DNA of 64,000 bases from Scytolyngbya sp. HA4215-MV1. Lineage in GTDB: Bacteria > Cyanobacteriota > Cyanobacteriia > Leptolyngbyales > Leptolyngbyaceae. How positions within the stretch are numbered: position 1 is the first letter of the stretch; each line of letters starts with the position of its first letter. This document shows positions 1 to 64,000 of the stretch, piece after piece. The notes under the pieces are model-generated. The model was not told the origin of the DNA and searched no databases. It saw nothing but the letters and a program-made list of their open reading frames with translations. Location: the NCBI GenBank assembly GCA_019359045.1, contig JAHHIA010000001.1:310001-374000 (forward strand). Reading direction: 5' to 3'. The position numbers were made by a program, and so were the translations under genes.

Positions 1-2
1 CC

Positions 3-959
3 AAGCCTGTTTCACCCTTAAAAACAACCCCAAAAACCTCTGCAATTGCTACTCAGGTTTCTCCAGAAAGCGATGCGATTACCATTCCCGTGCCCCCACC
101 TGACAACCAGCTTGTACAGACTCTCCCCGTCCAATCGGCATCCACGATCGCCCCATCGGTCGCAAACGGAGGACAAACTGAGCAAGACGATCGGGCTACT
201 GAAATTGCAGTGCGTAAACGCGATTTAGAACGGAAGCTGGCTGAAATTGTGGCACGTGACCGACAACAGCAAGCTGCGACGATTCAAAAAAAACTTACCG
301 TCTCTGCGCTCAAGTTTGCCGAATCGGGACAGTTTCAGCGAGCCAAGGCAATTGCTCGCGATACCAACCTGAAACCCGCTACCCAAGCAACTCTGCTTGC
401 CAAAATTAATGGATTGGAGCGTCAACAGGTTGCAGCTGCTGGAACTTCAGGTACGGTGACGCCCCTCAGTATCAATTCGCTAAATACGCTGCCTTACGAT
501 GTCGAAGTGTTGGCAATCTTACGGGCGATCGTCGTACGAGAAAGTAGCGGTAACTATCGTGCAGTCAATCCTCATTCGGGCGCTTTAGGGCTGGCGCAAA
601 TTATGCCTGCCAATCTGCGTTCCTGGAGCCGTGAAGCACTGGGGCGAGAGGTCTCCCGTTCCGAGTTCCTGAACAGTCCTATGCTTCAGATCCAGATCAT
701 TGCTTTTCGCCTCAACAAGTACTGGCAATCTGCCCTGGCATCTAGCGATGGCAATGAAGCGATCGCCGTTCGCAAGGTTGCGAGTCTTTGGTATAGCGGC
801 AAAGCAAACTTGTTCAATTCCTATACTCCGCAGTTTTACCGGGGCTATCGCTATCCCTCGATCGCAGAATACACCTTGAAAGTATTAGAGCGGTATCTAC
901 AAGAAAAGCAGAGCATTGTAGCAGCGAATTATGGCAATGAGACGGGAGGACAGTGGTAA
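3..959 (+). CDS. Lytic transglycosylase, SLT domain (5' end outside window)
   Basis: The C-terminal half has the soluble lytic transglycosylase signature. The catalytic glutamate sits in RESSGNY (codon near 540), followed by GALGLAQIMP and a tyrosine-containing helix near the C-terminus (YRYPSIAEY). Such enzymes cleave peptidoglycan glycan strands in the periplasm, leaving 1,6-anhydro ends. The N-terminal part is Gln/Arg-rich and probably helical, a linker before the SLT domain. A GTG at 90 could serve as start, but the frame stays open to the left edge with a proline/threonine-rich coding-like stretch. I therefore treat the gene as truncated by the window, with its signal peptide missing. 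The gene is convergent with the TpsB gene, with only about 47 bases between the stops. Confidence 0.85.
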   Translation, partial: KPVSPLKTTPKTSAIATQVSPESDAITIPVPPPDNQLVQTLPVQSASTIAPSVANGGQTEQDDRATEIAVRKRDLERKLAEIVARDRQQQAATIQKKLTVSALKFAESGQFQRAKAIARDTNLKPATQATLLAKINGLERQQVAAAGTSGTVTPLSINSLNTLPYDVEVLAILRAIVVRESSGNYRAVNPHSGALGLAQIMPANLRSWSREALGREVSRSEFLNSPMLQIQIIAFRLNKYWQSALASSDGNEAIAVRKVASLWYSGKANLFNSYTPQFYRGYRYPSIAEYTLKVLERYLQEKQSIVAANYGNETGGQW

Positions 960-1006
960 GTCAGTAAGTGGGTGGTTCAGGAAGTAGGGGCAAAAATTCT
1001 GGTTAA

Positions 1007-2821
1007 TCAAAAAGGGCGTAAACGAATGGAGAAGACAATGCCGTTGTCTTGTAGGGTATCGCCTTGATCTTTGATTTTGTTGAGTGGAATGCCCCAGTCC
1101 AATTGAGCAGAGAAGTAAGGAGTAATATCCCAGTGCAGCCCTAACCCAAGACTGAGTAAGGTTGTGGGGTTAGGGAGACTCAGGCTTTTATCATTATTCC
1201 AAACGGTGCCAATGTCAAAAAAAGGTGCAAGTTGCAGCACTCCTAGCCGATCGTCTCGCATGATGGGCACCCGCAATTCTAGGGAGCCGACGATGCCATT
1301 GTCGGCAACGCGCTGATTTTGACGATAGCCGCGGACTGTATCGATGCCGCCGACGCTAAATTGCTCTAAGGGAAGCAGCGAATCTCCCGTCAGTTGAGTA
1401 GTGACGCGGGCGATTCCAATCACATCGCCCAAAGCCTGCACCCATTGAAACTGACCCACCCAACTGAAAAAACGTCCGTCAGGGGCGTCGTCGTTGATAG
1501 TTGCACCGAAGGCATCCAATCCCAGGCTAAACTGAGATCGAGCGGCTAGGACTCGACGGGGAGTACGATCAATCCAATCTTGACTGAACCGCAACACCGA
1601 TACCTTAGACTCACCATCCTGGGGACCCAGCGAGAACGAAAACGGAATATCGTCAAACAAAAACGTGCGACTGCGCCGGAAATCTAAAGAGAGGTCTAAA
1701 GCAAACTCATTCGTGGGCGTGCGATGCAGAGGCTGACGAAAGTCTACAGAAAAAGCACGAGTTTTGCCGCGAATATCTAAAACTGAGAAAGGATCTTCAA
1801 TAATCTTGCTTTTGCTGTCTTGATAGCGCAAGGTGAGTGTACCGTCCCGTGCGTTGAGTGGCACCGCGTAGCGAAAGTCGTAGCTATCCACCCCTTCCGT
1901 AAAGCCAATTTCGGCACTGAAGCGATCGCCCAATCCCAGCAAATTGGTATACTCCACAGTGCCAGATTCACGTACCGATCCCACACTGGGCGCATCTTCG
2001 TTTGCCAATTGCAAGCTCACGCTCAAGGGAGGTGCCTCTTTCAACCTTAAGCTCAAGACACTGCGTCCGGGGCTGGTGCCTGCTTTCAGTTCTGCATCTA
2101 CGCGAACCAATAAAGGATCGCGTTGCAGCAGTTGCAGCGCTGCTTCCAACCGCCGCAGATTTAGAGGAGGGGATGCTGCCAGAGCAATGCGATCACGCAC
2201 ATAAGGCGCTTTCAGATGAGTCAATCCCTGAATTTCGACCTTTTCTAGCTCACCTTCGACTGCCTGGATTTCGATAATGCCATCGGCGACATCTTGAGGC
2301 GGTAAGAACGCACCAGAGGTGGCATAACCTTTTTCAATATACAAATTGGTGATTGCCGTGCGGATCTGTAACAGTTCCTCGAAAGTCAGAGAGCGTCCAA
2401 TAAAGAAAGCAGTTGCCTGATCAATTTCTGCCTGTGAGAGCACCGTATTGCCCCGCACGATGATCTGGCGTACCTGGACTCTGGCTTCGGTGTCAGCGGG
2501 AGATTGCGAAGGGGGTGGAACCTGGGGATTAAGGAGAGGAGCTTGGGGGGACGGGAGGGTTTGAGGCAAAGGCTCGATATCTGGGCGCTTGGGCAGCAAT
2601 GGATCAGACGAAGAGCCAGGGGGTGGCAGGGTTTGAGCCAGTTTTTCTTCAGCAGAGATTCCCTGGTCTGGCTGATCCAGCAATGCCTCGGGTACAGGAA
2701 TCTGAGAGAATGGGAATGGTGGCTGCTGGGGTTGAGAAGGCGCTGCTGCCCAATTGACAGGGCAGCAACTGAGATACAAAAATCCAGCACCGGCAGCTAG
2801 GAGATTCAGGTTCATCCGCAT
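1007..2821 (-). CDS. ShlB/FhaC/HecB-type two-partner secretion transporter (TpsB)
   Basis: This 604-residue outer-membrane protein has a signal peptide (hydrophobic residues about 5-26), a proline-rich linker to about residue 110, a POTRA region (about 112-200, with VRGNTVLSQAEI and the G-Y-x-T-S-G turn), and a C-terminal 16-strand Omp85-type barrel. The lid-lock motif VRGYRQN near residue 495 is clear. TpsB proteins export one cognate large beta-helical TpsA protein. No TpsA (haemagglutination N-terminal domain) lies in the window. It is divergent from the TPR-CHAT gene, across a 414-bp gap that probably holds both promoters. In cyanobacteria TpsB, TpsA and CHAT proteins are often neighbours (family knowledge). 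Confidence 0.9.
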   Translation of the reverse strand: MRMNLNLLAAGAGFLYLSCCPVNWAAAPSQPQQPPFPFSQIPVPEALLDQPDQGISAEEKLAQTLPPPGSSSDPLLPKRPDIEPLPQTLPSPQAPLLNPQVPPPSQSPADTEARVQVRQIIVRGNTVLSQAEIDQATAFFIGRSLTFEELLQIRTAITNLYIEKGYATSGAFLPPQDVADGIIEIQAVEGELEKVEIQGLTHLKAPYVRDRIALAASPPLNLRRLEAALQLLQRDPLLVRVDAELKAGTSPGRSVLSLRLKEAPPLSVSLQLANEDAPSVGSVRESGTVEYTNLLGLGDRFSAEIGFTEGVDSYDFRYAVPLNARDGTLTLRYQDSKSKIIEDPFSVLDIRGKTRAFSVDFRQPLHRTPTNEFALDLSLDFRRSRTFLFDDIPFSFSLGPQDGESKVSVLRFSQDWIDRTPRRVLAARSQFSLGLDAFGATINDDAPDGRFFSWVGQFQWVQALGDVIGIARVTTQLTGDSLLPLEQFSVGGIDTVRGYRQNQRVADNGIVGSLELRVPIMRDDRLGVLQLAPFFDIGTVWNNDKSLSLPNPTTLLSLGLGLHWDITPYFSAQLDWGIPLNKIKDQGDTLQDNGIVFSIRLRPF

Positions 2822-3235
2822 ATCAACGCTTGAACTGGCAACTCTAAATCACACCCTGGCAGAAAAAATCACCCCTTCATCGAAAAGACTATTCTATTCA
2901 GTTCCGGGTATCAGTTCTGCAAGAATCCTCCGCAAATACACGGGATTCCCGATTCTACCTTCCTTGGTATTGTCTATTTGTAAGGAAGTGTGGACTGTTT
3001 GTCAGGAATATCCCTTGAGAGCAACGCTGGCGACGAATTCACCAGTATTGCTCCCTTATACTTTGCTTCTATAACTTCTAGAATCTTCTTAGTAAAGCAT
3101 TAATATACCAGTCACTTTTCACCTGCGAGATGATGTAACAAAATAATTCTGAATTTTTATCTCAAGATTCACAAACGAAATCACTTTTTTCTGGCGTCTC
3201 AGTGTATATCGTGTTTATCAGGTGCATCTGCTGTC
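2822..3235. promoter_or_regulatory. Divergent intergenic region, TpsB / TPR-CHAT
   Basis: These 414 bases separate two divergent genes, so they must carry both promoters. The part from about 3060 to 3190 is AT-rich, with a TTCTAGAA palindrome near 3076. I see no convincing -10/-35 pair, no repeat and no small gene. One open frame crosses the region but has no coding character. Confidence 0.45.
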
Positions 3236-6031
3236 TTGGTGAGAAAGCAGCGTTCAAGGTTAACTAGCATGTGGGGAATGACCCGGACTCTTCAGATACT
3301 TCGGCTCGGCAGGCGGCTTTCCCGCCTCAGTCTTTTGTTTGTGATGGCATTGCTGTTTTGTTTGGCAATCCATGCCATGCCGATCGCCCTACCGGGAGCG
3401 ATCGCTCAGTCTGCCCCATCCCAGTCGTCGTCGCCATCGCAACAAGTCCAGCAAGGAATCGAGCAATACCAGGTTGGGCAGTTTGAGTCTGCGATCAAGC
3501 TCTGGCAAGAAGCGCTTTCTCAACCCTTGAGTCCACAGGATCGGGCGATCGTCTATACCAACCTGGCTCAGGCATATCGACAGGTGGGAAAGTTGGATCA
3601 GACCATTTTCTCCTGGGATCAGGCGATCCAGATTTATCAGACTGAAAAAACAAGCGACAGCCAGGTTCAACGGATCAAAGCGCTGATTGAACAGGCGCAG
3701 GTGTACAGTGACTTGGGACAACACCAACGCGCGATCGAGCAGCTCCAGACCACGCTTGGGCTTGCCCGCAAAATTTCCGATCGTTCTTTAGAAACCGCAA
3801 CCCAAGGGAGCTTAGGTAACGCTTATTGGGCAGCCGGTGAATATGACGATGCGCTGCAAGCACAACGCGAGAGTCTCAACCTTGCCCGCGAACTCAATGC
3901 TCCGATTGACATCAGCACTGCATTGAATAACCTGGGCAATGCTTACGCCAGTCGTGCCGAACGCTATGCTTATCAGGCAGAATCTGCCCGCCTAGAAGGA
4001 GACTCCGCTACAGCAAGTCAATTAGCGCAACGGCTGGCTGCGGATGTCCGCTCGGCGCAGTATGCCTACCAGCAAAGTGTTGAGGTCAGTCGCTCGATCG
4101 GTGGGTTAGCCGAAATCAGAGCTTTACTCAACCAAAATCGGCTGCTCGCAAAACTGATTGCTCAAAATACGGCACCTGATGATGCCCCCAACACCATTAT
4201 TCAAAATCGGCTAAAAATGCAAACTTTGCTCAAAGCCGAACCCGATTCTCAAGATAAAGCCTATCTTTTGATTGGCTTAGCCAATAGTCTGCTCCAAGAG
4301 GGAACGCGTCAGCGTGAGCTTCCACAAATCGCTTCACTGTTACAAACGGCTTTGCAAGTTGCCCAAAAAAACGCAGACAAGCGCACCGAGTCATTTGCGC
4401 TGGGGGGTTTAGGGCAAGTATATGAACTCCAAGCTGATTATGAAACTGCTCTGAAGCTGACTCGTCAGGCGCAGTTTGCCGCACAGCAGGTGAATGCTGC
4501 AGACAGCCTCTATCGCTGGCAGTGGCAAATTGGACGCCTACTCGGCGCTAAGGGCGACATCCAACCTGCGATCGCCGCCTACGAACAAGCGATCGCCACT
4601 CTGCAAACCCTCCGCAGCGACATTATCACGGCGAACCAGGACTTGCAATTTGACTTCCGCGATTCTGTCGAACCCGTCTATCGTCAAATGATCGGTCTCC
4701 TGCTCGACCATCAAGAAGTAGCCCTTAGTTCGCAATCCGCAAGCAGCCTCGTTGCGAATTCCAACCTCACAACCCAAAACCCAAAACCCAAAACCCTATC
4801 GCCTGCCCCTTTTTACTCCTCTCTCTTCTCCCTTTCCACCTCTGCATCCCCGCATCCCCTTATCTCTGCATCGCCTCTCCCCACCAACACCATCAGCCGC
4901 GCCTTATCAATTCTGGAATTGCTGAAGCTGGCAGAACTGCGGAACTTTTTTGGGGATGATTGTGTTCAGGTTGCCCAAGCGATCGTTGATCAAGAACGAT
5001 CAACTGTCAGCAAAAATGCCCTGGAAGTTGCTGATCCAGAAGCAGCCGTGATTTATTCGGTAGTGTTGGGTGATCGCACTGCCCTGTTGTTGCGTTTGCC
5101 CGATGGCAGCTTCAAAAGCTATCGAATTGAGCGTACCGCCGAGCAACTAGAAAAAGAAGTCAACACTTTACGAGACAAACTAGAACGTCGGGCAACCGAT
5201 GAGTATTTCGTCTACGCCCAACGTCTCTACCAGTTGCTGATAACCCCGATGGAAGCAGATCTGGCATCGGCGAAACCGAGAACGCTGGTGTTTGTCAATG
5301 ATGGAGTATTGCGGAAGGTGCCCATGGCTGCCCTGTATGATGGCAGCCAGTTTTTGATTCAGAAATATCCGATCGCGACGACTCCCAGCCTCAGCCTTAC
5401 CACGCGTCAACCCTTCGATCGCCACAACCTTAATGCTCTGATCTTAGGCTTAACCGTGGCGCAACCTCCCTTCTCTGCCTTAACCAACGTTGCCACTGAA
5501 GCCAAAGCGGTTCAACAAATCTTAGGAGGCACTCAGCTACTGGATACCGCATTCACCCTGGAAGACGTGCGATCGTACATTCAAAAGAGCACGTATCCTA
5601 TTGTGCATATGGCAACGCATGGAAAATTTGGAGCGGATGCCACTAGCACCTTTTTGTTAGGCTACCAATCCCGCATTACGATTAAACAACTGGATACGGT
5701 ACTCCGTGCCCGCCAGACCTTACAACCCGTTGAATTGTTAACCCTGAGTGCTTGCCAAACTGCTGCTGGAGACAACCGTTCTGCCTTGGGCATTGCTGGT
5801 GTCGCCGTTCGAGCCGGGGTCAAAAGTGCGGTAGCAACGCTGTGGTTCATCAACGACCAGGCAACGGTGCCTCTAATCAAGGAATTCTATACTCAGCTAC
5901 GCCAACCTGGGGTAACCAAGGCGGAAGCCCTACAACGTGCACAGATTAAGCTGATTCAAGACGAAGAATATCTGGAGTACAACCATCCAGCGGTGTGGTC
6001 TCCCTTTGTCTTAATTGGGAACTGGTTATAA
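3236..6031 (+). CDS. Secreted TPR-CHAT protein (caspase-like peptidase domain)
   Basis: The protein has 931 residues from a TTG at 3236. An ATG at 3269 fits a signal peptide better: R-R-L-S-R-L followed by a hydrophobic stretch ending near AIAQSAP. Residues about 75-470 are tetratricopeptide repeats. Residues about 590-931 are a CHAT domain with the catalytic dyad: His near 795 in HMATHGKFG and Cys near 840 in LSACQTAAGD. The ending AVWSPFVLIGNW is typical of CHAT proteins. CHAT domains are caspase-fold cysteine peptidases or scaffolds. Residues about 508-550 are encoded by pyrimidine-rich DNA that looks like this genome's intergenic filler, an in-frame invasion between the TPR and CHAT parts. 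The partner or substrate is unknown; the divergent TpsB gene suggests a cell-envelope role. Confidence 0.88.
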   Translation: MVRKQRSRLTSMWGMTRTLQILRLGRRLSRLSLLFVMALLFCLAIHAMPIALPGAIAQSAPSQSSSPSQQVQQGIEQYQVGQFESAIKLWQEALSQPLSPQDRAIVYTNLAQAYRQVGKLDQTIFSWDQAIQIYQTEKTSDSQVQRIKALIEQAQVYSDLGQHQRAIEQLQTTLGLARKISDRSLETATQGSLGNAYWAAGEYDDALQAQRESLNLARELNAPIDISTALNNLGNAYASRAERYAYQAESARLEGDSATASQLAQRLAADVRSAQYAYQQSVEVSRSIGGLAEIRALLNQNRLLAKLIAQNTAPDDAPNTIIQNRLKMQTLLKAEPDSQDKAYLLIGLANSLLQEGTRQRELPQIASLLQTALQVAQKNADKRTESFALGGLGQVYELQADYETALKLTRQAQFAAQQVNAADSLYRWQWQIGRLLGAKGDIQPAIAAYEQAIATLQTLRSDIITANQDLQFDFRDSVEPVYRQMIGLLLDHQEVALSSQSASSLVANSNLTTQNPKPKTLSPAPFYSSLFSLSTSASPHPLISASPLPTNTISRALSILELLKLAELRNFFGDDCVQVAQAIVDQERSTVSKNALEVADPEAAVIYSVVLGDRTALLLRLPDGSFKSYRIERTAEQLEKEVNTLRDKLERRATDEYFVYAQRLYQLLITPMEADLASAKPRTLVFVNDGVLRKVPMAALYDGSQFLIQKYPIATTPSLSLTTRQPFDRHNLNALILGLTVAQPPFSALTNVATEAKAVQQILGGTQLLDTAFTLEDVRSYIQKSTYPIVHMATHGKFGADATSTFLLGYQSRITIKQLDTVLRARQTLQPVELLTLSACQTAAGDNRSALGIAGVAVRAGVKSAVATLWFINDQATVPLIKEFYTQLRQPGVTKAEALQRAQIKLIQDEEYLEYNHPAVWSPFVLIGNWL

Positions 6032-6056
6032 AAAAGGCAGCAGAGAGAACAAGAAA

Positions 6057-6094
6057 AGTGTGGGATGACGAGAAAATGGTCGTCATCCCACGCT
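6057..6094. terminator. Bidirectional terminator between CHAT and rpaA
   Basis: A 15-bp stem (one G-U pair) has an 8-base loop and an arm core of GTGGGATGACGA. It is flanked by a pyrimidine-rich T tail on the plus strand (TCCTTTTCT) and by an A-rich run on the other side (AACAAGAAAA, read as T on the minus strand). It sits between two convergent genes, so it can serve both. Confidence 0.75.
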
Positions 6095-6121
6095 TCCTTT
6101 TCTCATGCACCAGAATTTGAA

Positions 6122-6874
6122 CTATCCAGCAACTGAGTCACTACTGACGCCTTCCTGCTCAACACTGGGCAGTTCCAAACAATAGCCAGCACCGTAGACT
6201 GTTTTAATATAACGGGGATGGCGAGGATCAGGTTCGAGCTTGGTTCGCAGATGCCGGACGTGGACTCGAATCGTTTCAATATCATCGTCCGGGTCATAGC
6301 CCCAAACTTCTTTGAGAATTTCACTAGGAGAGACTGTTTGCCCATGACGTTGGAGCAAGCAGTGCAGAAGCTCAAACTCAAGATGAGTGAGCTTAACAGT
6401 CTCCTCAAACCAGATTGCCTCAAACCGCTCTGGAACTAAGGTCAAGGGACCGTAATTCAGGATTTCGCTGTGTTTGGCTGCCTGAGGAATCCGATCGGTG
6501 CGTCGCAAAAGTGCCCGAATGCGGGCAAGCATTTCTTCAACCTCAAACGGTTTTGTCAGATAGTCATCCGCTCCAGCATTAAACCCTTCAACTTTATCTT
6601 GTGTTTGACCCAAAGCCGTCAACATCAGAACGGGGATGTCAGCCGTACGTTCATCCCGGCGGAGACGCTGGCAAACGGTAAATCCGTCAACTTTGGGCAA
6701 CATCAGATCTAGCATGATCAAGTCTGGCTGCAATTGCAAAGCCATCGCTTGACCCTTGATACCGTCAGCCGCTTGGCTGACATCGTATCCTGCCATCTCC
6801 AAGTTGACGGTTACCAACTCTGAGATCGCAGGATCATCGTCTATGACGAGTATGCGAGGCATTACTAACGGCAT
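6122..6874 (-). CDS. rpaA: OmpR/PhoB-family response regulator, RpaA type
   Basis: The receiver domain (about 5-120) has the acidic triad in VIDDD, the phosphoacceptor Asp in [13 protein letters not shown], the T in MLTAL and the K in YLTKPF. The C-terminal winged helix (about 150-240) ends in [11 protein letters not shown]...[11 protein letters not shown]. The receiver phrase [21 protein letters not shown] and the linker [24 protein letters not shown] match, from memory, the RpaA subgroup, the output regulator of the KaiABC clock that also influences phycobilisome energy coupling. RpaB/Ycf27 is the main alternative and fits less well. A second ATG four codons in (6862) is an equally good start. 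No partner kinase gene is adjacent. Confidence 0.82.
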
Positions 6875-7164
6875 TCACAACAATAGTTCTTTCTCGGTAT
6901 CTAACCAGAAGTGGTCAAAAAATGCAAAGAATCCTGTATAGATTATAAGGAAAGATCCTAAAATCTTTCCAAAAGATTCTAAATCTTATGTTTTTTAAAG
7001 CTAAGCATCGTTTTGTGTTGCAAGACGAGGGATTGAGTAGATAAGCGATAGGTAGCAGGTTTTAGGAGGCAGGAGTAGGAACCAGGAGTTAGAACTGCTC
7101 TCCATGTCTTCTCATCTTCTTTATCGCCCTATCTCCTACACCTTTTCTCCCCTTTGCCCATCCC
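6875..7164. other. rpaA upstream region with filler repeat
   Basis: This is the probable promoter and leader of rpaA (minus strand). Near 6945-6990 lie imperfect repeats of AAAGAT and AAATCTT. The stretch from about 7040 to 7160 is purine- then pyrimidine-rich filler of the kind seen repeatedly between genes here (AGGAGGCAGGAGTAGGAACC, then CTCCTACACC). No small gene was found. Confidence 0.4.
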
Positions 7165-8142
7165 CTAATGCGACCTTCTGATACGATCGATCTCCTGCTG
7201 CAACTCCTCAATTTGTCGGCGCAGGGTATCCGCCTCCCCCGGGGAAGATTGAGAAGTCGGTTTTGCACGAACCTCTACTGAGCCTTCTGCACCAGCACGG
7301 GGGTAGTTGCCCTGACGGATTTGGCGATAGTCTTCAGAATTTGCCCACTCACGCAGATATAAAACCCGCTCAACCTCAAAGGGATGGGTCAGAAAAATGC
7401 CCTCAGAGAGGTTGTTGTAGAGCAAAAACTTGTAGACCTGATTGAGTTGATCCTGATCCAATTCGCGATAGCGTTCTGCCTGGCGGGCAAACTCTTCTAG
7501 ACTCATTTCGTTGGCGTAACGGTTGCTGCCTCCTGATAGATTCATCATGGTTCGCATCGCGAGATTCAGATCATCGGTGACCAGCAATGCAGCGCGATCG
7601 GCGGAGAGTTCAGCTTTGCGGAGCCATTCGTAAAATGCCAGCAGTAATCCGGTGCTCACCAAACTGCTCAACATAAACGTGGCGCTGCTTAGACCCAACG
7701 CCAGACTCATTGCCCACCGAGCCATTTGGTTCAGGGTGGTGTGACCACATTTGATATGCCCCATCTCATGGGCGAGCACTGAGCGCAGTTCAGCCTCGGA
7801 GAGCAAGTCTAATAAACCACTGTTCAAGACAATAGAAGGACGCTCTTGTCCCAGAGCGTAGGCATTGGCAATCGGTGTTTGGGCAACAAATAAATTTGGT
7901 TCAGGATAGATATCCAGATCACGCAAACATTCCCGAAAGATTTGATAGACCGTTGCATATTGACGGGGACCTACCTGGATGGCATTCCCCATGAGATAAA
8001 CAAACTGAGGGCGTTCGTAGAGAAATTCGACGAACTTGCGAGCCACCAGATCAAACCCTGGAATGCTGCGGAGGGCTTGTTCTGCCTGGCGATCGAGGGG
8101 ATGTTTGAAAGCTTCACTGGAGATTCCGGGGTAGCTGGGCAT
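7165..8142 (-). CDS. M48-family zinc metallopeptidase, membrane-bound
   Basis: The zinc motif HEMGH is at residues 125-129. The third ligand is likely the Glu in AELSADRAALL near residue 177. Between them lies a hydrophobic hairpin (about 142-175), as in HtpX/Ste24-like enzymes. Residues about 285-325 are charged and probably form a coiled coil after a Ser/Pro-rich linker. M48 proteins degrade or process membrane and envelope proteins. At 325 residues this is a normal length for cyanobacterial members. It is transcribed alone; the ATG start follows a weak purine stretch. Confidence 0.88.
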   Translation of the reverse strand: MPSYPGISSEAFKHPLDRQAEQALRSIPGFDLVARKFVEFLYERPQFVYLMGNAIQVGPRQYATVYQIFRECLRDLDIYPEPNLFVAQTPIANAYALGQERPSIVLNSGLLDLLSEAELRSVLAHEMGHIKCGHTTLNQMARWAMSLALGLSSATFMLSSLVSTGLLLAFYEWLRKAELSADRAALLVTDDLNLAMRTMMNLSGGSNRYANEMSLEEFARQAERYRELDQDQLNQVYKFLLYNNLSEGIFLTHPFEVERVLYLREWANSEDYRQIRQGNYPRAGAEGSVEVRAKPTSQSSPGEADTLRRQIEELQQEIDRIRRSH

Positions 8143-8601
8143 AAGCGTTTGTGTCTGGCTAGGAGGGACAAGTTTTTAGCACCTTACTTGAACGGTTGAG
8201 ACCGCCTGATGATTGGAGGTTGCCATGCCTTGCAGTCAATTGTCTAGAGCACCACCTCTAGTACTTTGGGGCGTAAGTTAGGTAACTATTTTGAGGAAGT
8301 CAGAAGTCAGGAGTCAGAATGGTAGGCAGATTTCCGCCAAGTTCTACTAGCATCAATCGTAAGTGTCTAGTTCGTTGCAAGATCTCCAAAAAAATTCAAA
8401 TCCTTGGCATTTTGTATCTAATGATCTTGTTGAACTGAATCAAGAGCCTGATAATAAATCCAAGCATCTTGAGCAAAAACCATGACGAGTCTTGGTTGTA
8501 TTCATTACTCCAGGCATTTTTTAATGCTCTGAATGGATTGTCATCAGGTTTCCTCTCCGATGGGTTCTAGTTAAACTTTCTCCTTGGTTGTGTGGCACTT
8601 T
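8143..8601 (+). other. Untranslated region upstream of the glycerophosphodiesterase
   Basis: About 460 bases lie between the divergent M48 and GDPD genes. The left part holds a filler repeat (GAAGTCAGAAGTCAGGAGTCAG near 8295). The right part leads without a gene into the intrinsic terminator at 8602-8639, so it is probably transcribed on the plus strand, as a leader or as an independent small RNA. I could not fold it into a known riboswitch class by eye. Confidence 0.4.
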
Positions 8602-8639
8602 CCCTCTGGTAGTAATACTGGGGGGTTTTTTGTTTTTTT
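8602..8639 (+). terminator. Intrinsic terminator abutting the GDPD start codon (attenuator candidate)
   Basis: A 10-bp stem (CCCTCTGGTA / TACTGGGGGG, including G-U pairs) has a GTAA loop and is followed at once by 14 bases of nearly pure T. The ATG of the next gene begins about 3 bases after the T run. No plus-strand gene lies upstream, so its likely use is premature termination of the leader, or termination of a small RNA. There is no normal Shine-Dalgarno site between the T run and the ATG. Confidence 0.7.
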
Positions 8640-8642
8640 CGT

Positions 8643-9350
8643 ATGTCTAACCCGTTAATTATTGCCCATCGAGGGGTAGCAACTCATGCCCCTGAAAATA
8701 CGATCTCAGCCTTTGCCGCGGCGATCGCACAACAGGCTGACATGATTGAGCTAGATGTAAGAAAAACCAAAGACCAGCGATTGGTTGTGCATCACGATGC
8801 TTATCTTTCAGATCATTTAATTCGAGGGTTAACCTATGGAGAAATTCTCAGTCTAAACCCTCAAATTCCCACCTTAGAGTCAGTTTTGAAAGAAACTGCT
8901 GGCAAAATTTCATTAAACATTGAATTAAAAGAAATTGGCGATGAAAAATCTGTTTTAGAAAACATGCTCAATTATTTTTCTATCAATGATTTCGTTATTA
9001 GCTCTTTCTATTCTGCCGCTATTCAGACAATTCAACAGCAGGATTCTCGGATTAGAACTGGACAGTTATTTAGTGCCAATGATGCGCGTTGGCTGGCTGA
9101 ATGCGTGCTGACTCAACCTCCGTTTTTAACAGAGTCGAACCGGAAAGCCTCACGAGCCTATGGTGATATTTGGGTTCTTCACTGGCAACTCCTGCAATCC
9201 GATATTTGGCAACAGATTAAACTTCAACAACGAGAAATTTGGGTCTGGACCGTGAATGAGCCAGTATTGTTGCGATCTCTTTTGCAAGATGGACATATTC
9301 ATGGCATCATTACCGATCGGGTAGAAGTTGCCCGCGCCTTGAAAGGCTAA
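8643..9350 (+). CDS. Glycerophosphodiester phosphodiesterase
   Basis: This 235-residue GDPD/UgpQ-type TIM barrel starts with LIIAHRG (catalytic His), then HAPENT (metal-binding Glu-Asn), ELDVRKTKD and VVHHDAYL (second catalytic His). It hydrolyses glycerophosphodiesters such as glycerophosphocholine to glycerol-3-phosphate plus an alcohol, a route to recover phosphate and glycerol phosphate. There is no signal peptide, so it is cytoplasmic. The ATG is fixed by the conserved beginning of the fold. The start lies directly behind a terminator hairpin and lacks a usual ribosome site, which suggests regulated expression. Confidence 0.92.
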   Translation: MSNPLIIAHRGVATHAPENTISAFAAAIAQQADMIELDVRKTKDQRLVVHHDAYLSDHLIRGLTYGEILSLNPQIPTLESVLKETAGKISLNIELKEIGDEKSVLENMLNYFSINDFVISSFYSAAIQTIQQQDSRIRTGQLFSANDARWLAECVLTQPPFLTESNRKASRAYGDIWVLHWQLLQSDIWQQIKLQQREIWVWTVNEPVLLRSLLQDGHIHGIITDRVEVARALKG

Positions 9351-9418
9351 CGAACACTTCTCTTTTAGGGCTGGGATAGTGCTAGTCTAACTTCATTTGC
9401 GATTCGTTCTGATTAGCC

Positions 9419-9622
9419 ATGACTGATAGCTTGGATGCGCGACCGGATCACCCCGGGGAAATGGTGAAGACGCTTGCTGAGCAAATTGATAGGCTCACGG
9501 ACAGCTTGAATGATGTCAAGCTGGCAACTCAGCAGCAATCTGACCGTATTACTCAACTGGTTGCCTTGACAGAGCAGCAAACCCAAAGTCTTACAAATCT
9601 TTTGCAGCAACCCGATCGCTAA
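9419..9622 (+). CDS. Small predicted coiled-coil protein
   Basis: This 67-residue frame starts with ATG 68 bases after the GDPD stop. Residues 15-62 show heptad-like spacing of hydrophobic residues among Gln, Asp and Thr (TLAEQIDRLTDSL, ITQLVALTEQQ), so a coiled coil is likely. No cysteine, signal peptide or known family was recognised. It may be co-transcribed with the GDPD gene. Coding character is better than in neighbouring frames but the length leaves doubt. Confidence 0.5.
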   Translation: MTDSLDARPDHPGEMVKTLAEQIDRLTDSLNDVKLATQQQSDRITQLVALTEQQTQSLTNLLQQPDR

Positions 9623-10104
9623 AGTGATTTCCATGCGGAAATCGACCCGATGAGAGGCGATTGTCTTGCCTACAACCTAAGCGAATGGTTCCTGCTGGAC
9701 GAGAAGGGGGTTGGAATCGGCAGTCTGGGATGGCTTCAGTTTGGGGAACAGACTCACATAACGCTGAGCAAAATGGCTCAGAAACGGTTATTCAGATCTA
9801 TAGTGATCCCATCTGGATTGTAAGAAAGGATTCCGTTAGAAGGCTTTCTCTTAAAGCTCCTAAATCTCATAACTGATTTAGGACTGCTATATACTGGTTG
9901 TTTTCCTGGTCACCTATTCAGATTGTGTATAGTCGCTATGAGTCATCCTTGGGTACTTTAGACTCAGGAGACTCGTGTTCCGTCAGCAAAATTTGAAGGG
10001 TTAAAAACTCGTTAAATTTTAGCCAAATCAAAATTTTCGGAATTTGATGCCTTTCAATGAGAAGTTGACGGGGCAAGGCGGATAATGGGTGCATCGTTTA
10101 CAGG
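9623..10104. other. Intergenic region before the cyclase gene
   Basis: About 480 bases hold no convincing gene. A 71-codon frame (9661-9876) lacks coding character. The stretch 9990-10040 is AT-rich (AAACTCGTTAAATTTTAGCC) and is the most likely promoter zone for the cyclase. No terminator or repeat was seen. Confidence 0.35.
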
Positions 10105-10782
10105 GTGTTTCTGCAAGCAGGAAAGCATTTCTGCATTTCCACTCAGAATCTAAAAACCTTAAACGTCGTGAACACAAACACTAGAACGACGCTGAATTCG
10201 CTTTTGCAAGAACGCAATGCCTACCCAGAGCGAACCAGCGAAATCGATCGCCAAATTCAATCGACTTTCACGCAAACCTGTGCGGTATTAGTGCTCGATA
10301 TGTCTGGCTTCTCCCGCCTGACTATCCGCTACGGCATCATCCATTTTCTGGCAATGGTACAGCGAATGTGTACGATCGCCACCCCGATCGTCATTCAGCA
10401 TCAAGGCAGAGTCATTAAACAAGAAGCAGATAATCTCTTTGCGGCTTTCCCCGATGTGCAACCTGCTGTCGATGCCGCGGTCAAGATTTTGCAAAGCTTC
10501 ACCCAAATCAACATCGAACTTCCCGATGACCAGGATCTCTACGCAGGGATTGGCATCGGCTATGGAGAAATGTTGGTGGTTGCCGACGAAGACCTCTACG
10601 GCAACGAAATGAACCTGGCGTCTAAACTGGGAGAAGATCTGGCACGACAGGGCGAAATCTTACTCACCGAACCCGCTTTCAGCCGAATTCAACCTGAACC
10701 AGAGGCTTGGGAAGAATTTATGCTCTCGATTTCAGGACTAGACTTGATGGTGCATAAGTTGAGACGGTGGGAGTTGGAGTGA
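10105..10782 (+). CDS. Class III adenylate/guanylate cyclase-domain protein
   Basis: The 225 residues consist almost entirely of a class III nucleotide cyclase catalytic domain. The first metal-binding Asp is in VLDMSGFS (D65) and the second in QEADNLFAAF (D109). A Lys (K105) precedes it in the substrate-specificity region. The NLASKLGED segment carries the Asn and positive residue of the transition-state site. This suggests cAMP formation, although specificity cannot be proven by eye. There is no sensor or membrane part. The annotated start is GTG at 10105; another GTG at 10168 is possible. The gene is convergent with the RCK-channel gene (75-base gap). Confidence 0.8.
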   Translation: MFLQAGKHFCISTQNLKTLNVVNTNTRTTLNSLLQERNAYPERTSEIDRQIQSTFTQTCAVLVLDMSGFSRLTIRYGIIHFLAMVQRMCTIATPIVIQHQGRVIKQEADNLFAAFPDVQPAVDAAVKILQSFTQINIELPDDQDLYAGIGIGYGEMLVVADEDLYGNEMNLASKLGEDLARQGEILLTEPAFSRIQPEPEAWEEFMLSISGLDLMVHKLRRWELE

Positions 10783-10856
10783 GAAGGTGCAAAGAAGAGG
10801 GGGCAGATGAGAAAGTTCTTATCCCTGAAACCTGAAACCTTAAAACTACCCTCGAC

Positions 10857-12548
10857 TCAACTTGCCATCAATTGGGAGGAAGCCGTGCGCCACAGTTGGT
10901 CCAGGCGACTGGCTGGCATGGTTAGATAGAGGACATCCCCAGCGCTGAGACCCACATCCAACAGATCCCATCCGTGGATTGTGTGACGGGAACGGGTTTC
11001 GATATAAAGTGGGACGAAATCTGTTGCCATGGCAGTATCCCGCACACGCCGACCACAAAAAGGATGGGCGGGGGTAATGAGAGTGGCAAGAGCAACCCAG
11101 AGACTGTCGGCAGTCATGCCATTGCCCAGAATGCGCCCACCCAAAGCGGCAGCTGCAAAGGCAGGGGCAACCAATTCGGCTGGGCTGAGCACAGCTTCAA
11201 ACTCAAAGACTTGTTGTGCCATGCGAGCAAAGGCAGGATTTTCATAACGGACGATCGCACTTCCCCGGGGACTTAACCCTTTGGCATTGAGGGCAATTTC
11301 CAGATTGGCACGATCGTTGCTCGTCACAGCTAACAGGGTTTCTGCTCCATCCAGATTGGCTGCATTCAGCGTTGCAGGTAAACTAGCATCGCCGTGAATC
11401 ACCGGCACCCGCATCGCTCGCACCGTACTGAGAAAACGGCAATTAGTATCTTGCTCAATCACCACTACCTCATAGCCATAACTATGCAAATGGTTGACAA
11501 TCTGCATCCCTACACCGCCCAAACCACAGACGATGTAATGGTTTTGTTGGGGTACTCTAGCAGCTTCCCAAACATGATCAAACCGGGTGCCCAAAATGAA
11601 GTCATTTAACAGCGCATAAGACAGCCCAATAATGGCAGCTCCGACCAGCATGGTTAAGATCGTGAACAACTTGAGCGCATCCGAAGATTTCTCGACGCCA
11701 ATGTCGTTGCCACCTGCGCCAGTAATAATACCCACCGAGAAGTAGAGCGCATCAATCAAAGAGACATGCCAAACTGTTGTAGTGTAGACCAGACTAGCCG
11801 CCAAAATGGTCAACAGGAGCAGCAACGTCCCCCCTAATAAGGGTTTGCTGTGATGCTGAATATACCGGAGACTGGTGGCATATTTGGACAGCTTTTGTAG
11901 CAAAGACTGCTGTGCAGTTTGCACACTGGGTTTGGTACCGATAATGAGGCGATCTCCAATCTGCAAGGTTTGTCCCTGGGTCACGGCTGAAATCAGATCC
12001 ATCTGACTTTCATGCGGCAGGTAGTAGATCAACATACGTTCCCGATCTTCCCAAAGGTCACTGAGCCTACGCCCACACCAGGGATGATCCACATCAATGC
12101 ATTCTTCGTGGATAGACCAAGTTTGGCTAAACAAGCGCAAATGCCCGATCCCTGCATTCCCCAATGCGGCAAAGGCAAAAATGGGAGCCGATAATGCTGC
12201 CACGCTGAGTGTGATGTGATCGGGAATAGTGTGATCCAGGCGATCGCCCAAACTCGTATTAAACAACCGATTAATGATACGAATGCGGGGATTCAATACC
12301 CGCGCTTGCATTAAAATCGCGAGGTTAATGCCATCGTCATGCCATGCCAATACCAGGGTTTGTGCCTCCCGGATGCCTGCGGTAATCAACGTATTTGCAG
12401 ATTGCAAATCTCCAACAACAATTTCTCCCTCTTCACCAGGAATGGATTCAAAGTGGACACCGACAACAGAAGCCCCTTGTTGCCTTAATAGACGAAGAAT
12501 TTTGTAGCCGGTACAGCCCAGACCACAGACAATAATTCGGGGTTTCAT
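10857..12548 (-). CDS. RCK - two-helix pore - RCK channel-like protein with unusual filter
   Basis: The 563 residues comprise two TrkA-N/RCK NAD-binding domains (GLGCTG at 9-14; CGLGGVG at 341-347), each followed by a TrkA-C-like part. They flank a central membrane unit: a helix at about 238-260, a re-entrant pore segment at about 262-285, and a helix at about 293-318. This resembles prokaryotic ligand-gated potassium channels. The place of the T-V-G-Y-G-D filter reads TGAGGND (276-282), so normal K+ selectivity is doubtful. RCK domains bind NAD(H), nucleotides or Ca2+. The ATG start is directly at the first Rossmann strand. Alternatives are a non-selective channel or a pure sensor. Confidence 0.82.
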   Translation of the reverse strand: MKPRIIVCGLGCTGYKILRLLRQQGASVVGVHFESIPGEEGEIVVGDLQSANTLITAGIREAQTLVLAWHDDGINLAILMQARVLNPRIRIINRLFNTSLGDRLDHTIPDHITLSVAALSAPIFAFAALGNAGIGHLRLFSQTWSIHEECIDVDHPWCGRRLSDLWEDRERMLIYYLPHESQMDLISAVTQGQTLQIGDRLIIGTKPSVQTAQQSLLQKLSKYATSLRYIQHHSKPLLGGTLLLLLTILAASLVYTTTVWHVSLIDALYFSVGIITGAGGNDIGVEKSSDALKLFTILTMLVGAAIIGLSYALLNDFILGTRFDHVWEAARVPQQNHYIVCGLGGVGMQIVNHLHSYGYEVVVIEQDTNCRFLSTVRAMRVPVIHGDASLPATLNAANLDGAETLLAVTSNDRANLEIALNAKGLSPRGSAIVRYENPAFARMAQQVFEFEAVLSPAELVAPAFAAAALGGRILGNGMTADSLWVALATLITPAHPFCGRRVRDTAMATDFVPLYIETRSRHTIHGWDLLDVGLSAGDVLYLTMPASRLDQLWRTASSQLMAS

Positions 12549-12747
12549 AGCTTCATCGCGATCGCCTGGATGGCATTTTCTCGTTTAGCCTACTATTCTT
12601 GAACAGGTGTTCTCCGCAGACTGTAGCTCAAAGCACCTCGTTACAAAACTTTGTTTCACTGAGGTGTATCTGGCAATGCGCTTTTACCGTCTATCCGCGA
12701 GAAGCAATGTTAAAGTGAATATTTGAATCACTATCCCCGCTCTACTC

Positions 12748-13035
12748 ATGCTCGATCGCGATCAAGTTCATAAAGTGGCACTACTGGCTCGGTTAGAACT
12801 GACCCCTCAGGAAGAAGAGCAGTTTGCGACTCAACTCAGCAATATTCTGGATTATTTTGAGCAGTTGAGCGAATTAGATGTTGCAGAGGTTCCGCCCACT
12901 GCCCGTGCGATCGATGTCAGTAACGTCGTGAGAGCCGATGAATTAATTCCTGACCTCGCTCGAGAAAAAATTTTGGAGAATGCTCCCGATCGGGTCGATG
13001 ACTTTTTCAAAGTCCCCAAAATTATGCATGAATAG
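12748..13035 (+). CDS. gatC: Asp-tRNA(Asn)/Glu-tRNA(Gln) amidotransferase subunit C
   Basis: The 95-residue GatC has the typical beginning VHKVALLARLELT, the middle LSNILDYFEQL and the end REKILENAPDRVDDFFKVPKI. GatC stabilises GatAB, which converts misacylated Glu-tRNA(Gln) to Gln-tRNA(Gln). Length and start are standard. The gene is divergent from the channel gene across about 200 bases and stands apart from gatA/gatB, as usual in cyanobacteria. Confidence 0.95.
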   Translation: MLDRDQVHKVALLARLELTPQEEEQFATQLSNILDYFEQLSELDVAEVPPTARAIDVSNVVRADELIPDLAREKILENAPDRVDDFFKVPKIMHE

Positions 13036-13088
13036 GCGAAAAACAGGCAATTTATACGCTTAATGTTTCATTGGATTCGTTCTGCAAA

Positions 13089-13322
13089 TTAAACCCAGTT
13101 GACGCTTCGCAGCCATTTCCAGACCCCTGTATTTCGTCTGACAAAAATCCCCTGGCTGCGCTCTTTTACGATATCTCTCAATTCTTCAGTGGTAAACCTG
13201 TAACCCAGTTGTTCACAGACATTTAGAAATTCCTGTGGATTAGTAACCTCTGAAAATTTTTCTCGCAATGTCTCATCTTGAGATACTGCTTCCAGAAACT
13301 CACCGGCACCTTTTGTAGACAT
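13089..13322 (-). CDS. Nif11-like leader/precursor domain protein, orphan
   Basis: From ATG 13322 the product (77 residues) begins MSTKGAGEFLEAVSQDETLR, then NPQEFLNVCEQLGYRFTTEEL, which follows the Nif11 domain pattern (short helix, D-x-x-L, then AxxxGYxFTxxEL). Nif11 domains occur as leaders of ribosomally made peptides and as small proteins near nitrogen-fixation genes. Here the tail after residue 55 has no double-glycine cleavage site and no Cys/Ser/Thr-rich core. No modification enzyme is nearby. An ATG/TTG three codons upstream (13331) is less likely. Confidence 0.65.
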   Translation of the reverse strand: MSTKGAGEFLEAVSQDETLREKFSEVTNPQEFLNVCEQLGYRFTTEELRDIVKERSQGIFVRRNTGVWKWLRSVNWV

Positions 13323-13465
13323 TGCTAGCATCCCCCTTCTCTATAGCTTCCCGCTATCTTGTGCATTGCAGCAGTATGTAGAAATATGTTACCCAAGCCA
13401 TTCTAGGAAATCACGAAGTTTTAGTTAAATTGGTCGCTTTGACAGCACCTTTGAGTAATTTGTTG

Positions 13466-13496
13466 CTTTAAAGCATATATGTTTTAAAGCATATAT
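13466..13496 (+). repeat. Tandem 16-bp repeat upstream of purN
   Basis: Two copies of TTTAAAGCATATAT follow each other with a 16-base period, ending about 30 bases before the purN start. Each copy contains a TTTAAA/GCATATAT core. It may be an operator or only an AT-rich promoter duplication. Confidence 0.5.
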
Positions 13497-13527
13497 ATTT
13501 TTTGAGGATTCTATTACCCGGAAATGT

Positions 13528-14199
13528 ATGTCCATCGATTCAGATTTGGTGAATACCGCTTCTCATCTTATTTCGCCAATGATGTCACCTGCACGTTTAG
13601 CTCAATATACTGCTTCTGATGCCCCTCTCAAATTGGGGATTATGGCATCGGGGAGTGGGAGCAATTTTGGCGCGATCGCCCAGGCGATCGCCAATCAGGA
13701 ACTGCACGCTCAAATTCAAGTGTTAATTTACAACAATCCGGATGCAGGTGTTGTAAAACGAACTGAACATTGGGGCGTGCCCGCGGTCTTGCTGAACCAT
13801 CGTGAGTTTCAAAACCGAGAATCTTTAGACATTGCGATTGTCCAGACCCTACAACAATTTGATGTGGAATGGGTCATTATGGCAGGCTGGATGCGGCGTG
13901 TCACCCAGGTTCTGATTGATGCTTTCCCAGACCAAATTTTGAACATTCATCCTAGTCTTTTACCCAGTTTTCCAGGCATGCGAGCAGTCGAACAAGCGCT
14001 CAGCGTAGGGGTAAAAATTTCTGGCTGCACCGTGCATCTGGTGCGATTAGAAGTTGACAGTGGTCCTATCATTCAACAGGCGGCGGTTCCCGTTTTGCCA
14101 GATGACACAGTCGAATCTTTGCAGGCACGGATTCAAGTGCAGGAACATCGCATCTTCCCCCAAGCGATCGCCTTGGCTGCAGGGCAACGCCAATTCTAA
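13528..14199 (+). CDS. purN: Phosphoribosylglycinamide formyltransferase
   Basis: The 223-residue PurN transfers a formyl group from 10-formyl-THF to GAR in purine synthesis. The P-loop-like MASGSGSNF, the catalytic Asn-His in ILNIHPSLLPSFPGM and the Asp in RLEVDSGPI are all present. The first 35 residues are an extra tail before the fold compared with E. coli PurN. They are polar with Met-Met, and a later start such as the internal ATG at residue 18 or 19 is possible. Confidence 0.93.
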   Translation: MSIDSDLVNTASHLISPMMSPARLAQYTASDAPLKLGIMASGSGSNFGAIAQAIANQELHAQIQVLIYNNPDAGVVKRTEHWGVPAVLLNHREFQNRESLDIAIVQTLQQFDVEWVIMAGWMRRVTQVLIDAFPDQILNIHPSLLPSFPGMRAVEQALSVGVKISGCTVHLVRLEVDSGPIIQQAAVPVLPDDTVESLQARIQVQEHRIFPQAIALAAGQRQF

Positions 14200-14326
14200 A
14201 AGCGACCCCCGGCATAAACTCAGGGTGTAAAATCATCCTTTAGGGAGAAAAGAATCTGGGTTTTCCGTCAGGAATTTAAGTCAGCGCCCATGAAGAATAT
14301 TGCGTGCCACTTTGGTAATCAAGAAA

Positions 14327-14560
14327 ATGCCGAGTTTCACCAATTCTTCGACTCCTCTCATTCCCAACACCGAACGCATTGAAGTTCACGTGCGATCGGC
14401 GTTAGCGTTTGGCAAAATTTCGGCTTCCACTGAAGTGGAGATCGATCAGTTGGCAAAGCAAGGTAAGCTCTCTTCCCATGAGGCAATCCTGCTAGCGGTG
14501 CTGAGGGATGCGATTCAAGACGGTTCGATTCAACGAGAAGGGGATCACGCACTCGGGTAA
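14327..14560 (+). CDS. Small hypothetical protein
   Basis: From ATG 14327 the product has 77 residues. NTERIEVHVRSALAFGKIS is followed by EVEIDQLAKQGKLSSHEAILLAVLRDAIQDGSI, which looks like a compact helical protein. I recognise no named family. A TTG at 14300 would add nine residues. It lies in the same direction as purN, 127 bases behind, and may be its own unit. Confidence 0.55.
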   Translation: MPSFTNSSTPLIPNTERIEVHVRSALAFGKISASTEVEIDQLAKQGKLSSHEAILLAVLRDAIQDGSIQREGDHALG

Positions 14561-14684
14561 AGCGCGTCGATCAATACCATCCATTTCTAGCGATAACAAG
14601 CCCTAGAATTTCACCTTGTTTGTTAGGTACAAAGCTTGTGTGGAATTTTCCTTGCAAAAAACTCCTGAGCCCTCTGACGGCGCT

Positions 14685-15278
14685 TTAGGTGGCTTGGGCT
14701 TGATGCTTTAATTTCCAAATATAGCTGGAAACCAGATTGGTCAGAATATGAGCAATCACTGGAACTAATAAATTGCGAGTCTCGATCGTCACGTATCCCA
14801 ACATAAACCCAACGATTGTTGCCCAAACAACATACGCCCATTGTTTTGGGCTGCTAAAGTGCAAAATGCCAAAGCAAAGGCTAGAAATTGCTAAGCCATT
14901 CCAATCTAACCCGATCGCAGGTAACATCACCCCTCGAAAAAGCAGTTCTTCACTCAGCCCCGGCAACAACCCCAACCAAACCAAATCTGGCAAGACCAGG
15001 GGTTTGAGAACGATATCGAGATAAAAATCGGCACTGTGGCGATAAGCTGCCCAAAAACGATAGATTACGGAACTCAGACCCGTAATTAACAGCCCTCCTC
15101 CAATGCCGAGCAAGCAATCTAAACGATTCCATCGCAGTGAGAGCAGGACAACATTGCCAAAATGCAGCCATAGTTTACTCACCAATAGCAAGACGACCGC
15201 GGTTACACCCATTGCGATCAGCACCTGGCTCCGGGTCAAAGGTTCCAATTCTGGATTATCAGGAAGTTGTTCTGCCAC
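14685..15278 (-). CDS. CPBP-family intramembrane glutamic endopeptidase
   Basis: The Abi/CPBP (Rce1-like) motifs are all present: SEELLFRG (paired Glu and Arg), FGILHFSS (His) and PVIAHILTN (second His). Four or more hydrophobic helices surround them. Members process prenylated or other membrane substrates; in cyanobacteria most are uncharacterised. The frame is open to 15404, but the first about 42 residues come from purine-rich filler. I chose the GTG at 15278, just before VAEQLPDNPELEPL. Confidence 0.85.
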   Translation of the reverse strand: MAEQLPDNPELEPLTRSQVLIAMGVTAVVLLLVSKLWLHFGNVVLLSLRWNRLDCLLGIGGGLLITGLSSVIYRFWAAYRHSADFYLDIVLKPLVLPDLVWLGLLPGLSEELLFRGVMLPAIGLDWNGLAISSLCFGILHFSSPKQWAYVVWATIVGFMLGYVTIETRNLLVPVIAHILTNLVSSYIWKLKHQAQAT

Positions 15279-15461
15279 GGTGATTGTGAGGAGAATGGGG
15301 TTGAAGGGACTGGGTGAAGCCGTAGAGAGGTGAAGTCGAGGAAGGGGTGCCAGGAGAGGGGAGAAAGGGAGAAGGGTTTTAGAGTTTGCTCCTATCTCTA
15401 CCACCCTAAGATAGGATACTTAATTGCCTAACCCCTCTACCCTGATCTCGATCGCTCAGTC

Positions 15462-16571
15462 CTAATCACGATTCAAGAGTCTTATGGGATCAACAATTGA
15501 TTTCAAAGCTTGTGGAACGATCCCAGCGCGGTGAGCAACTAACACACCTAAGGCTTCTAGATACGAGTGTACTCGCAATGCCCGGATTCCGAACTTTTCT
15601 GGTGGTGCTTGCATCTGAGTGGAATTTTCCTCTACTGCTATAATTTGAGCTTGGCAATTTCCTAGGCTTAGAATGGCACTTCCTCCGCAGGCACTCGCAG
15701 GTACAATCACGGCATTAACCTGATTTGACCCAATATCACCAGGATTAGATTGGGCAAGAGAAAATTCTGGCTCAGCGATCGCCTGATGATCGGTAACGGG
15801 TGACGGGGTTACGAACTGAGGAGCCTGACTGAGACCCACCAGCACACAGGGTAGAAAAGTGTAGCCCAGTTCTTCGGCAGCAGCGCGAGGAGAGAGATGT
15901 GCGTCTAAGGGCAGAGGACTGAGGGCAGGGGCATGAGCGCAGGGGATATGAAAGGTGCGGACGATAAGATGGCTGATAATGGCTTCTGCCCCTGCCAAGG
16001 GATCAACCCCCTGGGCATAGCGGTAGTTTTGCAGCGCAAGACTGTCGGGATCATCGGGAAAGCGAGCCACTACCGCGATCGCAGTCGCACCAGCTTGGGT
16101 GATGAGTTTCTCTGCTGCCCGCAGCAGACTATCTGGATTTCGGAGACTGCCCCAAGTCGCTCCCGAAGGTGCGGTTTGCAACTCTATCCCTAGCGGGGCA
16201 TCCGTGATGACGTATTCGGTCAAATTTAGCCCTAGGGTGGCTCTGGCAGCATCGGCGGCTTGGAGGTGGCGTAAGCGCAGATCCGGCTCAATTGCGCGAT
16301 CGAGTAGCAGCCCGATTCGATTTTGGTAAACCGGACGTAATCCCCACTCTCCACAGGCAAACCGATCCAACCCATACCCTTCAACATACAAGGCGTTGGG
16401 TAGGGACCAATAGAGTTGAGCGCCATTCAAGACATTGGGATGGGTAATCAGTCGATCGGCAACTTGGGCGATCGCTTTGGCAACTGGCAACGCATCACCC
16501 GCGTAACCACCGATCGCGGCTCCAATGCCAGTCGGTACGATTAGGACAACAGTGTAGGGATATCGAGACAT
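15462..16571 (-). CDS. DUF3326 domain protein
   Basis: The 369 residues have the DUF3326 beginning (VVLIVPTGIGAAIGGYAGDALP) and later THPNVLNGA, ITDAPLGIELQTAPSGATWG and VVARFPDD. The family is conserved in cyanobacteria and plastid-bearing plants, and its function is not known to me. The N-terminal GIGAAIGGYAGD is glycine-rich and could bind a nucleotide or phosphate. The gene follows the ferredoxin and the small-protein gene on the same strand with a 47-base gap, so co-transcription is likely. Confidence 0.8.
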   Translation of the reverse strand: MSRYPYTVVLIVPTGIGAAIGGYAGDALPVAKAIAQVADRLITHPNVLNGAQLYWSLPNALYVEGYGLDRFACGEWGLRPVYQNRIGLLLDRAIEPDLRLRHLQAADAARATLGLNLTEYVITDAPLGIELQTAPSGATWGSLRNPDSLLRAAEKLITQAGATAIAVVARFPDDPDSLALQNYRYAQGVDPLAGAEAIISHLIVRTFHIPCAHAPALSPLPLDAHLSPRAAAEELGYTFLPCVLVGLSQAPQFVTPSPVTDHQAIAEPEFSLAQSNPGDIGSNQVNAVIVPASACGGSAILSLGNCQAQIIAVEENSTQMQAPPEKFGIRALRVHSYLEALGVLVAHRAGIVPQALKSIVDPIRLLNRD

Positions 16572-16618
16572 AGATTCAGCATCGGAAAGGAGAGCTGACA
16601 GGGGAGATGCTTCATCCT

Positions 16619-16822
16619 TTATCCCTGAGCTAGCACCTCTCCTTGCGTCACGATCGCCTCGATATGAACGGTTTGGCGATCGACATCGACATCAGTCACA
16701 GCCCACCTTAGCGGCTCTCCCCACCTTTGCAACTCAGCTTCGATGAACTTTTGCATTTCTGCAGGGGAATTGTGCAGATCCAGGTCAGCTTCAATAAAGT
16801 GCATTCTCATGCGACACTTCAC
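16619..16822 (-). CDS. Small conserved cyanobacterial protein behind ferredoxin
   Basis: This 67-residue frame begins at a GTG that overlaps the ferredoxin stop by four bases (GTGA). Starts at ATG 16810 or 16804 are equally good. MRMHFIEADLDLHNSPAEMQKFIEAELQ, written here only by its opening MRMHFIEADL and HNSPAEMQKF, looks like a small alpha/beta protein. Translational coupling to the ferredoxin suggests a linked role. The function is unknown. Confidence 0.65.
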   Translation of the reverse strand: MKCRMRMHFIEADLDLHNSPAEMQKFIEAELQRWGEPLRWAVTDVDVDRQTVHIEAIVTQGEVLAQG

Positions 16823-17151
16823 TTTTGTTGTTGAAATTGTCCAAATTGGAGATGGTAAACAATATCTTCCTTTTCAGTTTCAATCTTCAAATTAGAACGT
16901 GGATACGCAACGCACAACAGCGCATATCCTTGTGCCTGCAATTCTGGGCTAATCCCCATGCCATCACTTTGATCAACCGTGCCTTCCAGCACTTGGGCAG
17001 CACAGGTAGTGCAAACACCAGCTGTACAAGAACTGGGCAAATCTAACCCGATTTCATTGACGGCAACCTCCAGAATGGTCTTATCTTCTGGCACTTCCAG
17101 GGTATGAGTTTCACCCTGGTGTTGAATTTTGACTGTATAAGTCTGGGACAT
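16819..17151 (-). CDS. Plant-type [2Fe-2S] ferredoxin
   Basis: The 110 residues have the cluster cysteines in the spacing C-x4-C-x2-C-x29-C (C42, C47, C50, C80), in SCTAGVCTTC and LLCVAY. The C-terminus is longer than in photosynthetic PetF (ending HLQFGQFQQQK) and the first strand differs, so this is one of the accessory ferredoxins rather than the main electron acceptor of photosystem I. It leads a unit with the small protein and DUF3326. Confidence 0.92.
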   Translation of the reverse strand: MSQTYTVKIQHQGETHTLEVPEDKTILEVAVNEIGLDLPSSCTAGVCTTCAAQVLEGTVDQSDGMGISPELQAQGYALLCVAYPRSNLKIETEKEDIVYHLQFGQFQQQK

Positions 17152-17358
17152 AAAAGTTGACTAAAAGAAATCTGTACGATCGCCAAATCATAGAGGTTGT
17201 CAAGTTTGGCAACTATTTCCCCTCTCTGTCTACTAGATCAGGATGATTGACAACTTTTCCAGCTTATCCGAAATTCATCACTTGGAACTGGGATCAATCG
17301 CTGAGCGTAATCAAACTAAAAACTACAGATGGAATTGAGAAGGCATTTCTCTATAAAA

Positions 17359-17518
17359 ACGCAAGATCCTGATTGACTGACAAATCTTTTTTGTAGGTTG
17401 GGTTGAACAACGTGAAACCCAACATCAACAGCGGTTGCGTTGGGTTACGCTCACGCTAACCCAACCTACGCAAGAATCAGGATTTGAGGAGTTTTGTCAG
17501 TCAATCAGACGCAAGATC
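17359..17518. mobile_element. 140-bp MITE with 16-bp terminal inverted repeats and 10-bp target duplication
   Basis: The element spans 17369-17508. It begins CTGATTGACTGACAAA and ends with the exact reverse complement. It is bracketed by the identical 10-mer ACGCAAGATC (17359-17368 and 17509-17518). Inside is a second inverted repeat: GTAGGTTGGGTT near 17393 and AACCCAACCTAC near 17457, the common cyanobacterial 'GTAGGTTGGGTT' palindrome. It has no coding capacity, so it would need a transposase in trans. Confidence 0.85.
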
Positions 17519-17554
17519 TCAAACCCATTCATAAAATTGGTCGGGGTTGACTCT

Positions 17555-18408
17555 CTATTTCTTTTTTTTAAGGATTGAAATGATTTCATATCCACCCCTT
17601 GTAAACAACTCAACCTCAAAGTTCAGGTTCAGTAACGTCTTACACTCCAAAATGATTTCTATCATTTCCTTAGGAGTCCGAGCATGAAAGTGAATACTAT
17701 AATTAATTTCCATCCAAAACTGAGCCGCTTCCCTAATTTGCTACTCAGTTTTAGATTCGTCTAAGACATGAGTCCGTACATACCGTGCCCATTCATCGAA
17801 ATGCTGTTCTTTACTCCAAGTTCCGCCTTCTAGAAAATCTCTTTTAACATGTTCAATTGTAGAAATTGGACGATCTCAACATTAAACGTAAATCTTTTAT
17901 CTGAAATTGCTAGATAAAGGGTTCCTTCTGGCTTAAGTACCCGAAACATATTTTGAATTGCACCCAATGGGTTCTCGCAATGTTCCAAAAAATGATTGGC
18001 AATCACAAAATCCTGAGAATTATTTTTGATGGATGCTAGAGATTCACCATTGTCGATAATATCTAACTCGACCAAAAGGAGATCTTTTAATTCTGGATAA
18101 TGCTGTCGTAATTCTTCGTTACTAATGCGATCGACGTATTTAACTTTAGCTGTATTACTGATCTTCAAAAGGTTGTGTAAAGCCCCAATTTCGATGCCCG
18201 TACCAGAAATAAAAGCTCCTGCAATCTGTTCTCGGCTAACAAAAGCAGCCCGATCCAAAATGGGAGGAGAGGGGAGTGAAGCTTCTATTGAAGAGTCAGT
18301 ATCAGGTAAGACTGATTCTGCAGCAGCCACTTTCTATTCTGCAAACAGCTTTTTAACGACGCCATCTAGTTTTCTAGAAGCTCGATTCATGAGATCTAAA
18401 GCATTCAT
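17555..18408 (-). pseudogene. Class I SAM methyltransferase, decayed (two in-frame TAG, one frameshift)
   Basis: Read from ATG 18408, the frame starts MNALDLMNRASRKL and meets TAG at 18334-18336. It continues in frame (GTG 18330) through the methyltransferase motifs GIEIGALHNLL, VKYVDRIS, FVIANHFLEHCENP and FRVLKPEGTLYLAISDKRFTF. A one-base deletion near 17876 shifts the frame; the next frame restores DRPISTIEHVKRDFLEGGTW, then another TAG (near 17745) precedes QIREAAQFWMEINYSIHFHA, and the natural end is TAG at 17555. Methyltransferases of this kind act in glycan or polysaccharide synthesis. The surviving 166-codon piece (17830-18330) is very unlikely to be functional. Confidence 0.85.
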
Positions 18409-18569
18409 AAGTGGCTCCATAAATCATCTTCAGTCTAAAAAAACTAAGCTCTTACCATCTAAAAACTTCAAACTTTATAAACTATAACGGCCTCAATCTT
18501 ATGTTCGGATCTGAAATTATTTGAGTTTATTACGCGTCCAATGTATGGCATTGCAATCACCAGAGCAGT

Positions 18570-18604
18570 AAACAAAAACAAAGGGTACAGAATTATCTGT
18601 ACCC
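18570..18604 (-). terminator. Terminator of the ATP synthase operon
   Basis: On the minus strand a 9-bp stem (GGGTACAGA / TCTGTACCC, loop TAAT) is followed by TTTGTTTTTGTTT. It lies about 30 bases beyond the gamma-subunit stop and closes the operon. Confidence 0.9.
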
Positions 18605-18635
18605 TGAGATGAAAGAGTTTTTGAGCAGAAGGAAA

Positions 18636-19583
18636 CTAGCCTAGTGCTTCTGCACCACCAACCACTTCCAGGATTTCCTGAGTGATGGCTGCCTGGCGGG
18701 CTTTGTTGTAAGAGAGGGTGAGACTGCCGATCAACTCCTTCGCGTTCTCGCTAGCGTTGCTCATGGCAGTCATCCGGGCTGCCAGTTCGCTGGCAGCAGA
18801 TTCTTGCAAAGCACGCAGAAGTTGGTTGTTAAGGTAGAGGGGCAACAGCGCATCCAAAATCTGGACTGGATCTTGTTCGAAGATCATGTCTTGCGGGAAA
18901 TTTTGGGTAGGAGCTGCTACTTTTTCCCGTTCTACCTGGAATTGTCCTCCGCGTGTAGTCAGACGAAAGATTTCATCATCTGGTACTTCCAGTCCTTGTG
19001 GATCAAGGGGGAGCAATGTTTGGATGACTGGGCGAGAACTGATCAACGAGACAAAGCGGGTATAAACCAATTCGACCCGATCGACACTTTCCGACAGAAA
19101 GGCTGACAGCAATTCATCCGCAATCTTCGCTGCTTCTGCCGCAGTGGGCACCTGATCTAAGCCTGAAAAAGTGGCTTCGATCGGTTGTTCCCGACGCTGG
19201 AAGTATTGAACTGCCTTACGTCCAACCAGAATGTAACGGTAGTTGATGCCGTCTGCCTGTAACTCTTTGGCGCGGTTTTCAGCTCGACGGATAACGTTTG
19301 AGTTGTACGCTCCACACAACCCCCGATCGCCCGAAATGACGAGCAAGCCAACGGTTTTGATCTCTCGCTTTTTGAGAAGGGGCAGATTTGCATCCTCAAA
19401 GCGTAAGCGAGTTTGCAACCCATAGAGAACTTGTGCCAACCGATCGGCAAACGGACGCGTAGCGATCACCTGTTCTTGAGCACGACGAACCTTGGCAGCG
19501 GCAACTAGGCGCATTGCTTCGGTGATCTTCTTGGTGTTTTTGACCGACTTAATGCGATCGCGAATACTTTTGAGATTTGCCAT
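18636..19583 (-). CDS. atpG: ATP synthase F1 subunit gamma
   Basis: The 315-residue central rotor shaft begins [22 protein letters not shown] and ends with a helix containing [19 protein letters not shown]. Residues about 195-235 hold the photosynthetic insertion ([24 protein letters not shown]) found in cyanobacterial and chloroplast gamma, without the two regulatory cysteines of plants. It is the last gene of the operon; the 77-base gap to atpA contains AAAATCC-type repeats. Cyanobacterial literature also calls it atpC. Confidence 0.97.
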
Positions 19584-19586
19584 AAA

Positions 19587-19658
19587 TTTGCCAAATTTTA
19601 AATTTTAGATTTTGGATTTTGGATGGGATGCTAAATCTCAAACCCAAAATCCAAAATC
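19587..19658. repeat. AAAATCC-type short repeats between atpA and gamma gene
   Basis: Runs such as AAATTTTAGATTTTGGATTT and CCCAAAATCCAAAATC make an imperfect inverted arrangement in the gap. The same unit recurs near 21245, 23350, 30440, 55300 and 58445. Confidence 0.65.
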
Positions 19659-19660
19659 AA

Positions 19661-21241
<1,581 letters not shown>

Positions 21242-21283
21242 TCACTCGAAATTCAAAACTGAACACTCGAAACTCAAAACTGC

Positions 21284-21841
21284 TCAGGCATTACTGCCTA
21301 AACGGATGGAAATGCGGCGAAGCTGCCCGCGTAGGCTTGCATCAATCACCTGAGAGCCAACCTGAATAATGACCCCGCCAATTAAGTCGCGATCGAGCTT
21401 GGTCACTAGTTCAACCTGACGGGCACTGGTCAGGGCAATCACTTTTCCCCGAATGGTTTGCTTCTGTTCATCGTTGAGTTCGATCGCGGAAGTCACTTCA
21501 GCTAGAACAGTTTGATTCAGTTTTCGCACCAAGGCTTGAAACTGCTTACAAATCCCTTCTAAAAAAAGGATACGGCGACGCTCTATCAGAACCATGAGAA
21601 AATTTCGTACCAGCGGATGCACCTGATCGCCAACCACCTGAGTGAGAACGCTCTTCTGAACATCAGACTTGACAATCGGACTAGCCAGGAACGTGCTTAA
21701 TTCTTCAGAAGACTCTAGCAAACTCAAGAGTCCATTAATATCTTCGCTAAAGCGGTCTACCAAATTTTGGGACTGCGCCACAGACATCAGAGCCTGAGCA
21801 TAGGGTTCCACAATCTGTCCGCTGACTACGCTATCTTTCAA
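21284..21841 (-). CDS. atpH: ATP synthase subunit delta
   Basis: The 185-residue stator subunit (OSCP homologue) includes EPYAQALMSVAQSQNL, FLMVLIERRRI and the end DLIGGVIIQVGSQVIDASLRGQL. Its ATG overlaps the stop of the b-subunit gene by four bases, giving translational coupling. Cyanobacterial naming: atpD. Confidence 0.96.
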   Translation of the reverse strand: MKDSVVSGQIVEPYAQALMSVAQSQNLVDRFSEDINGLLSLLESSEELSTFLASPIVKSDVQKSVLTQVVGDQVHPLVRNFLMVLIERRRILFLEGICKQFQALVRKLNQTVLAEVTSAIELNDEQKQTIRGKVIALTSARQVELVTKLDRDLIGGVIIQVGSQVIDASLRGQLRRISIRLGSNA

Positions 21842-22401
21842 TTGCTACCTCCTAACATTGCAATACTGCGATCGACGAGCCGCCGCTGCAAATCGTCATC
21901 TAGACGAGACGGCAGTTCAGATCTGACTTTCTGCAATGCCAAAGTCGCAATTCGCTGACGGAGTTCAGTCATAACGCGTTCTTGCTCAGTGCTGACATCC
22001 TGTTCAGCAGCTTCGCGCAACCGCTGAATGTCCAGCTCTGCTTGTGCCAGAATTGCAGCTTTCGCTGCCTTTGCAGAAGTTTCAGCCTCTGCTCGAATGC
22101 GAGTTGCTTCTGCCTGAGCTTGTGCCAGCTTTTGCTGCTGGTCTGCTAAAGCCGCCGCTGCTTCTTGCTTGCGTTGTTCTGCTTCACGAATGGCAGTTTC
22201 AATGGCACTCTGACGATCGCCCAGGATTTTACCCAAGACCCCCCGCCCGAAATAAACCAAGATGCCAATGACGATCGACAGGTTGACTAGGTTCGTCTCG
22301 AAAAGATTAAAATCGAGACCAAAACCTCCCTCCTCGGCAGTTTCTGCTGTTTTAACAGCCGCTTCGGCGACCAGCCATAAAAAGGTGCCTGTGATACCCA
22401 T
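21838..22401 (-). CDS. atpF: ATP synthase F0 subunit b
   Basis: The 187-residue stalk has one membrane helix (about 32-52, VNLSIVIGILVYFGRGVLG) preceded by FNLFETNLVN, then a long Ala/Glu/Gln-rich coiled coil. Together with b' it forms the peripheral stalk. A GTG or TTG region upstream is filled with repeat sequence, so the start is taken at ATG 22401. Confidence 0.95.
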   Translation of the reverse strand: MGITGTFLWLVAEAAVKTAETAEEGGFGLDFNLFETNLVNLSIVIGILVYFGRGVLGKILGDRQSAIETAIREAEQRKQEAAAALADQQQKLAQAQAEATRIRAEAETSAKAAKAAILAQAELDIQRLREAAEQDVSTEQERVMTELRQRIATLALQKVRSELPSRLDDDLQRRLVDRSIAMLGGSN

Positions 22402-22491
22402 ATCTGCGTTATCTGAGATGTTAGTTGTTAGCCGTTCGTTATCAGTTGTGGTTCAGGCTTTGGGTAACTAGCAACCAACAACCGAGTTTTT

Positions 22492-22908
22492 CTAAGCCAG
22501 GAGTTTACCTAGAATTTGATGGCTGAGAGAATCGACCTGCTGTTCGAGCGAAGCAAAAGCTTGCTGCTTTTGTTGATCTAGCTCGCGCTGAGCCTGCTCC
22601 CGTTGAGCCTGAGCTTCTTTCTGGGCTTCAGAAACTTGCTGAGCCACAGTTGCCTTCGCCTCAGCCTGAGCATTTGCAATGATCGCCTGAGATTGTCTGC
22701 GGGTTTCAGCCAGTTCTTGCGCATATTGTTTTGCCAGATGCTCGGCTTTGGTCAAACGCTCCTGAGCGTCGGTTTCATTCTTGCGGATGTAGTCGCTGCG
22801 TTCTTCAATCACCCGTGTCAACGGCTTATAAAAAATCGCATTCAACACGACAACCAATAGTAAAAATTGCACTGCCATCAAAGGCAAGGTTGCATCAAAA
22901 TCAAACAT
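22492..22908 (-). CDS. ATP synthase F0 subunit b'
   Basis: From ATG 22908 ([20 protein letters not shown]) the product has 138 residues: one N-terminal membrane helix and a coiled coil. The frame is open eight codons further to a TTG, but a GGGGAGA ribosome site lies just before the ATG. This second b-type subunit marks photosynthetic ATP synthases; cyanobacterial naming is atpG. Confidence 0.95.
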
Positions 22909-22991
22909 TCGCTTTCTCCCCAGCTTCGACAAAAGTCTTAGCAGTTAGCAACAAGTACCAACGTTTCATGAACTTTGCGCAGTAGAACTTT

Positions 22992-23032
22992 GGACTGTAG
23001 AGACACGCCAGGTAGGCGCATCTCTACAGAAA
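22992..23032. repeat. Palindromic repeat in the b'/c intergenic gap
   Basis: CTGTAGAGACACGCC and GGCGCATCTCTACAG face each other across a 5-base loop, with two mismatches. GGACT/AGTCC may extend the stem. 'TGTAGAGACGC' palindromes are common cyanobacterial intergenic repeats. Its place right behind atpE in the operon could stabilise the upstream mRNA. Confidence 0.65.
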
Positions 23033-23045
23033 GAGTCCACTCTGC

Positions 23046-23369
<324 letters not shown>

Positions 23370-23382
23370 CTAAAATTCAAAA

Positions 23383-24141
23383 CTAGCCGTGGGCTTCTTC
23401 TTCGTGGTGATCGCCTATCTCCAACGCTTCATGAATATAGGCAGCAGCCAGCGTGGCAAATACCAGGGCTTGAATGGCACTAGTAAACAGACCCAATAGC
23501 ATAACGGGCAGTGGCACAAACAAAGGAACCAACAGCACCAATACTGCGACCACCAGTTCGTCTGCAAGGATGTTTCCAAACAAACGGAAGCTCAGGGAGA
23601 GCGGCTTGGTGAAATCTTCCAGAATGGCGATCGGCAGCAAAATCGGCGTAGGGTGGATGTACTTGGCAAAGTAGCCCAAACCCGCTTTACGGAAGCCTGC
23701 GTAGAAATACGCCAGGGACACCAGCAGTGCCAACGCCACTGTCGTATTAATATCGTTCGTTGGAGCCGCCAGTTCACCTTCTGGCAGCTTGATCAGTTTC
23801 CAGGGAACCAAGGCTCCTGACCAGTTTGAAACGAAGATAAATAGGAATAATGTGCCGATGAAAGGCACCCACGGGCGAAATTCTTTTTCACCAAGCTGAT
23901 TTCTGGCAAGCTCTCGAACAAATTCCAGCGCATATTCCATCAGGTTTTGAACCCCTTTAGGAATGCGCTGAGCATTGCGAGTTGCCAACAGAGAGGCAAT
24001 CACCAAAAGACCAATAACGATCCAAGAGGTGATGAATACCTGCCCATGAACCTTGAGGTTACCGATTTGCCAATAAAAATGGTGCCCCACTTCCAGACTG
24101 GCAAGGGTGAACCAATTAGACTGATTCAGAACGCTTAGCAT
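23383..24141 (-). CDS. atpB: ATP synthase F0 subunit a
   Basis: This 252-residue membrane protein forms the proton half-channels. The essential Arg is in [17 protein letters not shown], and the C-terminal helix [19 protein letters not shown] is typical. The His/Glu-rich tail [10 protein letters not shown] is a cyanobacterial feature. It lies between atpI and atpE. Confidence 0.97.
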
Positions 24142-24195
24142 TGAGAGACTCTTCCTCAGGATTAAACTTTTGAGGATTGTGTAGACAGCTTTGAC

Positions 24196-24600
24196 CTAGC
24201 GAGGGTCAGAAGCAAACAGTGTTCGCAAGGTATAAACGACGAGGGTTGCTTTGTAAGTCAGAAAACCTAAAAAGATAGGAAGCACATGTAGCTGATTCCA
24301 CTGAGTTGCCACTATAATCAACCCAATAAAAACTGCCAGATGAGATTTACCTAATCGATCTTTCTGGCTACCCAGTTGCTCGACGTTTCTTGCCAACAAT
24401 TTCAAGTAAACCACACCTGTGCACGCTCCAATTAGATAATTCAGAGCGAGGTTGAGAGAGTATGCCAACCAGACAGAGATAAAAATAATCCCTGTCAAAA
24501 TGAGGGTGATAATTAACAACTCCCGCTGGAGTCGATAAAATTCCCCCATCGACGAATTGGGTTCCGGCGAAAGAACGCTGGTTTCGGGCTGTTCTCTCAT
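24196..24600 (-). CDS. atpI: ATP synthase subunit I (Atp1)
   Basis: This small membrane protein has four helices, including [20 protein letters not shown] and [19 protein letters not shown]. It is the first gene of the operon, as in other cyanobacteria. AtpI proteins help c-ring assembly or cation supply. Start choice is open: GTG 24651, ATG 24600 (used here) or ATG 24549 just before [10 protein letters not shown]. Confidence 0.9.
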
Positions 24601-24737
24601 TGCTTGGCGAAGGTTAAGAAAAGTAACTGTTGGCTTTTCATGACAAACCACCAGAACTCCAAATTCGGAATTCAGGAGTGTGGTTTATTCATAATGTTTA
24701 CGGAATTCATCATACCACGCAGGGTAATAATACTTAT

Positions 24738-25940
24738 TCAAGTTGATCCCGGTATTAATAAAATCAGTTGCAAATCCATGAGCTTACGCACCTCTGCTAA
24801 AGAAAGGGGCGCATGGAGAAGGAGTTCTTGCAATGTCATGCCTTGGGTGGAGTTGGCGTCACAAGCTTTGAGGAAAGCAAATTCTGCTTCAGAGAGGGTA
24901 ATGATTTGATAGTCGCAGTTAAAGAGACTTCGACTTTCCCATCCGTCCATGCAAGGGTTGCGCTCTGGAATTGCCTGAAGGAGGTCTGGGTCAGAAGACC
25001 AATCTGTTCGGAGCAAGGGAGGGCGAGCCAGGAAAAATTCATAATGGGTAATGGCGGAGGGGTTGAGTAATTCAATTAATTGATAGCGTTGGCGATCGCT
25101 TAGATGTTCGGCGCGTGCCATCAGTTCAGGTGCTTTGCCTAACAATGGCTCCAATTGCCAGTTCTGAGGATTAGAAAACCCCAAAAACTCCAGCCCTGAA
25201 GCATCAATGAGTTCAAACAGGCTGGCGATCGTGTAGTCAATTTCTTGGGGATGGACGTACATATCCGCAAAGCATTCGTCTCGATGATTTTCGAGCGACC
25301 AGCGTTCTTTTTCGCGCTGCACGAGGCGATTATTTTCGGGAAGAGAAGCGAAAATTTGTCGTCCCACTTGCACGCCATCGGTATAGTCTCCCCGACGATC
25401 GCCCTGCAAAAGCGCGATCGCCTGTTGCATCAGCTGAATTTCCCACCGTCCCAGGGCTGCATAAACAAAAACATGCATTAACCCACCCGGAGCCAGTTTG
25501 GTCGCGAGCGCTTGAATGCCTCGAATCGGGTCTGGTAGGTGATGGAGCACTCCGACGCAGTTGATCAGGTCAAATGATCCGGGGATTTGGTCAACTTCAT
25601 AAAGACTGAGATGATGGAATTCGACACGATCAGCTCCAGATCGTTGGCATCGTTCACGCGCCACCTTCAGTGCTCCTGCACTCAGGTCAATACCGACCAC
25701 CTGAGCTTGAGGATTGAGGTGAACCAGGTATTCTGTCCCAACTCCGGTCCCACAGCCCGCATCCAAAATCCGAATTTCTTGTCTGTTCGGTTTGCGTCCT
25801 GTGCAAAAGTTGTATGCGGTGATCCAGTTCCAGCGCCAGTTGTAGCCTGGGGGCGGTTCATCGAGTAGGGGTTCGGGTGGAAAAGGATAAGTATCGTAAA
25901 GTTTAGCAACCGCAGCGCTAATGGTTTGAGGATCTGACAT
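24738..25940 (-). CDS. Class I SAM-dependent methyltransferase
   Basis: From ATG 25940 the product has about 400 residues. It starts SDPQTISAAVAKLYDTYPFPPEPL, then motif I ILDAGCGTGVGTEYL, VVGIDLSAGAL, and LINCVGVLHHLPDP. The C-terminal half (about 200-400) is a conserved extension, including QEIDYTIASLFELIDASGLEF. The substrate is unknown. The frame is open 52 codons further, but those codons lie inside the pterin dehydratase gene on the other strand. The two ATGs overlap head to head in CATG. Confidence 0.82.
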   Translation of the reverse strand: MSDPQTISAAVAKLYDTYPFPPEPLLDEPPPGYNWRWNWITAYNFCTGRKPNRQEIRILDAGCGTGVGTEYLVHLNPQAQVVGIDLSAGALKVARERCQRSGADRVEFHHLSLYEVDQIPGSFDLINCVGVLHHLPDPIRGIQALATKLAPGGLMHVFVYAALGRWEIQLMQQAIALLQGDRRGDYTDGVQVGRQIFASLPENNRLVQREKERWSLENHRDECFADMYVHPQEIDYTIASLFELIDASGLEFLGFSNPQNWQLEPLLGKAPELMARAEHLSDRQRYQLIELLNPSAITHYEFFLARPPLLRTDWSSDPDLLQAIPERNPCMDGWESRSLFNCDYQIITLSEAEFAFLKACDANSTQGMTLQELLLHAPLSLAEVRKLMDLQLILLIPGST

Positions 25941-26397
25941 GGTCAACAAAATTGCAGTACTTCTGAGTCTACCGAAGGTCTTGTTCCGGACGATCGCCAG
26001 TTTTGGGATATTGGTTGGAGTTTTTTCGATGATGGGGTTGGCTGACGCTGCGATCGCGATCCCTTTGTCTGCCACCACCACAATAGGGGTATCCACAGTT
26101 CCGTTATCTAGCCAAGGCGAAATTCGTCAACGATTACGTCAATTGCCAGGTTGGCAAACAGATGGCAAAACACTTTTCTGCACGGTGCAATTGCGAAATT
26201 TTGTATCAGCGATCTCATTTGTGAATCGCCTGATAGAGCCTGCTGAACAAGCGGCACATCATCCCGATCTGCTTATCACTTTTAATAAAGTAAAAATAAG
26301 TTTAACGACTCACTCTGTAAATGGAGTCACGGCACAAGACTTAGAACTGGCAACGACCATTTCTCAACTAAAAGAATTTCCGGGTTGTCAAACTTAA
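25939..26397 (+). CDS. Pterin-4a-carbinolamine dehydratase with signal peptide
   Basis: Residues about 55-150 are a complete PCD/DCoH fold. The family pattern E-x3-H-H-P-x5-F-x9-H-x8-D is matched exactly (AEQAAHHPDLLITF...TTHSVNGVTAQD). The enzyme dehydrates 4a-hydroxytetrahydropterin. The first 42 residues read as a signal peptide or anchor: K and R residues, then GILVGVFSMMGL and ADAAIA. Export would be unexpected for a pterin-recycling enzyme. An internal ATG (26029) would remove most of the hydrophobic part. No phenylalanine hydroxylase gene is nearby. Confidence 0.85.
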   Translation: MVNKIAVLLSLPKVLFRTIASFGILVGVFSMMGLADAAIAIPLSATTTIGVSTVPLSSQGEIRQRLRQLPGWQTDGKTLFCTVQLRNFVSAISFVNRLIEPAEQAAHHPDLLITFNKVKISLTTHSVNGVTAQDLELATTISQLKEFPGCQT

Positions 26398-26641
26398 CAA
26401 CTCCAGGAACGTAATGTTACAGCAGGAGCCAGAGACGAGAAACTGGAATTCAGAAGTCAGAATCCAGTTCTTTCAAAAGTGCCACGCTTGAATTCCAATG
26501 CCTCAATTCTGACTCCCAAACCTTAATTTCTGAAGCCCAAGTTTTCCATTTTTTTCTAGACCAAGCTACCATCACAATGCAACGAGGATTGCCATGGTAA
26601 ATAAGCCAGGAGAAAATCTTGATTTTAAGTTCTAGGACTGC

Positions 26642-26848
26642 TTAAGGTAAAAGAGGGGTTATCCATTCTTTACGGTTTTGAAGAGACGAAGTTGCCTTTT
26701 CTATGGGCTTCGCTGTTGCTTGTGGTCTCGTGACTTGGCGATGATGTTCATCTAAGATTTCTAAACGACAACTCCGGCACAATAAATAAGTTTGCCCCGA
26801 ACGAATATGCCGCAATAAAGTATCGGAGCAGCAAGGACACTTAATCAT
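26642..26848 (-). CDS. Small zinc-ribbon protein
   Basis: The 68 residues have two CxxC pairs (CPCC at 4-7 and CRSC at 24-27), separated by SDTLLRHIRSGQTYLL. This makes a single zinc ribbon, followed by a basic tail. Similar 'CPxCSDxLLRH' small proteins recur in cyanobacteria, to my recollection. It could bind nucleic acid or a protein partner. Start ATG 26848 is clear. Confidence 0.7.
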   Translation of the reverse strand: MIKCPCCSDTLLRHIRSGQTYLLCRSCRLEILDEHHRQVTRPQATAKPIEKATSSLQNRKEWITPLLP

Positions 26849-27303
26849 TTGATCTTATCCAGGTTAATTGAACAACTTAAATCATTTCAACTTGATCCCC
26901 GCACCAACACCCTCTAAGGTTAGATCCCAAAACCCAAATGTAAAGTGATCTAAAACAACATCCTAGTGATTTATGAAATTTTGGAGCTTGTAGCAAAGAA
27001 AAGCATTCCACTGCTTCTCTCAAACCCAATAGGGTATTGAGAGAGAGAAATCTAGCCAATCTTTATTCTTTCCAAGTTTGAAGCAAGACTGTTAATTACT
27101 GACTTAACTTAATTTCTACTTCGCATTCTTAATCTTGGGTGTATTGATAGTCACAACTTCAAATTACTTTATAAGTGCTGAAGCATAAAATCCTTAGAAT
27201 GATTGTTTTAAACCATTGTTTTGAATCATGGATTGTATTCATTGGTATCTATTAATTTCACAGTTATGAATTGGGAGGACGTGAGCGCGATCGTCCCTGA
27301 TGT
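26849..27303. other. Intergenic region between mnmD and the zinc-ribbon gene
   Basis: The 455 bases are AT-rich, with no convincing gene. Near 27020-27050 the minus strand can form a hairpin, CTCTCAATACCC with GGGTTTGAGAG, without a T run. A 60-codon frame here has no coding character. Because both flanking genes point left, the zinc-ribbon promoter should lie here. Confidence 0.4.
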
Positions 27304-28185
27304 CTAGGTTATTCCGATTGAGGATTCAATCGACCAGCGTTTCTTCCAGTAAGAAGTGGGTTCTAGGGAAGAGGTGCGTTGTTCCTGCGATCGTCGTTCC
27401 AGGATAACGGTCGCTGTGTCCAACAGGTTGGGATCTCGGTAGGGAACAGCAGCGCGTGTGTTTAAGTGCTCTTGTTCTTGAGCAGACAGCAGCGGTAAAT
27501 CTGTAGCGGTAAAGCTAGCAACTGTGCCAGGAGATCGTCGTCCAATCGCCTGAGTTGCCCCCAGGTAGAGATCGGCTGCCAAAAGCGCCGTTCGCACAGC
27601 TGCAGCACAAGAGTAGGTGGTCAACCTGCCTTCTGGCTTTAGACAACGAGCAACCTGCGCCAAAAATTCTACTGTCCACAGTTGCGGGCAGTGGGGAGGC
27701 GAAAAGGGATCGAGAAAAACTGCGTCAAAGTGGGCAGAGGGAACTACTTGAATGGTTTGGCGAGCATCTCCTAAATGCAAGCTCGCATCAAGCCGCTGGG
27801 TCTGAGTCTGACCCTGAGCTACCAGAGTTGCCAAATTCTCTTGAATGGCAGGTTGCCAGGGATTGAGTAAGTGATGAGCGATCGCAGCTTGCGGCACCTC
27901 TGCATCCAATTCCAGCGCCACCACTGTAATGCAACAATTGGGATTCATTGCCCAAATCCACTCCAATGCAGCGGCAGTGTTGTAGCCCAGACCATAGCAA
28001 ATATCCAAAATCCGAAATTCTGTTTGATGGGCTTTGCGAGGCAGGATGCTGGGTTGTACAAATTTCAGTTCGGCTTCTTGACAGGCTCCATACTGACTGT
28101 GGAATGCTTCACCAAATTGGTGAGAAAAAAATGTGAACGAGCCATCTTCAGTGGGTTGGGGGGTAAATCTTTCAGTTGGAAGCAT
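27304..28185 (-). CDS. mnmD: tRNA 5-methylaminomethyl-2-thiouridine methyltransferase, MnmD type
   Basis: The 293 residues have the MnmC methyltransferase-domain marks: RILDICYGLGYNT (SAM site), VALELDAE, and FDAVFLDPFSPPHCPQLWTVEFL, with the family's D-P-F-S-P and L-W-T. Then TTYSCAAAVR and GRRSPG. It completes mnm5s2U at the tRNA wobble position. The FAD oxidoreductase half of MnmC is absent, as in other stand-alone MnmD proteins. Start ATG 28185. Confidence 0.85.
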   Translation of the reverse strand: MLPTERFTPQPTEDGSFTFFSHQFGEAFHSQYGACQEAELKFVQPSILPRKAHQTEFRILDICYGLGYNTAAALEWIWAMNPNCCITVVALELDAEVPQAAIAHHLLNPWQPAIQENLATLVAQGQTQTQRLDASLHLGDARQTIQVVPSAHFDAVFLDPFSPPHCPQLWTVEFLAQVARCLKPEGRLTTYSCAAAVRTALLAADLYLGATQAIGRRSPGTVASFTATDLPLLSAQEQEHLNTRAAVPYRDPNLLDTATVILERRSQEQRTSSLEPTSYWKKRWSIESSIGIT

Positions 28186-28374
28186 AGGACAAGTAGGGAT
28201 TTAGTGAAAGGTCGAGTTAAAGATGCTTTTCAGTCTCTCAATTGAAAGCCCTTTTCGTGAGAGTGATTAAAGTCGGTGCGTCATGCTCACTCTATAATTT
28301 TGGGGCGAGTTGTTGACATGGAACTCGCAGATGCAGTCTGTAGATGATTTGGCGATCGGGAGAATCAGATTTCT

Positions 28375-29214
28375 ATGGCAAAAATGTTTCCGATTGTGAC
28401 CGTAGATTGGCTACAAGCCCATCTCTCCGATCCTCAACTGGTCGTGATTGACTGTCGCTTTGCTCTCATGGAACCCACTGTCGGACAACAACAATACCAG
28501 ACGAGCCACATCCCAGGCGCTCACTACTTAGATTTGAATCGAGATCTGGCAGCTCCGGTCACCCAGCATGGCGGACGGCATCCCCTGCCAGATGTTGAGC
28601 AACTGGCAGCTAAATTGACGGCGATCGGCATCCACTCCGATCCACCCACACTGGTCATTGCTTATGATGATTCACGCTTTGCCTTTGCCGCGCGATTATG
28701 GTGGCTGCTGCGCTATTTAGGTCACGATTGTGTCGCTATACTAGATGGGGGTTTCCAGGCATGGCAAACAGCGGGATATGCAGTTACCGCCAAAATGCCT
28801 ACACCGAGATCGGGCTGTTTTGTGCCCCAGCCCCAATGGCAACAAGTGGTAGATATTGACACGGTCAAAATAAAGAAAGACTTGCCCGGAGTGGTGCTTG
28901 TTGATTCGCGCGAAGGCGATCGCTATCGCGGGGAACGGGAACCCATTGACCCGATTGCTGGACATATCCCCGGCGCTGTGAATTATCCCTGGCAAGAAGT
29001 GACCAACGAGCAGGGCAAGGTTAAACCGATCACAGATCAGCAAAGCCGTTGGGTATCGGTTCAGGATGCGGAAGAAGTTCTTGTCTACTGTGGTTCTGGT
29101 GTGACTGCCTGCGTCAATTTGTTGTCTCTGGAACTGGCAGGCATTGAAACTGGCAAACTTTATGCCGGCAGTTGGAGCGATTGGTGTTCATATTTGGGGG
29201 AAGGGGGAAGTTAG
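28375..29214 (+). CDS. Sulfurtransferase (rhodanese / mercaptopyruvate type)
   Basis: The 279 residues form two rhodanese domains. The N-terminal domain (VIDCRFAL, YQTSHIPGAHYLDL, HGGRHPLPD) is structural. The C-terminal domain (VLVDSREGDRYRGE, GHIPGAVNYPW) carries the active-site loop CGSGVTA, with Cys near residue 240. The loop sequence fits 3-mercaptopyruvate sulfurtransferase better than thiosulfate-specific enzymes. Start ATG 28375. Confidence 0.92.
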   Translation: MAKMFPIVTVDWLQAHLSDPQLVVIDCRFALMEPTVGQQQYQTSHIPGAHYLDLNRDLAAPVTQHGGRHPLPDVEQLAAKLTAIGIHSDPPTLVIAYDDSRFAFAARLWWLLRYLGHDCVAILDGGFQAWQTAGYAVTAKMPTPRSGCFVPQPQWQQVVDIDTVKIKKDLPGVVLVDSREGDRYRGEREPIDPIAGHIPGAVNYPWQEVTNEQGKVKPITDQQSRWVSVQDAEEVLVYCGSGVTACVNLLSLELAGIETGKLYAGSWSDWCSYLGEGGS

Positions 29215-29270
29215 AAGTGTGAGCGTTAGATGATAATCATGAGGTAAGGTTTCCTTTTTGTGCCATTGTC

Positions 29271-29786
29271 ATGAATTATCTGGTTGCTGTTTTATCCGAT
29301 CGCATCAAGGCAGAAGAAGCGTATTCTGCGCTCGAAAAAGAAGGACTGCCGATGGCTACGATCGCTATCTTAGGCAAAGGCTATAAAAGTGCAGATGAAT
29401 ATGGCTTGATTGATCCGAAAGAACAAGCGCTGAAACAATCGCGACTCATGGCATTTTGGCTGATTCCCTTCGGCTTTGCTGCTGGGTTAACTTTCAGCCT
29501 GATGACCAACCTCGATACCTTTGCCTGGGCTGGCGAAATCGGCAATCATATTGCGGGGGGAATCTTGGGTGCGCTGTCGGGGGCAATGGGCAGTGTGTTT
29601 GTGGGCGGTGGAGTGGGATTAATGTTTGGCGGGGGAGATGCGTTGCCCTACCGTAATCGTCTGGCAGCAGGCAAATATTTAGTTGTCGTAAAAGGGTCTG
29701 AAATGCTGACCCGTCAGGCAACTCGTGTCTTAAGGCAATTCGAGACCGAGAATATGCAAGGCTATGCGGAACCCGGCAGCCAATAA
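29271..29786 (+). CDS. Conserved cyanobacterial membrane protein
   Basis: The 171 residues begin with an alpha/beta stretch (NYLVAVLSDRIKAEEAYSALEKEGLP). Two hydrophobic, glycine-rich segments follow (about 62-85 and 95-128, with GGILGALSGAMGSVFVGGGVG). A second beta part LVVVKGSEMLTRQATRVL closes it. This resembles the 'general stress' sandwich in which a ferredoxin-like domain flanks a glycine-zipper hairpin. The function is unknown. It is 56 bases behind the sulfurtransferase. Confidence 0.75.
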   Translation: MNYLVAVLSDRIKAEEAYSALEKEGLPMATIAILGKGYKSADEYGLIDPKEQALKQSRLMAFWLIPFGFAAGLTFSLMTNLDTFAWAGEIGNHIAGGILGALSGAMGSVFVGGGVGLMFGGGDALPYRNRLAAGKYLVVVKGSEMLTRQATRVLRQFETENMQGYAEPGSQ

Positions 29787-29795
29787 AAGCGAGGA

Positions 29796-29827
29796 TAGCA
29801 TTGTCTGATGCAATTCAGACAATGCTA
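29796..29827. terminator. Hairpin between convergent genes
   Basis: A perfect 13-bp stem (TAGCATTGTCTGA / TCAGACAATGCTA) has a 6-base loop, 10 bases after the stop of the membrane-protein gene. There is no T run next to it, so termination may be weak or the hairpin may act in 3' end protection. Confidence 0.6.
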
Positions 29828-29935
29828 CCGGTCATACACTTTCGGTAAGGGAAATTAGTCGTCGGACAGGTGAATCATCACCCTAGACGTTAAAAAGTAG
29901 GGTTCAAAATCTAGAGCTCAAAGCCCAAAATTCAA

Positions 29936-30241
29936 CTATTTTCCACCGTAATAGAAAGCAATTTCCTTATCCTTCAAAGGGGCAAAGTCTGCATCCAGCA
30001 ACATCTGGTTGAGTTCTGCCTGGGGGATATGTTTGGCACCAATGCGAACAATGCGCGATCGCATGGTGTTGCTGACCCCACTACGTTGCCGTCCGGCTTC
30101 GAGTGCCATGACTTGGGTATAGAGACTCAGCTTTGCAGCAGGAATGGGAGAACCATCAAAGTCGATGCCCTGGGCGATCGCCACATCAATTGCATCTGCA
30201 CCGAGCGTTGTCGAAGATTGAGAATCCGTTTCAGAAGTCAT
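29936..30241 (-). CDS. Conserved small cyanobacterial protein (DUF4090-like)
   Basis: From ATG 30241 the product has 101 residues. ADAIDVAIAQGIDFDGSPIPAAKLSL and SGVSNTMRSRIVRIGAKHIPQAEL are highly regular helical segments, ending FAPLKDKEIAFYYGGK. The pattern recalls a cyanobacteria-specific family I associate with DUF4090; that name is from memory. No catalytic motif is visible. Confidence 0.7.
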   Translation of the reverse strand: MTSETDSQSSTTLGADAIDVAIAQGIDFDGSPIPAAKLSLYTQVMALEAGRQRSGVSNTMRSRIVRIGAKHIPQAELNQMLLDADFAPLKDKEIAFYYGGK

Positions 30242-30432
30242 CAAAAAGTCCAGAATTGAGTCACCAGACGCATTCTACCATTGGGTTTAGCTAAATCCTG
30301 GCAGGGCTCCAGTATCACCCAGGATGCGACCTGACCCGAACACCCTTCGCAGGAACCAACACAGTCGATAGAATAGGATTCCCCCCTGAAGGGCATCACT
30401 GCCGGACTACGGCATATTTATCATTGATTGAT

Positions 30433-30469
30433 ACAGCCAAAATCTAAAATCCAAAATCTAAAATCCAAA
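30433..30469. repeat. AAAATCC repeat run directly before the S4-protein start
   Basis: Five tandem heptamer-like units (AAAATCTAAAATCC type) end at the ATG 30470. They are open in frame and would falsely lengthen the S4 protein by 14 residues rich in Lys, Ile and Gln. Confidence 0.8.
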
Positions 30470-31252
30470 ATGGCATTACCCAGAGAAGAACTGCTAAAGG
30501 GAGTTGAACAACGTGAAACGATCGCCCGCGTGATTGACCAAGCGGATCAGGCAATCAGAACCTGGGAAGTAGTCACCACTGATTTCCTTTCACCGCCGGA
30601 ATTAGCAGAATCTCAACAGATTCTGGGTCGGCTGACGGAGATCCAGCGGATAGCCTGGGGCGGTTACCCTCAGGCAGAGCGCCAGCGCTTAGCGATCGCC
30701 CGTGCAGAGTTGCCCTTGGAGACCGCACAGATTGAGATTGCCGCGATCGACATTACGGGCAATTTCTTGTTTGACCCTGCCAACCACCGCGATTTTCTGG
30801 GTGCTTTGCTCGGCTCTGGTATTGTGCGCGAGAAAGTAGGAGATTTATTGGTATTGGGTGAACGGGGTGCCCAGGCGATCGTCGTACCAGAGTTGGTAGA
30901 ATTTTTGGAAATTAATTTAACTCAGGTGCGATCGGTGCCCGTCAAAACCCATCGCATTGATCTGAGCGAACTCAAAGTCCGAGAACCTAAGAAAAAGGAA
31001 ATCACCACGGTCGAAGCGTCTCTGCGTCTGGATGCGATCGCCTCAGCCGGATTTGGCATGTCCCGTAGCAAAATGGTGGATCTGATTACCGGGGGAGATG
31101 TGCGCGTCAATTGGAAAGAAATCACCCAGGCAAGCCAAGCGGTCAAATCCAGTGACCTGATTGCCATTCGTGGTAAAGGACGATTGGCAGTGGGCGAAAT
31201 TTCGGTTACTAAAAAAGAGCGTTATCGTGTGCAATTAACTCGCTGGATGTAA
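30470..31252 (+). CDS. Photosystem II S4 domain protein
   Basis: From ATG 30470 the product has 260 residues. The N-terminal two thirds (PREELLKGVEQRETIARVIDQA, DFLSPPELAE, WGGYPQAERQR) and the C-terminal S4 RNA-binding domain (RLDAIASAGFGMSRSKMVDLI, VNWKEIT, GKGRLAVGEI) match the family named 'photosystem II S4 domain protein', found in cyanobacteria and plastids. It probably binds RNA; the photosystem link rests on the family name. Start chosen after the heptamer repeats. Confidence 0.88.
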   Translation: MALPREELLKGVEQRETIARVIDQADQAIRTWEVVTTDFLSPPELAESQQILGRLTEIQRIAWGGYPQAERQRLAIARAELPLETAQIEIAAIDITGNFLFDPANHRDFLGALLGSGIVREKVGDLLVLGERGAQAIVVPELVEFLEINLTQVRSVPVKTHRIDLSELKVREPKKKEITTVEASLRLDAIASAGFGMSRSKMVDLITGGDVRVNWKEITQASQAVKSSDLIAIRGKGRLAVGEISVTKKERYRVQLTRWM

Positions 31253-31259
31253 CCCATTT

Positions 31260-31390
31260 CGAGAGTGAAAGAACAGGATGGGTAGTGCTTCAAAGGTGTT
31301 GTTGGTATTTTTGAAAGCTTTGCTGAGCAAAGCTTTCAAAAATACCAACAACATTTCTAAAACATAACCCGAGAGTGAAAGAACAGGATG
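31260..31390. repeat. 57-nt near-perfect palindrome bracketed by 21-bp direct repeats
   Basis: Two arms of 28 bases (31297-31324 and 31326-31353; outer end TGTTGTTGGT, centre TTTGCTGAGCAAA) are exact reverse complements around a single base. Identical 21-mers containing GAGAGTGAAAGAACAGGATG stand at 31260-31280 and 31370-31390. It starts 8 bases behind the S4-protein stop. No T run follows, so it is not a standard terminator. Confidence 0.85.
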
Positions 31391-31426
31391 AAAAATATTT
31401 TTGAGAGGATCTAATCTGCCAAAACG

Positions 31427-31633
31427 TTAACGCCGCAGAGACTCAAAAATAGCCGCGGAGACTAGAAAACATAAGGTTAGCGTCGTCAGACGTGCCAGCA
31501 GCCCGCCGAGAAACTCCATCATTGTCTCAACGTGGGAAAACACACCAAAGATAGCTGCAATCAAACACGCAACGGTAAAACCAAAAATTGCCAACATGCA
31601 ATATTTGAAAACTCTCGAAGCCAGATTAAACAT
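31427..31633 (-). CDS. Small two-helix membrane protein
   Basis: From ATG 31633 the product has 68 residues with two hydrophobic helices (YCMLAIFGFTVACLIAAIFG and LLARLTTLTLCFLVSAAIF), separated by a short polar loop with Glu and His. The frame is open 27 codons further, but those are poor. No family was recognised. It is co-oriented with the two genes to its right. Confidence 0.55.
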   Translation of the reverse strand: MFNLASRVFKYCMLAIFGFTVACLIAAIFGVFSHVETMMEFLGGLLARLTTLTLCFLVSAAIFESLRR

Positions 31634-31760
31634 AGGAAGAGGGTTGACTGATGAGTGTGACTGATTGATCAAGAACCTAATATTGAGGTAGGTAGCTGGT
31701 AGATGTGTTTTCAAACTGTCTACTAACTACCTACGGACATTTACCCTAAACCGTGTTGCG

Positions 31761-32123
31761 TTAGTCGTTAGTAAAGGTCAAGAAGTTGCCAAATGCACCG
31801 ATCGTTTTAATCGATCGTCCCGACAATTGGGTTGAATAAATGCTGTAAACCCCAAAATTGTGATGTTTGGTTTCTTGCTTTACTTTCTCTCTCAACTGTT
31901 GACGAAAGAGCGTATTACCAATCCCAAAGGCTCCTCTGCAGAGGCTCATTCCAATATCCTGTGCCTGGTTGGGCGGTGTAGCGTCAGCAAAGTTGACCTC
32001 TTTACACACAGCATTGGGCATCTCAGCCACAAAATAGTTTACGTATACTTCTTCAGACGGATTCGTTACGACCATCGAACTCGTAATCACGCCAAACGCA
32101 AGCAGATTCATCAATTTAGACAT
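31761..32123 (-). CDS. DUF4359-like secreted protein
   Basis: The 120 residues have an N-terminal hydrophobic segment (MNLLAFGVITSSMVVTNPS), then NYFVAEMPNAVCKE, MSLCRGAF and the end NFGVYSIYSTQL. Two cysteines and the F-S-I-Y-type motif agree with DUF4359, a cyanobacterial family of unknown function, probably periplasmic or anchored. Start ATG 32123. Confidence 0.7.
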   Translation of the reverse strand: MSKLMNLLAFGVITSSMVVTNPSEEVYVNYFVAEMPNAVCKEVNFADATPPNQAQDIGMSLCRGAFGIGNTLFRQQLREKVKQETKHHNFGVYSIYSTQLSGRSIKTIGAFGNFLTFTND

Positions 32124-32219
32124 AGCTGTGGGGGCAGTTTATTGGGAACTAGGAGTCGCGTTTGATCAACTCATCGATCAAACTTGGGAAAAAGTGGAGG
32201 CATGGGAATGTTGAGTGTT

Positions 32220-32552
32220 TCAGGCAAGGTGGCGCGACCCTTCAATGCATCGCAATAAGGGGATAGGTTCTACGATGAGTGTGGTTGCACTCAACCGTCC
32301 AATCACCCGAACCACATCTCCAGGCACCAGAGTAATTTTGCGGTTGCACCTTGCCGTCCACCAGGAACCTTGAAATTTAATCTGTCCATTTTGAATGGGT
32401 TGAATCACCCGAGTCACGATCGCCTCATTACCCAGCGGCGACAGACAATCAATGACTTCTAGCGGTAACACACCAGTTGAGCAAGCTTCTCCTGGGATGG
32501 GATGGGATAGCTGACCAAAAAGATGACGGAAAAAACGTGTGAAATTTAACAT
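32220..32552 (-). CDS. NfeD-like OB-fold protein
   Basis: From ATG 32552 the product has 110 residues. GNEAIVTRVIQPIQNGQIKFQGSWW and LVPGDVVRVIGRLSATTLIVEPI are the soluble OB domain of NfeD proteins. These accompany stomatin-like membrane scaffolds. Here the membrane part and a stomatin gene are both absent, which is common for cyanobacterial short NfeD homologues. The upstream 14 codons are poor and excluded. Confidence 0.75.
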   Translation of the reverse strand: MLNFTRFFRHLFGQLSHPIPGEACSTGVLPLEVIDCLSPLGNEAIVTRVIQPIQNGQIKFQGSWWTARCNRKITLVPGDVVRVIGRLSATTLIVEPIPLLRCIEGSRHLA

Positions 32553-32594
32553 GGATTCTCCTGAGTAAAGATTGGAAAGATACAGGGAATGCAA

Positions 32595-33088
32595 GGGACA
32601 ATCTGCTGTAGCGGGGGTGAGCGAATAGCGTTAGTTCATCTACCGGAACCCCGTCTACCGATCCATTTCGGGGACTGCATGGCATCTCCTTGGGCTAAAA
32701 CGGCACAATTATGAGGTCGTTAGGGAGCAGTTGCGTTGCGTCAATAATTTTGTTCTCAGTCAATGGCTGATGATTTAACTTTCTACGATCGCTCTCAAAG
32801 TTCCCATAGTGATAAGATCAGGACTTTTTCCTTATAGGTAAGCTAAATACTCAGTTTTTTTAAACTTCCAGCTTGAAAAACAGATTTAGTGAAATGCATC
32901 AGCCTGATTGTCAGATATAGCGCTGTCGTTTGTATCTAGCGCTCAACTTCTTCACCCTTCATCGCTTCTGCGAATAAGCTCGGTTCAAAGAAACTCAGAG
33001 AAAAATCGGAAAACTCAGAAAAACTCAGGAAAACTCAGGTTAAACTGAAAAGCATCTCAGCATGGGTGCAGTTCTTTCCAGGTAGTCA
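32595..33088. promoter_or_regulatory. Divergent region with 10-bp phased repeats before the STAND gene
   Basis: From 32991 to 33050 six consecutive 10-base units follow each other (AAACTCAGAG, AAAAATCGGA, AAACTCAGAA, AAACTCAGGA, AAACTCAGGT, TAAACTGAAA), ending about 40 bases before the start at 33089. The period equals one helical turn, so the array could be bent DNA or stacked binding sites. The rest of the region (to 32980) has no gene. Confidence 0.7.
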
Positions 33089-34468
33089 ATGAATTTCGTG
33101 GAGGCGTTCACCGTCGAAGAAGCGCTTGGGGTCGCAGACCAAGTCATCTTTGCAGCGACAGGGAAACACCTGAGCGATGTTCAGCAAGCAATTCTTCAGG
33201 GGTCTTTTCAATCTCTGACCTATGAGAAAATTGCTGAGAGTTATGGCTGCACGCCGGAATATTTAGGACAAGATGCAGGACCCAGTTTTTGGAAGTTGCT
33301 GACCCAAGCTTTGGGTGAAAAAGTCAGTAAGAATAATTTTCGATCCGCCCTGAAACGCCGATGGAAAGCTGACACCCAAACCACTGCGATCGCAGACCCG
33401 ATTGCTCAAGCTGAGACAGAGAGTAATGGTTTAACAGAAGATTGCAGTTTGTTTTCGCTCAATTCTCAAACCTATGTGGATTGGGATGCTGCACCCGATG
33501 TTTCGTTTTTTCTAGGGAGAACGAAAGAATTAAGCCAGTTGCAACAATGGATTGTGCTGGAAGGCTGTCGCCTGGTTGCTCTGACTGGGATTGGGGGCAT
33601 CGGCAAAACGGCACTTGCTGTGAAACTGGCACAAATAATGAGGGGACAGTTTGAGTTTGTCCTTTGGCGATCGCTCGATCAACGCCCGCTTCTGCCCTCT
33701 TTACTGGCTGATTTGAACCAATTTCTCTCACATCAATCCGAGGGTGGCCAGGGTTTCTCAGATCTCCCCACCTTCTTATCGCATTTGAGAAATCATCGCT
33801 GTCTGATTTTGCTCGATGGCTGGGAAGCGATTCTGCAAAACGGTGTTCATAGTGGTGCTTACTGCGAAGGCTACGAAAACTATGGAGAATTTTTGGAGCG
33901 CATTAGCAGTAGTGCGCATCAAAGCGTAGTGTTACTGACCAGCCGAGAAAAACCTAAGGCGGTGGCTGTCAATGCTGGAGAAAGACACCCCGTCCGCTCA
34001 ATCATGCTGGAAGGTTTAGGAGAACTGACTGGGCAAGAAATTTTTATTGCTAAAGGAAATTTCTCTGGCTCAGAAGGTGACTTGCGAATGCTGATTAAAC
34101 TCTATGATGGGCATCCTCTGGCTTTGAATGTAGTCGCCAATACCATTCTGGAGATTTTTAGCGGTGACATTGTTCAGTTTTTAGACCAGTTGACTGATAG
34201 TAGTGCCATTTTTGGCGACATGCGCGACTTACTCGATCGCCAGTTTCATCGTCTCTCAGATCTGGAAAAAACGGTTGTGCAGTGTCTGGCAGAGTACGAT
34301 GCTCCCTTGTCCATGACGACGCTTTTACAGGCATTGCCTCAAGTGCGATCGCCTATGCAATTACAAGAAGTGTTGCAGTCCCTAGTGCGACGATCGTTCC
34401 TCGAAGCCAAATTTGCTAAATATTCCCTGCAACCTCTGCTTGCGGAGTATCTCGCCCTCAATGTCTGA
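33089..34468 (+). CDS. STAND NTPase (N-terminal vMAP-like HTH + NB-ARC + winged helix)
   Basis: Residues 1-95 resemble the helical DNA-binding-like domain of vWA-MoxR-associated proteins (VEEALGVADQVIFAATGKHLSD, SLTYEKIAE, LGEKVSKNNFRSALK). Residues about 140-330 are NB-ARC: P-loop GIGGIGKT (167-174), Walker B LILLDGWE, sensor LLTSREKP, and GHPLALNVVA. A winged helix follows to 459. STAND ATPases are switches in signalling, including anti-phage defence. Unlike many relatives, no WD40, TPR or effector domain follows; the frame ends with the winged helix and no such remnant was seen behind it. Confidence 0.85.
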   Translation: MNFVEAFTVEEALGVADQVIFAATGKHLSDVQQAILQGSFQSLTYEKIAESYGCTPEYLGQDAGPSFWKLLTQALGEKVSKNNFRSALKRRWKADTQTTAIADPIAQAETESNGLTEDCSLFSLNSQTYVDWDAAPDVSFFLGRTKELSQLQQWIVLEGCRLVALTGIGGIGKTALAVKLAQIMRGQFEFVLWRSLDQRPLLPSLLADLNQFLSHQSEGGQGFSDLPTFLSHLRNHRCLILLDGWEAILQNGVHSGAYCEGYENYGEFLERISSSAHQSVVLLTSREKPKAVAVNAGERHPVRSIMLEGLGELTGQEIFIAKGNFSGSEGDLRMLIKLYDGHPLALNVVANTILEIFSGDIVQFLDQLTDSSAIFGDMRDLLDRQFHRLSDLEKTVVQCLAEYDAPLSMTTLLQALPQVRSPMQLQEVLQSLVRRSFLEAKFAKYSLQPLLAEYLALNV

Positions 34469-34849
34469 GAAAACACTTGAGAGTACCGTGATTTAATCGC
34501 TGCATCGCTCTAGCCAGAGCAGCCATCCTCCCAGAGATAGATTGTTAAAAGGTGAAGGGGTCAATTTATGAACTGTCACTTAGAGAATTGTGATCAAGAT
34601 CAGTCGCCTCTAAAATTTTTGCAGTACATAAAAATGTATTGATCGACTTTAACTGATTGAATTTTCACATCTCGCTAGCCCAATCAGTTGGGTCGTTGAT
34701 TCAACCAGTGGTACAGGTTACGGGTTGAACTAAGATAAAGAAATTTCCTACTTTAAGGAATTTCTGAACGGTTTTTGTAGGTTTGCGTGTAGGTTTGCGT
34801 CCACCCTCTCACCATTCATATTCGGGTGCCCCCCAGGTAGGCATTTACC
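34469..34849. other. Intergenic region between the STAND and 424-residue genes
   Basis: The 381 bases hold no gene. GTAGGTTTGCGT occurs twice in direct tandem at 34777-34800, and GAAATTTCC/GGAATTTC form a loose inverted repeat near 34740-34767. The AT-rich part from 34600 to 34670 may hold a promoter. Confidence 0.4.
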
Positions 34850-36124
34850 ATGTCAGATTACTCCTATCAGCACTTTCGGCAAGACTCCGATCGCCTCTAC
34901 CGTCATCTACTTAATCTTAGAAAACTTGAATCTCCGGTTGTCACACTCGATTATTTCCGGAGACTGTTCATAGAGGGTGTTGAATATTCCGAACCTGCCG
35001 TTTTGTCTTCACTTCATCGGATTGCGACTTCCCCCTGGGCGGAGCAAGAATTTGCTTCCATCCTCAATCGCTGCTGTTATATTTTGATCAATTACTGGTG
35101 GCTCCAATCTGATTCCAGACAGGCGACTGTTGATCTGGTTCGCCTACTTAACCATGCATCCCCCATTCCCGTTAGCTTCCCCCCTGCCAAGCGGCTTAGG
35201 GGCCTGGTGAAAGAATTTACATTCACCGAGCAGTTTTCGGAATTGCAAGATCGGGCGCGAACCGTAGATAAAGATCTTTATCCTCAAGGGGATACCAAAC
35301 GTCAGCCCGTCAAAGATTTGTTGCCCCGGTATCCTTTTCTTTTTCCCTATTGTCTCCTCAACTGGGATAGTAGCGAAACGGGCGATCTGGCTGTGCGGCA
35401 CCTGCAAACCAAAAAAGAGCGTCAGTTTGAACAAGATCTGCTGAAGTATACGACTCAACTACTGCGGCGATCGCACGGCTCATCCCGAACTGCCTCACTC
35501 ACCGCTGTCAAAAACCCAACCCTATTAAGCGATGATGAGCTAAAAACTGCCATCAAACAATTTGCTGGCAAAATCGAAGGTTCTCAAACCTATCGAGATT
35601 CTGCAAAGCAATTTTTAATTCGTACTCGTCAGGTGACATCGTATCGAGCAGTCAAACAGCAAATTTACGAATATCTCACTGCTTCAATCAAACCAGAATA
35701 TGGCAAACATCGATTTAATCGCTGGCTTGCCGAGCAGTTAGACAACCTATTGCCCCATCACGATCATCTGGAACCCAATGGTGCTCTCTTGGTACAGACC
35801 TGTGGGCATCTGCTAGAGTCCCTCATTGCCAGCCCAAAAAGAACCAACAATCATTTCATCTTTGTAGACATGGCAGGCAACCTGGGCGCAACTGCGACAG
35901 TTGGGCTACTTCTGAAACTCGTTTTAATCTGTCGCGACGTAAAATCTCATGCAGAAGCGATGAAAGCCCATGTTGCTAAACGCTTTTCGATCATGCTGAA
36001 GTACTACGGCAGCAGTCTGAGAAGTGAAACGGAGTGGTTGGTGAAATGTCTAGAAAACTGGCTCCTGGCCTCCAGTATCCACTTTGGGCAGGCGGATTTC
36101 TCCTGGATCGGGATATTGGAGTAG
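34850..36124 (+). CDS. Unrecognised 424-residue protein
   Basis: No family was recognised. The protein is soluble and helix-rich. The N-terminal part (1-120) contains YQHFRQDSDRLYRHLLNL and LHRIATSPWAEQEF. The middle (about 150-215) is basic, with PRYPFLFPYCLLNWDSSETG. Residues about 225-260 are Ser/Lys-rich. The C-terminal half (about 300-424) has RFNRWLAEQLDNLLP and ELLESL-like helices and ends SWIGILE. No P-loop, metal site, signal peptide or membrane segment is visible. It follows the STAND gene in the same direction after 381 bases, so it probably has its own promoter. Base composition is like its neighbours. Confidence 0.8.
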   Translation: MSDYSYQHFRQDSDRLYRHLLNLRKLESPVVTLDYFRRLFIEGVEYSEPAVLSSLHRIATSPWAEQEFASILNRCCYILINYWWLQSDSRQATVDLVRLLNHASPIPVSFPPAKRLRGLVKEFTFTEQFSELQDRARTVDKDLYPQGDTKRQPVKDLLPRYPFLFPYCLLNWDSSETGDLAVRHLQTKKERQFEQDLLKYTTQLLRRSHGSSRTASLTAVKNPTLLSDDELKTAIKQFAGKIEGSQTYRDSAKQFLIRTRQVTSYRAVKQQIYEYLTASIKPEYGKHRFNRWLAEQLDNLLPHHDHLEPNGALLVQTCGHLLESLIASPKRTNNHFIFVDMAGNLGATATVGLLLKLVLICRDVKSHAEAMKAHVAKRFSIMLKYYGSSLRSETEWLVKCLENWLLASSIHFGQADFSWIGILE

Positions 36125-36232
36125 CGGGAGCGCAGGGGAAAAGGAGCAAGATTAAAGACCCGGGACGAGTGATGGTGGGAGAGTAAAGGAGATAAGGGAA
36201 GTTTGGAGTTTTCAGGAGCCGCTTCTCCCCCA

Positions 36233-36943
36233 TCACTCCTCCATCGCTTTGGCACCGATTTCCCTGCCTTCCTCTAAGGCATTCAAATTCAGCTGCATTA
36301 ATTGTGAATAGGCATCGGGAACGATGCCTTTCCCTCTCAAAAAGCCTGTGTTTGCGCCGGGGCAAATATATTGGAGGGTGGCTGGCGTGAAGCGATCGCG
36401 CAAGGCTTGAACGCTGCGAATCTGCCTGCCCCAGTGAAAGGTTTTGCTGGTTTTGAGAGGGACGAGTTTTCCCTGCGGGTTGGGGAGCAGGTGTCGTCCT
36501 GAAAACAAAACCCCTCCTGCGATAGGAGTGTAGAGACAGGTTGATCCGGGAGAATGTCCGGGTGTCCAAATCGCCTGGGTCTGTTCGGTCAGGCTGAATT
36601 CCCGATGAAATGGGATCACTGCTGCGTCGGGCAAAAGGTAGGCCTCTTGCTCCTGAATCAGAATCTTGCAATCCATTGCCTGCTGGATCTTTCTGGCTTG
36701 ACCGATGCCGCCGCGATGGGTAATCACAAGCCATGCAATTCCACCCCGATCTTTTAGAAACTGCTGATTCTCTTCATCCCAGGCTGGGCAATCGATTAGA
36801 ATATTTGCCTCATTGCCTAAAATGAGATAGGCTGTTCCTCCCAGGGTATCTCGATTGGGGGGAAAAGCCAGTAGAGTGCAAGAAGGAGTATCACTATTTG
36901 CCAGAATTGTGTTTGCTAGAAGGGGACGAGGTGATTTGTGCAA
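36233..36943 (-). CDS. Metallo-beta-lactamase-fold protein with degenerate metal site
   Basis: The 236 residues fit the MBL fold (GGTAYLILGNEANILIDCP; WLVITHRGGIG; IWTPGHSPGS; GGVLFSG). The zinc motif HxHxDH is reduced to THRGGIG, keeping only H76. H130 in TPGHSPGS remains. The bridging Asp of the usual F-x-G-D is Arg (GRH, R150). Normal binuclear hydrolase activity is therefore unlikely. It might bind one metal, act on another ligand or be non-enzymatic. Start ATG 36943. Confidence 0.75.
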   Translation of the reverse strand: MHKSPRPLLANTILANSDTPSCTLLAFPPNRDTLGGTAYLILGNEANILIDCPAWDEENQQFLKDRGGIAWLVITHRGGIGQARKIQQAMDCKILIQEQEAYLLPDAAVIPFHREFSLTEQTQAIWTPGHSPGSTCLYTPIAGGVLFSGRHLLPNPQGKLVPLKTSKTFHWGRQIRSVQALRDRFTPATLQYICPGANTGFLRGKGIVPDAYSQLMQLNLNALEEGREIGAKAMEE

Positions 36944-37291
36944 GTGATTTCTCTAAGGCATGCTGGAGTTATAAGCTAATCATCATACGATTTTGATCAC
37001 TCATTTGGGTAACATACAGTCCTCTTAGGATTGAGAATGAAATCAATCCGAGGTTTGGTAGGAGCGAAGTCTTCGGTTGTCAGTCCTGGCAATGGAGCGA
37101 TCGCTGCTCTGACATACGCTTTGTCCCTTTAGATTGGAGGAGGGCGATGCAATTGAGGACTGACTCTCTCCCAAAGCCCGTGTATCGAAGTCTGTGATGT
37201 GGGATAAAAAGATTTCTGAGAAATTACTGGACGCCTAATTGTGCGATCGCCCCAATTGAGGCATCTCGCTGGACCACCTGAGATTTAGCCA
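36944..37291. promoter_or_regulatory. Divergent region, MBL-fold protein / M50 homologue
   Basis: The 348 bases must carry both promoters. The stretch 37000-37250 contains a HIP1 site and GATTGGAGGAGGGCG near 37130, which resembles a ribosome site but has no frame behind it. No repeat, terminator or recognisable riboswitch was found. Confidence 0.4.
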
Positions 37292-38776
37292 ATGCTGTTA
37301 CTGCTTCTGTTGGGATTGATTACTTATTTCATTGTGCAGCGTGTTACTGCGATTACTCGTACACCTGCCTGGTTGTTGTGGTTGGTGGTGATGACTCCAG
37401 CAATAATTCTGACGGCTTGGCGGCAGATATATGGAGAAGATAAACAAATTCCACCAGAGTTGGTGTTTGGTCCTTTCATCCTGTGCCTGTGCCTGTATTG
37501 GTTTTTGATTCAATGGGGGCGAATTCCCAATCCCCCACCTGAACCATCCCCAGACCCCGATCTCCAATCAACCGAAGCGGCAACACCCCCGCCAGTAGAA
37601 CCCTCCACGCTCCATCCGCTTGACAAAGCTGAGGAGAGCCAGTTGCAAAGCTGTTTTCCCTGGGCTATCTACTATCTTCAGAATATTGAATATCGTCCTC
37701 AAGCAATTATTTGCCGAGGACAACTGCGCACTGAGCCAGAGAATGCCTATAATACGGTCTCAGAAAATATTAAAAAACAATTTGGCGATCGCTTTTTAAT
37801 CGTTTTTCAAGAAGGGGCAAATCGCAAACCGTTCTTTGTCATGGTGCCCAATCCTCAAGCCCAAATGGCAGAGAAACAAATTCCTGACGTAACGACCCGT
37901 CCGTTCGTGGCAATGGTTTTGTTACTGGCAACTTTTGTCACAACCATTCTAGGCGGAGCTGAATTGGCGGGTATTAAAGAATTTAAACCCGATCCCGCCA
38001 TTTTCTGGATGGGGTTACCTTACGCGATCGCCCTAATCGCCATTTTGGCATCTCACAAATTCAGTCAGTACTTCATTGCCCGTTTTTATCAAATCCGGAT
38101 GACCTTGCCGTACTTTATCCCAGTAATTCCGGTTAATTTTTTCCCCTATGGCACATTTGGCGCATTTATCCAGATCCGCTCTCCGGTGCCTAATCGCAAA
38201 GCCTTGTTCGATCTGGGCACGGTGGGACCTCTGGTCGGGTTTCTGGTCACCCTCCCGTTTTTGATCTGGGGACTCGCGCATTCGCACGTAGTCACCCTCG
38301 ATCCCAGAGCCAGCATGTTAAAGTTTGATGCGCTGAATCCCAGTTTTTCTTTTTTGGTCGCAGTGCTCGGTAAGCTCACGCTTGGCAACGCTCTGACCCC
38401 CAACAAGGCGATCGCTTTGCATCCGGTGGCGATCGCAGGTTATCTGGGACTGATTGTGACTGCCTTTCACTTGATGCCTGTGGGTCAGTTAGATGGGGGA
38501 CATATTGTTCACGCAATGTTTGGGCAACGTGCCGGAGCAATGATTGGACAAATTGCTAGACTCTTGCTCTTGATACTCTTTTTGGCACGGTTGGATCAAT
38601 TCTTGCTGATCTGGGCGGTGTTTTTGTTTCTGATGCCTGCGATCGACGAACCTGCCTTAAATGATGTGAGTGAACTGGATAATCGGCGTGACTTTTTGGG
38701 ATTGGCAATGCTGGCGGTACTGTTGCTGATTGTGCTGCCTGCCCCCAAAGCGATCGTGGGCTTTTTGAATTTATAA
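37292..38776 (+). CDS. Site-2 protease (M50) homologue lacking HEXXH
   Basis: The 494 residues have eight or so membrane helices and a soluble insert (about 70-200) rich in Pro, with the family segment FLIVFQEGANRKPFFVMVPNP. This architecture is that of cyanobacterial and plastid EGY-type site-2 proteases. At the catalytic helix the sequence is SHKFSQYF (255-259), so the Glu and second His of HEXXH are Lys and Gln. The distal Asp motif MPVGQLDGGH (D401) is intact. It probably lacks peptidase activity, comparable to plant EGY3. Start ATG 37292 begins straight in a membrane helix. Confidence 0.85.
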   Translation: MLLLLLLGLITYFIVQRVTAITRTPAWLLWLVVMTPAIILTAWRQIYGEDKQIPPELVFGPFILCLCLYWFLIQWGRIPNPPPEPSPDPDLQSTEAATPPPVEPSTLHPLDKAEESQLQSCFPWAIYYLQNIEYRPQAIICRGQLRTEPENAYNTVSENIKKQFGDRFLIVFQEGANRKPFFVMVPNPQAQMAEKQIPDVTTRPFVAMVLLLATFVTTILGGAELAGIKEFKPDPAIFWMGLPYAIALIAILASHKFSQYFIARFYQIRMTLPYFIPVIPVNFFPYGTFGAFIQIRSPVPNRKALFDLGTVGPLVGFLVTLPFLIWGLAHSHVVTLDPRASMLKFDALNPSFSFLVAVLGKLTLGNALTPNKAIALHPVAIAGYLGLIVTAFHLMPVGQLDGGHIVHAMFGQRAGAMIGQIARLLLLILFLARLDQFLLIWAVFLFLMPAIDEPALNDVSELDNRRDFLGLAMLAVLLLIVLPAPKAIVGFLNL

Positions 38777-38827
38777 ACACAGTTCAGGGACAGCCGATAC
38801 AATCCCTCCATGCATCGTGTGTGCTGG

Positions 38828-41212
38828 TTAAGTGGGCAAATAGACTGGTTTTAGCGGAATTTCGATAATAAACTCTGTCCCTTCTCCCAGAGTTGAGACA
38901 CAACTCAGGTTGCCCCGATGTTTTTGCACAATGATTTGATGGCTAATGGATAAGCCTAATCCCGTTCCTTGCCCGATCGGTTTAGTTGTAAAAAATGGGT
39001 CAAAGATTTTCTGCCGCACGGCTTCAGTCATTCCTACTCCATTATCACGAATGCGGATTTTGACCCAATCGCAAGGATGATAGCCTGTCCGCTCAATTGC
39101 GCAGCTTTCCGCATCTTGCCGTAGTTCGGTAGAGATCGTAATCATCGGAGTAGGGCGGCTTTGCAAAGCATCGATCGCATTACTCAAAATATTCATGAAA
39201 ACCTGGTTCAGTTGGCTAGCATAACAGTGCAGTTGAGGTAGTTTACGATAGTGCTTCACTACTTCGATACCAGGAGTGGTTTCACTTGCTTTGAGCCGAT
39301 TTTCCAGCATGATCAAGGTATTATCAAGACCTCGATGGACGTCGATGGTTTTAATCGCAGCTTCATCCAGATGAGAAAAGCTTCTGAGAGACAATACGAT
39401 CTTGTTAATGCGATCTGCACCCATTTTCATGGACTCTAGCAACCGCGAAAAATCAATCATCAAGAAATCTAAATCAATGTCTTCGATATAATCTCGAATG
39501 CCTGGAACGGGCTCTGGGTAGTGATGTTGATAAAGGGTTAATAACTTCAATAAGTCCTGAAAATAAGTGTTGGCATAGCTCAAATTGCCACTAATGAACG
39601 TGACCGGGTTATTGATTTCGTGCGCAATGCCCGCGACCAACTGCCCCAGACTTGACATTTTTTCGCTTTGGATAAGTTGTGCCTGGGTCTGTCGCAAATT
39701 TTCCAAGGCTTCGCTCAACTGTTGCGCCTGAGTTTGGGCAGCCAATGCCGCCGCCCGAGTATGGGCATAGAGTTCTGCCTGATCAATGGCAAGTGCCAGT
39801 TGATTGACCACGGCTTGCAACAATTCCACTTCAGCTTCACTCCAGGTACGCGGTTCCTGGCAGTGCCCACAGACGATCGCCCCCAATTGCCCTGAATGCG
39901 TTTCCAGCGGCAATAGCAGATGTGATTGCATTCCCCAACTTTGGATCAGATCACAAGTTTCTGGCGTGTCGAGTGTGGTGAAAACTGCGTCATGGTTACT
40001 TTGGCTCTGCTGCGAATTGAAGATTTGCTGAGCCAACTGGACACCCTGCCCTGAGGGGCACTGTCCGAGTAGACTGGGTAGCTCTGGATTTTTCGCTTCG
40101 TGGGTAATGTAAAGAATGGGTTGTAATTCACTCTGAGCCCCTACTAAGTCCAGATTGGACCAACACCAGAGAAAATGGCAGCGATCGATCTGCATTAATT
40201 GGTGAACTTCTTGCACAGCTGCCTGTAGGATCTGATCCAAATCGAGAGAATTCCGAATGTGGTTGGTTAACCGCAACAGAAACTTTTCTCGACGGTTGAG
40301 CAATTCTTCTCGGGCTAGGGCGCGATCAATCGCGATCGCAATACTCTTGGCAGCCCACTGCAACATTTGATGCGTCGTGCTGGAAATTGGCTGACGGCTG
40401 AACAATGCCATCACCCCAACTGCCTGTTCTTCCACGATTAAGGGATATCCGGCAAATGCCACGAGTTGCTCTTGTTGTAACCAATCTTGTACGCCCAGAC
40501 AAACATCTTGCAAAGCGTTGTTATTTAAGTAGATTTGCTGGTTTTGGGCAAGCAACCCAATGATAGAAATTCCCAATGGAATCCGGGCAGGAAAATCTCG
40601 AGTATGGCTAACAGATCCTGCGATCGCCTGCAACTCTAACCAATGATTTTCTGCATCCAGCGTCCAGATCCGCACGAGCGCCATATCCTCTAGCGACTCC
40701 ACCATCGCCCAGGTGCAGCGTTCTAGTCGGTCAGTCAACGTTCCGCCCTGTCCCAAAATATTACTGACGGCGGCAGTTAAAGCGGAAAGACGGGTTTGTT
40801 CTCTCAGTAAAGCTTCTGCCTGTTTTTGTGGCGTTGCATCTCGCAGATAAAGGGCTAGTCCTGCAATATGCGGATGCACTTGAATCTCCAGCGTCACCCC
40901 TAGGGTGGCATCAGACTGCTCAAAGTGAACTTGCACCTGCTGAGCCAGCGATCGAGTACATTCCTGCTCAAACGACCCTGCAAAACCAGGAAATCGATCG
41001 GGCAAATAGCAACCCACCAATTCTTCACGGCAAGCACCCAACAGTTGCTCTGCCCGCCGATTTAAGTAAAGCAACTTTAATTGGGCATTGACAATCAAAA
41101 AAGCTTCTGGCAAATATTCACAAATCTCGTTAAACCAAGCATTCGATAACAACTCAGGCGAGAGCTCTTGCGTGTTCGCATTTTCTACCATGTGTTCAGG
41201 GATTGACATCAT
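38828..41212 (-). CDS. Hybrid-less sensor histidine kinase, PAS-GAF-GAF-HisKA-HATPase
   Basis: From ATG 41212 the product has about 794 residues. A PAS domain ([27 protein letters not shown]) is followed by two GAF domains (about 150-300 and 320-480) and a coiled coil. The H box is [16 protein letters not shown]; then come the N box [15 protein letters not shown], the G boxes DNGVGM and [10 protein letters not shown], and the F box DPFFTTKP. The GAF domains lack the conserved Cys of bilin-binding types as far as I can see, so ligand or redox sensing is open. No membrane helix and no adjacent response regulator are present. A GTG 15 codons upstream is less likely. Confidence 0.88.
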
Positions 41213-41702
41213 TGTCGATTCTTCGCTGCCTACAGGTAAATGGACGATACGAAACACCAGAATGATGGCTGCCTGCTCAAGTCTCGGTTATAGTCTTCCC
41301 TGATCATTTGTTTCGGATACCTAAAAATCGCCCAGAGAAGTATTCTTGAATGCACAAAGCCTTAAATTGGAGCAGAATCCAAGTGAAAATGGGGTTGAAA
41401 ACAATTCCCTTCAGGGTGCTCTCAGCCCAATTAGGATTGGTAGATGTCAGCCAGTACTGTGTAAAACCTAACCTACCAATCTAGCATTTGAGTTCGGTGC
41501 TTAAGAATTATTCTTTATTTTTTACTCTAAAGAAGCGCAAAACTTTCTAAATTTCTCTATAGAGCATATCTGGTAAGTTATCCCGTTTGGAGAGTGCTTG
41601 CCAAATGCGCGAACAATCCCATACAGCGCGTTCTTACCCTGATAAGAAATGAGCAGATAGTTCAGTATCTACGGGTTTGCAGCTTGATCGATTATGCGCC
41701 AA

Positions 41703-41861
41703 TCATAGAAGAGCACTAAGAGCTTTACAGGCTTGAACAAGGACTGGTTTGCGACGCAGTTTTACCATCGCATTGATAACAATCGGTACTAGGGATGACA
41801 AACTCAATGCAAAAACGCTGCAGGTAGTTAAAAGCGCGGTTGCGATCGCAGAACCCATCAT
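41703..41861 (-). CDS. Possible small membrane protein (52 residues)
   Basis: This short frame begins with two ATGs and encodes GSAIATALLTTCSVFALSLS and SLVPIVINAM, one long hydrophobic helix, then a basic tail VKLRRKPVLVQACKALSALL. Size and shape fit small photosynthetic or membrane-accessory proteins, but none was recognised. Only a weak AAGGA lies about 14 bases upstream, and it belongs to the end of the neighbouring inverted-repeat element. Confidence 0.4.
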   Translation of the reverse strand: MMGSAIATALLTTCSVFALSLSSLVPIVINAMVKLRRKPVLVQACKALSALL

Positions 41862-41871
41862 AAAACAGCAA

Positions 41872-41970
41872 GGATCCTTACAAATTTAAATTGCGCTACC
41901 GAAAACTCGTAAGCCTTATATGACAGGCAAAGCGTTTCAGAAGTCACTCAAGTTATTTTTGTAAGGATCC
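41872..41970. repeat. 99-bp element with 13-bp terminal inverted repeats
   Basis: GGATCCTTACAAA at the left end and its exact reverse complement at the right end enclose 73 bases without coding capacity. No clear target duplication was seen. It may be a MITE remnant or a structured leader of the small ORF, whose start is 10 bases from the left end. Confidence 0.6.
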
Positions 41971-42152
41971 AAAAAGTGGATAGACATTGCCCACCTGGCA
42001 AACGGCTGGTTCCCAGTATGAATAATTGTTTGATGAATGGGAATTCTATTAAGGGATATTGAGCTAGCATTCGCAGAATCACCTTGAATCAGCTCCGTAG
42101 CCCCACTGTGGTCTCTCAATCCTTCTGTCCATTTACTCGCAAGAAAGCGCAT

Positions 42153-42851
42153 ATGGCAAAGTTTCTCAATACCAGCGCCACCAACTATTTCTTGGAAGAA
42201 CTGATCAAATCAGCAAAAGATCGACTCATTCTAATTAGTCCTTTTCTCAAGCTCAACGATCGGATCAAAGAATTGCTTGAGGATAAAAATCGTCTTAAGA
42301 TTGATGTTCGCATCGTCTATGGCAAGAATGAACTTCAGCCGGAAGAAATCAATTGGCTAAAGGAACTAACGTATATTCGCACTAGCTTTTGCAAGAATCT
42401 TCATGCAAAGTGCTATCTCAATGAGGAATCCTGCATTATCACCAGCCTGAATCTCTACGAATTTAGTCAAGTGAACAACAATGAGATGGGGATCTACCTC
42501 TCGCGTCAAAATGATACCGACACTTACAAAGAGGCGTACGAGGAAGCACAGCGGATTATCCGGATCAGTGACGAGATTCGGATGTCATTAGAAAAGGTAA
42601 TCAAGGAACCAGAGGCAGTACAAGATATAGAAACAGCTGCTGAGGGTAATAAGCTAACCACCTCCAAACTGGCACAGAAGCTTGGACTCAAGACTGGAGA
42701 GCTGACAGATAAACTAATTGATAAAGGCTTCTTGGAAGTTAAAAACGGCAAAAATTATCTTACTACTAAAGGCAAAGAAGCAGGTGGAGAATTTCGCATG
42801 GGCCAAAAGTTTGGTCCATACTTTCTTTGGCCTCATACATTTAGTCTGTAA
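42153..42851 (+). CDS. PLD-like nuclease with C-terminal winged-helix part
   Basis: From ATG 42153 the product has 232 residues. The single HxK motif (NLHAKCYLNE), followed by IITSLNLYEFSQ and NNEMG, places it in the phospholipase-D-like/Nuc superfamily; such enzymes dimerise to join two HxK sites. The usual Asp is Glu here. Residues about 165-215 form a helix-turn-helix (TTSKLAQKLGLKTGELTDKL), then a basic GKEAGGEFRMGQKFGPYFLWP tail. DNA cleavage, perhaps in restriction or defence, is a reasonable inference. The frame is open 23 codons upstream without a good start context. Confidence 0.78.
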   Translation: MAKFLNTSATNYFLEELIKSAKDRLILISPFLKLNDRIKELLEDKNRLKIDVRIVYGKNELQPEEINWLKELTYIRTSFCKNLHAKCYLNEESCIITSLNLYEFSQVNNNEMGIYLSRQNDTDTYKEAYEEAQRIIRISDEIRMSLEKVIKEPEAVQDIETAAEGNKLTTSKLAQKLGLKTGELTDKLIDKGFLEVKNGKNYLTTKGKEAGGEFRMGQKFGPYFLWPHTFSL

Positions 42852-42893
42852 TGAAAGTAATTCTTATCAATCAACTTCGAGGCTCCCCAAAAA

Positions 42894-42931
42894 GACAGGA
42901 GCAGTGTAATTTATCACACTGCTCCTGTCTT
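42894..42931. terminator. Bidirectional terminator, PLD-like / DUF3386 genes
   Basis: A perfect 15-bp stem (AGACAGGAGCAGTGT and complement) has an 8-base loop. On the minus strand it is followed by TTTTTGGGG, a good terminator for the DUF3386 gene. On the plus strand the tail is TAATTTCCC, weaker for the PLD-like gene. Confidence 0.85.
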
Positions 42932-42956
42932 AATTTCCCGTACCCTAGTACCTCAA

Positions 42957-43607
42957 TTAAGCGGCAACCGGTTGCAGTAATTTGACATTGGAGAAAGCAA
43001 ATTCGGTGATTTCTGGCTTGCCCTCTTTCTCCGATCGAATCAGGCGTTGAGACATGATGTAGTAATCGCCCACTTTCTCGTAGCTGTCTTCAAATACACT
43101 GGAGCCTTTTAGCTCATTCGTTTTAGCATCGTGGTACACCGAATCGTAGCGGTGAGACAAATATCCTTCGCCTGTATCAGTAGTACTGAAGGTATTGATC
43201 GTCACAACTACATCCCGAATATGGCGATGTACTAAGCAAACAACGTTATCGCGCACTTTATAGCGATCGCCCATTGCCTTGCCACTCACCAAAATTTCAA
43301 CCGCTCCGGTATCGTCCGTTTCACCCAGCGTAAAGACATTGTTGCCATGGGTCTCTTCAAAAGAGCGACGTACCCGGTGAATGGCAATTTCCCAAAGTTG
43401 TCCTTTGATTTCTTCCTTCACCTTCTCATCCGAAGCCTCAACCACTTCAAAGGTCATATCTGCATGGATCCGCACCTTACCGGTATAAGATTCATCGCCT
43501 CTCGTGAGTGTGACATCGGCACTATAGCCAGGAAAGGTTGAGTCCCAGGTATAGCGATTTTCATAAGCAGCCCGAAATAGATCACGAGCAGTGGTCGTCT
43601 CTGTCAT
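42957..43607 (-). CDS. DUF3386 domain protein
   Basis: From ATG 43607, 7 bases after AAGGAGAA, the product has 216 residues. ARDLFRAAYENRYTWDSTFPGYSADV, KVRIHADMTFEV and YIMSQRLIRSEKEG are marks of DUF3386, a family mainly in cyanobacteria and algae with unknown function. It is soluble, mostly beta, without cysteines near the core. The strong ribosome site argues against the 31-codon upstream extension. Confidence 0.85.
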   Translation of the reverse strand: MTETTTARDLFRAAYENRYTWDSTFPGYSADVTLTRGDESYTGKVRIHADMTFEVVEASDEKVKEEIKGQLWEIAIHRVRRSFEETHGNNVFTLGETDDTGAVEILVSGKAMGDRYKVRDNVVCLVHRHIRDVVVTINTFSTTDTGEGYLSHRYDSVYHDAKTNELKGSSVFEDSYEKVGDYYIMSQRLIRSEKEGKPEITEFAFSNVKLLQPVAA

Positions 43608-44251
43608 GCAATTCTCCTTGAATCTCCCTTTGGTTTTGTTGGAGTCAGCCATGTTGCATGGAACTGCGCTATCTGCCAACTCAACAAGCCCAATCTCCAT
43701 TCATTCTAACCTTTGAAGATAGAGGCAGACATTATAGGGAAGTGTATTATCACAGCCCTCAATTGTGGTGCTGTATGCAGTTTATGGTAGCGACTGACTT
43801 ATACGGATAGAGAAAAAGGTACTGATCTGCTAAAGGATGACTAATAGAATCGCGCCGAAAGATGGGCATTCGGGCAACAGGACAGGCATTCGGGAAGTCT
43901 GATTCGACAGTGATTCACTGGGAGCAGCGTTTAGTCCAACAAGCGGAACATTTCTGATCCACAACGCTTTGCCAATGCTTGTTGCTGCTCCGACCCCATT
44001 GTCGCTGCTCTTACAAAATTTGTAAGATCTATAAAAAAGCAAAAACCCTGGGGAGAGACCCAGGGAGGGAGATTTAGGAGAAATCCAATGCTTAAGACGT
44101 ATCCAGGCAGAGTCGGGAGAGACGACCCTAAAAGCTTTCATACACTGAGGTTGAACCAAAAATAGAAATTAATTTGGAGTGACCTGCGGCACTAGCTGCT
44201 TTATGTAAATAAATGTAACGCTTTCTTGGCGAATCGTCAACCAAGTGTTTT
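43608..44251. other. Intergenic region between GT39 and DUF3386 genes
   Basis: It contains the GT39 terminator, a CTTACAAAATTTGTAAG palindrome near 44011, and two copies of GGCATTCGGG near 43866 and 43888. A 109-codon frame across it runs through the terminator and is rejected. The DUF3386 promoter should lie near 43650-43780. Confidence 0.45.
44028..44065 (-). terminator. Intrinsic terminator behind the GT39 gene
   Basis: On the minus strand CCCTGGG and CCCAGGG pair across a 6- to 7-base loop and are followed by TTTTTGCTTTTTT. It lies about 190 bases past the GT39 stop. Confidence 0.85.
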
Positions 44252-45835
44252 TTACAACTGGCGGAGCCAGGCTTTGTAAGCAGGTGTAGAAGGGAAGCCC
44301 TGTTGTGCCAAGCCTTGTTGTAGTGTCTCTGAAGCGCGATACAAATATTTTTTGCCAAAGCCTTTGGGAACCGTTGGAATATTTGGCTCGACTACCAGTT
44401 GTAAATAGACCTGGGGACTGAGTAAATGGCTTAGAGAGAGAATATATCCTGGAATTTCGTCGCTGATCACCAGGGTAGGAGGTTGGGCAGCGGCGTTTTG
44501 GTTCACGATCTGAGCGATCGCCGGATTGTAGCGACTTTTCGCAAAGCTTTTATTCCACCAGACCTGAAATTGAGAACTGACGGCACAGGAAAGAATGCCA
44601 CTGAGGATCAGGGCGATCGTCATCCCCCGCCAATATTTTTGCGATCGATTGATCGCCATGGCTTCAGGCTGGCATAAGAAGGGAGCCAGTTTGACTGTCA
44701 GCAAATAGGCTACTGCAATCTGAATCCCCAAAAAACAAGGGATGACATAACGAGTAATGCTAGAACGTCGTCCGCCAAACAACACATCGGGCACAAGCAG
44801 GGCAATCCCCGTCACCCCAATCAGGGTAATGATGAATAGCCAATCTCGTCGCGGCGTATCGCGACACAAAAAATACAGGGCATAGCCGCTCAAGGCAGCG
44901 GTTAGGTAAAGCACCGGGTTGAGTAAACTGGGACCTTGATTCAGGTCAAAAAATAAGCGGCTCAGATTGAGGAGCCAGATCAGTTGTAGATCGGGACGGT
45001 TCACCCCAACCGATGCCGTATTTTCGGTAAATTGCTGAAAGTGATGGACAATCACCCAGAGCCAGGGACTAAACAGCAACACTCCGCCTAAGGAAGCTGT
45101 GAGATAGGCAATCAGTTGCTTGGGTAGTGGTTGGGTTGGGCTCAGCGATCGCCAATTTTCGATGAGTAGGACATAGATGCCATGCCCAATCAAGACAAAC
45201 GCTGAAAACATGTGCACATAAAGCGCTGCCGCTACTCCCAGGGTATAAATGCCCCAACTGGCTAGGGTTTGCTGGCGCAGCGCCCGCAATAATGCAGCAC
45301 TGGCAAATAGAATTGTCACCATCCACAGGCTATATTGCCTGGCTTCTTGCGCATAAAGTACCTGAAAAGGAGAAATCGCCAGTAGCGCTACGGCTGCCCA
45401 GGCGACCGATGCCGAAGCAAACAATTCCCGACAAAGCCAATAGATACAGGGAAAGGATAGCAAACTAACGATCGCCGATAAAGCCCGAATCACGGTCACT
45501 GAGTGCCCAAAAGTTTGCAGCCAAGCTCTTGCTATTAAAAAATAGCCCGGTGCATGTTCTGGACTGCCAGCCAGTGCATTAAGGGTATAGCTCAAGTTGC
45601 GATCGGCATTGGGATATTGGTAGCGATCGTGCAACTCACCCACCCCGATCGGGTTGCCATTAAAGACTTGCGCCACCAATTCTGTGCGGTTATGGCCTGA
45701 AATCCTTAATAAAGTTTGGGTTTCGTCGTACCAAAAGACTTTGCGATCCAGGTTAAAAAAGCGAAAAAAGATCCCTACGACTAGTAACCCAATGCAGAGA
45801 GTTCGCCAGGTCAGCTTGAGTTGAACTTTGCCCAT
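44252..45835 (-). CDS. GT39-type membrane glycosyltransferase
   Basis: The 527 residues have ten or more hydrophobic helices. The catalytic Asp-Glu lies in the first periplasmic loop (FWYDETQTLLR), and the second motif HAPGYFLIARAW follows. Such enzymes move a sugar from a polyprenyl-phosphate donor onto lipid or protein outside the membrane. A second acidic pair sits in the LYAQEARQYSL loop. Acceptor and donor are unknown. The C-terminal 100 residues are a soluble domain. Start ATG 45835 follows AGGAGGTC closely. Confidence 0.85.
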   Translation of the reverse strand: MGKVQLKLTWRTLCIGLLVVGIFFRFFNLDRKVFWYDETQTLLRISGHNRTELVAQVFNGNPIGVGELHDRYQYPNADRNLSYTLNALAGSPEHAPGYFLIARAWLQTFGHSVTVIRALSAIVSLLSFPCIYWLCRELFASASVAWAAVALLAISPFQVLYAQEARQYSLWMVTILFASAALLRALRQQTLASWGIYTLGVAAALYVHMFSAFVLIGHGIYVLLIENWRSLSPTQPLPKQLIAYLTASLGGVLLFSPWLWVIVHHFQQFTENTASVGVNRPDLQLIWLLNLSRLFFDLNQGPSLLNPVLYLTAALSGYALYFLCRDTPRRDWLFIITLIGVTGIALLVPDVLFGGRRSSITRYVIPCFLGIQIAVAYLLTVKLAPFLCQPEAMAINRSQKYWRGMTIALILSGILSCAVSSQFQVWWNKSFAKSRYNPAIAQIVNQNAAAQPPTLVISDEIPGYILSLSHLLSPQVYLQLVVEPNIPTVPKGFGKKYLYRASETLQQGLAQQGFPSTPAYKAWLRQL

Positions 45836-45887
45836 GTCCTGACCTCCTAACCATTCGCTAAAGGGGGGGATTGCAAAGACGCAAACA

Positions 45888-45942
45888 AAGCATTCGGAAG
45901 AGCTGCGATCGGTGCATTGCCAAAATTAGTCACCGAATGCTT
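45888..45942. terminator. Hairpin between prmA and the GT39 gene
   Basis: AAGCATTCGG and CCGAATGCTT form a 10-bp stem around a 35-base loop, just beyond the prmA stop (45961, minus strand). No T run follows. It may end the bcp-prmA transcript or be a repeat. Confidence 0.4.
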
Positions 45943-45960
45943 CGCCACATTTGCCACAGC

Positions 45961-46953
45961 TTAAATCGCTCGATAAGCCAGTGCGACCCATTCATCGTGT
46001 TGTTTTCGATCAATCTCAACAAAACCATTGGCTACCAAGGCTTCGGCAACCTGGCTCTCATGATCCGTGGTAAAGCCACTGGCAATTAAAATGCCTGGAT
46101 GGTCTGGCGTTTGTCGCAAAGCTTGTCGAAAGTCGTGGGCGAGGGTAATATGCACTCGTGCCAGGATGTTGGCAACAATCAGGTCAAATTGCTCCGTTGT
46201 CGGAATTGCAGCCACTTGCCCAATGAGTGTGCTACCTAGCCAGTGACCCATCTGACAACCCTCGCCCAAGCTTCCTTGTTGAACCGTGACTCGCGCTGCT
46301 ACCCCGTTCCACTGGATAGCAGCCTGGGTCGCATCAACCGCAACCCGATCATTGTCCAGGGCTAAAACCTGCGCTCCCAGTTTCGCCATGGCAACACTGA
46401 GAATGCCGGAACCGGAGCCTAAGTCGAGAGTTTGCAGGTTGGGCAAGACATACCGTTCCAGCAGTTGCAGACTGAGAATGGTTGCTGGGTGCAGTCCACT
46501 CCCAAAGGCGAAGGAAGGCTTAAGCCAGAGGGGGATGATCTCGATCGCGAGTGAATCGATCAGGGACAATTGCGCCTCTGGCTCATTGGCAGTGACGACC
46601 AAAAATCGGTCGCCAATGCGCTGACAGCGGCGATCGGGCATTTCTGCCAGCCTCGTTTTTACGTCTACCACACGGGTATAGAGTTCGCTTGCCTGCCCTG
46701 TGCGATGGAGTGCCGAGAGTCGCTCGGCAATCGTTGCAATTTGGGATCTGACGCTGCGATCGTCCTGCAAGTAGAAGTAAAGCGTAAACGCCCACTCTGG
46801 CTCAGCTAGAGGTGGTTCGTCTAAATGGCAGGGCTTGGGTTCGTGATAGTCAATAATCCGCACATCATCAATCCCGGGGGTCTCAGACAAAAGGGAGCAA
46901 ACCCAATCCACTGCCTCATGCGTAGTATCCAGACTCAACTCCATCCAGGTCAT
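45961..46953 (-). CDS. prmA: Ribosomal protein L11 methyltransferase
   Basis: The 330 residues have an N-terminal recognition domain (MELSLDTTHEAVDWVCSLL) and a SAM domain with TLDLGSGSGILSVAMAKLGA, ALDNDRVAVDA and FDLIVANILARV (the N-I-L-A motif of PrmA). It trimethylates L11. It is 8 bases behind the bcp stop, so the two form an operon. In the catalytic domain the segment between 205 and 225 (QQGSLGEGCQMGHWLG) is a little longer than in E. coli. Confidence 0.92.
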   Translation of the reverse strand: MTWMELSLDTTHEAVDWVCSLLSETPGIDDVRIIDYHEPKPCHLDEPPLAEPEWAFTLYFYLQDDRSVRSQIATIAERLSALHRTGQASELYTRVVDVKTRLAEMPDRRCQRIGDRFLVVTANEPEAQLSLIDSLAIEIIPLWLKPSFAFGSGLHPATILSLQLLERYVLPNLQTLDLGSGSGILSVAMAKLGAQVLALDNDRVAVDATQAAIQWNGVAARVTVQQGSLGEGCQMGHWLGSTLIGQVAAIPTTEQFDLIVANILARVHITLAHDFRQALRQTPDHPGILIASGFTTDHESQVAEALVANGFVEIDRKQHDEWVALAYRAI

Positions 46954-46961
46954 GGAGTTGC

Positions 46962-47411
46962 CTAAACGGAAAGGTCTGTCAGAATGTCACTGGCATGAGT
47001 TTCTGTTTTCACAGAATCGTAAACCTTAACAATCTTGCCAGCACCATCAATCACGTAGGTAACCCGCTGGGAATAATGGAAACCATTTTTTTCTCCCTGC
47101 ACATCGTAAGCTTTGGTGATGATGCCATCCACATCGGCTAACAAAGGAAAAGGCAAACTGAATTTGTCTGTAAACGCCTTGTGGGAAGCTTCATCATCCA
47201 TGCTGACTCCAAACACAACAATGTCTTTACCCTGATAGTCGGCATAGTAGTCCCGAAAGCTGCAAGCCTCCTTAGTGCAGCCAGGCGTGTCATCTTTGGG
47301 ATAAAAGTACAGTACGACTGTTTTGCCTGCGTACTTTGCCAGAGAAACGGTGTTTCCGTCGGTATCTTTCACCGTAAATCCAGGAGCATTATCACCCACT
47401 GATAGCGACAT
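46962..47411 (-). CDS. bcp: Peroxiredoxin, Bcp/PrxQ type
   Basis: This 149-residue thiol peroxidase has the peroxidatic Cys45 in PKDDTPGCTKEAC and the second Cys50 five residues later, as in atypical two-Cys PrxQ. It reduces hydroperoxides with thioredoxin. The end (SVKTETHASDIL) is normal. First gene of a two-gene unit with prmA; divergent from hisB. Confidence 0.95.
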   Translation of the reverse strand: MSLSVGDNAPGFTVKDTDGNTVSLAKYAGKTVVLYFYPKDDTPGCTKEACSFRDYYADYQGKDIVVFGVSMDDEASHKAFTDKFSLPFPLLADVDGIITKAYDVQGEKNGFHYSQRVTYVIDGAGKIVKVYDSVKTETHASDILTDLSV

Positions 47412-47544
47412 AATCTGAGATCCTTCCAGTTTGAGTGTCCGTTAGAGATTGTAGTGTGACCTTGTTCAAAGCGAAAGCGAATTGTGCTCGGATCACGGTT
47501 CCGTATCTGATAATGAGGGTTGTACGTCTTTATTCAATTCCGCT

Positions 47545-48186
47545 ATGCAGACCAGCGATCGACCCCGCGACATTGCCACCGAACTAATTCAACGCTCGGC
47601 GAGAACAGCTTCCGTCAGCCGCACTACAGGCGAAACGGATGTGAAAGTCACGCTGAATTTGGATGGGCGGGGAGATTGCGTTGCCCAAACGGGTATACCC
47701 TTTCTCGATCACATGCTGCACCAGATTTCCTCCCATGGCTTGATTGACCTGGAGGTACGGGCAACGGGGGATATCGAGATTGATGATCACCATACCAACG
47801 AGGATGTCGGAATTACGTTGGGCATGGCATTGGGCAAGGCGTTAGGTGATCGCAAAGGCATTGTGCGGTTTGGGCACTTCCTGGCACCGCTAGATGAAGC
47901 GCTGGTGCAGGTGGCACTTGATTTCTCTGGTCGTCCCCATCTGAGCTATGGGCTGGAAATTCCTACCCAGCGAGTGGGTACCTACGATACGCAACTGGTG
48001 CGAGAATTTTTTGTAGCGGTGGTAAATCATGCCCAACTCACCCTCCACATTCGCCAGTTGGATGGCATTAACTCCCATCACATTATTGAAGCAACCTTTA
48101 AGGCATTTGCCCGATCGCTGCGTATGGCAGTGGAATATGACCCGCGTCGTACCCACGCCATTCCGAGTTCTAAGGGCGTTTTGTAG
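47545..48186 (+). CDS. hisB: Imidazoleglycerol-phosphate dehydratase
   Basis: From ATG 47545 the product has 213 residues. The manganese-binding histidine motifs [35 protein letters not shown] and [14 protein letters not shown] are all present. It catalyses the sixth step of histidine synthesis. Monofunctional (no HisB-N phosphatase). The frame is open 21 codons upstream, but those overlap the promoter region shared with bcp. Confidence 0.97.
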
Positions 48187-48296
48187 AGAAATTTAGAAAT
48201 TAAAAATTAGAAATGGGAAATGGCGATTAGACTGGATTGCGAGTTTTTCAATCTTGCTAAATTCTTTTGAGCCATTGGGTCTCTTCTGCCTCCATC

Positions 48297-49076
48297 ATGC
48301 TGAACCTTGTCCTATCTTTTCTGATTGCTCAAGCACCCACCGCTACTCCCAACGCCACTAACACCGCGATCGAAAATCCCTGGGATTTGAATCTGTTCAT
48401 CGTGGCGGTTTACCTGATTGTGGTGGCGCTCGTGTTTGGCTGGATGTTTCGATCGCTCAACGATATGTTTGAGATCAAGCTCGATCCAAGCTACGAACCC
48501 TCCCCCGAAAAGCAGATGGAGGATCAGAATCTAACGAATGTGGCTGAAGTCAAATTCGAGTTTGACAATCGCTACGAATTTGATAAGTTCAAAAGTTTTT
48601 CACTGAATGTCAAAAATCTCACAACTTACCTGATGTATGTCGATTGGGATAAATCGACCGTGACTGATTTTGGCGGCGGACGATCGCGACGGGTTATCCG
48701 CTTGGCACCCGGGGTTACGCTGGATTTACTTCAACCCCAGGCTTCCAGCGCTATTTCACCCGGCAGAACCCTGAAAGAAAAATTCACGGCTGAGGATGTC
48801 CTCCAGCGCAAATCCGAATCGGGACAGATGGAAGAGATTGCCGATCAACCTGTCATCGACATCAAGAAATTGGAAAAAGGTAGCCCTGCCAATAAGGAGG
48901 ACTACCGCGACTTTGTCGATGGGCTAAAACCTCTATATGTCTATGTAAAGCTGGCAATGCGAGTTTTCAACCCGCCCCATGACATGAATGAACACCGGTC
49001 AGTTAATCTCGAATACCGATTTGTGATGAAAAAGCTACCCTGGTATGTAGGGCTTCCCTGGAATCCCAAAAAATAA
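48297..49076 (+). CDS. Conserved cyanobacterial single-pass membrane protein
   Basis: From ATG 48297 the product has 259 residues. A hydrophobic start (NLVLSFLIAQAPT) is followed by a clear membrane helix (LFIVAVYLIVVALVFGWMF), then a soluble beta-rich domain with VAEVKFEFDNRYEFDKFKSFSLNVKN written in part, TYLMYVDWDKSTV and RVFNPP. The function is unknown. It is 27 bases before pepF and likely co-transcribed. Confidence 0.75.
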   Translation: MLNLVLSFLIAQAPTATPNATNTAIENPWDLNLFIVAVYLIVVALVFGWMFRSLNDMFEIKLDPSYEPSPEKQMEDQNLTNVAEVKFEFDNRYEFDKFKSFSLNVKNLTTYLMYVDWDKSTVTDFGGGRSRRVIRLAPGVTLDLLQPQASSAISPGRTLKEKFTAEDVLQRKSESGQMEEIADQPVIDIKKLEKGSPANKEDYRDFVDGLKPLYVYVKLAMRVFNPPHDMNEHRSVNLEYRFVMKKLPWYVGLPWNPKK

Positions 49077-49103
49077 GTTTTTACAACGGTAAGGAGTTTC
49101 ATC

Positions 49104-50924
49104 TTGGTTCAGTTGTCTTCAAATGCTGAAATTGCCGCCCAATTGGCAAGTCCCCAAGAATGGAACTTGTCAGATCTCTATCAAGGATTTGATGATCCAC
49201 AATTTGCTCAAGACTTAGAAGCCTTACAACAAGCCGCAGCCCAGTTTCGGGACGCTTATCGCGGCAAAGTTAAGCAGTTTACTCCTGCTCAGATTGCGAA
49301 TTGCTTCCAGCGATTAGAAGAACTCGCTGAAAAGTCGGGTTACCTCTATGCATTTCCTTCACTTATTTTTTCGGCAGATACGCGCAATACGGAAGCCAAG
49401 CAGTTTCTCGATAAGGTCATGGATGCGTTGACCACGATCGAAAACCAGTTGCTGTTTTTTGATCTGGAATTGCAAAGCTTGGATGCGCCCTCGTTTGAGC
49501 AATTGCAAGCTTTCTCAGGTTTAGATAACTATCGCCATTATTTGAGCCGAATCGCCAAATATCGTCCGCACAAGCTTTCGGAAGAAGTTGAACAAACCCG
49601 CAACCAGGATAGTTTGACTGGGCGACAAGCGTTTATTCAGTTACGATCGGTGCATTTGGGTGAGCAAGAATACGAACCCGTCACCACGCCCGACAACAAA
49701 ACCTCTAGCACTGAAGCAGAACTGGGGGCGTTGTTGTTCCATCCCTACAATGGGGTACGGTTGGCGGCGTATCGATCTATCCGCAAAGTCATGCAGCAAC
49801 ACAATTCGCTCTATGGCTACATCCTCAACACGGTGGCTCAAGACCACCGCATCGAAAATCAAATGCGGGGCTATGGCTCCACGCTTCAGAAACAGCTACT
49901 CGCCGATGAGGTGGCAGAACCCGTCTTTCGAGCCATCATGGACGGTACCCATGCCCGATTTGATCTGTTCCAGCGCTACTATCGGCTGAAAAGTCAGGCA
50001 TTAGGGCAACCCATCCGCACCTGCGACTTGTATGCTCCTTGGACGGCTGAAGACGAACAACTTGCCCCTATCCACTACAAAACTGGTGTAGAAACACTGC
50101 TGGCAGCCTTGGAGCAGTTTGATCCCAACTATGCTCACCGCGCTGAAGAATTTTTCTTGAGGAATTGGGTGGATGCCAAGGTGCGTCCTGGTAAGCGAGG
50201 AGGCGCATTCTGTGCCTATACCTACGGCAAGCATAGCTATCTGCTGCTTTCTTATACGAACGACTACAATTCCCTGTTTACGCTGGCGCATGAAATGGGG
50301 CATGGGTTGCACTTTGCCTGGATTGGCGATCGCCAATCCTACTTCAATAGCAATCCACCCATGGTGTTGGCAGAAATCGCCTCAACATTTAATGAGCTGC
50401 TGTTGTTAGATTATTTGCTCAAACAAGCCGGAGACGATGACCTGTTGCGCAAAGCCCTAATTACTCGTCAACTAGAAGACCAACTGAATTTGCTGTTCCG
50501 CCAAAGCACTATCAGCCGGCTAGAGTTGGCAATTCACGATCGGGCGCTTCAGGGCAGTTTCGATCATCAGTTTGTCAACGATCAATGGATGCAGCTCTAC
50601 CAAACTCTGTGCGGTGATGAGGTGGAAGTTTTGCCAGAGCATCAATACGACTGGGCACGGATTGGGCACATCTACTTCAAACCCTTCTACTGCTACCAGT
50701 ACACTGCTTCTAACATTGTCAGCCTCGCTTGCTATCAAAAATATCTCGAAGTGGGCAAAGACTTCATTCCCGGTTACCTGGAATTGTTGGCTGCAGGCGG
50801 TAGTCTGGATCAGATATCAGCCCTGCGTCAATATGTTGATGTTGATTTAGAAAATCCCGCTACGATCCAGGGCGCACTCAGCTATGTCGAGGGACTTCTG
50901 GATCAACTGCAAGCCACTTTATAG
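49104..50924 (+). CDS. pepF: M3-family oligoendopeptidase F
   Basis: The 606 residues have the zinc site HEMGHGLHF (His396, Glu397, His400) and a downstream Glu in LAEIASTFNELLLLD. N-terminal helices (EWNLSDLYQGFDDPQF) are typical of PepF. It cleaves peptides of about 7-17 residues in the cytoplasm. The start is TTG 49104 behind AAGGAG; no ATG fits. Confidence 0.93.
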   Translation: MVQLSSNAEIAAQLASPQEWNLSDLYQGFDDPQFAQDLEALQQAAAQFRDAYRGKVKQFTPAQIANCFQRLEELAEKSGYLYAFPSLIFSADTRNTEAKQFLDKVMDALTTIENQLLFFDLELQSLDAPSFEQLQAFSGLDNYRHYLSRIAKYRPHKLSEEVEQTRNQDSLTGRQAFIQLRSVHLGEQEYEPVTTPDNKTSSTEAELGALLFHPYNGVRLAAYRSIRKVMQQHNSLYGYILNTVAQDHRIENQMRGYGSTLQKQLLADEVAEPVFRAIMDGTHARFDLFQRYYRLKSQALGQPIRTCDLYAPWTAEDEQLAPIHYKTGVETLLAALEQFDPNYAHRAEEFFLRNWVDAKVRPGKRGGAFCAYTYGKHSYLLLSYTNDYNSLFTLAHEMGHGLHFAWIGDRQSYFNSNPPMVLAEIASTFNELLLLDYLLKQAGDDDLLRKALITRQLEDQLNLLFRQSTISRLELAIHDRALQGSFDHQFVNDQWMQLYQTLCGDEVEVLPEHQYDWARIGHIYFKPFYCYQYTASNIVSLACYQKYLEVGKDFIPGYLELLAAGGSLDQISALRQYVDVDLENPATIQGALSYVEGLLDQLQATL

Positions 50925-50959
50925 TTGCATCCATTGAGGTCTCCTAAAAAAAGCCGGAA

Positions 50960-51002
50960 ACAGAGCGATCGGGATGCCCGGAGGGTACCCCGATCGCTCT
51001 GT
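50960..51002 (+). terminator. GC-rich hairpin behind pepF
   Basis: A perfect 14-bp stem (ACAGAGCGATCGGG and complement) encloses a 15-base loop, 36 bases after the pepF stop. Both arms carry GCGATCG. No T run follows, so it may be a strong pause or 3'-end element rather than a classic terminator. Confidence 0.65.
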
Positions 51003-51496
51003 AAATGGACTTAAGCAAAACGACCTTGGTGCTGATATCAGACATTTTCTGACGAGGCACTGGCTCCTCCCCAAATCATTAGGTAGCACTTTCACCCTGC
51101 AAAATCTAAAATCTGACCTCTAAAAGTGGGTTAAAAAATACTTGAAATATTCTACTTTTTTAGTTTGCCGTTCCTTTCATTAAAGACTATAGTGGATAGC
51201 CAGTCGGGTTCTAGAGTTCGCCAAAGCCGCTATCATTCAATTTTCTCATCCGAATCATTTCCATCAAAACTGACACGATTGAGTCGTTTGCTTGCCACAT
51301 AAATTTGTTTCACAAACTTGATTTGCTCAACAAACTGACCAACCGAGTTTAATAAAAACCGTCAGCCTACCACATCTTTAACCTGATTCAGGTGTGCGAC
51401 CTGTCCGCCCGTTCCACAGCAACTCCTGGCGAATATTGCAATCAGGTCTGGGTGCGATTTCCATCTTTTCCATCTCTGTGTGTGTCGAGGAAGCTC
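51003..51496. other. Intergenic region before the LCP gene
   Basis: About 490 bases. Near 51105 there is an AAAATCTAAAATC repeat. From 51290 to 51345 runs of TTTG/CAAA (AAATTTGTTTCACAAACTTG) form weak inverted repeats. No gene was recognised. The 35 codons upstream of the chosen LCP start are Cys/Pro-rich and look untranslated. Confidence 0.4.
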
Positions 51497-52915
51497 GTGA
51501 AATCCAAAAGTCGTCATCTCTCTCAGTCAACTAAACTACAATCCCCAAAAACACCAACTGGAAATAAGAAAATTCCGAAACGAGGTAATGCCCGTTGGCT
51601 CTGGATGCTTTTTACCTTGACTGGGATGGCAATGCTTTCGGCAACTGCGGGCGCATTATTGGCAGTCTCTCTTTCCAGTACGCCTTTGATGCAACGTCAA
51701 CTGAGCCCTGAAGAAGCTTCTGTTTTTTCACAAGGGGATCTGTCTACACGCACGAGTGTCAAGTTTCCTGAATTGACACGATCGGTGAACATTCTGGTAC
51801 TCGGCACCAAAGTATTGACCACTGAGGTCAATAACTTGCCCCCCGCAATGCAAAACCTGCGCTATCAAGCATTGGTTAATTCTTTTGATGGGCTATCTGA
51901 CACCATGTTGTTGATCCGGTTTAACCCGGAAACCAAAAAGCTGATGGTGCTTTCGATTCCACGAGATACTCGCACCGACGTGCGAGGATATGGCGTCACC
52001 AAAATCAATGCAGCCAATGCTGGAGGGGGACCGGCGCTCAGTGCGAAGGCAACCAGTGACCTGCTTGGTGGAGTTGGAATCGATCGCTACGTTCGGGTCA
52101 ACGTACAGGGGATTGAAAAGCTAGTGGATGCTTTGGGGGGAGTCACTGTCTACGTCCCCAAAGATATGAAATACCAGGATGATAGCCAGCACCTCTATAT
52201 CAACCTCAAAGCCGGTAAACGCCATCTGAATGGCGACCAGACTCTACAATTGTTGCGTTTTCGCTATGACGAAAATGGCGATATTGGGCGGATTCAGCGC
52301 CAGCAAATGGTGATGCGTGCTTTGATGGAACAGGCACTCAACCCGGTCACTCTGGCAAGGTTGCCCAAAATTTTGTCGGTAATTCAGACGCATATTGATA
52401 CCAACCTGAGCGTAGAAGAATTGTTTGCGCTGGTTGGTTTTGCCACTCAAATCGATCGTTCAGATGTCAAAATGCTGATGCTGCCAGGCGAATTTAGCCG
52501 TCCCGGAGAATATGATGCTAGCTATTGGTTACCCAGCCAGCACCAAATTCAAGTGATGATGGCACAATATTTTGACTTTGGTCTTGCCAGTGTCACTGCT
52601 GTTGAACCGAACCTGCTTCGAGTGGTGGTACAAGACAGCACTGGCAGTGAAAGTGCAACCCGATCGCTTACCCAAAATCTTCAGCAGGCAGGCTATACCA
52701 ATGTCAGTATTTATGATCCCTGGCCCGAGCCTTTGGCAACTACCCGAATTGTTGCCCAACAGGGAGATGTGGAAAGTGCCGAAGCAATTCGTCGGGTACT
52801 CAAGTTGGGTGAGGTTCGCATTGAAAGCACAGGCGAACTGGGTTCCGATGTGACCATTCAATTGGGCAAGGATTGGCTCAACAAGCAGCCTAAGAAAGCA
52901 ACCAGTTCTCCATAG
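51497..52915 (+). CDS. LytR-CpsA-Psr (LCP) family protein with LytR_C domain
   Basis: From GTG 51497 (GAGGAAG just upstream) the product has 472 residues. A basic cytoplasmic tail precedes one membrane helix (MLFTLTGMAMLSATAGALLAV). The LCP domain has the Arg/Asp residues of the pyrophosphate site: DTMLLIRFNPETKKLMVLSIPRDTR given in part, KINAANAGGG, and LLRFRYDENGDIGRIQRQQ. Residues about 365-460 are a LytR_C domain. LCP enzymes attach polysaccharides from a lipid carrier to the wall. The ATG/TTG frame opens earlier (51392) but looks noncoding. Confidence 0.9.
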   Translation: MKSKSRHLSQSTKLQSPKTPTGNKKIPKRGNARWLWMLFTLTGMAMLSATAGALLAVSLSSTPLMQRQLSPEEASVFSQGDLSTRTSVKFPELTRSVNILVLGTKVLTTEVNNLPPAMQNLRYQALVNSFDGLSDTMLLIRFNPETKKLMVLSIPRDTRTDVRGYGVTKINAANAGGGPALSAKATSDLLGGVGIDRYVRVNVQGIEKLVDALGGVTVYVPKDMKYQDDSQHLYINLKAGKRHLNGDQTLQLLRFRYDENGDIGRIQRQQMVMRALMEQALNPVTLARLPKILSVIQTHIDTNLSVEELFALVGFATQIDRSDVKMLMLPGEFSRPGEYDASYWLPSQHQIQVMMAQYFDFGLASVTAVEPNLLRVVVQDSTGSESATRSLTQNLQQAGYTNVSIYDPWPEPLATTRIVAQQGDVESAEAIRRVLKLGEVRIESTGELGSDVTIQLGKDWLNKQPKKATSSP

Positions 52916-52992
52916 TTCTACGATCTGGAACATGGGCGATCGATGTTAATCGATTGACTGAAAGAAATTAAGCAATATCAGGCGCTTACAAT

Positions 52993-53034
52993 CATGAGCA
53001 CTCTAAAATCTTGGAAGATTTTAGAGTACTCATG
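52993..53034. repeat. 20-bp-stem hairpin behind the LCP gene
   Basis: CATGAGCACTCTAAAATCTT pairs with its near-complement (one mismatch) around a GG loop. It lies between the convergent LCP and STAS genes. Tight loop and long stem suggest a REP-type element that may also terminate transcription. Confidence 0.7.
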
Positions 53035-53060
53035 GCTTGATCAAATTGCAAAAGCCAGTG

Positions 53061-53091
53061 TTTTGTGAAGGTGCTCAGCACCTTCACAAAA
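53061..53091. repeat. 15-bp palindrome with one-base centre
   Basis: TTTTGTGAAGGTGCT and its exact complement meet around one base. The centre GCTCAGC parallels the centre GCTGAGC of the palindrome at 31297-31353. No T run follows on the plus strand, but the arm itself ends in AAAA/TTTT. Confidence 0.7.
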
Positions 53092-53175
53092 TACCCCCAT
53101 GAGTCATCCAAACCAAGCCAACGGAAGAGAACACAATGCAGAGAACACAACTTCTTTTGAATTTCCATACCTGGG

Positions 53176-53571
53176 CTACCGATTTAAGACCAATCGATTA
53201 AACTCCTCTTGATCAAAATAGGTCTCGAAGACATTCGCCATTCCACTATGTTCCAATAACATTCTCGTCTGCCCCCAAACCGAGCAGAGCACCAATCTTT
53301 TTCCCGCTTTACGAACTTTTTTGTGGGCAAGAATTAAAGCTCCTAACCCAGTACTGTCCATAAACGATACATCTTGTAAATTGACCACAATAATTTCCGC
53401 ACCTGCGTCAAGGCTAGTCAAAATTCCTTCTAAGAGATCTCCAGTTGTAACAGAACTGAGAATTCTGCTAGGGGAAAAGGTTTTGATGGTGGGAGCCTTG
53501 ATGCGCTCCGGCTCTACGCCACCTTGATCAGTAAAGGTCAAATCCAATGCTTCCTTTGAATATAACAGCAT
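53176..53571 (-). CDS. STAS-domain protein (anti-sigma-factor antagonist type)
   Basis: The 131 residues have a STAS fold with the phosphorylatable Ser in FMDSTGLGALILAHK. The N-terminal 25 residues form an extra strand. ILTSLDAGAEIIVVNLQDV and LCSVWGQTRMLLEHSGM are typical of SpoIIAA-like proteins. No anti-sigma kinase or PP2C phosphatase gene is in the window, so partners are elsewhere. Start ATG 53571. Confidence 0.88.
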   Translation of the reverse strand: MLLYSKEALDLTFTDQGGVEPERIKAPTIKTFSPSRILSSVTTGDLLEGILTSLDAGAEIIVVNLQDVSFMDSTGLGALILAHKKVRKAGKRLVLCSVWGQTRMLLEHSGMANVFETYFDQEEFNRLVLNR

Positions 53572-54308
53572 GTGCCTGATGTCCTTGCTAGTTCAATTGG
53601 TAGCTCATTTCACCCAGACGTTGCAGTACACCCAAAATGAATTGTTACGCAGATATCGCTTCAAAGACGATAGTGGTCAATTTACTTCTGCGTAACCACT
53701 GAAATCAGTGTCTTTCTGGATACATCCTAAGGGACAAATCTCTCGCAGTTAACTTTGACCTACACTGGTTCACGAACTTTTCAAGTGTTTTTTGAAGAAT
53801 ATAAAGTGTGCTTAACCTTCTACGGTTTTTTCAACTCCAGTAAACTTGATACTGGTAATGGTTTCAGGCAATAAATGACTCGAAATCATGCAGGGTGGCA
53901 TCTGATTTACCCTTCATGAACCTGATCGATTGAGGCAACAGGCAGAAAAAAGCCGAATTGAGTCGATCGACCGCTGCCGTTATTCTCCAAAAAAATAGGA
54001 AAAAGCGTTGTACATAGAGAGAACTGAATGCTAGCCCATCCCAATATTCATCCCAACCTAGGAGAGGAGGAACTGAATTAGAAAGCTAACAAAGCCTTAG
54101 AACCTGTGTACAACGCTCTGATGGAAGGGAGCAAAAGCTCTTTCGTTTAATGGTAGGCTGAAAATCTATAAATCAAAATCATTACTTCTGATTCTATGAA
54201 TAGTCTATTTTCTATTCTTTTGGAAACATCTGCATAATCTATTGTCATTGGTTATCTTTTTTGTGATAGACTTCCTTCTATGAAAGAAGCGCTTAGGAGA
54301 ATCATGCT
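53572..54308. promoter_or_regulatory. Long divergent leader region, STAS / LysR genes
   Basis: The 737 bases contain no gene. At 54004-54014 and 54107-54117 the arms AGCGTTGTACA and TGTACAACGCT enclose 92 bases, a possible structured RNA or inverted repeat. AT-rich DNA with TTTCTATTC runs from 54180 to 54270. Direct repeats GAACTGAAT occur near 54021 and 54070. Confidence 0.5.
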
Positions 54309-55286
54309 TTGAACCAGGCAACGCTCCACCAACTCAAGGTTTTTGAGGCAGTCGCTCGGCACAGTAGTTTTACTCGCGCAGCTGAAGAACTGTTTTTGAC
54401 TCAGCCCACTGTATCAATGCAGGTAAAGCAGCTCTCGAAAGTCGTGGGAATGCCTCTGTTTGAACAAATTGGCAAACGGCTATACCTTACGGCTGCCGGA
54501 CGAGAACTCTATTCCACCTGTCGTGAAATTTTCGATCGTCTTTCCCAATTTGAGAGTTCTATTTCCGATCTCAAGGGAATGAAACAGGGGACCTTGCGGT
54601 TGGCAGTTGTGACCACGGCGAAGTATGTGATTCCCCGCTTGTTGGGTCCTTTTTGTCAGCGATATCCAGGAGTCGATGTTTCCCTTACTGTCACCAACCA
54701 TGAGTATGTGCTGGAAAGCTTGGCAAACAATCGAGATGATCTCTATATCTTGAGCCAGCTTCCCGAAGATGCCGATATCAACGTGCATCCATTTTTGGAA
54801 AATCCCCTTGTGGTGTTGGCTCCTCACAATCATTCTCTGGTGCAGGAGAGTAATGTTTCGCTCAAACGATTAGCGGAAGAATACTTTATTATGCGGGAGC
54901 CGGGTTCAGGCACGCGCAAAGCGGTACAAAAACTGTTTGATGAGCATGACATTCCTCTGAAAGTAAAACTCGATCTGGGGAGCAATGAGGCAATTAAGCA
55001 AGCGATCGCAGGCGGACTGGGGCTTTCAGTTCTGTCACTGCATACCATGGCATTGGAAAGTCCCAATAGTCAGCTTGCAATTCTAGATGTAGAAAATTTT
55101 CCAATTCAACGCTACTGGTATTTGATTTATCCTTCCGGCAAACAGTTGTCGATCATTGCCCGAACCTTCTTCGACTATCTATTGACAGAAGGCAAAGAAA
55201 TTGCTGAGCAAACCGTTTTTGCTTGGCAAAACCATCCCGATTCTCAGAGTGAGGGGGTGCGATCGTTCCTAGCATCTGCGTCTTAA
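54309..55286 (+). CDS. LysR-family regulator, CmpR/NdhR (CcmR)-like
   Basis: The 325 residues begin with the winged helix NQATLHQLKVFEAVARHSSF and TQPTVSMQVKQLS. The effector domain follows (LRLAVVTTAKYVIPRLLGPF, SLTVTNHEYVLESL, GSGTRKAVQKLF, GSNEAIKQAIAGGLGLSVLS). This set of phrases resembles the cyanobacterial CmpR/NdhR group, which controls inorganic-carbon uptake genes with 2-phosphoglycolate or related ligands. Which paralogue it is cannot be decided here. The start is TTG 54309, nine bases behind AGGAG; an out-of-frame ATG at 54304 (ATG CTT TGA) overlaps it. Confidence 0.85.
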   Translation: MNQATLHQLKVFEAVARHSSFTRAAEELFLTQPTVSMQVKQLSKVVGMPLFEQIGKRLYLTAAGRELYSTCREIFDRLSQFESSISDLKGMKQGTLRLAVVTTAKYVIPRLLGPFCQRYPGVDVSLTVTNHEYVLESLANNRDDLYILSQLPEDADINVHPFLENPLVVLAPHNHSLVQESNVSLKRLAEEYFIMREPGSGTRKAVQKLFDEHDIPLKVKLDLGSNEAIKQAIAGGLGLSVLSLHTMALESPNSQLAILDVENFPIQRYWYLIYPSGKQLSIIARTFFDYLLTEGKEIAEQTVFAWQNHPDSQSEGVRSFLASAS

Positions 55287-55299
55287 GGAAGAAGAGATA

Positions 55300-55440
55300 G
55301 GATTTTGAATTTGGATTTTGGATTTTGAACTGGGTCGTGAGCACTCAGTTGAACGATTTTGGATAGCGCTCTGCGCCGCTTTGCTATGGGATTTTGGATT
55401 CTGACTTCTGGATTCTGACTCCTGACTCCCGCCCTTTGTT
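55300..55440. repeat. Dispersed repeat cluster before proS
   Basis: GGATTTTGGATTTTGAACT leads into a 29-base block at 55334-55362 (containing GAACGATTTTGG) that recurs with three changes at 58468-58496. Then follow GATTTTGGATTCTGACTTC and GATTCTGACTCCTGACTCC units. All are intergenic filler typical of this genome. Confidence 0.75.
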
Positions 55441-55522
55441 TCTTTCATTAACTCCCCCCACTTCCTTTAGACTGAGATAGTTGACTTCCCGAACACTATC
55501 CCTGAACTGAAAGGACTGAACC

Positions 55523-57322
55523 ATGCGACTGTCTCAGATGCTCTTTGTGACCTTGCGAGAAGACCCTGCCGAGGCAGAGCTTCCCAGTCATAAGCTACTG
55601 GTGCGGGCAGGGTATATTCGGCGCATTGGCAGTGGAATTTATGCCTATTTGCCCTTGATGTGGCGTGTATTGCAGAAGGTTTCTCAGATTGTACGGGAGG
55701 AAATGAACACGGCAGGAGCGCAAGAGACGCTCTTGCCCCAGTTGCAGCCTGCTGAGCTGTGGCAAGAGTCGGGGCGTTGGGATACCTACACCAAAGCTGA
55801 GGGGATCATGTTTGCGTTGACCGATCGCCAAAGCAGAGAAGTGGGACTGGGTCCAACCCATGAAGAGGTGATTACGACGATCGCCCGTGACATGATCCGA
55901 TCGTATCGCCAGTTACCGCAGAATCTGTATCAGATTCAGACCAAATTTCGGGATGAAATTCGTCCCCGCTTTGGGCTGTTGCGTGGTCGCGAGTTCATTA
56001 TGAAAGATGCCTACTCGTTTGATGCAGATGAGACAGGCATGAAAGTCTGCTACCAAAAAATGGATCAGGCATACCGCAATATTCTCAACCGCTGTGGGTT
56101 AAAGTTTCGCGCAGTGGATGCGGATTCTGGGGCGATCGGCGGCTCTGGTTCTCAAGAGTTTATGGTGTTGGCAGACGCAGGTGAAGATGAAGTGCTCTAC
56201 ACCGAAGATGGCAACTATGCCGCCAATGTGGAGAAAGCCGTCTCGTTGCCACCGGAGGTCGAGCCTTCACCTTTCAAAACTTACGAAAAACGAGAAACTC
56301 CGGGAAGTGAGACGATCGAGAAAGTCTGCAAAGCGCTGAAATGCAGTGCCACGAACCTGGTAAAAAACGTTCTTTATCAAGCCGTTTACGACAATGGTAC
56401 GACAGTGCTGGTGCTGGTCAGCATTCGCGGCGACCAAGACGTGAATGAGGTGAAGCTACAGAATGAACTGGTGAAACAGGCAAGCCAGTATGGTGGTAAG
56501 ACCGTTTTGGCGTTAACGGTTCCCGATGCCGCAGCGCAAGAAAAATGGGCTGTCAAACCGCTGCCGCTAGGTTACATTTCGCCCAGTTTGACAGATGATT
56601 CGATTCAAGCAGGCAAAACGATCGCAGCCAAGTTTTTACGCTTGGTCGATCAAACCGCAGTGGATCTGAAGAATTTTGTCACAGGTGCAGATGAAGCGGG
56701 TTACCACGTGGTTGGAGCCAACTGGGGTGAGGAATTTGAGCAACCCAAGCGAGTGGTGGATGTGCGGACTGCCAAAGTGGGAGATCGTGCCGTCCACGAT
56801 CGCACCCAAACCCTACAAAGCGCCCGGGGCATCGAGATCGGGCATATTTTCCAACTTGGCACCAAATATTCTCAAGCTATGGGTGCGACCTACACCAACG
56901 AACAAGGAGAAGAAAAGCCCCTGGTGATGGGCTGTTATGGCATTGGTGTGTCTCGCCTGGCACAGGCAGCAGTCGAGCAATCCTTCGACAAGGATGGCAT
57001 CATCTGGAATACCGCGATCGCCCCCTACCATGTGATCGTCGTCATCCCCGACATTAGCAAAACCGACCAAGTCGAAGCGGCTGAAAAACTCTACACCGAA
57101 CTGAACCAGGCAGGCATCGAAACTCTGCTGGACGATCGCAGTGAACGCGCTGGTGTTAAGTTTAAGGATGCTGATCTGATCGGCATTCCTTATCGGATTG
57201 TGACGGGGCGATCGCTCCAACAAGGCAAAGTCGAAGTGGTTCAACGCGCCACTCGTGAATCCCAAGAGATCGCTGTTACGGAGGTGGTTGCGACGATTCA
57301 GGAGTGGATGGGTAGGGAGTAG
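55523..57322 (+). CDS. proS: Prolyl-tRNA synthetase
   Basis: The 599-residue bacterial-type ProRS has class II motif 1 ([18 protein letters not shown]), motif 2 ([28 protein letters not shown]), motif 3 ([12 protein letters not shown]), and an insertion editing domain between about 225 and 390. The anticodon domain ends it ([20 protein letters not shown]). Start ATG 55523 lies behind GAAAGGACTGA. Confidence 0.97.
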
Positions 57323-57369
57323 GGAGTTGGGGAGTGGGATAAATTTTATTCCTTTACCCCTCCACCTCT

Positions 57370-58437
57370 TCACTTCTTTACTCCGATCGCCTCACGCAAC
57401 AGTTCCCGATGCATCAAGGCCCGATCAACCAGCGATCTCAGCTGATCTGATGACAGAGATGTACCGTTGGCGTAGAGTTCCAACCAGGTGTTGCTGATCT
57501 GAATTGCGTCTTCGGGCATGGGGACATGGTGAGAAGTGCCCGTCAAATCCCAACCGGGTATTTGAATTTCGTCCATTAACCGAATGACTTTGGGGTCATA
57601 GCTGAGGGCAAAGCAACGGCATTCTTCCGCCGCCGCCATAATCAGCCCATGCAAGCGCATCGCGATCGCCATTTCCACCCCTCTAAATACACCCTTGAGT
57701 TGCTGAGGATCTTCGATCATCAAGATTTTGCTGGGTCCCGGCAGTTGGGGTTGGATGTGTTGGGCAATCGCCAAATCGTGGCTAGCTTGAAACGGCAACA
57801 AAAGAATACAGGTATCTGTGGCTTTTTGAAAATCAATTAAGGCGCGGGTAAAATGCGCTAGCCGTTCTGGCGTCAGAGAGGCATGTTGGCGCAAGTTCAC
57901 TGCGACTCGGGGTGCAGGCAAATCCCACAAGCCCTCTACCGGGATGGATTCCATGGCCCAAACGGGATCAGGTGCCTGGATCGCAGGAATCTGCCAGTTT
58001 GCCAACAACGTCGCAGATTCGGGATCACGCACACTCACTGCCGAGCACCCCTGAAAGGCTTGGCAGGTCAACCAACGGGTAAAAGGACGTTGTAGCGGTC
58101 CTACACCCTGCGCCCAAGCGATCGTCTGCTTGCCCATCATCTGCGCCAGTTTCATCAAACCGCCATAATAGAAGGGGTTGAGCACACTGGTGGCATCTTG
58201 CATCAAGCTACCGCCTCCCCAGATAAATAGGTCAGCTTGCCGCAAGGCTTTGAGGACTGCCAAGGGCGACTTGCGATCGCAACTTGCCACCCCATACCGG
58301 GCACTTGTCTGCACCGGATTGCCCGACAACACCATCGGTTGTACCTGCTCTGGCAACATCTGCAGAAGGGAAGCTAGCAGCGCTTCGTCTCCGCCATTGC
58401 CCATGCCATAGTAACCACACAAAACTGCGCGAACCAT
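57370..58437 (-). CDS. csaB: Polysaccharide pyruvyl transferase CsaB
   Basis: From ATG 58437 the product has 355 residues. CGYYGMGNGGDEALLASLLQML, WGGGSLMQDATS, WAQGVGPLQ, VSVRDPESA and AIAMRLHGLIMAA mark CsaB. It adds pyruvate ketals to cell-wall polysaccharide, which in other bacteria anchors S-layer proteins with SLH domains. The frame is open 28 codons further, but these come from the AAAATCC repeat and the dispersed block, so they are excluded. Confidence 0.93.
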   Translation of the reverse strand: MVRAVLCGYYGMGNGGDEALLASLLQMLPEQVQPMVLSGNPVQTSARYGVASCDRKSPLAVLKALRQADLFIWGGGSLMQDATSVLNPFYYGGLMKLAQMMGKQTIAWAQGVGPLQRPFTRWLTCQAFQGCSAVSVRDPESATLLANWQIPAIQAPDPVWAMESIPVEGLWDLPAPRVAVNLRQHASLTPERLAHFTRALIDFQKATDTCILLLPFQASHDLAIAQHIQPQLPGPSKILMIEDPQQLKGVFRGVEMAIAMRLHGLIMAAAEECRCFALSYDPKVIRLMDEIQIPGWDLTGTSHHVPMPEDAIQISNTWLELYANGTSLSSDQLRSLVDRALMHRELLREAIGVKK

Positions 58438-58439
58438 TG

Positions 58440-58619
58440 AGATTTTAGATTTTGGATTTTGGACTTTGTCGTGAGCGCTCAGTCGAACGATTTTGGTTTG
58501 AAGCAACTTGCCCATAGACAATCCTCTTCAAACCTTAGAAGATTTTAGGGTGATGGACGGACAGAAATCCGACCCATTCAGAATTACTCTGCAATCTCCC
58601 TACTACGCCCTAAAATTTT
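58440..58619. repeat. Dispersed repeat and divergent promoter region, csaB / DUF2499
   Basis: GATTTTAGATTTTGGATTTT and the block at 58468-58496 (containing GAACGATTTTGG) repeat the arrangement seen at 55320-55362. Behind it GATTTTAGGG (58538) and CCCTAAAATT (58610) form an inverted pair. Promoters of both divergent genes must lie within these 180 bases. Confidence 0.7.
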
Positions 58620-58934
58620 ATGCACGCGCTCTCCGTCCCCACCTGGATCATCCATGTCTCTAGCGTTATTGAATGGATTGCTGCCATCTGGTTGATCTGG
58701 ATTTATGCCGAAGTGAGTGGCAATCTGGCATGGCGATCGCTCTCTTTCGGCATGTTGCCTGCCCTAGTCAGCGCCATGTGCGCCTGTACCTGGCACTTCT
58801 TCGACAACCTTCCCGCTTTAGACTGGCTGGTTACTCTGCAAGCCACCATGACGGTGGTGGGAAACTTCACAATGTTGATCGCTGCCTGGTGGATTTGGCG
58901 ATCGGTGAAGTTGGGGAAAGGAATGAAAGAGTGA
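58620..58934 (+). CDS. DUF2499 membrane protein (Ycf49-like)
   Basis: The 104 residues have three membrane helices (VIEWIAAIWLIWIYAEVSG, LSFGMLPALVSAMCACTWHFF, VVGNFTMLIAAWWIW) with the family marks HALSVPTWIIH and CTWHFFDN. It occurs in cyanobacteria and plastids; the function is unknown. The next gene is DUF3593, its regular neighbour to my recollection. Confidence 0.85.
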   Translation: MHALSVPTWIIHVSSVIEWIAAIWLIWIYAEVSGNLAWRSLSFGMLPALVSAMCACTWHFFDNLPALDWLVTLQATMTVVGNFTMLIAAWWIWRSVKLGKGMKE

Positions 58935-59074
58935 AGGAGTCAAGAGGTGAAGGAAGAAAAAAGCGGAGTAAGAGAGACATGGAACTGTCCCTCCACCCCT
59001 CCACCCCTCTACCTGTCACCGTGGCTTACTCGTCTAAAATTGCCGTGCTTCCGACACCTAACACTGAGTTCTCC

Positions 59075-59377
59075 ATGTTTTCCAAAGATTCTCTTTTTGC
59101 TGTTTCCTTATTTCCTTACCTTGGGTTTCTCTGGTTTCTCACTCGATCGAGACAAACGCCGCGTCTGGCATTGATTGGGTTTTATATGACCCTGGTATTT
59201 GTGGCAGTCACCATTCCAGCAGGAATTTACGCTAAGGTGGCGTATAACGAGAGCCTGGCAAATATCGACTGGCTACATGGGGGAGCAGAATTTTTCTTGA
59301 CCCTATCAAATATTTTGGTGGTGCTGGGGTTTCGGCAAGCAATTTTAGACAAGCAACGATCGCAAAAGACAGAATAG
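59075..59377 (+). CDS. DUF3593 membrane protein
   Basis: From ATG 59075 the product has 100 residues. LFAVSLFPYLGFLWFLTRS, ALIGFYMTLVFVAVTIPAGI and EFFLTLSNILVVLGFRQA are three hydrophobic segments. DUF3593 is found together with DUF2499 in cyanobacteria and algae. The same frame is open from 58673, but that part overlaps DUF2499 and is rejected. It is followed by tsaB after 10 bases. Confidence 0.82.
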   Translation: MFSKDSLFAVSLFPYLGFLWFLTRSRQTPRLALIGFYMTLVFVAVTIPAGIYAKVAYNESLANIDWLHGGAEFFLTLSNILVVLGFRQAILDKQRSQKTE

Positions 59378-59387
59378 CCAAAGCCCC

Positions 59388-60074
59388 ATGAATCTCACAA
59401 TGCCAGTTTCCCAAGACGTAGCTTTTAATCCCAAAAAATATGCTTTAGCAATTCACACTGCCAGCCCAGAATTGGGATTAGCATTGAACAATTTTGCTGG
59501 AGAAGCCTGTTCTCAGATCTGGCACCTGGGACGCGACTTATCTACTCATTTGCAACTCCACCTGGCAGAATTTATCCAACCTCAACATTGGCAAGACCTG
59601 GCTTTTCTGGCAGTGGCAAAGGGACCCGGAGGCTTTACTGGCACTCGCATGGGCGTAGTCGCAGCCCGAACTCTGGCACAACAACTGGAGATTCCCTTGT
59701 TTGCCATCTCTACCCTGGCAGCGATCGCCGATTCTCACTACAAAACCTTAGCGTCTCCGATACCCCCCTCGTCCGTTGAAACCATTGCCGTTCAAATGCA
59801 AGCTCAGCGGGGAGAAATTTATGCCGCAATCTATCAGGTTTCGCCGATCGGGGTCACGCCACACTTAGCTGATAGCGTCTTAACTCCCGAAGCTTGGCAG
59901 CAAATTCTGACAAGCCAGCCGCCCAACCATCTTGTAAAAGCAGAAGATAACTTGGGCGCAACTGTTGTCCAAGTACTAGAACTGGCTTTTTTAGCCTGGC
60001 AACGAGGCGATCGTCCCCATTGGTCAGAAGCTATCCCCTTTTACGGGCAACATCCCGTCACCCTCTCAACCTGA
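59388..60074 (+). CDS. tsaB: tRNA N6-threonylcarbamoyladenosine complex subunit TsaB
   Basis: The 228-residue ASKHA-fold protein includes LAIHTASPELGLAL, the glycine loop AVAKGPGGFTGTRMGV and QAQRGEIYAAIY. TsaB supports TsaD in t6A37 formation on tRNAs reading ANN codons. The first 15 residues may be too many; an ATG at residue 5 is an alternative. It is likely co-transcribed with DUF2499 and DUF3593. Confidence 0.92.
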   Translation: MNLTMPVSQDVAFNPKKYALAIHTASPELGLALNNFAGEACSQIWHLGRDLSTHLQLHLAEFIQPQHWQDLAFLAVAKGPGGFTGTRMGVVAARTLAQQLEIPLFAISTLAAIADSHYKTLASPIPPSSVETIAVQMQAQRGEIYAAIYQVSPIGVTPHLADSVLTPEAWQQILTSQPPNHLVKAEDNLGATVVQVLELAFLAWQRGDRPHWSEAIPFYGQHPVTLST

Positions 60075-60118
60075 CCCAATCGATTGTTTCCTCTTCAACC
60101 TTCACTCCATCACCCCAA

Positions 60119-61798
60119 CTAAGTCGCATTAATCAACTTCATATGGTTCGGACGCGCATCCTTGCCATATCGGCGATACAGCGAACTATGAGGCAAAACC
60201 CGCATCACTTCTTTAAGCGTGGTAATACCCTGAGTGACTTTGTTAATGGCTGCCAATCGGAAAGACTCAAACTCTGTCTCTCCCAAATAACGGTGCAACT
60301 GAGGCATCGTTCCTTCGTAGATCAGCTGGCGAATCGTGTCATCCACATTCAGCAATTCAATGATGGCTTCTCTACCCAAGTAGCCCGAATTGAAACAGCG
60401 AGAACAGCCTCGTCCCTGTCGCCACTTTTCCGGATGGGCTTCTTCCCAATCGATGCCGAGGACTTTCAAATCGGCTTCGGTGGGAGTATAAGGTTCAGCA
60501 CACTGGGGACAAATACGACGGACTAAACGCTGAGCGACAATCCCCAACAGAGCATCACTGACCAATCCAGGATCAGGTCCAATATCCTTGAGACGTGGAA
60601 TAGCACTCACAGCATCATTAGTGTGAAGGGTTGTGAGAACCAGGTGTCCCGTTAAAGCGGCTCGAATCCCCGTTTCCGCTGTTTCATGATCGCGAATTTC
60701 GCCCACCATGATAATGTCAGGGTCTTGCCGCAAAATGGCACGCAAGCCAGCAGCAAACGTCATACCGGCTGGTTCATGCACCTGAGTTTGGGTAATCCGG
60801 GGCAAGATATATTCCACGGGATCTTCGACCGTCACGACGTTGACATGTTCAGTCGCCACAGCTTGCAAACTGGTGTAGAGTGTGCTGGTTTTGCCAGACC
60901 CCGTAGGACCTGTAAAGATAATCATGCCCTGGGGTTGTTGGAGCCAGCCCTGGTACGTCGCCAGCGTTTTGGCAGTAAAGCCCAACTCATTCATGCTGGA
61001 AAATGGGTTTTGTCGGGGCAACAGACGAATCACCGCTTTTTCGCCACCGACGCAAGGCAAAGTGCTAACCCGCATATCCAGTCCCAGGTCAATTTCCTGT
61101 CCAGAGGCGTACTTTTCACCCAGACGTGCATCTTGAGGACGACGGCTTTCAGAAATATCCATATCTGCCATCACCTTCAGAGCCACAATTGCTCGGCGGC
61201 TGACTTCTAGGGGTAAGGTGGTAATGTCGCGCAAGATGCCATCAATGCGGTAGCGGACGCGTAAGCCGGTGGGGGTCGGTTCCAGGTGAATGTCACTGGC
61301 ACGGTTGCGGAGTGCCCCAGAAATAATGGTTTTGATGCGCCCAATCTGGTCCGCGGCTTTGGAGAGATACAGTTCGGTGACTTCGCTGATATTTTCCTGT
61401 TCAAATTCTCCGGTTAAAGGATTTATCAACGGGGCAGAGCTAATCTGGCTGTGGTCGATGTTGTAGGTGTGATACCAACTGCGATAGCTCTTGTCAGAGA
61501 TGGGGATGATCTGAATATTGGTGAGGGTGCGTTCACTGAGTTGCCGAATGGTATCCTTGGTAATCGACACGGGACTGCCTAAGTAGTAGCAATTACGCCA
61601 GAGCAACAGTGGAACGATCGGCGGCAGCGAATTGCGATCAGGAAATTCTCGTAAAAATCGGTAACTGACTTCTCGATCGAGCAATTCTAATGTGACTGTG
61701 CCCTGTTCATCGACAAGTAGCTTTAAGGCATCCTCGCAGCTGATCTCGCAAGCTCTTAATCGTTTCCAGACCGATAAACCAGTGGCAGGTGATTTCAT
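60119..61798 (-). CDS. GspE/PilB-family secretion or pilus ATPase
   Basis: The 559 residues have a short N-terminal domain, then the ATPase: Walker A GPTGSGKTS (297-305), Asp box VVTVEDPVEY, Walker B DPDIIMVGEIRD, His box LTTLHTNDAVSAI, and the tetracysteine CPQC...CSRC that binds zinc. It is shorter than the usual 660-670-residue cyanobacterial PilB and has no pilT or pilC beside it, so it may be a second PilB (PilB2-like). It would drive pilus or pseudopilus assembly at the inner membrane. Confidence 0.88.
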   Translation of the reverse strand: MKSPATGLSVWKRLRACEISCEDALKLLVDEQGTVTLELLDREVSYRFLREFPDRNSLPPIVPLLLWRNCYYLGSPVSITKDTIRQLSERTLTNIQIIPISDKSYRSWYHTYNIDHSQISSAPLINPLTGEFEQENISEVTELYLSKAADQIGRIKTIISGALRNRASDIHLEPTPTGLRVRYRIDGILRDITTLPLEVSRRAIVALKVMADMDISESRRPQDARLGEKYASGQEIDLGLDMRVSTLPCVGGEKAVIRLLPRQNPFSSMNELGFTAKTLATYQGWLQQPQGMIIFTGPTGSGKTSTLYTSLQAVATEHVNVVTVEDPVEYILPRITQTQVHEPAGMTFAAGLRAILRQDPDIIMVGEIRDHETAETGIRAALTGHLVLTTLHTNDAVSAIPRLKDIGPDPGLVSDALLGIVAQRLVRRICPQCAEPYTPTEADLKVLGIDWEEAHPEKWRQGRGCSRCFNSGYLGREAIIELLNVDDTIRQLIYEGTMPQLHRYLGETEFESFRLAAINKVTQGITTLKEVMRVLPHSSLYRRYGKDARPNHMKLINAT

Positions 61799-62149
61799 AA
61801 CTTTTTCCGAAGCTTTAAAAAATATCTTCAGTAAGCAGTGCGAATACGCATTGCTGAGATTTTAAGTGGCATGATCCTAGCACTGGTCTTTCCTTAAAGG
61901 TAGGATTTTTATCCAGACTTAGCGAAGAAACGCGAGTTAATTAACCAAAAAAATTCTTCTGCAAAGGCATTTTAAAGCAATGCCTTTGCACCGAACTTGA
62001 AATGAGTGCGTCCACGATTCTAAGGCAAGCTAAAGCCCCAGCCCTTTTGAAAGAGACCTTCCAACTTGTGGATATCCCTTAAAACGTCCTGATCCTAGAA
62101 CACCCAGGTTAAGAAACGAAGAAACTGGCAGTCTCAACTCATAGACTCT
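61799..62149. other. Intergenic region upstream of the PilB-like gene
   Basis: The 351 bases contain no gene. At 61960-61990 TGCAAAGGCATT and AATGCCTTTGCA form a 12-bp hairpin with a 7-base loop, and GTTAATTAAC is a 10-bp palindrome near 61936. Either the pilB promoter or the terminator of the next gene is here. Confidence 0.45.
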
Positions 62150-62410
62150 TCATTTTTCTTTGCTCTGTTTTTGGTGCATGACTTGTTTTAATGCAACCTG
62201 ACGATTTTCCATGAAGCGGTTCCAGAAACCTGGAAGTATCCCATCCATAGTAGTGGCGATCGCCCAGACTTCCATTGCCATCAGATTGTAGAGGGACTGA
62301 TCCGTTTGCTGAAACGATTCAAGCCATTGATCCGATTCCGTTGCAGGCGGCAACTTTGGTAAATGCGAGCGAGCGGGGGGTCGAGCGGAATGGAAGTTTG
62401 GTTTGGGCAT
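62150..62410 (-). CDS. Small hypothetical protein
   Basis: From ATG 62410 the product has 86 residues. A Pro/Arg/His-rich start (PKPNFHSARPPARSHLP) precedes helical SLYNLMAMEVWAIATTMDGI and LPGFWNRFMENRQVALKQ. The latter part looks conserved, to my recollection, in cyanobacteria. The function is unknown. The ATG at 62446 would add 12 poor residues. Confidence 0.6.
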   Translation of the reverse strand: MPKPNFHSARPPARSHLPKLPPATESDQWLESFQQTDQSLYNLMAMEVWAIATTMDGILPGFWNRFMENRQVALKQVMHQKQSKEK

Positions 62411-62554
62411 GTTTCCAGCCAAGAACTTTCTCACTAGCGTTCCCAAAACATCAAATTACTAACACCCTGACTGATGAAAGATGACTGAGACAGCATCTGA
62501 CTAGAAGCGGTTTCCCTGTCTCAAATTTCAAAACTCACTACCCTGAACCTATCT

Positions 62555-64000
62555 TTAAAGGCTGCCAAAGCCTTTCTTCTTTTTGTCCTTTTTCTTTTTC
62601 TTCGGTACACCGCCGCCACCCGGATAGCCTCGCCAACCCGGTTGTGGGGCACGATTCCCTGCTGTAGGTGCACCACCACCAAAGAGACCGCCTCCCATAC
62701 CCGGCATGCCCGGCATCCCAGGCATTCCCCCCATGCCGGGAAAGTTGCCTTGTCCCATTTGTTGCATCAGCGATCGCATCTTCTGAAAATCGCTAACAAG
62801 CTTGCTGACATCAGTCTCAGCGTATCCGGCACCTTTTGCCACACGGCGGCGACGGCTGGGAGATCCTGCCAGCAAATCAGGATTTTTGCGTTCTTCCACA
62901 GTCATCGAATTGATCATCGACTCAGCTCGTTTCAACTGCACTTCCCCCTGTCGCAGTTGTTCATCGCTGATTTTGCCCATACCAGGCAGCATTTTCATAA
63001 TGCCACCCAACGATCCCATGGTTTTGAGCAAACGAGTTTGTTTGAGAAAGTCGGTGAAGTCGAACTTGGCAGAAAGAATTTTCTCCTGCATCTTTTCGGC
63101 TTCTGCCATGTCTACTTCTTCGCGAGCTTTTTCGACCAGGGTGAGCACATCACCCATGCCTAAAATGCGAGAAGCCATGCGATCGGGGTAGAAAGGTTGT
63201 AGTGCATCGACCTTTTCACCCACGCCAACAAATTTGATCGGCTGTCCCGAAATCTGCCGCACGGAGAGGGCTGCTCCACCGCGCGTATCACCATCCATTT
63301 TGGTGAGAATGGCTCCGGTGATACCGATCTGATCGTGAAATGTGCGAGTTAGGTTGGCGGCTTCTTGCCCGGTCATGGCATCTACGACCAGGAGCACTTC
63401 ATGAGGCTGCACAGTTTCTTTGATTTGGGCAAGCTCTGCCATCATGTCTTCGTCGATTTGCAACCGTCCGGCGGTGTCAATGATGACGGTATCGATGCCA
63501 TCGGCTTTAGCTTTTTCGACTCCCTGTCGGGCAATTTCTACGGGATTGGCATCTTTGCCCAGGTCAAATACTGGGACATTGATTTGTTTACCCAGGGTCA
63601 CGAGTTGGTCGATCGCAGCGGGACGGTACACATCAGTGGCGACCAGCAAGGTACTGCGCTCCAGTTTGCGGAGATGGAGTGCCAGTTTGGCTGTCGCGGT
63701 GGTTTTCCCAGTTCCTTGCAATCCTGCCATTAGGACGATCGTCGGCTTTTGTTCGACATCTGCCAGGGGCACATTGGTGTCCCCCATGATCCGCAGCAGT
63801 TCATTGTAGACAATCTCAATAAATTGCTGATCGGGACGTACCCCAGCAACGACTTCAGCTCCTTGAGCATTGGTCTCAACCTCTGCTACAAAGTCTTTGA
63901 CGACCTGGAAATTGACATCCGCATCCAGGAGAGCACGCCGCACTTCGCGTACTGCTTCTTTGATATTGGATTCAGAGATCTTATCCTGCCCTCGTAGTTT
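62555..64000 (-). CDS. ffh: Signal recognition particle protein Ffh (5' end outside window)
   Basis: The frame is open to the right edge, where KLRGQDKISESN is read, so about 15 N-terminal residues are missing. The GTPase motifs GLQGTGKTT, DTAGRLQIDEDM, TKMDGD and the M-domain (SMTVEERKNPDLLAGSPSRRRRVAKGAG, given in part) are intact. The C-terminus is a Gly/Met-rich run (GMPGMPGMPGMGG) and then a Lys block KKKKKDKKKKGFGSL, characteristic of cyanobacterial Ffh. With 4.5S RNA it targets membrane proteins co-translationally. Confidence 0.96.
   Translation of the reverse strand, partial: KLRGQDKISESNIKEAVREVRRALLDADVNFQVVKDFVAEVETNAQGAEVVAGVRPDQQFIEIVYNELLRIMGDTNVPLADVEQKPTIVLMAGLQGTGKTTATAKLALHLRKLERSTLLVATDVYRPAAIDQLVTLGKQINVPVFDLGKDANPVEIARQGVEKAKADGIDTVIIDTAGRLQIDEDMMAELAQIKETVQPHEVLLVVDAMTGQEAANLTRTFHDQIGITGAILTKMDGDTRGGAALSVRQISGQPIKFVGVGEKVDALQPFYPDRMASRILGMGDVLTLVEKAREEVDMAEAEKMQEKILSAKFDFTDFLKQTRLLKTMGSLGGIMKMLPGMGKISDEQLRQGEVQLKRAESMINSMTVEERKNPDLLAGSPSRRRRVAKGAGYAETDVSKLVSDFQKMRSLMQQMGQGNFPGMGGMPGMPGMPGMGGGLFGGGAPTAGNRAPQPGWRGYPGGGGVPKKKKKDKKKKGFGSL

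Follow-up and report, generated by a model that had tools for sequence, protein, structure and literature searches.

The 140-bp element in the stretch of Scytolyngbya sp. HA4215-MV1 DNA analyzed here (64,000 nucleotides, referred to as the window) is, judged from its sequence and that of its relatives, very probably a non-autonomous MITE that depends for its movement on the transposase of an insertion sequence (IS) of the IS4 family with the same ends. An earlier observation made from the DNA alone, of a MITE with terminal inverted repeats (TIRs) and a 10-bp target duplication, was confirmed. The element carries a pair of inverted hairpins as its core, it is present in five full copies in its own genome, and the IS with the same ends was found in relatives.

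A MITE with intact ends and a perfect target duplication

The features of the element are collected in Table 1. The left TIR (CTGATTGACTGACAAA, 17369-17384) pairs with the right TIR (TTTGTCAGTCAATCAG, 17493-17508) in all 16 positions. If the ends are taken as 19 bp (17369-17387 and 17490-17508), 18 of the 19 bp pair and there is one mismatch. The 10-mers flanking the element, ACGCAAGATC, are identical (17359-17368 and 17509-17518), and both this and the exactness of the 16-bp TIRs, as claimed in the sequence-only reading, were borne out by a direct check of the sequence. That reading also placed 140 bp without coding capacity between the TIRs. The lack of coding capacity was upheld, as the window sequence and its list of open reading frames (ORFs) gave no gene and no ORF of 50 or more amino acids within 17369-17508, but the length was not, since the 140 bp include the TIRs and the interior is 108 bp. 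GTAGGTTGGGTT (17393-17404) and AACCCAACCTAC (17458-17469) are both located inside the element.

An exact 16-bp TIR combined with an exact 10-bp duplication at a spacing of 80-400 bp occurred at a single place in the whole window, and at no place in 100 shuffles. A predicted gene on the minus strand at 16819-17151, by its sequence 2Fe-2S ferredoxin-like, has the MITE 217 bp upstream of it. Beside the MITE, at 17555-18330, ORFs on the minus strand resemble fragments of a broken methyltransferase gene.

Table 1. Features of the MITE in the window and related transposase remnants elsewhere in the genome.
Feature	Position	Strand	Remarks
Left target-site duplication ACGCAAGATC	17359..17368	.	Same letters as 17509-17518
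Complete MITE, 140 bp	17369..17508	+	Five genome copies; homologues in 60/144 relatives
Left TIR, 16 bp exact or 19 bp with one mismatch	17369..17387	+	IS4-family IS of relatives ends alike
First REP-like hairpin: GTAG foot, GTTGGGTT stem, 11-nt loop	17393..17423	+	Alignment and folding
Second REP-like hairpin, inverted: minus-strand GTAG foot, GTTGGGTTA stem, 9-nt loop	17439..17469	-	Alignment and folding
Right inner arm, hairpin pair to TIR	17470..17489	+	Alignable family-wide
Right TIR	17490..17508	-	Pairs with left TIR
Right target-site duplication ACGCAAGATC	17509..17518	.	Same letters as left one
Sister IS4-type transposase remnants	G000:C23:62739-63114, 521801-522104, 629679-630086		Loose-threshold search

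Copies in the Scytolyngbya genome

Across the whole genome (6.6 Mb in 33 contigs), five full copies of the MITE were identified, every one of them exactly 140 bp long. Four copies differ from each other by no more than two substitutions, and four of the five are flanked by perfect 10-bp duplications that are all different (ACGCAAGATC, CAGGCTGGCG, GTATCTAATG, and GAAGATGCAG). The target duplication was absent from one copy, at C23:471036. Altogether, these observations support the proposal that the MITE has intact ends and moved recently.

The copy on contig C15 (G000:C15:238952-239091; L014 201-340) was found to have a small internal inversion in addition to one or two substitutions. Its first hairpin is turned end for end, with the 11-nt loop inverted between the stem arms, and the equivalent change in the window would fall within 17397-17423. 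All five copies appear to be intergenic, and the frames that would span the empty site are only 73-75 codons long. No empty site was found, the flanks of the element not being shared by any of 144 relatives.

A further exact end at C13:157186 was solitary. It was considered as part of a partner IS and rejected, as a transposase ORF is lacking there and the end resembles a truncated copy.

The MITE family in relatives

The sequence-only reading had proposed searching the genome and its relatives for the ends and the full element; beyond the five full copies, this search gave matches to the MITE in 60 of the 144 relatives. Full-length homologues of approximately 130-143 bp were found in many families of the class, with 13-16 matching bases in the TIRs and often with perfect duplications of 9 or 10 bp. 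The mean column identity in an alignment of 21 copies was 82% over the whole length. The most similar MITEs were those of G003, where five of six copies were 92-95% identical. Since the homologues are diverse and found throughout the class while the local copies are near-identical, the family is old and widespread and the genome's own copies are recent. The term "young", as used in the sequence-only reading, therefore fits the copies in this genome but not the family.

Neither the MITE nor its ends had a useful match among plasmids, and a literature search with the motif strings returned no report that matched. One complete genome (G013) contained about 144 ends, many of them in near-identical 200-bp variants, which looks like a burst of copying of the MITE.

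An IS with the same ends in relatives

A search for the end pattern across the class led to genomes in which the same end was located at a contig break or lacked a mate at MITE distance. In relatives, the MITE ends CTGRTTGACTGACAAA were found to bound an IS of 1.29-1.33 kb with a single ORF of about 390-420 amino acids, and by its sequence this IS4-family element is likely the autonomous partner of the MITE. In the genomes to which the pattern search led, the partner IS was 1.32 kb long and flanked by 9-bp duplications (e.g., GTTTATGGC, CAGTAGGGT, and GCTTGATAC). The TIRs of the partner IS are identical to those of the MITE over 16 bp in Leptolyngbya, Nodosilinea, Pleurocapsa, Moorena, Oscillatoria, and others. 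Among named genomes, 72 partner-type loci were identified, including those of Leptolyngbya sp. Heron Island J and PCC 7375, Nodosilinea nodulosa PCC 7104, Pleurocapsa sp. CCALA 161, Moorena bouillonii, and Adonisia turfae. Most of the complete loci have CTGRTTGACTGACAAA ends and many have duplications of 9-10 bp. An IS with the same ends, which the sequence-only reading had suggested looking for, is thus present in many relatives.

MITE and IS are alike in their target sites. Among 54 non-redundant sites, duplications of 9 and 10 bp were found in a ratio of 19:13 for the MITE and 13:9 for the IS, with no duplication of 8 or 11 bp for either, and the outer base of the duplication was G or C in 88-94%. 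We propose that a DDE transposase would bind the 19-bp ends CTGRTTGACTGACAAA(A/T)(C/G)T, excise the element and insert it where the target is cut with a stagger of 9 or 10 bp, with a preference for G or C as the outer bases of the duplication. The inverted pair of GTAG-type REP hairpins would be cargo that spreads along with the MITE.

The partner transposase matched the IS4 model NF033591 with E-values from 1e-39 to 3e-32 and 112-136 bits, which is below the curated cut-off of 152, while PF01609 (Pfam DDE_Tnp_1) scored above its cut-off for two of three partner proteins. The catalytic spacing is D63D102-104E (D63D103-104E in most copies), within the D(60-110)D(100-150)E of IS4. All three DDE residues were present in 15 of 18 aligned partner copies and one was lost in the other three. 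The Y(2)R(3)E(6)K motif of the same 18 copies has K in seven, Q for K in ten and is broken in one; the complete YREK was found in the branch that holds the IS of G003, and Q for K in the Leptolyngbya/Nodosilinea branch. No solved structure matched the partner transposase by sequence.

G003, which has the closely similar MITEs, also carries an IS with the same TIR (L319). Past the 19-bp end, MITE and IS have no clear inner sequence in common, and the inner arms of the MITE match the inner ends of no IS seen. An origin of the MITE as an internally deleted copy of any of these IS is therefore unsupported.

One partner IS, at L221 117-1228 (1112 bp), has an internal deletion and could represent a step toward a MITE. 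Partner-type transposases were also encountered in Chloroflexi MAGs (L283, L270, and L290; Anaerolineae and Caldilineales), through either lateral transfer or binning error. The locus L109 193-1806 (G022), with 1.6 kb between the TIRs, was considered as an autonomous element and rejected, because its transposase is IS701-like and has inverted ends of its own, ACTTGGCAAGTTACC; a 1.4-kb IS701-like IS is nested inside a MITE end pair here. For PF01609 transposases of six genomes, no matching ends were found in the 30 loci examined.

Partner status in the Scytolyngbya genome

No intact partner IS was detected in the genome that carries the window, where a search at a strict threshold gave zero matches. 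At a loose threshold, C23 yielded three remnants of a sister element, all of them decayed (Table 1). They are short and contain stops and gaps, and their ends read TGTGTCAGGCAGTCAG or near it, which is the end of the sister element and not that of the MITE. With the partner no longer intact in this genome, the MITE copies are probably stranded at present. The partner IS may once have been present and then lost, or it may have acted from a plasmid.

The GTAG hairpin core and alternative explanations

The palindrome in the core of the element was found to consist of two inverted hairpins, 17393-17423 and 17439-17469, each with a GTAG foot. On sequence and predicted fold, the core is a GTAG-type REP pair and resembles a REPIN. 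The genome contains 22 exact GTAGGTTGGGTT sites, ten of which are in the five MITE copies, which supports the earlier claim that a transposable unit can carry the palindrome. Eight sites were counted for the reversed control pattern, and GTAGGTTGGGTT is therefore barely enriched outside the MITE in this genome. The same core was found within other palindromic shells in relatives (L064, L067, and L068). It is therefore best seen as a separate module carried by the MITE and by others, and the MITE would have captured the REP pair. A composite of two systems is conceivable, although we consider it rather unlikely: a DDE-type MITE would have taken in the REP hairpin pair, a target of HUH tyrosine transposases, as its conserved core, the combination would have spread throughout the class, and either transposase could move a part.

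It is very unlikely that the element was spread by a REP-associated tyrosine transposase (RAYT) acting on the inner GTAG hairpins, with the outer inverted repeats being merely a palindrome into which these were inserted. Such a history would fit the two inverted hairpins with their GTAG feet, the RAYT remnant in the genome and the GTAG-15 dimers described within long palindromes in Anabaena variabilis (PMC3733652). However, the boundaries of the copies coincide with the TIR and not with GTAG, the duplications of 9-10 bp are typical of DDE transposition, and the ends of the element match those of a DDE IS. Moreover, the sole RAYT gene found in the genome (46.7 bits vs. 80) is interrupted after about 100 amino acids; this RAYT-like gene, at G000:C17:122626 (L340 1468-1863), is cut by another palindromic repeat, of the CCCCCTAAATCCCCC type.

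The strong folding of the whole element (z = -7.9) and the intergenic position of its copies would also be expected of a functional RNA or terminator hairpin under selection, with the end repeats as part of the stem. We regard this as extremely improbable, since the copies are flanked by different target duplications, a transposase-coding IS is bounded by the same ends, and only three of 30 predicted pairs have a two-sided change, with an unfavorable covariation term.

A partner from the IS50 subgroup (Tn5-like) in place of the IS found in relatives is scarcely credible: the MITE TIR fits the end consensus of that subgroup, CW------Y---CA-A--W- (De Palmenaer 2008, PMC2266710), but cyanobacterial IS50-type elements have other ends (e.g., CTATCCATTACCCACATCT), at none of 30 loci did the IS50-type element itself end in the MITE ends, and at L177, the one locus where an exact MITE end is present, the IS50 remnant adjoins that end.

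Significance and comparison with known systems

The proposed transposition by the IS4-family partner connects a hairpin repeat that is common in cyanobacteria with a defined transposable unit and points to the transposase most likely to move it, and with this link the spread of the hairpin becomes testable. The presence in a MITE of a second known kind of repeated hairpin helps account for the way in which these hairpins spread. The genome also provides an example of near-identical MITE copies being kept without an intact partner. The ends, together with the target rule (9 or 10 bp, outer G or C), can be used to annotate many such cyanobacterial elements.

Nezha (Zhou 2008) is a cyanobacterial MITE that is reportedly active; the element described here is likewise a cyanobacterial MITE, the comparison being one of descriptions. 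A REPIN is said to consist of two inverted REP hairpins that form one unit. The MITE core also consists of two inverted REP hairpins but, unlike a REPIN, sits within a DDE-type MITE that has TIRs and is flanked by target duplications.

Relative to the IS4 family (De Palmenaer 2008, PMC2266710), the partner IS is alike in having one ORF in 1.29-1.33 kb, a DDE spacing of 63/103-104, target duplications close to 10 bp (each of 22 IS sites has 9 or 10 bp) and ends that start with CT, as in the subgroups IS10 and IS50. It differs in that YREK is complete in one branch only and that the NCBIfam IS4 match is below the cut-off.

The cyanobacterial GTAG-15 repeats have loops of 9-15 nt (PMC3733652), and the MITE core resembles their dimers in its GTAG foot, its loops of 11 and 9 nt and its location within a longer palindrome. 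However, the A. variabilis palindrome reads TATAGGAnTnnnATTTGATTnnTGAAA where the MITE reads CTGATTGACTGACAAA, and the parts of that paper that describe it do not link it to a duplication, an IS or a transposase (PMC3733652). A long palindrome with a GTAG dimer in it had thus been described before, in A. variabilis; the present analysis adds defined ends, a partner transposase and a spread throughout the class.
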